From: an uncultured Caryophanales bacterium
Lineage (GTDB): Bacteria > Bacillota_I > Bacilli_A > RFN20 > CAG-826
Assembly: GCA_946630435.1 (NCBI GenBank)
Contig: CAMOYS010000006.1
Span: forward strand, 1-34,441
DNA: 34,441 bases
Direction of reading: 5' to 3'
Shown here: positions 1 to 34,441 of the stretch, one piece after another
Position numbering within the stretch: the first letter of the stretch is position 1
Layout of the letters: every line of letters starts with the position of its first letter
Program-made: the position numbers and the translations under genes
The notes under the pieces: model-generated
What the model was told of the DNA's origin: nothing
The model's input: the letters and a program-made list of their open reading frames with translations, nothing else
Databases searched by the model: none

Positions 1-75
1 CATCATTACCCTTATATCAAAACATATCTAGTACAAAAAGATTTCGACCAAAACAACAGTGCAATGCTATTTTAG
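1..75 (+). CDS. Possible C-terminal tail of an upstream gene truncated by the window edge (HHYPYIKTYLVQKDFDQNNSAMLF*)
   Basis: Frame 1 is open from base 1 to TAG at 73-75 and is followed by a hairpin/poly-T element at 92-148; very short, so tentative. Confidence 0.3.
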   Translation, partial: HHYPYIKTYLVQKDFDQNNSAMLF

Positions 76-91
76 TCGAAGTTGTATATTT

Positions 92-148
92 ATCGACAAT
101 TGGAGGCACAATTGATTGCCAATACACGTACATAAAGGTGCGTGTTTT
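92..148 (+). repeat. Structured repeat copy A, two hairpins followed by T-run (terminator-like)
   Basis: 47/57 identical without gaps to 2680-2736; stems GGCA(105-108)/TGCC(117-120) and ACACGTAC(124-131)/GTGCGTGT(138-145), then TTTTT. Confidence 0.8.
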
Positions 149-1044
149 TATTTATATGAAATACAAAAGTAATCTAAAAATGCTTTAATGGTGTCCTGTC
201 CATCTAAACAAGTATCAATTAAATAGCCTTTTTCTTGATTCCAGTTTTTTAGGCCTCGATAATAGAACATCTTTTTGCTATCCAAGATAATGAACGGAAC
301 AATATTGTTTTTTAAACATTCCTTAAATGCGATTAGTCGCCCAACTCTACCATTGCCATCTTGGAAAGGGTGGATTCGTTCAAATTTGACATGAAACTCC
401 ACTATTTCTTCGAAAGCATGATTTTCTTTTTTATTATAATCATCAAGAAGTTTGTGCATTTCTGAAGCCACTAATCTAGGATTAGTTGTTTCCATGCCTC
501 CAACTTCATTTGGCAACTTTTTATATTCACCAACAGCAAAATAGGGAAGCCTTGAATCATTTGTGTTCGATTTTAGTATTTTATGTAGTTCTTTTATGAA
601 TGGTTCACTAAGTTGATAATTAGCAAAATCAATAACTCGATCGATTGCGGTAAAGTGATTAATTGTTTCAATGATATCATCAACTTTTTTGCTGGTGTTT
701 TTATCTACTCCAATAGTTCTCGTTTCAAAAATATACCTAGTTTCATCGTGAGTTAATTCATTGCCTTCAATATGATTTGAATTATATGTGAGATCAATCA
801 TTAATTTATAATAAATGCCACCTTTAACCTGATTGTTCTTTTCAAAACGAAGCCTTTCTAATAAATAATTTTTGTTTTCTTTTTCATTGCTTCTAATAGG
901 TTTTTTGGTACCTTCAGGAATCATCCAAGTCTTTCCAACTAAAATAGCGCCTTCTACTCTGCCTAAGGCGCAGTAATTGCGGACACTTCTTTCCGATAAA
1001 TTCCATTTAATAGATGCTTCTTTGACTGTTATGAATTTATTCAT
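148..1044 (-). CDS. Fic family protein with N-terminal helix-turn-helix
   Basis: Fic motif HPFQDGNGRVGR; class II inhibitory-type motif SNHIEGN; N-terminal 'ITVKEASIKWNLSERSVRNYCALGRV' resembles a MerR/excisionase-type HTH. Confidence 0.9.
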   Translation of the reverse strand: MNKFITVKEASIKWNLSERSVRNYCALGRVEGAILVGKTWMIPEGTKKPIRSNEKENKNYLLERLRFEKNNQVKGGIYYKLMIDLTYNSNHIEGNELTHDETRYIFETRTIGVDKNTSKKVDDIIETINHFTAIDRVIDFANYQLSEPFIKELHKILKSNTNDSRLPYFAVGEYKKLPNEVGGMETTNPRLVASEMHKLLDDYNKKENHAFEEIVEFHVKFERIHPFQDGNGRVGRLIAFKECLKNNIVPFIILDSKKMFYYRGLKNWNQEKGYLIDTCLDGQDTIKAFLDYFCISYK

Positions 1045-1050
1045 AACAAT

Positions 1051-1078
1051 ATTATATACTTATCGGCAAGAAATGCAA
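1051..1078 (-). promoter_or_regulatory. Predicted fic promoter: TTGCAT-16 bp-TATAAT
   Basis: Reverse strand reads TTGCATttcttgccgataagtaTATAAT immediately upstream of the fic ATG. Confidence 0.6.
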
Positions 1079-1111
1079 TAGTTTATTATTCTTATCTATT
1101 TTTTGCCGATA
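1061..1111. repeat. Inverted repeat TATCGGCAA...TTGCCGATA
   Basis: Perfect 9-bp arms at 1061-1069 and 1103-1111; left arm lies inside the predicted fic promoter spacer. Confidence 0.8.
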
Positions 1112-1207
1112 GTATGTGTGCGGACAATTGGACTTCACTGCCCGTATGTGTATCGACAATTGATCTTAAAACCATGTCCGTGTATCGACATTTAAGGGCA
1201 TCATGAT
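1112..1207 (+). repeat. Three direct repeats with exact 32-bp period (iteron-like)
   Basis: gtatgtgtgcggacaattgga (1112), gtatgtgtatcgacaattgat (1144), gtccgtgtatcgacatttaag (1176). Confidence 0.85.
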
Positions 1208-1238
1208 TGAAATAGTCCCAAGAAAATGGGATTTTTTC

Positions 1239-1266
1239 TTGAAAAATATAGTATTTATATTACAAT
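1239..1266 (+). promoter_or_regulatory. Predicted promoter TTGAAA-16 bp-TACAAT for the ATPase gene
   Basis: Located 48 bp upstream of the ATG at 1314, which is preceded by GGAG at 1301-1304. Confidence 0.5.
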
Positions 1267-1313
1267 ATACTCGAAAGTTAGTAACTTTAAAGTATATAAA
1301 GGAGTATTTAACT

Positions 1314-2672
1314 ATGTTTGTAGGTAGAGAAAAAGAATTAAGGCAACTAAATCGCGCTTTTGAATCAAAAAGCAAAGAATTAGGTGTTATTTATGGAAGA
1401 CGTAGAATCGGAAAAACAAAGCTTATCGATCACTTTGTGAAAGACAAGCCACATTTGTTTTATCAGGCAAAAGAGGATAGTTCATATGGCAATTTACGTT
1501 CATTTTCTTATGAATTAAATAAATTGATGTCTTTGCCTTTAGATTTTGTATATTCAAGTTGGCAAGCTGCTTTAGATGCTTTATCTGGATTTTTTAAAAA
1601 TTCTAGATTTATTTTATGCATCGATGAATATCCATTTATTACTAAGCAAGATAAATCGTTCTCGTCTGTTATCGAAGAATTTTATGATCATTCAAATGAC
1701 AATTTAATGTTATTAATTTCTGGATCCGATGTATCTTTTCTTAAAAAAGAAATAAGAAATAAGAAATCCCCGTTATATAAAAGAAAGACATTTGAGATGA
1801 ATGTACAAAAGCTTCCATTAGAAGAGGCTTTGCAATTCTTTAATGGTGTTGATAAAGAAACAACATGTTCTTTTCTATCACTTATGTCCACTTTCCCTTA
1901 TTACTTATCTGCAATCAATACAAATAATACATTTGAAGATGAAATTAAGAGATTGGTAATAAACGAATATGGTCCATTTTTCAATCTTCCAGAAAACGTT
2001 TTATCAAAATCAAACAAACCAGATATTTATAACGCTATTCTATTCGCAATCGCTAATAGAAAAACAAACATATCAGACATTTCTACATTCATTAAAGAAG
2101 AAACGGGAAAAGTTTCTAAATATTTAACGACTCTATTAGATTCAGAAGTTGTTGGAAAAAGAACTACATTCAATGGAAACAAGAAAAACAATTACTATGT
2201 AATAACAGATCCTCTTCTTAAATTTTGGTATAAAGTTGTATACCCAAATCAAGGCAGAATTATTATCAATCCTGATATGATTTTTGACGAAATAAAAACA
2301 GACTTAAAACAAGCTGTCGAATTTGGATTTGAAGATGTATCTTTACTTTATCTCAATAAACTCAATAGAACCGGAAAACTTGGTCGCGTTTATCCAGAAA
2401 TACAAACATTCAAAGCAGACAATACGAGATTGGGAAGATCGGTAGAAATAGATGGTTTAGCAGAACAAGATGGTCACTTATTAGTTGTTGAATGCAAATA
2501 TAGAAAAGATATATTCACATTAGAAATGTTCGAGCATCTCAAAGAAAGCGATTCTATATTTAATAAGAATTTAATAAGGGAATACTATCTATTTTCTAAA
2601 TCCGGTTTTGATGAAAAAATAAAAGAAACATTCAATGTTAAGCTAATTGATTTAAATACCTTACTCTCATAA
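1314..2672 (+). CDS. AAA ATP-binding protein (archaeal-type ATPase family) with C-terminal DUF234/PD-(D/E)xK-like domain
   Basis: Starts MFVGREKELRQL; Walker A-like GRRRIGKTKL; 'LILCIDEYPF'-type Walker B (FILCIDEYPF); C-terminal EIDGLAEQDGHLLVVECKYR. Start moved from 1203 to 1314 because of RBS GGAG. Confidence 0.85.
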   Translation: MFVGREKELRQLNRAFESKSKELGVIYGRRRIGKTKLIDHFVKDKPHLFYQAKEDSSYGNLRSFSYELNKLMSLPLDFVYSSWQAALDALSGFFKNSRFILCIDEYPFITKQDKSFSSVIEEFYDHSNDNLMLLISGSDVSFLKKEIRNKKSPLYKRKTFEMNVQKLPLEEALQFFNGVDKETTCSFLSLMSTFPYYLSAINTNNTFEDEIKRLVINEYGPFFNLPENVLSKSNKPDIYNAILFAIANRKTNISDISTFIKEETGKVSKYLTTLLDSEVVGKRTTFNGNKKNNYYVITDPLLKFWYKVVYPNQGRIIINPDMIFDEIKTDLKQAVEFGFEDVSLLYLNKLNRTGKLGRVYPEIQTFKADNTRLGRSVEIDGLAEQDGHLLVVECKYRKDIFTLEMFEHLKESDSIFNKNLIREYYLFSKSGFDEKIKETFNVKLIDLNTLLS

Positions 2673-2679
2673 TTCATTA

Positions 2680-2736
2680 ATCGACAATTGGAGACATCAT
2701 TGATTGTCAAGACACATACGAAAAAGTGTGTGTTTT
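2680..2736 (+). repeat. Structured repeat copy B, two hairpins followed by T-run (terminator of ATPase gene)
   Basis: Homologous to 92-148; stems GACA(2693-2696)/TGTC(2705-2708) and ACACATAC(2712-2719)/GTGTGTGT(2726-2733), then TTTT. Confidence 0.8.
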
Positions 2737-2745
2737 CTATATTTT

Positions 2746-4056
2746 TCAATTAGTTTTATTAACCCCATGAGGAATCTTTTTCCACTTTACTTCTTTAACA
2801 AACATCGCTTCTAAATCTAATGGAACTTGTAGCAAGAAGAAGAAAGGCGACAATAAGGCTCCAAAGAATAAAGGCCAGAATGGTTGCTTTCTATATCTTC
2901 CACGAGAACCAATAAGAATAGCTAAAACAGTGATATACGAAGAAATAAAGAACGATGCAATTGTTTTAATAATGCCAAATAAAGCACCAGTATTCCAAGA
3001 CATAAATAAATTCTGATACCAAGTCAGATCAGCGTTCCAATATAAGAATGCTTCCTCTAAAGAAACGCCAAATAAAGGCGATAAAAGTAGTAAGAGATAT
3101 TGCAAAGCAAAAATGAAGAATAATTGAAGAGGAATAAAAGAGTTAAATGTTAAGGCCACAAATAGAGAAACTTTATTCTTTTTAGTCTTATCAAACATAG
3201 CTTTGAAGAATCTAGTGAAGTATTTCTTACTAACTGTGTTTTGTCCTTTCGCCCATCTTAATCTCTGGTTCCACATTGTTTTAAAACGAGTTGGTTGTTC
3301 ATCATAAAACACGGCCTCATCGACATAATGAATTGTGTTACCTTCTAAAGTCTTATCCGCGCTGAATTCGATATCTTCAGTAATACTTGTGTAGTTCCAA
3401 CCATTTTCTAACATGCAAGTTGGAATAATGTAACCACATCCAGTAATACGGGTAGAGACATTGAAGTTTTCTCTTCCCACAAATGTTAATACGCAAGAGG
3501 CAGAGAAGTAATAGGCATACATCGCTGGCATCACACCATCTTTAATATTTAAAGAGTGACGGAAACTAGTTATCGCACACTTCTTATCAAAATGCACAAA
3601 AGCGTCATTCATTTTTGTAAAGTAATTTTTGCTAACGATATTATCCGCGTTCAAAATTAAAAAACCATCATAATCATGAATATTAATATGCTTAAATGCG
3701 TACTGGTAGGCAAAGCCTAAAGTGTTAGCTTTTGGATCGTTAAAGACAATCACATTAGCCCCTAGTTCTTTTGCCACTCTCGCTGTGTTATCTTTACAGT
3801 TATGGGCAATGATAAAGATATCTAATTTATCTTGAGGATAATCAGTGCTTCTAATGCTATTAATAAGTCGAGGGATGACATTTTCTTCATCTTTCGCAGA
3901 AATAATTAAGCCAAAACGACATTTCTCTTCGCTAGAAGGAAACTTCTTACGATGAAGTAAACTACTTACCGCAAAGAAAATGAAATTAAAGAGATAGATG
4001 CTCATTAAGATACTAATTATGAAGAAGATAATGTTAATAATACTAACGTAATTCAT
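2746..4056 (-). CDS. Glycosyltransferase family 2, membrane-associated
   Basis: GT-A-like N-terminus (GLIISAKDEENVIPRLINSI), ILNADNIV (DxD-like), QRLRWAKGQ (QxxRW) and flanking TM helices; start set to MNYVSII. Confidence 0.85.
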   Translation of the reverse strand: MNYVSIINIIFFIISILMSIYLFNFIFFAVSSLLHRKKFPSSEEKCRFGLIISAKDEENVIPRLINSIRSTDYPQDKLDIFIIAHNCKDNTARVAKELGANVIVFNDPKANTLGFAYQYAFKHINIHDYDGFLILNADNIVSKNYFTKMNDAFVHFDKKCAITSFRHSLNIKDGVMPAMYAYYFSASCVLTFVGRENFNVSTRITGCGYIIPTCMLENGWNYTSITEDIEFSADKTLEGNTIHYVDEAVFYDEQPTRFKTMWNQRLRWAKGQNTVSKKYFTRFFKAMFDKTKKNKVSLFVALTFNSFIPLQLFFIFALQYLLLLLSPLFGVSLEEAFLYWNADLTWYQNLFMSWNTGALFGIIKTIASFFISSYITVLAILIGSRGRYRKQPFWPLFFGALLSPFFFLLQVPLDLEAMFVKEVKWKKIPHGVNKTN

Positions 4057-4202
4057 ATGCCTAATAATTGTACTACTAAACATGTCACAGATGTGCCACA
4101 AATATTTGCTTATATAAACAATATAGTGGAAATATTAGATTGTGTGGGTTTTATTTTTTTATAGTTTTTATATTATTCTTTATAGTGATAGAATAGTTTG
4201 GA

Positions 4203-5129
4203 ATGAAAAAGAAGACTAAAAGACCTATTGTCAATGCGAGAAAAATTAACCAGATGCGATGCATCATTGGTTTAGCGATTTGTTCAATTGTTATTATTTT
4301 AACAATTGTTTCTTTAACACTAAATATTATTAACTTTTATCAAGATGAGTCTCCTGAATCAGGGATGGGTACTTTAAGAATGTTCACCACCCTTTCTAAT
4401 ATCGCTGCCACATTAGCGGCTTCTATTTGTGTCCCTTTCCAAATCGATGGTTTAAGAAAAAATAAATATAAGCTCCCATCTTGGGTTGTCGAAGTCATGT
4501 ATGTCGGCACTGTCGGTGTCGCCTTAACATTCGTGATTGCTATGAGCTTAATCAGCATCACTCAAGGGTTTACCTATGCGATGTTTGAAAAGTCAAATCT
4601 TTTCATGCATACGTTAAATCCAATATTTACCATTCTCTTATTTACTGTCGCTATCTCTGATACACGTATTAAATTCACTCATTTCTTCTACTCTATCATT
4701 CCAGTAACAATGTATTCATTTCTTTATTTCATGCTCGCGATTGTCACCAATGTTTGGAGAGACCATTACCATGTGAAAGAATATATGCCTTGGCCAGTAG
4801 CGTTACTACTCATCATTACAGTAGCATGCGCCGTTGCGTTATTATTAAGACTTTTACATAACCAGACTAATAAATATGTTAATAGGAACATTGAAAGATA
4901 CTATAAAGAATCTCCTGATTACGATTTCCCAAAAATCACAAATGCTTTGGAAAAACTCGCAGAAGTCGAATCAAAATTCTATTACGAAGGTGATGATATT
5001 TATATTCCAGTTGATATTATTAAAATACTATCAGATAGATATCAAACATCCGCTCTCCCTCTTGATATCCAATACGATATTTATCTAGAGAATTACTTGA
5101 GGAATATAAATCATAATAAAAAGAATTAA
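4203..5129 (+). CDS. Multi-pass membrane protein of unknown function
   Basis: About six hydrophobic segments; LRMFTTLSN motif; divergent from the GT2 gene. Confidence 0.7.
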   Translation: MKKKTKRPIVNARKINQMRCIIGLAICSIVIILTIVSLTLNIINFYQDESPESGMGTLRMFTTLSNIAATLAASICVPFQIDGLRKNKYKLPSWVVEVMYVGTVGVALTFVIAMSLISITQGFTYAMFEKSNLFMHTLNPIFTILLFTVAISDTRIKFTHFFYSIIPVTMYSFLYFMLAIVTNVWRDHYHVKEYMPWPVALLLIITVACAVALLLRLLHNQTNKYVNRNIERYYKESPDYDFPKITNALEKLAEVESKFYYEGDDIYIPVDIIKILSDRYQTSALPLDIQYDIYLENYLRNINHNKKN

Positions 5130-5182
5130 CAAAACCTATGGCTTGTCTCAGGGGTTTTATTTATATATAAAAAAGCTAATTT

Positions 5183-7348
5183 TTACTTAAAAATAAGAGA
5201 AATAATACTCTTTTTATTCTTATATTCGTAGCTATAGCTCTTGGATAAAGTCTTAACTAAAGTAACGCCAAAACCTCCAGGGGTGGTATCATCATCGCCC
5301 TTAGAAAGGTGTTTATGAGCATGTTTAACAAATGGGTTATAGTCTTCACCATTAGAGGAAATAACTACTTTAAGATCATCTTTTTCAAATGAGAAGTTAA
5401 GATCAATAACTAAATCTTCGCGTTTTTCATAAGTAATAAGATTATTAAGTAACTCATCTAAAGCAATACCAACATGGGCTTTTACTTCTTCATCGATTGA
5501 ACCATAAACTTTATAAAATTCTTCCATTGTTTCATCAATAATGGAGTAGTCTTTCTTCTCAAAATGAAGCGATAAAGAATTATCTTTTCTTTCTAAAACA
5601 ATCATAGTAATGTCATCAAATTGTTCTTCATCTTGGACGAAATCTTTAAGTTTATTATTAAAGTAGGCAAGTTTTTCGTTTAAGGATAAGTCCTTACATT
5701 CTTTTAACGTTTGAACAATACGCTCATAGCCAAATTCTTCATTATCTTTATTAATTGATTCATTTAAGCCATCAGTAAATGTGAATAAGGTATCTCCTTG
5801 AACAAATGGTGCTTTTTCTTCAATAAAGGTTAAATCTTCTTCGCCACCTAAAACAAAATTAGATGTTCCATCAAGCTTAATAATCTCGTTTTGATGGACT
5901 ATATATGGTTTTTCGTGGCCAGCATTAACAAATCTAATTTCATTATTTTTCGAATCAATAATCGCGACAAAAGCGGTAACAAATAAGGAAGAGTCATTAT
6001 TAATTGTTAATTCATTATTGACGGTTGCAATAGAGTCCACTAAAGAAAGACCACTTAAAATCTTTGCTTTAAGCAAGGTCTTAGCTTTCATCATAAACAT
6101 CGCTGCAGGTACGCCTTTGCCACTAACATCAGCGATTAATAAAACTAAATCATCACCATAATAGAAATAATCATAGAAGTCTCCACCTACTACTTTTGCA
6201 GGCTTAATATAAGCGCTAAGTTTAACGTTATTATCCATGAAATTTCTACTAGGAAGTGCGCTCAATTGAATATCTGAAGCAATAGAAAGTTCAGCTTCTC
6301 TTCTCTCATTTTCTTTAGCTTCTTGCTTAATAATATTGATGTAATTAACGATCTCTTGTTCCATGATTTCAAAGGAGGACGCTAAAGAAGCAATCTCATC
6401 ACGACTCTTAATATTTAATGGAACTGGAGTAATACCTTTATGTTCTTTCAAATCAGAAGAAATATTATCAGTTTGAGTAGTTAATTTATTTAAATTACGT
6501 GTGATTGTGAAATGGGATAAAAGCATATAAAGGGCGATTGATGCCACCATAACAGAAGAAATAATAATAATTTCATTGCCTAAAATTATACGGTCTTTTT
6601 TTGTAACTTCGTTTAAATCATATTCAATAAAGAAGTCGGCAACTTCAACTTGGTTACCTTCATCATCAGTTTGATAAATCGGAACAAAGCGGGTTAAATA
6701 TCCAGCAAGTTCAAATCCATAATAGTTTTCATCAACGATATCGATAACTTTATCAAACTCCTTAATGGAATAATGGCTTCCTGGAAGATGATAGAATCTA
6801 TCATTCTCATTTGGATTTGTTATTCGAGAATCCGCGACGAAAACAAGTCTAGTTTCGTTTTCAAGTTCATCTTTAAAACAAACATAGGCTGCACGACCAC
6901 CACTAGAAAGAAATGCTTCAGTAATAATATGGGTTAGTTCGCGATATTTACGTGCAAAATCAAAATAGGCTTGGCTACCAATCAATGAATTAGGATCAGG
7001 AAATATCCAAGGTGCTCTTTGTTGGAAATATTGTTCATATTCATCAAAATTATTATTGAAATCACCATTGAGAGTTTTGTCGTGAATGTCTGCGCGATTA
7101 TAAACATCGTTTCTAACGTAACTAACAACGTCTGCTAATTCTTCGGTAACAGTAGTTCCAGTCATTTCTCTCGTGTAATTAAATTCAACACTATATAAGC
7201 TTTGATCAATATTTGATATTAAAGTTTCCTTACTTCTATTCTGTTGGTTAATAGAAGAGATTGTTAAAGCTACTCCTGAACCAATTCCAGAAGCTAAAAT
7301 ACCTAAAATAGCAATCTTTAAAATAATAGGAAACTTAACTTTTTTCAT
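5183..7348 (-). CDS. SpoIIE/PP2C-type serine phosphatase with extracytoplasmic sensor, HAMP-like linker and C-terminal HATPase (RsbW-like) domain
   Basis: AYIKPAKVVGGDFYDYF, LLIADVSGKGVPAAMFM, FDDITMIVLER; C-terminal 'VGIALDELLNNLITYE...TPGGFGVTLVKTLS'; TM at N-terminus and ~aa 255-275. Confidence 0.9.
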   Translation of the reverse strand: MKKVKFPIILKIAILGILASGIGSGVALTISSINQQNRSKETLISNIDQSLYSVEFNYTREMTGTTVTEELADVVSYVRNDVYNRADIHDKTLNGDFNNNFDEYEQYFQQRAPWIFPDPNSLIGSQAYFDFARKYRELTHIITEAFLSSGGRAAYVCFKDELENETRLVFVADSRITNPNENDRFYHLPGSHYSIKEFDKVIDIVDENYYGFELAGYLTRFVPIYQTDDEGNQVEVADFFIEYDLNEVTKKDRIILGNEIIIISSVMVASIALYMLLSHFTITRNLNKLTTQTDNISSDLKEHKGITPVPLNIKSRDEIASLASSFEIMEQEIVNYINIIKQEAKENERREAELSIASDIQLSALPSRNFMDNNVKLSAYIKPAKVVGGDFYDYFYYGDDLVLLIADVSGKGVPAAMFMMKAKTLLKAKILSGLSLVDSIATVNNELTINNDSSLFVTAFVAIIDSKNNEIRFVNAGHEKPYIVHQNEIIKLDGTSNFVLGGEEDLTFIEEKAPFVQGDTLFTFTDGLNESINKDNEEFGYERIVQTLKECKDLSLNEKLAYFNNKLKDFVQDEEQFDDITMIVLERKDNSLSLHFEKKDYSIIDETMEEFYKVYGSIDEEVKAHVGIALDELLNNLITYEKREDLVIDLNFSFEKDDLKVVISSNGEDYNPFVKHAHKHLSKGDDDTTPGGFGVTLVKTLSKSYSYEYKNKKSIISLIFK

Positions 7349-7351
7349 TGT

Positions 7352-7648
7352 TTATTTAACAGTTAAAATATTACCAAAACCAGTAACCTTAAAAACTTCC
7401 CTACAAACATTATTAAGATTATGTATTTCTAATTTCTTATCTTCTTTAGCAAGGCTTTTCTTTAATGCGAGAAGTAAACGAAGGCCCGCTGAAGAGATAT
7501 ATTCAGTTTCTTTCATATCGAAAATGACTAATTCTTCCTTAATGTCTTCTTCTTCAATTCTTTTATTTAATTCGATGGATGAAACGGTATCAAGGCGACC
7601 ATTAAATTCAATAATCATTTCGTTTCCATGTTTGATTCTAATTTCCAT
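7352..7648 (-). CDS. STAS domain anti-sigma factor antagonist (RsbV/SpoIIAA-like)
   Basis: NGRLDTVSSIELNKRI...VIFDMKETEYISSAGLRLLLALKK. Confidence 0.9.
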   Translation of the reverse strand: MEIRIKHGNEMIIEFNGRLDTVSSIELNKRIEEEDIKEELVIFDMKETEYISSAGLRLLLALKKSLAKEDKKLEIHNLNNVCREVFKVTGFGNILTVK

Positions 7649-7667
7649 AGCAACCTCCAGTAATAAT

Positions 7668-7734
7668 TATTAATGAAATTCTATACGATTAATCAACCAC
7701 TTTGAATATGTATATGTTCAAAATTTCATTAATA
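7668..7734. repeat. 13-bp perfect inverted repeat TATTAATGAAATT / AATTTCATTAATA
   Basis: Arms 7668-7680 and 7722-7734 directly upstream of the STAS-SpoIIE operon. Confidence 0.8.
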
Positions 7735-7784
7735 GAATAAGACAAATTGAGAAAAACCGTTACTTTTTTATAAATTTATTCGAA

Positions 7785-7810
7785 TTAAAAAGTCCCAAAG
7801 ACAGGACTTC
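7785..7810 (-). terminator. Rho-independent terminator of the channel gene
   Basis: AAGTCC-loop-GGACTT followed by a T-run on the minus strand. Confidence 0.7.
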
Positions 7811-7836
7811 TTATATGAAATTTGGATAAAAATGGA

Positions 7837-8775
7837 CTATTTATTATCAGAATCTTGATTATCTTTAGAATCAGGTTGTTCTTCAACTTTAGGTTTTTCT
7901 AATTTTCCATCTTCATTCTTGGTTTCGTTATAGTAGTTAACAATAACACTGGTGATAGACGCGACAACGATGATCCCATAAATTCCTAATATAACAGAAA
8001 GTATTCTACTAATTGGATCAGTTACGGTAATATCACCTAAACCAATAGTAGTAACAATCGCAAACGAATACCATAGGCCATCACCGATTGTTTTAACACT
8101 CTCTTCAGTAATCATGAAGAAGAATGAGAAAGAAACTATTAATAAAAATAAGCCATAAATAATTTCAAAGACATATGTCTTTCTAATAATTCTAAGTAAT
8201 CCACGTAATTGAATTTTAGAGAAAGCAAGACCTAAAACATCGGCAAAAGACACTAATAAAATTATTAATACTAAAAGAGTTAAAAAGGCGTAATTTGCTT
8301 CAGTTGGTACTGTAAGAATAATAGTAATCGCAAGAAGTGAGGCTAGACCGGCAAGTAGTACATTATAAACAATTCTAAAAGCACCTTTTCTTTCGAGAAT
8401 CAAACAAACACGATTAGCAACAATTGTTGCAAAATATAATACAGCGGCAATTGAATAAAAGACATAGTCGGTTTGATATATAGTCAAAACTAAGATGGCA
8501 ATTGCTAAATAAACAACTGCAAAAGAAATGTTCTTAATCGTAGCAATCTTATTTTTATCATCTACGAAATATGCTTTTAAAGCTAAAAGACCTTTCGAAA
8601 TTAACAAAAATACAAAGACGAGAAATAAATAAATCTTAGAAGTAAGAGGTGAAGTTGAAATAATAGCCTCATGAATTGATAATAACGAAAAGACTACAAC
8701 ACCTAAAATCGATAAACCATAGACGATATAATAGATGGTATCTGAATTCTCTTTAGTAATTTTAAACTTCGCCAT
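7837..8775 (-). CDS. Ion channel family protein (potassium channel-like)
   Basis: Pore-loop sequence SFAIVTTIGLGDITVTDP followed by a terminal TM helix; multiple TM segments. Confidence 0.85.
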   Translation of the reverse strand: MAKFKITKENSDTIYYIVYGLSILGVVVFSLLSIHEAIISTSPLTSKIYLFLVFVFLLISKGLLALKAYFVDDKNKIATIKNISFAVVYLAIAILVLTIYQTDYVFYSIAAVLYFATIVANRVCLILERKGAFRIVYNVLLAGLASLLAITIILTVPTEANYAFLTLLVLIILLVSFADVLGLAFSKIQLRGLLRIIRKTYVFEIIYGLFLLIVSFSFFFMITEESVKTIGDGLWYSFAIVTTIGLGDITVTDPISRILSVILGIYGIIVVASITSVIVNYYNETKNEDGKLEKPKVEEQPDSKDNQDSDNK

Positions 8776-8928
8776 AATTCTTTTATTTATTATAAATTTA
8801 TAAAATTAATGTTTGTATAGTTTTGTTTTAAATTCATCTAGCAAAGAAGGTTTAAATGGGAAAAATATTCCCAAATAGCGGACTTCCTACCTATTTATTA
8901 TTATTTATTCATTATTAATTAAATAAAA

Positions 8929-8952
8929 AAGGATCCGATATCTCGGACCCAT
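8929..8952 (-). terminator. Rho-independent terminator
   Basis: Minus strand GGTCCGAgataTCGGATCC followed by TTTTTT. Confidence 0.75.
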
Positions 8953-8968
8953 CTTTATAAGGTGAATA

Positions 8969-9415
8969 CTATTCTTCAGGTTTTGTTTCAGGAGCTTTTT
9001 CTTCTGCTGGAACTTCTTCTTTGCTAGGAGCAGGTTCAACAGGTTGAGACTCAACTTCAACAGTTTGAACGGCTGGTTTAATTTCCATTTCATTCAATGC
9101 GGATGAATTAGCAAGTCTTTGTTGACGACGAAGTGTCTTTTCAACTTCACGATCACTACTTTTAGCAAAGACGAGAAGATCAATAGTAGCAATAATAGCA
9201 GCTGCTGCTAAAACAATAACACCCCAAGTTCTGAAATCTAAGACAATATTCTTTTCAGCTTGTTTAATGAAGTTATCTTCTAAACTACCTGGAAGGTGAT
9301 GTCCAACGATTCCGAAGACTAAAGATGTTAAAGCTAAAAGTGCTAATACACCAGCAACGATGTACCAAACTAGTTCTTTACCTTTAATTTCTCTTTTTGT
9401 AGCTTCTTTTTTCAT
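8969..9415 (-). CDS. Small membrane protein, two TM segments, Pro/Glu-rich tail
   Basis: ELVWYIVAGVLALLALTSLVFGIV and WGVIVLAAAAIIATIDLLVFA; tail EPAPSKEEVPAEEKAPETKPEE. Confidence 0.7.
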   Translation of the reverse strand: MKKEATKREIKGKELVWYIVAGVLALLALTSLVFGIVGHHLPGSLEDNFIKQAEKNIVLDFRTWGVIVLAAAAIIATIDLLVFAKSSDREVEKTLRRQQRLANSSALNEMEIKPAVQTVEVESQPVEPAPSKEEVPAEEKAPETKPEE

Positions 9416-9462
9416 AACTTTAAAATCTTACTACTATTTATATTGCCTTGCAATTTTCTTTT

Positions 9463-10320
9463 TTAAGCTTGAGGAGCTTGGTTAGCTTGCATTTCTCTAA
9501 TTGCTTCGTTGAAATCCGCTAAGAATTTGTCATAAACAGGTTTCCAAGCAAGTTCCCATTTTTGGGTTTTTTCACGAGCAAGCTTCTTCACATCAGTAAA
9601 GATAACACCAAAGTTCTTGCCTTCTGGTAAATCTCTACGACCACTAGTCATTTCGATTAAAGCAAAGAGTGGATCAATTAATTCATAGTAATCAGTAGAT
9701 GTGACTGGAGAATTTTGTCTTTCAAAGTTGAATTGGTTAACACAGCGGCCAATATCGTTTTGAATGAAGTTAGATTGAGGAGTGGTTGCACCTTTGGCTT
9801 CTTGACGAGCTTTGTTATATTCTGCAAATAAATGATCAAATTCATCTAAAAGAAGCATATTAACTAAACCACGATAGAAGTTTTCGGTTTTAGCAATAAC
9901 GTCATCAAGCTTATCAGCTTCATAAGCATTTTCTTTCTTAGCAGCGTTAACGTGAGCAACGATGATGTGACGAATTTCTTCATAAACTGGAAGAACGAGT
10001 TCGAAAACTGCTAAATGTTGAGCATGGTCAACACGTAATTCAGTATTATCACCTGCAACACGAACAATGGTAGATTCTGGTGAATATACGCCATCGATTA
10101 ACTCATTAATCTTAGCTAAGAGTTTTTCACCAGCTTCACCAGAATTGTCTAAGCAATTTTTAAGTGGAGTGTTTTGTGTGATTTCATTTTTGATGATTTC
10201 TTTACGAGCTTCATAAGCGCGAACTTCGTATTTATCTTTTCTCATGGTGTATTCAAGAGTGTTTAAGATAACGACGTTGTAGCGAATAAAACTAGAAATC
10301 GCTGTTGTGTAATTATTCAT
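9463..10320 (-). CDS. Hypothetical cytoplasmic protein
   Basis: 285-aa ORF in apparent operon with the downstream-coordinate HAD gene; no motif recognised. Confidence 0.65.
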   Translation of the reverse strand: MNNYTTAISSFIRYNVVILNTLEYTMRKDKYEVRAYEARKEIIKNEITQNTPLKNCLDNSGEAGEKLLAKINELIDGVYSPESTIVRVAGDNTELRVDHAQHLAVFELVLPVYEEIRHIIVAHVNAAKKENAYEADKLDDVIAKTENFYRGLVNMLLLDEFDHLFAEYNKARQEAKGATTPQSNFIQNDIGRCVNQFNFERQNSPVTSTDYYELIDPLFALIEMTSGRRDLPEGKNFGVIFTDVKKLAREKTQKWELAWKPVYDKFLADFNEAIREMQANQAPQA

Positions 10321-10325
10321 TCTAA

Positions 10326-11165
10326 TTACTTCCTTTCAATAAATTTCTCGAGATCCCAGAAATTTTCGATGATGTTTTTGGCATACTTCGAGACCGATAG
10401 TGGTGCCTGAGCCATACAGAAACTGTTCTCGTAGAATTCGTTAAACATTGATATATCATTGCCAGAATCACCCACGACAATGATATCTTCGGGGTTTATC
10501 TTATGATAATTTAAGTAATATTTCAAGCCTTCAGCTTTAGAACACCCAACTGGAGAGAGTTCAATCATCTCTTTAGACCAGCTAGCTTCGACTTTATCAC
10601 TATACTTTTCACGGATAACTTTATTGGCCTCTGATGCTTTGTTACAGCCATCTTCACCAATTCCAAACATAAGCATAGCTTTATAAACGTGACCATTATT
10701 TAAAGCGTTATAGAATTTCTTATTTTTTAAATGGAATCTTTCACGATAAGCACCTTGAGATAAATACCAGAATTGATATCCAATTGTATAGAAGAGTGAA
10801 TCAAAAGATTTGGTGCAGATATAATTGTCATCATCCGCCATAACAAGAAATCCTCTAACAGTGAATTCTTTTCTTAATTGCTCAATTATTTCAGTTAAAA
10901 TTCCAGGTTCAAAACAAGTACTTTTAATTAATTCATTATTCGAAACAATATAAGAAGAATTACAGCCAATGATATCAACATCGCGTTTAATTTTCTTAAC
11001 GACTCTATTGCAATAACGACGGTTACGGCCTGAAACAAGAACTAATCTATTACCATCATCAATAAATTTTCTTAAGAAAGCTAATGATTGAGGATTAATC
11101 ATTCTAAATTTATGTTTTGGATAAAATAAAGTTCCGTCTAGATCAGTTGCTAATACTTTTTTCAT
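10326..11165 (-). CDS. HAD-IIB (Cof-type) hydrolase
   Basis: ATDLDGTLF, LVLVSGRNRR, VVGDSGNDISMF. Confidence 0.9.
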   Translation of the reverse strand: MKKVLATDLDGTLFYPKHKFRMINPQSLAFLRKFIDDGNRLVLVSGRNRRYCNRVVKKIKRDVDIIGCNSSYIVSNNELIKSTCFEPGILTEIIEQLRKEFTVRGFLVMADDDNYICTKSFDSLFYTIGYQFWYLSQGAYRERFHLKNKKFYNALNNGHVYKAMLMFGIGEDGCNKASEANKVIREKYSDKVEASWSKEMIELSPVGCSKAEGLKYYLNYHKINPEDIIVVGDSGNDISMFNEFYENSFCMAQAPLSVSKYAKNIIENFWDLEKFIERK

Positions 11166-11214
11166 TGCCTCTATTATATAGATTTTTCAAAATAACAAAA
11201 CAAAAATGTAATTA

Positions 11215-11248
11215 AAAAATCCCAAGATTTCGTCAATCCTGGGATTTT
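11215..11248 (-). terminator. Rho-independent terminator of hpf
   Basis: AAATCCCAGGATTgacgaAATCTTGGGATTTTTT on the minus strand. Confidence 0.8.
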
Positions 11249-11267
11249 AATAAGTTTTGCTAGCAAA

Positions 11268-11825
11268 TTATGCTAATTCATTCTCCGCTTGGATAATACC
11301 ATAACCGCCATCTTCACGAGTGTAAACAACGGTAACTTTATTATCTTCTTCGTCTAAATAAAGGAAGAATGGGTGACCAAGAGCTTCCATACGAACGATA
11401 GCTTCGTCGATACTCATTGGTTCAAGGTCGACATTTTTAACTCTGACGACTTCTTCGTCTTCTTCTTTTTCATCTGGATAAACTTCAATATTTTCAAAAG
11501 CGATGGCTTTACCTAAGCTAAGCTTATCGCCACGGGAGCGATCCATTCTAGTTTTAAGTTTACGCATTTGACCTTCAAGCTTATCAAGAGCAAGATCAAC
11601 ACCAGCGTATAAATCAGGATTTTTGACTTCAGCACGTAAGTCCATAAATGGAGTGAAGATGGTAATCTCTACCTTGGATCCGTTTTTATAGGATCTTACA
11701 ACAACTCTGCATGAAACATCTTCATTGATAACTAAATATTTATCCATCTTTTTGAGCTTCTTCTCAATATTGGCACGGATAGCATCAGTTACTTCGATGT
11801 TTTTTCCAATAATTTGGGTTTTCAT
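11268..11825 (-). CDS. hpf: Ribosome hibernation promoting factor (long form)
   Basis: MKTQIIGKNIEVTDAIRANIEKKLKKMDKY; C-terminal MSIDEAIVRMEALGHPFFLYLDEEDNKVTVVYTREDGGYGII; start corrected from 11882. Confidence 0.93.
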   Translation of the reverse strand: MKTQIIGKNIEVTDAIRANIEKKLKKMDKYLVINEDVSCRVVVRSYKNGSKVEITIFTPFMDLRAEVKNPDLYAGVDLALDKLEGQMRKLKTRMDRSRGDKLSLGKAIAFENIEVYPDEKEEDEEVVRVKNVDLEPMSIDEAIVRMEALGHPFFLYLDEEDNKVTVVYTREDGGYGIIQAENELA

Positions 11826-11888
11826 ATTTATGCTCCTTTCCAAATTACCCGATGGGGTTTTCTTAATTCTATTATCGCACAATGTAAA

Positions 11889-11907
11889 GAAAAAACCTAT
11901 TAGGTTG
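11889..11907 (-). terminator. Probable metK terminator
   Basis: AACCTaatAGGTT then TTTTT on the minus strand; short stem. Confidence 0.5.
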
Positions 11908-11938
11908 ATAATAATTTTCCCAAACAGGTTAGTTCTTA

Positions 11939-13108
11939 CTATTTATTTAATAAATTTTTGATAATTTCAACTTTATCAAGCTTTTCCCAAGGGAGGTCTA
12001 AATCAGGTCTTCCCATATGTCCGTACGCCGCTAAATCTTTGTAATTAAAGGTTGGTTTACGAAGGGAGAAATTCCTAATAATCATGCCAGGTCTACAATC
12101 GAAGACTTTATTAACTACATCAAGGATTTCTTTGTCACTATATTTAGATGTTCCAAATGTAGATAAGCCAATTGAGACAGGTTCTGGTCTACCGATAGCA
12201 TACGCTAATTGAATTTCAAGTCTATCAGCAGCGCCTGCAGCGACTAAATTCTTAGCCATATATCGAGCCATATATGCTGCACTTCTATCAACCTTAGTTG
12301 GATCTTTTCCACTAAAAGCACCACCACCATGACGAGAGGCGCCACCATAGGTGTCGACAATAATTTTTCTACCAGTTAAACCAGCATCAGAGGCAGGTCC
12401 ACCGATAACAAATAAACCAGTTGGATTAATTAAAATCTCAAAATCTGGGTTAAGACCAAATGATTCAACAACTGGAATCATAATTTCATTTTTAATGTAT
12501 TCCTTAAACTCTTTTTCGTTAAAATCTGGATCATGAGAAATAGACATTAAGACTGTTTTAATACGGACATTTTTAGGGTCAGTATAATCGACTGTAACCT
12601 GAGATTTCATGTCAGGTCTAGCCCATCTAAATTTGCCGTCTTTTCTTAATTTGGTGGCAGTTCTTACTAGTTTATGAGCGATTACAATCGCTAATGGCAT
12701 ATATCCTTCAGATTCATTTGAAGCATAGCCAAACATGATACCTTGGTCCCCTGCTCCTATGTCTTCTTCTTTTCTTGCGTCAACCCCTAAAGCGATATCT
12801 CTAGATTGAGGTTTAATCTTTACATCAATCTTTACTGTTTTATCAGAAAAACCAATATCAGGATTTGTGTAACCGATGTCTCTGATAACATCTTTAACAA
12901 TCTTTTCAAAATCAATCTTCGCGTTACTTGTGATTTCTCCCCCAATTAAAACATAATCGGTTGTACAGAAAACTTCGCAAGCCACTCTTGAATTTGGATC
13001 TTGCTTTAAACAATTATCTAAAACTGCATCAGAGATTTGATCACAGACCTTATCTGGATGTCCTTCTGAGACAGATTCACTAGTGAATAAGTTTTGATAT
13101 TTTGCCAT
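11939..13108 (-). CDS. metK: S-adenosylmethionine synthetase
   Basis: FTSESVSEGHPDKVCDQISDA, GAGDQGIMFGYA, GGGAFSGKDPTKVDRSAAY. Confidence 0.98.
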   Translation of the reverse strand: MAKYQNLFTSESVSEGHPDKVCDQISDAVLDNCLKQDPNSRVACEVFCTTDYVLIGGEITSNAKIDFEKIVKDVIRDIGYTNPDIGFSDKTVKIDVKIKPQSRDIALGVDARKEEDIGAGDQGIMFGYASNESEGYMPLAIVIAHKLVRTATKLRKDGKFRWARPDMKSQVTVDYTDPKNVRIKTVLMSISHDPDFNEKEFKEYIKNEIMIPVVESFGLNPDFEILINPTGLFVIGGPASDAGLTGRKIIVDTYGGASRHGGGAFSGKDPTKVDRSAAYMARYMAKNLVAAGAADRLEIQLAYAIGRPEPVSIGLSTFGTSKYSDKEILDVVNKVFDCRPGMIIRNFSLRKPTFNYKDLAAYGHMGRPDLDLPWEKLDKVEIIKNLLNK

Positions 13109-13129
13109 TTTGATAACCTCCTAAATAAA

Positions 13130-13160
13130 CAAAAGGGCTCCCACTAGGTGGAAAGCCCTT
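13130..13160 (-). terminator. Riboswitch expression-platform terminator
   Basis: AAGGGCTTTCCACCtagtGGGAGCCCTTTTG on the minus strand between aptamer and metK. Confidence 0.85.
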
Positions 13161-13179
13161 CACAGGTCAGTTTCCTTCG

Positions 13180-13288
13180 CTTTATCGTTCGGATAGTGGG
13201 TATCCGCTTGGGAAGAGCACTTACTTACTTCTAAGAGTTGCTACCGCGATTTTTCATCCCTCTTATCACGGTTCTTGATAAAACTGCA
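13180..13288 (-). ncRNA. SAM-I (S-box) riboswitch aptamer upstream of metK
   Basis: Minus strand: TTTATCAAGA (P1), GGGATGAAAAATCGCGGTAGCAAC, P3 CTTA/TAAG, TGCTcttCC, P4 CGGATA/TATCCG, closing GATAAAG. Confidence 0.82.
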
Positions 13289-13325
13289 GTTATTATAAAT
13301 AAAATATTAGGGATTCGCAACAGAT

Positions 13326-13577
13326 TTAATTAGCTTTTAAACCTTTAGCTAATTGGTCTGGGCATGATGTAGTTTTGGTTCTACTTCCACGACATTCGAT
13401 GCCTTCAAGTCTTTTAATAGCTTCTTCAACTGGCATACCTACTAATAAACGAGATAATCCAGTTGTGTTACCTTGACAGCCACCAACGATTTCAACGTTT
13501 GTAATAATACCGTTTTCGGTAGTTACATACATCTTACGGGAGCAGACGTTTTGTGGGGTAATTTCAATAACAGGCAT
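13326..13577 (-). CDS. TSCPD domain-containing protein
   Basis: VEIVGGCQGNTTGLSRLLVGMPVEEAIKRLEGIECRGSRTKTTSCPDQLAKGL. Confidence 0.85.
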   Translation of the reverse strand: MPVIEITPQNVCSRKMYVTTENGIITNVEIVGGCQGNTTGLSRLLVGMPVEEAIKRLEGIECRGSRTKTTSCPDQLAKGLKAN

Positions 13578-14173
13578 TATTTAACAATTTCCCCATATAC
13601 TTCGCCGAATGCACTAGCAGCGTTACATTCGTCAGTATCAATATGCATGGCTAATGCAAATTTTGGTGAAACACGGATAACTGTGTCATCAAAGATAGTC
13701 TTTCTACCTTTACCAGTATCCACTAAAACGGAAACGATTTGTCCATTTTCAACACCGAATTCTTTAGCATCTTCTGGTGTCATGTGAATGTGACGTTTAG
13801 CAACGATAACACCTTCTTCAATATCAACTTCACCAGCTGGACCTTTTAATGTACATTTAGCGGAACCAGCAATATCACCAGATTCTCTAACTGGAGCAGA
13901 GATGCCTAATTGTCTAGCATCAGTAAATGAAACTTCAACTTGGTTAGCGTTTCTAACTGGACCAAGAATTGAGAATTTTAAACTTGGACGTGGGCCATTT
14001 GGATCTTTAGCGTTATAGCCAATGACGTCAATTCTATCTGTGGAAGCAAATTGGCCAGGTTGAGAAAGCATCTTACGAACTTCTAGTTCATGGCCTTTAC
14101 CAAATAATACTTCTAATGTTTCTTGTGTAACGTGTACGTGTCTTGCGCTTGTTTCTACAATAATCTTTTTCAT
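13577..14173 (-). CDS. pduL: Phosphate propanoyltransferase/phosphotransacylase (PduL-like)
   Basis: Duplicated histidine motifs ETSARHVHVTQETL and AKRHIHMTPEDA; start reset to MKKIIVETS. Confidence 0.9.
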   Translation of the reverse strand: MKKIIVETSARHVHVTQETLEVLFGKGHELEVRKMLSQPGQFASTDRIDVIGYNAKDPNGPRPSLKFSILGPVRNANQVEVSFTDARQLGISAPVRESGDIAGSAKCTLKGPAGEVDIEEGVIVAKRHIHMTPEDAKEFGVENGQIVSVLVDTGKGRKTIFDDTVIRVSPKFALAMHIDTDECNAASAFGEVYGEIVK

Positions 14174-14281
14174 ACGATTCTCCTTTATTGCACGAGAGTA
14201 TTTTAACACTAAATTAATATAATTAATATTTATTTTATTTTTCTTTGCTTTATATAAATAACATTGTAAAATTAAGCCGAT

Positions 14282-15757
14282 ATGGAAAACGAAGTCGTCG
14301 ATATTGAAAATTTAACCGAGAAGTTACTTGGACTCATTAGTAATAAAGATGTAAAAGGAATACGCCAAATTTTTGAAGTTATTCCAACCATCGATATTGC
14401 TGATGCTTGTAACCAATTTGAAGACATTTCTAAATTAGTCTTTATTTTTAAAACGGTTAAATCTGAATACACTGCCGACTTATTTACCGAACTTGATCCA
14501 GATGTTAAGCAAGAACTCATTAATATGATGTCTGATGCTGAACTTGCGGAAATTCTTGATTCTCAATTTAACGATGACTTAGCAGACGATATCGAAGAAA
14601 TGCCTGCTAACTTAGTTTCTCGTGTTTTAAGAAACGTTCCAAAAGAAAGACGCGCTGTCATTAATAAATTACTTAACTATCAAGAAAACACCGCTGGTTC
14701 AATTATGACCACTGAGTTTTTAACTCTTTTAGATAGTTTAACCGCGGATGAAGCCATCGCTCGTATTAGATCAATTGGTAAAGAAAAAGAAACAATTTTT
14801 ACCTTATTTATTATCGATAAGAACCGTAACTTAGTCGGTACCGTCGACTTGGATGATTTAATCTTTGCTAAAGGTGAAGAAAAATTATCCAAGATTATGA
14901 ATCGTGACTTTGTCACAGTTAACGTTAATACCGACCAAGAAGAAGTCGCTAACATGGTTAAACGTTATGACTTAAACGCTATCGCAGTAGTCAATAACGA
15001 TGAACGTTTAGTCGGTTTAGTTACAATCGACGATATCGTTGACGTTATCGAACAAGAAGCTAACGAAGACGTTGCTGCGTTAAGCCACGTTGCTCCATTA
15101 GAAGATTCTTACTTAGATACATCTGTAGCAAAGATGGCTAAGAAATGTATTCCATGGATTATTGTTTTATTAGTCTTAGGAACATTCACTACCATGGTCT
15201 TAGATAAGATTGAAAAGAGTAATGTTTTCTCTCTTGTTCCAGTCTTAATTTGCTTTGTTCCTACTTTAATGGATACAGGTGGTAACTCCGGTGGACAAAC
15301 TATTGCCTTAATGATTAGAGGCTTAGGTACAAAAGAATTTACCCCTAAAGATTTCTGGAAAGTTATTAGAAAAGAAGCTACTTCCGCTTTAATTATTTCT
15401 TCCATTATCTCAGTGTTTGCCTTTGTCTGGTTTATGATTGAACAATATACAGGCATTGTTACAAATGAAAAACTATTAGTAGATGGTCAGTTCCCAACTA
15501 TATGGAATGGCTTATGCTGGTCTTCTCAATTCTTCACTACTTCTATTGGTGTTTCATTAGCTGTTTCTGTTACTTTATTAATCGCTGCATTTATGGCAAA
15601 GATTATTGCAGTCTTACTTCCACTTGGTGTTGCGGCGTTAAAGAAAGATCCTGCTGTTATTGCTCAACCATTATTAACAACTATCATTGATGTTGTTTCC
15701 CTTCTTTCTTATTTAGGTATCGCAACTGTGTTTGCAAGCGCCTTTAATCTTGCCTAA
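14282..15757 (+). CDS. mgtE: Magnesium transporter MgtE
   Basis: MgtE N-domain, two CBS domains, DTGGNSGGQTIALMIRGLG TM signature. Confidence 0.95.
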   Translation: MENEVVDIENLTEKLLGLISNKDVKGIRQIFEVIPTIDIADACNQFEDISKLVFIFKTVKSEYTADLFTELDPDVKQELINMMSDAELAEILDSQFNDDLADDIEEMPANLVSRVLRNVPKERRAVINKLLNYQENTAGSIMTTEFLTLLDSLTADEAIARIRSIGKEKETIFTLFIIDKNRNLVGTVDLDDLIFAKGEEKLSKIMNRDFVTVNVNTDQEEVANMVKRYDLNAIAVVNNDERLVGLVTIDDIVDVIEQEANEDVAALSHVAPLEDSYLDTSVAKMAKKCIPWIIVLLVLGTFTTMVLDKIEKSNVFSLVPVLICFVPTLMDTGGNSGGQTIALMIRGLGTKEFTPKDFWKVIRKEATSALIISSIISVFAFVWFMIEQYTGIVTNEKLLVDGQFPTIWNGLCWSSQFFTTSIGVSLAVSVTLLIAAFMAKIIAVLLPLGVAALKKDPAVIAQPLLTTIIDVVSLLSYLGIATVFASAFNLA

Positions 15758-15814
15758 GAAAAATAATTTCTTCTTGTTATAAGAAAATTAAAATTGTATA
15801 TTATTTATCGCTGT

Positions 15815-15899
15815 GCAGTGATGGCGGAACTGGTAGACGCGTACGTTTGAGGGGCGTATAGGGCAACCTGTGTGAGTTCGATTCTCATTCACTGCACCA
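15815..15899 (+). tRNA. tRNA-Leu(GAG)
   Basis: Acceptor GCAGTGA/TCACTGC, anticodon loop TTGAGGG, encoded CCA, long variable arm. Confidence 0.95.
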
Positions 15900-15914
15900 T
15901 TAATTAAACTAAAT

Positions 15915-15940
15915 TGTTCCTTAATATGAGGAACTTTTTT
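15915..15940 (+). terminator. Terminator after tRNA-Leu
   Basis: GTTCCTtaatatgAGGAACTTTTTT. Confidence 0.85.
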
Positions 15941-15944
15941 ATAT

Positions 15945-15976
15945 TAAAAAGCAGGGACAATTTTTCAAAAATCCCT
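15945..15976 (-). terminator. Terminator of the LemA-like gene
   Basis: Minus strand GCAGGGA...TCCCTGCTTTTTAA. Confidence 0.8.
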
Positions 15977-16000
15977 GCACAAGTCCACTATTTGGGAAAA

Positions 16001-16555
16001 TTAGACCACCAAATCTTTTTCAGTCCACTTGATTAATTTAAAGATAAAACCAGTGGTTGGAATCTTAATCCAATAATTGAATCCAAGTACTTTAGAGTTA
16101 TAGGCACTAACCTTTTGACGATAAGAAGCTTCAACATCATTAAAGAGGTTTAACGCTAATTGAAATTCTTCATCGTTTTTAACTTCTTCATGTAATTCGG
16201 CGAGGTTTAAGATGTTATGACTACCGTGAATAAAAGTTAAAATCTTTTCGTCTCTTTCATCTTTTGATAAGGCTTGGAAGTTATCTACTCTTTCGAGTTT
16301 GTTTATTGATTTAATATCTTCTTGCGCTACTTCAACATTATGCTTAACAAGAATCTTAATAATAGCGATCATAGAATCTCTTCTTTGCGTTAAAAGTAAG
16401 TTAAGTGCATCACTAAGTTTCTTTAAAGAACTACTGAAAATTGAAGAAAACACAAACGCAGTTAAAATAGCGATAAGCCATAAAGCAATAACGCCAAGAA
16501 CGATTGCGAGGAGAACATATCCCCAGTTAGTTTGTAGCCATGTTGTATCGCTCAT
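16001..16555 (-). CDS. LemA-like membrane protein
   Basis: Single N-terminal TM; C-terminal FQLALNLFNDVEASYRQKVSAYNSKVLGFNYWI resembles the LemA FYNDAVxxYN region. Confidence 0.6.
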   Translation of the reverse strand: MSDTTWLQTNWGYVLLAIVLGVIALWLIAILTAFVFSSIFSSSLKKLSDALNLLLTQRRDSMIAIIKILVKHNVEVAQEDIKSINKLERVDNFQALSKDERDEKILTFIHGSHNILNLAELHEEVKNDEEFQLALNLFNDVEASYRQKVSAYNSKVLGFNYWIKIPTTGFIFKLIKWTEKDLVV

Positions 16556-16684
16556 AATCTATAACGCTATAGAATATAGTCACCTTAATTGTGAATTTCA
16601 ATATTTTTCAACTTAACACATAAATGAAAGGGCATTAATTGACAAAGTGATTAACTAATGTTAATGTTTTCACGAGGACAAGTT

Positions 16685-17545
16685 ATGGCAAAAAAGAATA
16701 CAATAATGGCTATCATGTACGACTTTGATAAAACACTTTGTACGACTGATATGCAGAATTATAGCTTTATTCCAGCATTAGGAATGACTCCAGCGGAATT
16801 CTGGGGTGCAACTGGTAAATTCTCAGAAGAAACTGGCTGTGAAAGAATTCTTTCCTATATGTATATGATGATAAAACTATCAAAAGATAAAGGGATTAAA
16901 ATTACGAAAAAATGGCTTAACTCTTTAGGAAAAGATGTTATCTATTTCCCAGGTGTTGAAAAATGGTTTGACCGCATCAATAAATATGGAAAAGAAAGAG
17001 GTGTTAAAGTTGAACACTATCTTTGTTCATCTGGTACAAAAGAAATTATTGAAGGCACCACAATTGCTAAAAAGTTTAGAAGAATTTATGGCTGTGAATT
17101 CCATTATGATAAGGAAACACAAGAACCTGTCTGGCCAAAATTAGCAATTAACTACACTCAAAAGACACAATATTTCTTTAGAATTGCTAAAGGTGTTTAT
17201 GATCAAAACGATGATAAAAACATTAACACCATTACAAAGAAGAAAAGAATTCCATATTCTAACATCGTTTATTTAGGTGATGGAATGACTGATGTCCCAT
17301 GTATGACCTTAGTTAAAGAAAAAGGTGGAAAGGCAATCGCTATTCATCAAAAGAAAGATAAAGATACCATGGTTAGCTTAGTTAAAGAAGGACGTGTTAA
17401 CTTTGCTTTTATCGCTGATTATTCCCCAGGAAGTGACCTCGATAAGACAATGAAGATGATTATCGATGGTATTTCTGTCCAAAATGCTTTAGCAAACAAA
17501 GAAGAAGCATTAATCGAAAAAATCTATAAAACCTATAAAGAATAA
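16685..17545 (+). CDS. HAD family hydrolase
   Basis: IMYDFDKTLCTTD, LCSSGTKEII, VYLGDGMTDVPCM; start reset to MAKKNT. Confidence 0.85.
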   Translation: MAKKNTIMAIMYDFDKTLCTTDMQNYSFIPALGMTPAEFWGATGKFSEETGCERILSYMYMMIKLSKDKGIKITKKWLNSLGKDVIYFPGVEKWFDRINKYGKERGVKVEHYLCSSGTKEIIEGTTIAKKFRRIYGCEFHYDKETQEPVWPKLAINYTQKTQYFFRIAKGVYDQNDDKNINTITKKKRIPYSNIVYLGDGMTDVPCMTLVKEKGGKAIAIHQKKDKDTMVSLVKEGRVNFAFIADYSPGSDLDKTMKMIIDGISVQNALANKEEALIEKIYKTYKE

Positions 17546-17548
17546 TTT

Positions 17549-18241
17549 ATGAAAGTTACCGCAATCATCCTAGTGGGTGGAAGTTCCACTCGCTTTGGAA
17601 GTGATATTCCTAAACAATTTTATAAAGTTAATGGAAAACCTCTATTAGCCTATACTTTAGATTGCTTTGAAAATAATCCTGAAATTAATGATATTGTTAT
17701 CGTTGCTAATCCAACCTATAAGGATAATCTTGAAGAATTATTAAACACCTATCCATATAAAAAGATTTCTCATTTAGTGGAAGGTGGAAAAAACCGTCAA
17801 GAAAGCGCCTTTTTTGGACTTTTAGCGATTGAAAATGAAACTGAAAAGATGGACCGCGTTTTAATTCATGATGGAGTTAGGCCAATCGTTCCTCCTGAAA
17901 TTATTCATGAATTGTTACTCGCTCTTAACGATCACTTTGGAGCGACCGTCGCACTTCCTTCTACCGACACGATGTGCTTAATTGATAAAAATAACGAAGA
18001 AGTTGTGGGAACACTTAACCGTGAAGAAGTTTACGCCATTCAAACTCCACAAGCCTTTGTCTATCAAGCAATTTTAGAAGCTCATAAGCTTTATCAAGGC
18101 AAAAATGTGACCGATGATACCCAGCTTTTAAGTGGGGTTACTCCAATAAAAATTGTCAAAGGAAATAAAAAACTATTAAAAATAACAACAAAAGAGGATA
18201 TTCTATTTCTCGAAGTTTATTTGAAAGAAGCGCAAAAATGA
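17549..18241 (+). CDS. ispD: 2-C-methyl-D-erythritol 4-phosphate cytidylyltransferase
   Basis: AIILVGGSSTRFGSDIPKQFYKVNGKPLLAYTL, VLIHDGVRP, QTPQAF, TDDTQLL. Confidence 0.88.
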   Translation: MKVTAIILVGGSSTRFGSDIPKQFYKVNGKPLLAYTLDCFENNPEINDIVIVANPTYKDNLEELLNTYPYKKISHLVEGGKNRQESAFFGLLAIENETEKMDRVLIHDGVRPIVPPEIIHELLLALNDHFGATVALPSTDTMCLIDKNNEEVVGTLNREEVYAIQTPQAFVYQAILEAHKLYQGKNVTDDTQLLSGVTPIKIVKGNKKLLKITTKEDILFLEVYLKEAQK

Positions 18242-18582
18242 TTGAATACAAAGAAGGAGATATCATTGAAGGAACTGTAATTTCGATAAGAAACTATGGT
18301 GCTATTTTAATATTTGAAAATAATAAAACTGGTTTACTTCATATTTCCGAAGTTACTAACGCTTTCATTCGTCATTTAGACCGCTACTTAACAATTGGTA
18401 AAACCTATCATGTCAAAGTCTTAAGCGTTGAAAATGATGGTTTTATGAAAGTATCAATGTCAAAGATTACTCCAGAAGAAAAAGAAATCTATCGACAAGC
18501 AAACAATAAGAAAAAACCAGTTGATGAAGATAATATAGACTTCACCGCTTTAAAAGAGCATTTAGAAATTTGGACAAAATAA
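18238..18582 (+). CDS. S1 RNA-binding domain protein (YugI/CvfD-like)
   Basis: EGDIIEGTVISIRNYGAILIFENNKTGLLHISEVTNAFI; ATGA overlap with ispD. Confidence 0.88.
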   Translation: MIEYKEGDIIEGTVISIRNYGAILIFENNKTGLLHISEVTNAFIRHLDRYLTIGKTYHVKVLSVENDGFMKVSMSKITPEEKEIYRQANNKKKPVDEDNIDFTALKEHLEIWTK

Positions 18583-18597
18583 AGGAGACTAAAATAT

Positions 18598-19878
18598 ATG
18601 CTTACTTTAAATTTTGAACACTTAATTGACAAAGTTGATTTTGCTAAATATCAAAGCAAAGTTAATGCAATCGATGAGATGATTGAAAAAAGAACTGGCC
18701 CAGGTAATGACTTCCTAGGTTGGTTACGTTATCCAGAAACTTACGATAAAGAAGAACTAGAAGAAATTATTAAATCCGCGGCATTTGTGCGAGAAAATTT
18801 TGAAGTTTTAGTTGTCTGTGGTATCGGTGGAAGTTACCTCGGTGCAAGAGCAGGAATTGAAGCTTTAAAAGGTTTACATCCAAGAGATAAAATCGAAATT
18901 ATCTTCTTAGGTCAAACATTCTCTAGTGACTATATCTATGAAACACTTGAATATGTTAAAGATAAGAAATTCGCGATTAATGTTATCTCAAAAAGTGGAA
19001 CCACCACTGAAACCGCAATCTCATTTAGATTATTAAAAGAATTACTCGAATCAAAAGTTGGTAAAGAAGAAGCTAGAAAAGCTATCTTTGCCACTACCGA
19101 TAAAGAAAAAGGTGCTTTAAAAACATTATCCACTCAAGAAGGATACAAGACTTTCGTTCTTCCAGGTGATGTCGGTGGACGTTTTAGTGTCTTTACTGCA
19201 GTTGGTTTATTCCCAATGGCAGTTGCTGGTATTGATGTTAGAAAAGTTCTTGAAGGTGCTCACGCTTCTATGGAAGAAAATAGAGGAAGTGATTTAGCTA
19301 AAAACAAAGCTTATCAATATGCGATTGTGAGAGATACTTTATTAAGAAAAGGCTATCCAGTTGAAATGTTTGTCACTTATGAACCAAGACTTGTTCAATT
19401 AGGTGAATGGTTCAAACAATTATTTGGAGAAAGTGAAGGCAAAGAACATAAAGGTTTACTTCCAGATAGTGCTACCTTCTCTACTGATCTCCACTCCTTA
19501 GGACAATTCATCCAAGATGGTTCACCAGTGTTATTTGAAACTATCTTATTTGTTAATAAACCAAGACACGAAGTAGTTATTCCAGAAGATAAAGAAAACC
19601 TTGATGGTTTAAATTATTTAGCTGGTAAGAACTTAGCTTTCGTTAACGAAAAAGCTTATATTGGTACACTTGCCGCTCACGAAGAAACTGGTCGTGTTCC
19701 AAATATGCTTCTTAACTTAGACAAATTAGATGAATTCGAACTTGGTTATCTTCTTTACTTCTTTATGAAGACCTGTGCGATGAGTGGTTATTTACTCGAA
19801 GTAAATCCATTCAATCAACCTGGTGTCGAAGTTTATAAAAAGAATATGTTCCACCTTTTAGGTAAAAAAGGTTATTAA
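18598..19878 (+). CDS. pgi: Glucose-6-phosphate isomerase
   Basis: VVCGIGGSYLGARAGIEAL, VISKSGTTTETAISFR, GGRFSVFTAVGLFP. Confidence 0.97.
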   Translation: MLTLNFEHLIDKVDFAKYQSKVNAIDEMIEKRTGPGNDFLGWLRYPETYDKEELEEIIKSAAFVRENFEVLVVCGIGGSYLGARAGIEALKGLHPRDKIEIIFLGQTFSSDYIYETLEYVKDKKFAINVISKSGTTTETAISFRLLKELLESKVGKEEARKAIFATTDKEKGALKTLSTQEGYKTFVLPGDVGGRFSVFTAVGLFPMAVAGIDVRKVLEGAHASMEENRGSDLAKNKAYQYAIVRDTLLRKGYPVEMFVTYEPRLVQLGEWFKQLFGESEGKEHKGLLPDSATFSTDLHSLGQFIQDGSPVLFETILFVNKPRHEVVIPEDKENLDGLNYLAGKNLAFVNEKAYIGTLAAHEETGRVPNMLLNLDKLDEFELGYLLYFFMKTCAMSGYLLEVNPFNQPGVEVYKKNMFHLLGKKGY

Positions 19879-19968
19879 TTTGCTATAAAACTTTTCAAAA
19901 ACTAAGTTGACTATATCAAATAATTAATGATATATTTATTAGGCACGCTTAGAGGACGTGTATTGAGC

Positions 19969-20044
19969 GGATGTTTAGCTCAGTTGGGAGAGCATCGCCT
20001 TTACACGGCGGGGGTCAGGGGTTCGAGCCCCTTAACATCCACCA
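19969..20044 (+). tRNA. tRNA-Val(TAC)
   Basis: GGATGTT/AACATCC acceptor, loop TTTACAC, encoded CCA. Confidence 0.95.
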
Positions 20045-20061
20045 TTCTCTAGGGTCCAAGT

Positions 20062-20145
20062 GGAGGAATAGCGAAGTGGCCAAACGCGGCTGACTGTAAA
20101 TCAGTTCCTTAGGGTTCGGTAGTTCAAATCTACCTTCCTCCACCA
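20062..20145 (+). tRNA. tRNA-Tyr(GTA)
   Basis: GGAGGAA/TTCCTCC acceptor, loop CTGTAAA, long variable arm, CCA. Confidence 0.95.
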
Positions 20146-20150
20146 CTCCT

Positions 20151-20226
20151 TGGGGTGTAGCCAAGCGGTAAGGCATCAGACTTTGACTCTGACATTTCGC
20201 TGGTCCGATCCCAGCCACCCCAACCA
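20151..20226 (+). tRNA. tRNA-Gln(TTG)
   Basis: TGGGGTG/CACCCCA acceptor, loop CTTTGAC, CCA. Confidence 0.94.
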
Positions 20227-20234
20227 GATAAATA

Positions 20235-20262
20235 AGAAATCTCACTGAGAGATTTTTTTCTT
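20235..20262 (+). terminator. Terminator after first tRNA group
   Basis: AAATCTCactGAGAGATTTTTTTC. Confidence 0.8.
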
Positions 20263-20369
20263 TTATATAAATATAAATCAATAAATTTAATAAAATTTCA
20301 AAAAAGTATGGATAATAAAATTATAATGTGCAATAATATCAAAGCGATTTTTAGAAATCGCAACGGTAT

Positions 20370-20446
20370 CTCCCGTTAGCTCAGTTGGCTAGAGCACTCG
20401 ACTTTTAATCAAGGGGTCGGACGTTCAAATCGTCTACGGGAGACCA
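20370..20446 (+). tRNA. tRNA-Lys(TTT)
   Basis: CTCCCGT/ACGGGAG acceptor, loop CTTTTAA, CCA; anticodon stem has one C-A mismatch. Confidence 0.93.
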
Positions 20447-20449
20447 CTT

Positions 20450-20537
20450 GCCCAGGTGGCGAAATTGGTAGACGCAAGGGACTTAAAATCCCTCGAGTGC
20501 ATAACTCATACCGGTTCAACTCCGGTCCTGGGCACCA
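20450..20537 (+). tRNA. tRNA-Leu(TAA)
   Basis: GCCCAGG/CCTGGGC acceptor, AGGGA-CTTAAAA-TCCCT, CCA. Confidence 0.95.
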
Positions 20538-20561
20538 TCAATACGCCACTTTTTAATTTAT

Positions 20562-20636
20562 TGGGGCGTAGCCAAGCGGTAAGGCAGCGGGCTCTGAACT
20601 CGCCATTCACTGGTCCGAATCCAGTCGCCCCAGCCA
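20562..20636 (+). tRNA. tRNA-Gln(CTG)
   Basis: TGGGGCG/CGCCCCA acceptor, anticodon loop CTCTGAA, CCA. Confidence 0.9.
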
Positions 20637-20655
20637 ATATCGAAAGGAGTTAAAG

Positions 20656-21177
20656 ATGAAAGAATTCAAAGGATTATTGCTTAAATATCTTCCTATCTCA
20701 GCAATGGGAATTACTATTCTTTGCTTAGGTCTTCTTTTTATCCCACAATCCTTTCTCCAATTTAAGGTAATTAATCAATACTCTGGATTTGAAGCCCTGT
20801 TCTTCTTCTCCTGGGGTAATGATTATCTTAGAAATAATGCAGGAAGTAATGGCGGTCCAATCGTAATTGGTATCATCGCAATGGTCTTAATGATCTTAAG
20901 CGCTCCACTTTATGCATTAAGCAAGAAGTCATCCGCCGCGATGCTCCTTGGTTCAATTCTAACAGTTATTGGTGCAGCCATATTCCTCTCTATGGAACTC
21001 TGGATCAAATCCGTTTATAAAGGAAATGGTTCCTCGTTCTATATGACCTATGTCATCGGAGGACTCCTCCTTGTTACCGGTGGTCTTGGAATATACGCAT
21101 CAATCGTTAGACTCCTCGAAGAAAAGAATGCTCCAGTTAAATCCTCGACTAAGAGCTATTCTTACCTCAAAAAATAA
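20656..21177 (+). CDS. Small multi-pass membrane protein of unknown function
   Basis: About four TM segments; RBS GAAAGGAG upstream. Confidence 0.75.
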   Translation: MKEFKGLLLKYLPISAMGITILCLGLLFIPQSFLQFKVINQYSGFEALFFFSWGNDYLRNNAGSNGGPIVIGIIAMVLMILSAPLYALSKKSSAAMLLGSILTVIGAAIFLSMELWIKSVYKGNGSSFYMTYVIGGLLLVTGGLGIYASIVRLLEEKNAPVKSSTKSYSYLKK

Positions 21178-21199
21178 TCATACGTTAGATAGATTAGAA

Positions 21200-21229
21200 A
21201 ACTCGATCCGAATGGGTCGAGTTTTTTGT
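21200..21229 (+). terminator. Rho-independent terminator
   Basis: AACTCGAtccgaatgggTCGAGTTTTTTG. Confidence 0.85.
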
Positions 21230-21621
21230 TATAGATGAATGATTTCTTTTTTAGGTTTCTTATTAACTTTGTTAAAACCTTTTTTATTATTATGAAGATA
21301 AAGCTGAGCAATCGAATCTCCAACAGGAGTTATCTTTAGATATAGATCATCATTTTCCTTATTATATATTTCTTTAAGATAATCTAATTTAACTAAGTAT
21401 TTAATATAAGCGCAGACACGTCTACTTGGAATTGATAATAAAGTTCCATAGGTTCTTAAATAGGTGAATAGAATTGTTTCATTATCTTCTTTACCAGTGA
21501 GAATATTAAATACCCCTTTAGCGGTAGGATAAAATTCCTTATCGTTAAGTTCGCTTATAGTGATAAGGATCTTATAATGGGCTAATGATAATTCATCTTT
21601 GGACTTTTTTAAGCGCGCCAT
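21229..21621 (-). CDS. Stand-alone RQC-like winged-helix DNA-binding protein
   Basis: FYPTAKGVFNILTGKEDNETILFTYLRTYGTL...IKYLVKLDYLKEI...LYLKITPVG resembles the RecQ RQC pattern (VLxGs...STYGxg...hihxLhxxGyL...LxLTxxG); start reset to MARLKKS. Confidence 0.6.
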   Translation of the reverse strand: MARLKKSKDELSLAHYKILITISELNDKEFYPTAKGVFNILTGKEDNETILFTYLRTYGTLLSIPSRRVCAYIKYLVKLDYLKEIYNKENDDLYLKITPVGDSIAQLYLHNNKKGFNKVNKKPKKEIIHL

Positions 21622-21680
21622 AATAAAAATATTATCACATTTATTGAAATAAAAAATCAAAGTTATATAATTACACCGAT

Positions 21681-21920
21681 ATGGAAGAAAAAGACGCAAA
21701 TATTGAATTAATTAAAATCACTCTTGATAAGATTAGACCATTCATTAATCGTGATGGCGGAGATGTTGAATTTGTCCGTTTCGAAGATGGAATTGTTTAT
21801 GTTAAGATGATTGGCGCTTGCGAAGGCTGCACTTTAATTGATAGCACCCTTTCCGAAGGAATTAAGATTATTTTAATGGAAGAAGTTCCAGGTGTTATCG
21901 ATGTCCGTTTAGCGGAATAA
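21681..21920 (+). CDS. NifU C-terminal-domain (Nfu-type) Fe-S scaffold protein
   Basis: IRPFINRDGGDVEFVRFEDGIVYVKMIGACEGCTL (CxxC). Confidence 0.93.
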   Translation: MEEKDANIELIKITLDKIRPFINRDGGDVEFVRFEDGIVYVKMIGACEGCTLIDSTLSEGIKIILMEEVPGVIDVRLAE

Positions 21921-21940
21921 TTTATTTATTTTAGATTTAT

Positions 21941-21972
21941 ACCTCGTTAGTGGTTGCTAATGAGGTTTTCTT
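21941..21972 (+). terminator. Terminator of nifU-like gene
   Basis: ACCTCgTTAGtggttgCTAAtGAGGTTTTC. Confidence 0.7.
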
Positions 21973-21988
21973 TATTTATGATAATAAT

Positions 21989-22387
21989 ATGCCTAAAAAA
22001 TTGCGCAAAAAACATTTTTTAATATCTCTTACAATTCCAAACTTTTTCCTTTGGAGTGCTGTGGATGGTTTTATAGGCGCTTTTGCCTTTATGTATTTTT
22101 TCATGCCTAATGAATTCGCCGGATTTAACGAGCTACTTGTTAAATGGTTCAATGACATTGGACTTGATCCAGCACTTATTGAACCGCTCATTACTGTTGG
22201 AATTATAATATCTGCAACGATTATAATTGCCTATATCCTTAACTTCATTCTGGATATAGTGGCCTTAATAACTAATAAAAAGCCAATTGTTATCATTAAT
22301 TTGATTCTCGCTATTATATCAATAAATCCATTCATGATAATTAGTTCCGCTGTTCACTTAAAAGCGATAAATAACAACTGGGAATAA
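21989..22387 (+). CDS. Small membrane protein of unknown function
   Basis: ORF reset to MPKKLRKKHF; three hydrophobic segments. Confidence 0.55.
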   Translation: MPKKLRKKHFLISLTIPNFFLWSAVDGFIGAFAFMYFFMPNEFAGFNELLVKWFNDIGLDPALIEPLITVGIIISATIIIAYILNFILDIVALITNKKPIVIINLILAIISINPFMIISSAVHLKAINNNWE

Positions 22388-22395
22388 AAAGATTA

Positions 22396-22428
22396 AGAAG
22401 CACTAGAATAATTCTAAGTGCTTTTTAT
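22396..22428 (+). terminator. Rho-independent terminator
   Basis: AAGCACTAGAataatTCTAAGTGCTTTTTA. Confidence 0.85.
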
Positions 22429-22482
22429 TTTATATAAATATTTAATTATGATAATATTTTTAAGCAAAGGAGGTTAGTGTTT

Positions 22483-23883
22483 ATGATTAGTAAAAAAGTT
22501 GCTCTTGAAGTACTTAATGAAGCTCTTTCGACTGGTGCAGACTACGCGGAAATCTTTTTAGAAGATTCTCTTGCTCGTGGTATCTCAATTGAAAATGGAA
22601 AAGTAGATACTTCTTCATCTGTCACTGCCACTGGCTGTGGACTTCGTTTACTTAAAGAAAATAGAACCGTTTATGGTTACACTACCGATTTAACAAGAAA
22701 CGGATTACTTAAATTAGCATCTACCTTAAAGAAATCTTTTGATGGTGAAAGAATCTTAACCGTCACTAAGTTTGATTTAGTTAAAGCTAAGAATAGAAAT
22801 CCAATTACTAGATCTTATAACGATGTCTCTCGTGAAGAGATTATTAGTTTATTAAGAATTGGTGATGATGCAATCCAAGAATTAAAAGATCCTCGCATTG
22901 TAAGAACTATTTCTTCTTTCTCCTATCATCACCGTGATGTCACTGTCTATAACTCTAAACAAAGATGGTTTAGAAGACAAACTGAATTTGGCCGCGCTGC
23001 TTATATGGTAGTCGCCGCTAATGAAAAAGGATTTGAAACTGGCTTTAATGGTCCAGGTACTCAAACAGATATTTCTTATTTCACTAAGAAAATCAATCTT
23101 AAAGATATCGCTTTAGATACTGTTAGAGTGGCTTTACAAAACTTAGAAGCTAAAGAATGTCCAAGTGGTGTTATGCCAGTCATTATTGGTAATGGTTGGG
23201 GTGGCGTTTTATTCCATGAATCATGTGGTCACCCACTTGAAGCAAGCTCTTCCTTCTTAGGTTTATCCTGTTTCAGTGATAAAAATGGCGAAATGATTGC
23301 TAACCCAGTTGTTTCGGCAGTAGATGATTCCACAATCCCAGGTGAATGGGGTTCAATCGATATCGATGATGAAGGTAATCCAGGACAAAAACGTCAACTC
23401 ATTAAAGATGGTGTCTTAGTTGGTAACATGATTGATGACTTTAATGGTCGACGTAAAAATATGGAAGGTAATGGTGCTTCTAGACGTCAAAACTATAAAT
23501 TCTGTCCAACTAGCCGTATGTCAAATACCTATATTGAAAACGGTAAGAGCACAAAAGAAGAAATTATTAAAGCCACTAAACTTGGTTTATATACTGTTGG
23601 CTTTAATGGTGGCTCCGTTAACCCTGCTACTGGCGAATTCAACTTCGGTTGTAGTGAAGCTTATATCGTTCGTGATGGGAAAATCTGTGAACCAGTTAAA
23701 GGTGCTACCTTAATTGGTAAAGGATTTGAAATCTTAAAAGATATCGATATGGTTGCTAATGACTTAGCCTTTGGCCAAGGTATGTGCGGCGCTGCTAGTG
23801 GTTCAATTAGAACTAATGTTGGTCAACCAACCTTAAGAATTTCCAAAGTCTTCGTTGGTGGAAGAGGAGGAGAATTAAAATAA
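22483..23883 (+). CDS. tldD: TldD-family metallopeptidase
   Basis: VLFHESCGHPLEASS (HExxxH); start reset to MISKK after AAAGGAGG. Confidence 0.93.
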   Translation: MISKKVALEVLNEALSTGADYAEIFLEDSLARGISIENGKVDTSSSVTATGCGLRLLKENRTVYGYTTDLTRNGLLKLASTLKKSFDGERILTVTKFDLVKAKNRNPITRSYNDVSREEIISLLRIGDDAIQELKDPRIVRTISSFSYHHRDVTVYNSKQRWFRRQTEFGRAAYMVVAANEKGFETGFNGPGTQTDISYFTKKINLKDIALDTVRVALQNLEAKECPSGVMPVIIGNGWGGVLFHESCGHPLEASSSFLGLSCFSDKNGEMIANPVVSAVDDSTIPGEWGSIDIDDEGNPGQKRQLIKDGVLVGNMIDDFNGRRKNMEGNGASRRQNYKFCPTSRMSNTYIENGKSTKEEIIKATKLGLYTVGFNGGSVNPATGEFNFGCSEAYIVRDGKICEPVKGATLIGKGFEILKDIDMVANDLAFGQGMCGAASGSIRTNVGQPTLRISKVFVGGRGGELK

Positions 23884-25208
23884 TGAAATACGATAAGTTT
23901 TTTGCTATTGCTAAAGAAAAAGGTATCGAAGAAAGTGAACTTAGAGTTTCTACTTCATACGCTTTAAACATTTCTCTCTTCCATGGTGAAATTAGCCAAT
24001 ACACGGTTGAAGATGGTTCAACTTATACCGCTAGAGGTATCTTTAACGGTAAATTTGGTTCTGCTTCATCTGATGTCTATAATTCCAAAAAAGCCGAGTT
24101 TTTAGTGGATGAAATCGTTAATAACGCTAAAGTTATTCAAAACGAAGATCCTGCAATCTTATTTAAAGGTAGTGAAAAATATCACAAGATTAATACCTTT
24201 AGTAAAACTCTTGGAGAGATTTCCATTGATAAAAAGATTGAGACTTTATTCGCTTTAGAAAAAAGACTTAAAGAAATCGATCCAAGAATCGTTGAAGTCG
24301 AAGGAGTTGATTATAGTGAAGATGTTACATCTATCTCTATCTTTAATTCCCACGGTTTAAAGCTCACTCAAAAACTCAATTACTATTATCTTTCAGGAGC
24401 AGTTGTCGCTAAAGAAAACGAACAAGTTAAAACTGCTTATGAAGTTAAGATTGGTAATGATTTCTCTGAGGTTAATGTTGATGAACTTGCTCACACAATT
24501 GTAAATAAAGCTCTTGCTCAACTTGGTGGAGAGCCATGTAAATCAAAGAAATATAAAGCAGTCTTAGCTCCAGAAGTTATGGCCGCTTTCGCTAGTGTTT
24601 ATGTTGATCATGCTAGCGCGGAAAGTGTCCAAAAACAATCATCCTTATTTATTGGTAAAGTTGGTCAAAGTGTTGCTTCTAAAAAAGTCACTATCGAAGA
24701 TAAACCACTTCAAAAAGGTAATGTCTTCTCTAGATGGTTTGATGATGAAGGTGTCGCAACATATAACAAAGCCATCATTAAAAAAGGTGTCTTACAAGGC
24801 TATTTATATTCTTTAACCACTGCGGCTAAAGATGGTGTTTCCTCTACTGGTAACGGTGCTAGACACGGCTCTAAGATTGGTGTTGAACCATTCGCCTTAT
24901 ATTTAAAACCAGGTAAAAAGAGTCAAGAAGAATTATTTAAGAAAGTTAAAGATGGTGTTTATATCACTGAAGTCCAAGGCTTACACGCTGGTATGAACGG
25001 ACAATCTGGTAACTTCTCACTTCAATCTACTGGCTTCTTAATTAAAGACGGTAAACTTGATAAAGGCTTAGATGTTATTACAATCTCAGGCAACTTAGTC
25101 GATGTTATGAATGATATCGTTGAAGTTGGCTCTGATTCCAAGATCTTACTTGGTGGTAATACCTTCTCAAGCGTTATCGTTAAAAAGTTAGCGGTAGGCG
25201 GTAAATAA
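23883..25208 (+). CDS. TldE/PmbA-family protein
   Basis: Partner of tldD, 1-bp overlap; GLHAGMNGQSGNFSLQSTGFLIKDGK signature. Confidence 0.92.
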   Translation: MKYDKFFAIAKEKGIEESELRVSTSYALNISLFHGEISQYTVEDGSTYTARGIFNGKFGSASSDVYNSKKAEFLVDEIVNNAKVIQNEDPAILFKGSEKYHKINTFSKTLGEISIDKKIETLFALEKRLKEIDPRIVEVEGVDYSEDVTSISIFNSHGLKLTQKLNYYYLSGAVVAKENEQVKTAYEVKIGNDFSEVNVDELAHTIVNKALAQLGGEPCKSKKYKAVLAPEVMAAFASVYVDHASAESVQKQSSLFIGKVGQSVASKKVTIEDKPLQKGNVFSRWFDDEGVATYNKAIIKKGVLQGYLYSLTTAAKDGVSSTGNGARHGSKIGVEPFALYLKPGKKSQEELFKKVKDGVYITEVQGLHAGMNGQSGNFSLQSTGFLIKDGKLDKGLDVITISGNLVDVMNDIVEVGSDSKILLGGNTFSSVIVKKLAVGGK

Positions 25209-25226
25209 TCTTACTTAACTAAACAA

Positions 25227-25257
25227 AAAACTCTAGGTTCGACCTAGAGTTTTTATT
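25227..25257. terminator. Bidirectional terminator between converging operons
   Basis: AAAACTCTAGGTtcgACCTAGAGTTTTT. Confidence 0.85.
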
Positions 25258-25269
25258 ATAAATAATAAA

Positions 25270-26817
25270 TTAGTATTGAATCGTGGAGATATTGAATTCA
25301 GAAACATTGTTCTTGAAGTTCTTAGTTTCAATCTTCTTTAAGATAGAAATTTGATTCGAAACTGCTTCACGAATAACAATACCAGTTGGAATTACTTCAC
25401 CACCATGTCCACCGAAATAGGCTTCGTTAGATTCCATAAAGTCAGAAGTAACAATATAATATTCAGTATTATTATCGATGGCTTTATTAGATAAGTTATG
25501 CCAGGTTGAATAGTTACCACCCATACCATTCTTTAAGAATTTTGTTTTAAGAACATCACCAGTAATCTTAATAATGACGACTTCGTTATCAAATGGGAAT
25601 GATTCATAAACTTGTCCATAGGTAATATCACCTTGAGCGATATCTTTACGGACCCCACCATTTCTATTATGGAAAGAGGCAACAATGTCATAGCCTTTAA
25701 AATCGACTGAACGTTTAACTTCTTCTTTCATAGAATAAACCGCTAAGTTAGCTAAGGTATCTTGAATCTTTAAAGTAGCATCAGTAGAGCCTAATACTTT
25801 AGCTTTAACGGTACCAATAATATCTCTACTATATTGGTCAATTAAAGATTTAATATCTTTATCTTCAACATAGTTACCTGCTGTTGGATTAGTATCAATT
25901 TCATGAACGCTAGTTGATACTTCTTTAGTGGATTTATTAATCTTTAATTGAAGATGTGGAATTGTTTGAGCGTATGGTTCAGATTGAAGGAAGGCTAAAT
26001 CAAAGGCTTCGTTATATAAGTTTCCGTTAGTGTGGGAGTGACCTCCGAAAACGCCATTGATACCAAGATTAGAAGTATAAAGAGTATTTAATTCAACAGC
26101 ATCTCTATGAGATGACCATAAAATAACGTCGCACTTTTCTTCAGTTTTAAGTCTACTTGCTTCAGCAGTAACGATTTCAATTTCATTTTTAAAATCAACA
26201 TCAGAAATAGCGGATGGAATAATTGAACGACGGATATTATCACCGATTGTACCAATAATACCTACTTTATAATCGCCACGAGTTATAACTCTACTTGGAG
26301 AATATAAATTTGCGATTTGTTTAGTAGAGCGATCATAAATATTCGCACCTAAGATTGGGAATGTAGCTTTATTCTTATTGTTTTCAATCCATTTCTTAGT
26401 CCAGTCAAATTCGTGGTTGCCCATTGTCATTGCATCAAAACCAATAACATCCATGGAATAAGTAACAAGATTACCTCTAGTTAAGTTAGAATCAGCGGAA
26501 CCTTGCCACATATCACCACCGGAGAGGATAACTGTACCACCTGGGTTAGCTTCTCTTTTCTTATCAAAATAAGAACCAAGACGCGCTAAACCAATTTGTT
26601 TCTCTTGGGCGTTATATTGAACTGCACCATGGAAATCACTTAATTCATAAATATCTAAATAATCGTAAGTGCCGTCGGTTTTAATAGCGCCTACATTTTT
26701 ATCTTTAAATTCAGGAAGATTAGGAGTGTATGTTTCAATATCTCCAGTAGCAGCGCCACCACCACAACTTACTAAAAGAGGGAGTAACAAAAAAAGAGAT
26801 AGTTTGTTTATCTTCAT
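25270..26817 (-). CDS. 5'-nucleotidase/metallophosphoesterase lipoprotein (UshA/YfkN-like)
   Basis: Lipobox LLVSCGG; IYELSDFHGAV, SGGDMWQGS, MTMGNHEFDW, GGHSHTNG. Confidence 0.9.
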   Translation of the reverse strand: MKINKLSLFLLLPLLVSCGGGAATGDIETYTPNLPEFKDKNVGAIKTDGTYDYLDIYELSDFHGAVQYNAQEKQIGLARLGSYFDKKREANPGGTVILSGGDMWQGSADSNLTRGNLVTYSMDVIGFDAMTMGNHEFDWTKKWIENNKNKATFPILGANIYDRSTKQIANLYSPSRVITRGDYKVGIIGTIGDNIRRSIIPSAISDVDFKNEIEIVTAEASRLKTEEKCDVILWSSHRDAVELNTLYTSNLGINGVFGGHSHTNGNLYNEAFDLAFLQSEPYAQTIPHLQLKINKSTKEVSTSVHEIDTNPTAGNYVEDKDIKSLIDQYSRDIIGTVKAKVLGSTDATLKIQDTLANLAVYSMKEEVKRSVDFKGYDIVASFHNRNGGVRKDIAQGDITYGQVYESFPFDNEVVIIKITGDVLKTKFLKNGMGGNYSTWHNLSNKAIDNNTEYYIVTSDFMESNEAYFGGHGGEVIPTGIVIREAVSNQISILKKIETKNFKNNVSEFNISTIQY

Positions 26818-26834
26818 ATTCTTAAATCCTTTCA

Positions 26835-27629
26835 TTATTTAAATGATATAAAATTTTCTTTGCTATTACAAATGACATATCCGTTTCGATTATAAACGTC
26901 TTCTCTATTATAAGAAATAGAGTTTCCATCTATATCTGAAAAATAGCCACCTGCTTCCGTGATAATAATATGCATCGCACAAGTGTCCCATTCTTTCGTA
27001 TTATGGGTTGTACGATAACAAACATCGGCAACACCTTCGGCAATTAAACAACCCTTCTTAGATGAACCAGAAGTGATAATTGAAGGGATTTGTGCAGTGT
27101 TTTTCTTATAAAACGCTAAATCTTCTTCTTTTGTATGGAAGTGAGAAATTAAGCCAATAAGATCTTTAGTTCTATTACTAACATGGATCTTCTTAACGTT
27201 TCCATTCGCGTCAATTTTATAAGCACCTTTGCCTTTAATCGCATAATAAATGATATTATCCGCAGGAGTCATAATAACACCTAAAACTGGTTCGTGCTTA
27301 TATGCTAAACCGACATTAATAGAAAAATCGCCATCGTGGGCGATAAAATCTTTAGTCCCATCAATTGGATCGATAATCCAGACATAATCATTATTAAGTC
27401 TAGATAAATCATCGCTACTTTCTTCAGTTAAGAAAGCATAAGATGGGAAATTTTTATGTAAATGTTCTCTTATAAGAGAATCTGCTAATTTGTCAGCTTT
27501 TGTGACTGGTGAATTATCTTCTTTAATTTCAACTCCTAAATTGCCGTCGTTATAAATCTTCATCACTTCAACGGATGCTTTTTTAACAACTTCTAAGACA
27601 ACTTCAAGTTCTTTATTCACCGTCGTCAC
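26835..27629 (-). CDS. Inositol monophosphatase family protein (CysQ/SuhB-like)
   Basis: FLTEESSDD, VWIIDPIDGTKDFI, EWDTCAMHIIITEAGG. Confidence 0.88.
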   Translation of the reverse strand: MTTVNKELEVVLEVVKKASVEVMKIYNDGNLGVEIKEDNSPVTKADKLADSLIREHLHKNFPSYAFLTEESSDDLSRLNNDYVWIIDPIDGTKDFIAHDGDFSINVGLAYKHEPVLGVIMTPADNIIYYAIKGKGAYKIDANGNVKKIHVSNRTKDLIGLISHFHTKEEDLAFYKKNTAQIPSIITSGSSKKGCLIAEGVADVCYRTTHNTKEWDTCAMHIIITEAGGYFSDIDGNSISYNREDVYNRNGYVICNSKENFISFK

Positions 27630-28581
27630 CTCTTTTAGCTAAATCATCAAGATCATTAATAATCTTCATGCATTCATCCCAAGACCAGTTATCAAGTCTT
27701 GCTCCAGCTGCACAGCGATGTCCACCACCGCCATACTTAGCAGCAATCTTTTGAATATTTAAGGTTTGAGATCTAAACTCGCAGCGGATAAATCCTTCTG
27801 GTGAGCGGGTCATAAGAATCCAAATTGGACAACCCTTAATATTTCCTAAAACATTAACGTTTTTCGAAATCTGGTCAAATGTTAAACCATATTGTTCATA
27901 ATCTTCTGGATCAGCAAAGCAATAAATAACACCATGCTCAGTTTGTTTAAATTTAGTAATTAATAAAGCTTGGTATTTAACGACATTTGCATCACTTTGA
28001 TAAAGAATATCGAACATTGTTTTAGGATTAATTCCGATTTCATATAGTTTAGCAACAACATAGTGAGTACGTTCATTTGTTGGGGCGTATCTAAATCTAC
28101 CGGAATCGGTGCAAATTCCCAAATATAGGGCTTCTGCCGCTAAATTTGAGATTTTTAAGTGATAATGAAGAGCAAATTCCGCAATCATTTGGCATGCGGC
28201 GATTGCACCATTATCAACCCATTTAATTGTTCCTTCAAATGGAACTGATTCTATATGGTGATCAATTTTAATAATCTCTTTAGCAAGTTTAATTCTTTGT
28301 TCTGAGATACGAGCGATTTCAGAGCAGTCGACAATAATTGCTAAAGATTCTTTAATTACATCGTCTGACACTTCATCGTATCTAGATAAACGTTCAAACA
28401 TGTAATCTGGACCAAATCCTAAAGCGTAAACTTTCTTGTTCTTAAAATTATCACGAATGATTTCGCGTAGACCAATCGAACTGCCATAACAGTCACAGTC
28501 AGGATTAACATGACCATAAATTGTAATGGTGTCATATTGTTTAATCTTTTTTAAGATGGCTTTACAAGCTTTTTTGTCCAT
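27613..28581 (-). CDS. DHH-family phosphoesterase (NrnA-like)
   Basis: GHVNPDCDCYGSSIGL, IIVDCSE, KIDHHIESV, YGGGGHRCAAGARL. Confidence 0.88.
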   Translation of the reverse strand: MDKKACKAILKKIKQYDTITIYGHVNPDCDCYGSSIGLREIIRDNFKNKKVYALGFGPDYMFERLSRYDEVSDDVIKESLAIIVDCSEIARISEQRIKLAKEIIKIDHHIESVPFEGTIKWVDNGAIAACQMIAEFALHYHLKISNLAAEALYLGICTDSGRFRYAPTNERTHYVVAKLYEIGINPKTMFDILYQSDANVVKYQALLITKFKQTEHGVIYCFADPEDYEQYGLTFDQISKNVNVLGNIKGCPIWILMTRSPEGFIRCEFRSQTLNIQKIAAKYGGGGHRCAAGARLDNWSWDECMKIINDLDDLAKRGDDGE

Positions 28582-28586
28582 TTAAA

Positions 28587-28997
28587 TTAAAACTCATCCT
28601 CTTCGTTTTTGTTTTCTTTTTCTTCGTCGGAGTCTTCAGAATCGCTATCTTTTTCTTCGTAGGATTCTTCTTCATCTTCTCCTAATTCTTCTTTAAGAAG
28701 TTTCTTTTCTTCTTCATCAACATCTTCATCATCGTTACCGTAGTCGGCAATATTTACATAGGTATCTTTGAATTCATATCTGCTTCTAAGATCCCAAGTA
28801 TTACCTTCAAATGATGCAAAACGTCCATCAAGAGATAATTGGGTGTAGAGCTTAGCCATTTCTTTTTTATATTGATTAGCGTCTAAAGTTCTACCACTTC
28901 TATTAATAACTTCTTCAAATAAATTTTTGAAAGCAATTTTGCCTTTTGATTCATTAATGACTTCAAATGCGAGATCTAATAATGATTTTTCTGACAT
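28587..28997 (-). CDS. rpoE: DNA-directed RNA polymerase delta subunit
   Basis: Winged-helix N-terminus (SLLDLAFEVINESKGKIAFKNLFEEVI), DGRFASFEGNTWDLRSRY, acidic tail. Confidence 0.9.
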   Translation of the reverse strand: MSEKSLLDLAFEVINESKGKIAFKNLFEEVINRSGRTLDANQYKKEMAKLYTQLSLDGRFASFEGNTWDLRSRYEFKDTYVNIADYGNDDEDVDEEEKKLLKEELGEDEEESYEEKDSDSEDSDEEKENKNEEDEF

Positions 28998-29014
28998 AAC
29001 TTTCCCTCCTAAGG

Positions 29015-30640
29015 TTACATTTTCTTTGGAGCACTAACCCCGATTAAGGTGAGTGCGTTCTTTAAAACAATTTGACAAGCTTTTACTAAAGCAAGTCGGC
29101 TTGATGTGATGTCTAAGTTATCACGATCTATGACACGACATTCACTATAGAAGGCATGAACGAAGCCTGCTAAACGTTGAATGTAAGTGGCAATCAAGTT
29201 TGGTTCGCGGTTAGCCGCGCTTGTTTCGACGAGTCTTGGGAAATCAAGTAAACACTTAATTAACTCGACTTCTGCAGGTTCTTTTAAGTTTTTTGCGCTT
29301 AAATCGATTTCAATATCACTCGATTTTTCTAAGACATTGCATAGTCTAGCGTGAGCGTATTGAGCGTAATAAACTGGGTTAGAAGAACTCTTTTCAGTCG
29401 CAAGATCTAAATCGAAATCTAAATGGGATGAAGCAGCACGTGAGACGAAGAAATATCTAACAGCATCCACTCCAACATCTTCGCAAAGTTCTCTTAAAGT
29501 GATACCTGCACCAGTTCGTTTTGACATTTTCATTTCTTTGCCATCTTTAATCAAACGAACGATTTGGACAAGTTCAACTTCAAGAACATCTTTGGAATAT
29601 CCCTGCATCATAAGAGCGGATTTCATACGGTTAATATAACCGTGATGGTCTGCTCCTAAAACATCAACAAGTAAGTCATATCCTCTACTTAATTTATCTA
29701 AGTGATAAGCAATATCAGGCATTAAGTAGGTGAATTGACCATCTGATTTAACAACTGGACGATCTTTATCATCTAAAAAGTCAGTTGTTTTTAAATAAGT
29801 AGCACCTTCATGAACGTAGGTATATTTAGCGAACTTATTCTTTAAAACATCCTCAACATGGTTATCTTTACGAACATCGCTTTCTTTAGTGTAAATATCA
29901 AAGCTTGTTCTAAATGATTCTAAATCTTTTTTAATCTTTTCAAATTCTTTATCAATTCCATACTCCATTATGAAATTGAGTGTTTCTTTAGAATTATCGA
30001 GATATTTATCACCATAAGTGTTTTTGAATTCAGTTGCGATATCAATAATGTCGTGAGCGTGATAACTATCTTCAGGAAGTTCGACTTTTTCACCAAATAA
30101 TTGATGATAACGAATATTTAAAGACATCGCTAAAGTAGCTACTTGGTTACCACAGTTATTAAGATAATATTCTCTAGTAACATCGTAACCTGCAAAATCA
30201 TAGACACGGCAGATTGAATCACCAACTGCAGCAATACGAGCATGACCTAAATGTAAGTCACCAGTTGGATTAGCGCTAACGAATTCAACATTAATCTTTT
30301 TATTCTTCTTTTCTCCGCGACCATAATCATCACCTTTAGCAATAATCATGCTAATAGCGGAATTAATTGTGTCTTTCTTAAGAAAGAAGTTAATAAATCC
30401 AGGACCAGCAACTTCAATTTTATCGATGCCTTCTTTATCGATAACATCCACTAATTCAAGAGCAAAATCACGTGGCTTTTTACCTAATCTAGAAGCAGAT
30501 TTTAAGGCAACGTTAGTCGCATAATCACCATGTTCTTTATTTTTAGTGTTTTCAATAATGATATCCGAAAGCTCGAGAGATAAATTATATCCCTTTAAGG
30601 CGGATTGGATTTTAAGCTTTAATGTTTCTTCAATATTCAT
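29015..30640 (-). CDS. argS: Arginyl-tRNA synthetase
   Basis: FVSANPTGDLHLGHAR (HIGH-like), MSKRTGAG, DALR-type C-terminus. Confidence 0.97.
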   Translation of the reverse strand: MNIEETLKLKIQSALKGYNLSLELSDIIIENTKNKEHGDYATNVALKSASRLGKKPRDFALELVDVIDKEGIDKIEVAGPGFINFFLKKDTINSAISMIIAKGDDYGRGEKKNKKINVEFVSANPTGDLHLGHARIAAVGDSICRVYDFAGYDVTREYYLNNCGNQVATLAMSLNIRYHQLFGEKVELPEDSYHAHDIIDIATEFKNTYGDKYLDNSKETLNFIMEYGIDKEFEKIKKDLESFRTSFDIYTKESDVRKDNHVEDVLKNKFAKYTYVHEGATYLKTTDFLDDKDRPVVKSDGQFTYLMPDIAYHLDKLSRGYDLLVDVLGADHHGYINRMKSALMMQGYSKDVLEVELVQIVRLIKDGKEMKMSKRTGAGITLRELCEDVGVDAVRYFFVSRAASSHLDFDLDLATEKSSSNPVYYAQYAHARLCNVLEKSSDIEIDLSAKNLKEPAEVELIKCLLDFPRLVETSAANREPNLIATYIQRLAGFVHAFYSECRVIDRDNLDITSSRLALVKACQIVLKNALTLIGVSAPKKM

Positions 30641-30700
30641 AAGTTCTACTTTCGTAAGAGGGTATTATATAGATTTAACTTGTTAAATATCAAGTGAAAT

Positions 30701-31180
30701 TTAATTATTTGTTTCAAGAAGGACTACTGCAACAGATTTAATGCCCTTTCCTTCTCCAATAATTCCAAGTCCATTATAAGAGCAAGCTTTAACAGAAACT
30801 TGGTCATCTTTAACATCTAACATAACGGCAATATTCTTCGCGATTTCCTTTTTATATTTTGCTAGTTTAGGCTTAGAAGCACATATTTGAATATCAACGT
30901 TATTAACGTGATAATCATGTTCTCTCATAATCGCTACTACTTCATTAAGAAGTAAGACACTTGAGATTCCTTCATAACGAGGGTCAGTATCTGGGAAGTG
31001 ATCACCTAAATCTCCTAAGGCTAAAGCACCTAAAATAGCTTCAGCTAAAGAATGTAATACAACATCAGCGTCGCTATGTCCTTTTAATCCAGGAGCACCT
31101 TCAATATATAAACCACCTAAATAGAGTTTACGACTTTCATCAAATGGGTGAATGTCTTCACTATAACCAATTCTAATCAT
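30701..31180 (-). CDS. ispF: 2-C-methyl-D-erythritol 2,4-cyclodiphosphate synthase
   Basis: RIGYSEDIHPF, LKGHSDADVVLHSLAEAILGALALGDLGDHFPDTD; start reset to MIRIG after GGAGG. Confidence 0.95.
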   Translation of the reverse strand: MIRIGYSEDIHPFDESRKLYLGGLYIEGAPGLKGHSDADVVLHSLAEAILGALALGDLGDHFPDTDPRYEGISSVLLLNEVVAIMREHDYHVNNVDIQICASKPKLAKYKKEIAKNIAVMLDVKDDQVSVKACSYNGLGIIGEGKGIKSVAVVLLETNN

Positions 31181-31190
31181 CGCTAACCTC

Positions 31191-32297
31191 CTAGACATTA
31201 AATCTAAAGAAAACAATATCCCCGTCTTTCATTGGGTATGATTTTCCTTCGATTCTTAATTTACCTGCTTCTTTTAAAGCGGCTTCACTCTTATATTGAA
31301 CGATATCTTCATAGGAATATACTTCAGCTTTAATAAAGCCTTTTTCAAAATCACTATGAATGATGCCAGCGCATTCAGGAGCTAACATTCCTTGTTTAAA
31401 AGTCCACGCTCTAACTTCATCTGGACCAACAGTAAAGAAAGTTGATAGATTAAGTAACTTATAGGTGGCTTTGATAATTTTATCTAAGCCGGATTCATTA
31501 ACACCTAAAGTATTTAAGAACTCAATTCTTTCTTCCTGAGGAAGTTCAGAAAGTTCGGCTTCAATTTCACAAGAAATAGGAATGACTTGAGCGTTTTCGC
31601 TAGCGGCAATTTCTTTAACAATATTTAAATATTTGCAGTTATCTAAATCGCTATAATCAGAATCGGAAACATTAGCGACATAGATAATTGGTTTCAAAGT
31701 GAGGAGATGATAGTTTTTAAAAGCAAATTCATAATCTTCTGGTTTAAGGTTTGCTTTACGAGCAGGTTCTCCGTTTTGAAGTAATTCTTGAAGTGGTTTT
31801 AAAATCGAGACTTCATAAATTGATTCTTTATCTTTATTAACACGAGCTTTGTTTTCAATTGCAGATAATCTTTTTTCAACTGTGGAAAGATCCGCCATTG
31901 CGAGTTCAAGATTAATTGTTTCAATGTCACGTTTTGGATCGACTGTTTCATCAACATGGATGATTTCGTTTGAATCAAAGCAACGGACAACTTCAACAAT
32001 CGCATCGCATTCTCTAATATGACCTAGGAATTGGTTTCCAAGACCTTCGCCACGAGATGCACCACGGACTAAACCAGCAATATCATAGAACTCAAAAGTA
32101 GCTTTAATAGTCTTCTTTGGATTAAATAAATTCGATAGGAAGTCCACTCTTTCGTCTGGAACGTTAACAACTCCAGTATTTGGATTAATAGTTGCAAATG
32201 GATAATTTGCAGCTTCAACGCGTGAATTTGTAATCGCGTTAAAAAGGGTGGATTTACCAACATTTGGAAGACCAACAATACCTGCTTTTAATGACAT
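31191..32297 (-). CDS. ychF: Ribosome-binding ATPase YchF
   Basis: AGIVGLPNVGKSTLFNAIT, YDIAGLVRGASRGEGLGNQFLGHIRE, TGS-like C-terminus. Confidence 0.97.
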   Translation of the reverse strand: MSLKAGIVGLPNVGKSTLFNAITNSRVEAANYPFATINPNTGVVNVPDERVDFLSNLFNPKKTIKATFEFYDIAGLVRGASRGEGLGNQFLGHIRECDAIVEVVRCFDSNEIIHVDETVDPKRDIETINLELAMADLSTVEKRLSAIENKARVNKDKESIYEVSILKPLQELLQNGEPARKANLKPEDYEFAFKNYHLLTLKPIIYVANVSDSDYSDLDNCKYLNIVKEIAASENAQVIPISCEIEAELSELPQEERIEFLNTLGVNESGLDKIIKATYKLLNLSTFFTVGPDEVRAWTFKQGMLAPECAGIIHSDFEKGFIKAEVYSYEDIVQYKSEAALKEAGKLRIEGKSYPMKDGDIVFFRFNV

Positions 32298-32308
32298 AAA
32301 AAAGTTCC

Positions 32309-32515
32309 TTAATCTATAAACTTAATGTTTGTGGCGTGGTTACCGCGTTCATTTGTTTCAATATCAAATTCGACCTTTTGGCCTTTAGAAATTTTGATAT
32401 CAACACGGTTTGAGTCTAATAAATTTGATTTATGGAAAAAGATATCGTTGCCATTAGAGGCGTTAATAAAACCATATCCTTTTTGATTATTAAACATTAC
32501 TACCTTGCCTAACAT
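32309..32515 (-). CDS. Cold shock protein
   Basis: GKVVMFNNQKGYGFINASNGNDIFFHKSNL. Confidence 0.92.
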   Translation of the reverse strand: MLGKVVMFNNQKGYGFINASNGNDIFFHKSNLLDSNRVDIKISKGQKVEFDIETNERGNHATNIKFID

Positions 32516-32540
32516 ATTTGTTTCTCCTGACTAGGTAGTT

Positions 32541-32568
32541 ATTTTACATATAAAATAGATTATTGCAA
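32541..32568 (-). promoter_or_regulatory. Predicted cold-shock gene promoter TTGCAA-16-TAAAAT
   Basis: Boxes on the minus strand upstream of csp. Confidence 0.5.
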
Positions 32569-32584
32569 CTTGTTTTATGAATTA

Positions 32585-34441
32585 TCAATTCAAAACTGCT
32601 TCATTTTCTAAATTAGTGGCTCTTTTTCGTTTATTCATAATCGCTCTTACAACGATTTGAGAAACGGTGAATGAGGCGATAAATGATATTAATAAAACAA
32701 TTAAAATTGGCATTGGATTCAGGATAAAGCCTCCACTAGTTCCAAGCATATTGTCCAAAGAGTAAGAAATAGCAAAATCGATAACAATCATTTCAAACAT
32801 TGAGAAAAAGAATGAAATTAAAGTTTGCACAATTGCTTCACTTACAAAGGATGAGATTATATCTCTTTTCCTAATTCCAGTATATTTAAAGATCTTAACT
32901 TCTTGCTTACTTTCTAAAACACTTAAAATAAGTACGGTTGATAATAAAAGAATCGAAATAATAGAGGCCAAAATAGAGAAGAACATTAAGATTGTTTGAG
33001 CGTATTCCATTGTTGTGTTTAAGGAACCTGCTAACTCACCTACTGGATTAGAAAAGATATAGTCACGATATGTTTTATTTAGTTTCTCCACTAGTAAAGA
33101 AGAGTTCACATTTTCATTAAGTTCAAAGACAACCGATTTAGGTGTGAGATAAAACATGCTTACTCCTAAATTGTCTCTAAAGAATGAGATAGTCCAGTTG
33201 TGATCATGATATAAGTAATGTTTTTCTTCATTTATAATACCTACAATCTTTGCTTTAGATGTTCGATATTCTTTTTTATTATTCTCACTAAGTAAGGATT
33301 CAGAAACCTCTCCAGCAAGAATTAAATCACTATCAATGACAGAATGGCCATTATCTAATTCAAGAGCTAGGCCGTAAGATATTGCAATTTCATTATTATT
33401 TAAAGGGAGTCGACCCGCTAATAGCTCTTTTGGGTGGTTTGAAAAACGAAGTCCACCACCTATACTATTCATAAAGTTTCCTTGGATAACTCCTTTTGGC
33501 AAAGAAAGCTCTACTCCATCTTCGTTTCCTTTTACGGTGTCTGCATCAATTGCAGAATCAATCTTTTCTTCATAAATCGATACAAATAAGTTCTTTGCAA
33601 AACCAGATAAAAAGTTTGAAGCATAGGAAGCATAACCAAAGTCATTAACAAAATAATAATCACTAAAATTAGAATCAGATTTAATGACATTTTTAATAAT
33701 GTTTGGCCTTACAGCTTTTTTATCTACATAATACGCTAAGACTCGTTTTTCCTTGCACACTTCTCCTATTTTGCATAAAAGAGGATGAAACTTATTGCTT
33801 GTTCTTTCAAAAACATAGTCATAAGCTTCTTCATCATAAAATATGGCATCTAGAAACTTTTTTGGATCTTCAAGAGTATGGAAATAAAGAAGTCTAGACA
33901 TCTCCCAAGGCTTAGATGTTTTCGTGCCATCGTTACTTGGAAAGCGCATTAAATCTTCAAAGACATGTTTGTTCCATAATAAGTTTGTATGGCATAAGGT
34001 GGCTTCATTAGATTCAAACACTCCTACGACATGAAATATTTGTTCATCTTCATACTGCCAGTCGTTGTTTTTAACATGAACATTTAAAGTGACGAAATTA
34101 TTAAATAGATAATCTGCTAGTGAATTGTAGTTTCTAAGTATTTTTAAACTAAAACAAAGATTAACCATGTCTGCATAGTTGATGCCCATTACTACTTCAT
34201 CGTTATCTAGACTAACTACATTCGGAACAATTAAAGATTTATCCATTTCATTAATCCATTTAAAATCATTAAAACTTCTCATAGAGAAAGATGGCATTTT
34301 ATATTTAATTGATGGAGTGGCTATATAGACTTCATTTTTATCTTTAAAGAAATCTTCAAAGTTAACTTGATATGTTGCACCTATTCCATCGATATAATTT
34401 GCGTATCTTTGTGATAAGGAAACTAGTTTTTCTTCGCTTGC
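32585..34441 (-). CDS. FtsX-like permease, partial (5' end outside window)
   Basis: C-terminal FtsX-like TM region (ILLLSTVLILSVLESKQEVKIFKYTGIRKRDII); frame open from 34297 to the window end (ASEEKLVSLSQRYANYIDGIGATYQVNF...), so ATG at 34297 is probably internal. Confidence 0.8.
   Translation of the reverse strand, partial: ASEEKLVSLSQRYANYIDGIGATYQVNFEDFFKDKNEVYIATPSIKYKMPSFSMRSFNDFKWINEMDKSLIVPNVVSLDNDEVVMGINYADMVNLCFSLKILRNYNSLADYLFNNFVTLNVHVKNNDWQYEDEQIFHVVGVFESNEATLCHTNLLWNKHVFEDLMRFPSNDGTKTSKPWEMSRLLYFHTLEDPKKFLDAIFYDEEAYDYVFERTSNKFHPLLCKIGEVCKEKRVLAYYVDKKAVRPNIIKNVIKSDSNFSDYYFVNDFGYASYASNFLSGFAKNLFVSIYEEKIDSAIDADTVKGNEDGVELSLPKGVIQGNFMNSIGGGLRFSNHPKELLAGRLPLNNNEIAISYGLALELDNGHSVIDSDLILAGEVSESLLSENNKKEYRTSKAKIVGIINEEKHYLYHDHNWTISFFRDNLGVSMFYLTPKSVVFELNENVNSSLLVEKLNKTYRDYIFSNPVGELAGSLNTTMEYAQTILMFFSILASIISILLLSTVLILSVLESKQEVKIFKYTGIRKRDIISSFVSEAIVQTLISFFFSMFEMIVIDFAISYSLDNMLGTSGGFILNPMPILIVLLISFIASFTVSQIVVRAIMNKRKRATNLENEAVLN

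Follow-up and report, generated by a model that had tools for sequence, protein, structure and literature searches.

The window, a stretch of 34,441 nucleotides from an uncultured Caryophanales bacterium, has near its left end a divergent gene pair, fic at 148-1044 on the minus strand and an AAA ATPase gene at 1314-2672 on the plus strand. Both genes had been recognized in a preliminary description of the sequence and both are supported by Pfam. The Fic protein, of 298 amino acids, matches the Pfam Fic family (4.9e-19), the PADLOC model PDC-S04 (5.7e-104) and the PDB structures 4x2e/4x2c (~1e-25), and carries the active site HPFQDGNGRVGR. The two patterns of class II Fic proteins, HxFx(D/E)GNGRxxR and the N-terminal (S/T)xxxE(G/N), are both present in its translation, the second one as SNHIEG, and motifs of this type are the mark of self-inhibited class II members of the family. 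The protein is predicted from these motifs to be a class II-like, self-inhibited adenylyltransferase (AMP-transferase), and the self-inhibition motif makes a role as free toxin unlikely. The ATPase, of 452 amino acids, matches ATPase_2 (7e-17) and DUF234 (1.5e-9) in Pfam and PDC-S27 (1.1e-50) in PADLOC. Its start was placed at 1314 and not at the in-frame ATG at 1203, on the basis of the sequence AAGGAG at ~1299-1304 and of the homologues. The Walker A motif, a DE pair and the residues E340, D380 and K395 are shared without exception by 16 homologues, and the protein joins ATPase_2, DUF234 and PD-(D/E)xK residues, the combination by which the PDC-S27/DUF234 ATPases are recognized. These residues are compatible with the PD-(D/E)xK-like C-terminus noticed earlier, and the protein may be a P-loop NTPase of the AAA type with a PD-(D/E)xK-type nuclease-like domain.

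Repeats and cassettes of the window

The gene pair is enclosed by two direct repeats of 61 nt, 88-148 and 2676-2736, 82% identical and with a spacing of 2588; the preliminary description had given them a length of 57 bp at the same identity. Mutually related 21-nt iterons are located at 84-104, 1112-1132, 1144-1164 and 2672-2692, the two in the middle being those already seen between the genes. These two copies of the repeat are the only ones in the window genome, which is 79% complete. Each repeat is a composite attachment site made of an R half, a 2-bp core CA and an L half that carries a terminator hairpin, and CA cores are found at 107-108, 1199-1200 and 2695-2696. The window contains, in tandem, cassette B (Fic) and cassette C (DUF234 ATPase), without a recombinase, and the edge of a cassette A.

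Read along the plus strand, positions 1-83 are the promoter-side end of cassette A. Positions 1-103 are 94% identical to G001:C36:8609-8711, a segment of a related genome (relatives are given here by our G numbers) that lies directly upstream of a DUF4143 ATPase gene, and a leader model matches 43-104. An AAA_14/DUF4143 ATPase gene on the minus strand is expected just beyond the left contig end. An inverted repeat, CGACcAAAA...TTTTaGTCG, is also present in this cassette end, at ~45-79. The R half-site of cassette A with its core occupies 84-108 (36.1 bits with the R matrix). Cassette B starts with an L half-site bearing a terminator hairpin at 109-157 (L-end model at 111-154, E=3e-9), carries fic as cargo and finishes with an R end at 1112-1200, in which three iterons follow one another with a 32-bp period (1112, 1144 and 1176) and R matches are found at 1144-1169 and 1176-1201; the Fic cassette of G010 has one iteron at its end, in the same place. 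Folding showed a long inverted repeat, TATCGGCAA...TTGCCGATA at 1061-1113, ahead of fic; it is conserved at this place in G010 and G199 and is likely an operator or a hairpin. Cassette C starts with a variant L half-site at 1201-1242, with the hairpin terminator AGTCCCAAGAAAATGGGATTTTTTC, and a near-identical sequence stands directly after the CCA of a tRNA-Ser gene in G200 (locus L235). Its cargo is the ATPase gene, and it is closed by an R half-site with core at 2672-2696 (30.5 bits). Next to it, at 2697-2745, lies the terminator-bearing L half-site of a following unit, either a remnant or a cassette D (L-end model at 2696-2745, E=2e-14; hairpin z=-3.55). The glycosyltransferase 2 gene at 2746-4101, on the minus strand, may belong to the chromosomal flank or be the cargo of a further unit; a similar gene is located after the ATPase gene and the same R/L site in G233 (L239).

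Attachment sites and their position at tRNA-Ser genes

When positions 1-2800 were compared as DNA with 96 relatives, many short matches were obtained; they were limited to the repeats, came from other genera and in many cases lay at contig ends. It was the reading of these loci that revealed the two-half structure. The L half, TCATTGATTGTCAAGACACGTACGAAAAAGTGCGTGTTTTTT, starts with part of an inverted iteron copy and ends with the terminator. The R half is GTATGTGTATCGACAATTGGAGA, its iterons being TATCGACAATTGGAGA, and a second iteron is frequently positioned 32 bp upstream. The consensus R-CA-L, read ungapped from aligned sites, has two-fold symmetry about CA at 16/23 positions, and the window sites have it at 13/23 (site at 107) and 11/23 (site at 2695). 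The combination that characterizes large serine recombinases, a symmetric attP with a 2-bp core common to attB, is found here, with CA present in attL, attR and the empty sites. The symmetry is poor in the L half of cassette C (6/23) and L halves are variable elsewhere too, which calls for the assumption of half-site exchange or decay. Part of the same loci served to build the site models, for which pattern searches and shuffles provide the safeguard. The R-half matrix produced one match of at least 14 bits on 1.18 Mb of shuffled sequence, both strands included, and the real sites score 20-41 bits; this result, together with the recurrence of the sites beside tRNA-Ser genes in many genomes, places the repeats beyond chance.

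In the relatives, ARAGORN located tRNA-Ser genes (GGA, GCT, TGA) immediately before the L halves. Such genes, of several isoacceptors, directly precede 36 of the 58 distinct L ends, the core CA being the end of their encoded CCA, and R halves close the cargo and are followed by a displaced terminator. All anchored cases are at tRNA-Ser, none at the 3' end of rlmH, where SCC elements insert. The duplicated tDNA fragment that marks the far end of tyrosine-type tRNA islands is absent: CA alone is common to both ends and the R end is unlike tRNA. The attL-type junction CTCCGCCAYSATTGATTGT, searched with up to one mismatch, turned up in 38 out of 279 genomes from the order, belonging to 14 genera, and the reversed pattern used as control in none. 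A related exact attL pattern had 30 matches among 84,980 species, 28 of them in MAGs, mostly from rumen or gut, named as Bacilli, Bacillales or Erysipelotrichaceae, or in unnamed ones with contigs matching this order; the attP and attL patterns had no match in viral contigs. Beside the window array itself no tRNA-Ser gene was found, the contig ending inside the array, and we infer that the missing left end would have a tRNA-Ser gene.

The L halves contain genuine terminator hairpins and some of them have no detectable R partner, as would be the case if the repeats were mere conserved terminators of tRNA-Ser or other genes, accompanied by operator iterons, and the genes were swapped by homologous recombination at a variable locus. 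However, in a census of the genus the tRNA-Ser genes without an L half have unrelated terminators, and the L half is therefore not simply an inherited tRNA terminator. Moreover, unrelated cargo is also followed by R halves, which at recombinase loci lie beside one clade, and the near two-fold symmetry about CA also speaks against terminators.

The precision of insertion is visible at a locus common to four species (G001, G003, G004 and G023), where the order is rluD, tRNA-Ser(gga), a variable segment and a symporter gene, the latter 94-96% identical. The variable segment holds a DUF4143 ATPase gene in G001, another ATPase gene with remnants in G003, a lipoprotein gene and fic in G004, and fic in G023. 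In each of the four species the sequences part on the left exactly where the tRNA ends, CCTCCGCC, and on the right at one identical base, before the displaced terminator (C/T)ATTATKAATAAGAYRC. Other R halves have different terminators close downstream, which is what is expected of cassettes inserted between tRNA and terminator. A search with reconstructed sites found an empty one in G234, tRNA-Ser(gga)-CA-CGATTGAAAAAATCCC / CGATTGAAAAAATCCCTG, whose counterpart in G230 reads recombinase pair-R-CA-CGATTGAAAAAATCCC / CGATTGAAAAAATCCCTG, with a flank 96-98% identical over 1.2 kb. This comparison within one genus confirms precise insertion; a second empty and filled pair, G135 and G203, is weaker. 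Same-base breakpoints in four species and a precise empty site make the swapping of genes between conserved terminators very improbable, and the reading of the repeats as terminators only was rejected on the basis of that empty site and of the terminators counted at unoccupied tRNA-Ser genes.

Recombinases, transfer and cargo

Larger relatives of the cassettes have a serine recombinase, probably the cognate one, beside the att site. It stands out among the serine recombinases of the order and belongs to a pair of 566 and 550 amino acids with the domains PF00239, PF07508 and PF13408 (Resolvase, Recombinase, zinc-ribbon), for which the best NCBIfam models are CcrB/CcrC at 113-121 bits, against a cut-off of 900, and which thereby stays outside the ccr genes that define SCC. 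In the seven readable copies the 550-aa gene always has an R site behind it, at a distance of 66-100 bp six times and of 574 bp once, and at the ~24 loci examined no R site was found beside other recombinase clades. The element of G228 extends for ~23 kb from tRNA-Ser-L to R, with the recombinase pair at its end. The nucleotide identity of the pair between genera is 94-96%. The window cassettes encode no recombinase, and this clade was not found in the window genome at its completeness of 79%. In G223 several recombinases are present in the elements to which the R sites belong, and another clade, of 606 aa, lies beside L or R/L in G241 and G174, so that the acting enzyme is not certain; it is possible that both the 606-aa clade and the 550/566-aa pair use the sites. 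The 606-aa enzyme of G241, which had been the first candidate, was set aside, its relative in G199 being without R/L ends and the 550/566-aa pair standing beside R everywhere.

Since tRNA 3' ends are the classic targets of tyrosine integrases (PMC4383910), the usual agent at such a place would be a recombinase of the tyrosine family, either XerC/D or an integrase from a phage. In a PF00589 survey every genome of the genus had at least one tyrosine recombinase and nearly all had two or more, and an ordinary tyrosine-integrase element is inserted at tRNA-Ser(gct) in G007. Yet the ends of that element differ from those of the cassettes, a crude model detected no tyrosine recombinase in the cassettes and cassette loci examined, the enzyme beside R is the serine recombinase pair, and the common core has 2 bp, as with serine integrases. 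A tyrosine recombinase was consequently discarded as cognate enzyme, and movement of the cassettes by one appears improbable.

The stretch 91-2682, nearly from repeat to repeat, is found in G199, a member of another genus, with 86.4% nucleotide identity and the same order and orientation, in agreement with the mobile or selfish island between direct repeats proposed in the preliminary description. Copies of the ATPase at 92-94% amino acid identity are present in five other genera of two families, and the remaining 23 genomes of the genus of the window have none. The nucleotide identity of the ATPase gene in other genera and in the second family is 86-89%; that of the housekeeping gene rluD between comparable genera is 63-68%. 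No such sites were found beside twelve distant ATPase homologues (<40% aa). The arrangement shared with G199, 86% identical over 91-2682, would also be that of a single functional system of two genes, Fic and ATPase, moving together. Nevertheless, G010 has Fic by itself between R and L, the ATPase occurs alone at tRNA-Ser in G200 and G191, R and L halves separate the two genes in the window, and an adjacent Fic is seen in one of the seven genomes with the 92-94% ATPase, some of them cut by contig ends. A two-gene system is thus unlikely. The solitary Fic of G010 and the solitary ATPase at tRNA-Ser of G200 identify cassettes B and C as separate units, and the single unit first described has to be replaced by two cassettes. 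Repeats acting as terminators by unrelated genes, and a Fic and an ATPase that do not co-occur in relatives, had been named beforehand as evidence against an island; this was found in part, yet what it reveals is a cassette system.

Closed L-to-R segments under 12 kb number only 22, a few of them nested, and their genes point towards the anchor in 32 cases and away from it in 6, the DUF234 ATPase genes seen being oriented away. PADLOC identified in the cassette cargo Fic of PDC-S04, the DUF234 ATPase of PDC-S27, DUF4143 ATPases of PDC-S01, and relatives of AbiEi and RmrA. The majority of the cargo resembles phage-defence genes. PDC-S01 is among the commonest candidates in rumen genomes (PMC13356809), and deletion of a PDC-S04 gene in another host had no effect on defence (PMC12409345). 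There is also non-defence cargo: in G009 a rhamnose-type operon is enclosed by tRNA-Ser(gct)-L and R. Judging by the encoded proteins, phage defence or addiction would be the most likely function, and the cassettes may have a defence role; with the candidates PDC-S04 and PDC-S27, the defence-type cargo of the preliminary description stays plausible.

Proposed mechanism and relation to known systems

From the MAG assemblies that provide all the evidence, we conclude with good confidence that the island is part of an array of small integrative cassettes whose proper place is the 3' end of tRNA-Ser, and which are probably moved by a serine recombinase pair. The first description holds as to a mobile cassette island with plausible defence cargo and fails as to its single unit, and both the recombinase pair and the tRNA-Ser anchor lie outside the window. 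A cassette consists of an L half-site with its terminator, the cargo and an R half-site. Integration at the CA end of CCA leaves the tRNA-Ser intact and provides it with the L end as new terminator. Recombination would probably be carried out by the large serine recombinase pair of the larger elements with the same ends, presumably through a circular intermediate, and the recombinase-less cassettes of the window would be mobilized in trans by this enzyme or hitch-hike with a neighbour.

The closest known kind are the arrays of staphylococcal cassette chromosome (SCC) and pseudo-SCC elements with CcrA/CcrB, which combine two large serine recombinases with att sites in direct repeat, placed where a housekeeping gene has its 3' end, and with a tandem arrangement (PMC10581047, PMC2900268), the recombinase-less pseudo-SCC being proposed to rely on the enzyme of a neighbour (PMC2900268). 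The system described here shares with them the recombinase pair, with CcrB/CcrC as best model, the direct-repeat att sites, the arrays and the recombinase-less units. It differs in its target, tRNA-Ser instead of rlmH or rimL, in its core, CA instead of GA, in its cassettes of 1-2 kb with one gene, in the terminator placed in the L end and in recombinases far under the Ccr cut-offs, the tRNA target and the small size of the cassettes being the new points. Integron cassettes likewise form arrays of small, mostly single-gene, recombinase-less units of near-constant orientation with repeated sites. However, in the cassette loci a crude model detected no tyrosine recombinase such as IntI, the sites appear to be double-stranded, near-symmetric and of serine type instead of folded attC, there are several tRNA-Ser anchors per genome, and the genes point to the anchor and may have their own promoters. 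CIMEs keep att sites, have lost or lack integration genes and lie in tandem at a gene end (PMC5704250), but they are by description decayed ICEs or IMEs, whereas the units found here are compact, carry recurrent defence-type cargo and are intact in several genera. Islander-type islands also integrate at the 3' end of tRNA genes, but with a tyrosine integrase and a duplicated tRNA fragment, where here CA alone is common. In PMC4383910 serine recombinases are described as not known to choose tRNA genes as targets, and we found no description of serine-recombinase cassettes at tRNA-Ser in a literature search that was thin on subscription journals and preprints. The strong matches of Fic, the DUF234 ATPase and the DUF4143 ATPases to PDC-S04, PDC-S27 and PDC-S01 concern candidates mostly untested elsewhere, for which carriage on cassettes of recombinase type is a new context.

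More tentatively, and as a possibility that we do not favour at present, a dedicated recombinase pair would exchange half-sites at tRNA-Ser CCA ends and shuffle single-gene, mainly anti-phage cassettes among arrays and genera, as an independently arisen analogue of integrons in which serine recombinases target tRNA genes.

The signature formed by tRNA-Ser CCA plus the L end, and by the R end, is a searchable handle on mobile cassettes in uncultured rumen Bacilli. Tools based on duplicated tRNA fragments would miss islands of this type, CA alone being common to both ends. The recombinase pair might become a tool for site-specific integration directed to a gene end that is widely present. If true, the targeting described here would counter the working rule by which only tyrosine integrases use tRNA genes as targets, and it would offer a mechanism for the spread of the single-gene defence candidates PDC-S01, S04 and S27.

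Metabolic and possible defence cargo

In one relative (G009, contig C5) an entire rhamnose-utilisation-type operon of about 15 kb is flanked by tRNA-Ser(gct)-L and R (locus L082, 1932-17148), and in another (G007, contig C3) such an operon adjoins an R|L site, a composite of the two half-sites (L024, 17824-19998). With its isomerase, kinase, aldolase, transporter and regulator, the operon is metabolic cargo of the same kind of cassette. A cassette of four to five genes recurs in at least four genomes (L041, 5958-9341; L034, 7292-10577; L038, 6939-10368; L081, 275-3947) and encodes an HTH-IrrE protein that matches RmrA, a DUF4417 protein and three small unknown proteins; these genes may form a defence or toxin-antitoxin system that has yet to be described. 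On contig C3 of G230 a tRNA-Ser L end is followed by a long series of large genes, of up to 1503 aa (L096, 240-19499), for which no R end was found within the retrieved stretch. This run could be a multi-gene defence system.

Window features outside the half-sites

Directly upstream of the cassette C ATPase gene lies the palindrome-like sequence ATACTCGAAAGTTAGTAACTTTAAAGTAT (window 1265-1304), which is probably an operator and is kept in remnants of this cassette that have lost the ATPase gene in G003 and G087. The seven tRNA genes at 15815-20636 (Leu, Val, Tyr, Gln, Lys, Leu and Gln) are ordinary, and tRNA-Ser is absent among them.

Recombinases and integrases at tRNA genes

Beside L or R|L sites, a 606-aa serine recombinase of a different clade is found in G241 (L156, 1169-5405) and G174 (L155, 120-970); the sites may therefore serve this clade as well. 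One tRNA-Ser of G223 carries two tandem recombinase-bearing elements with several serine recombinase genes (L154, 104-13870), at least one of them broken by a stop codon. The 3' end of a tRNA-Ser(gct) in G007 (contig C6; L111, 6475-7720) holds an integrated ordinary tyrosine-integrase element, with unrelated ends. Further large serine recombinase pairs lie no more than a few hundred bases from tRNA-Trp, tRNA-Met, tRNA-His and tRNA-Glu genes (L211, L213, L229, L230, L231 and L233), which suggests that serine recombinase pairs associated with tRNA genes form a broader class.
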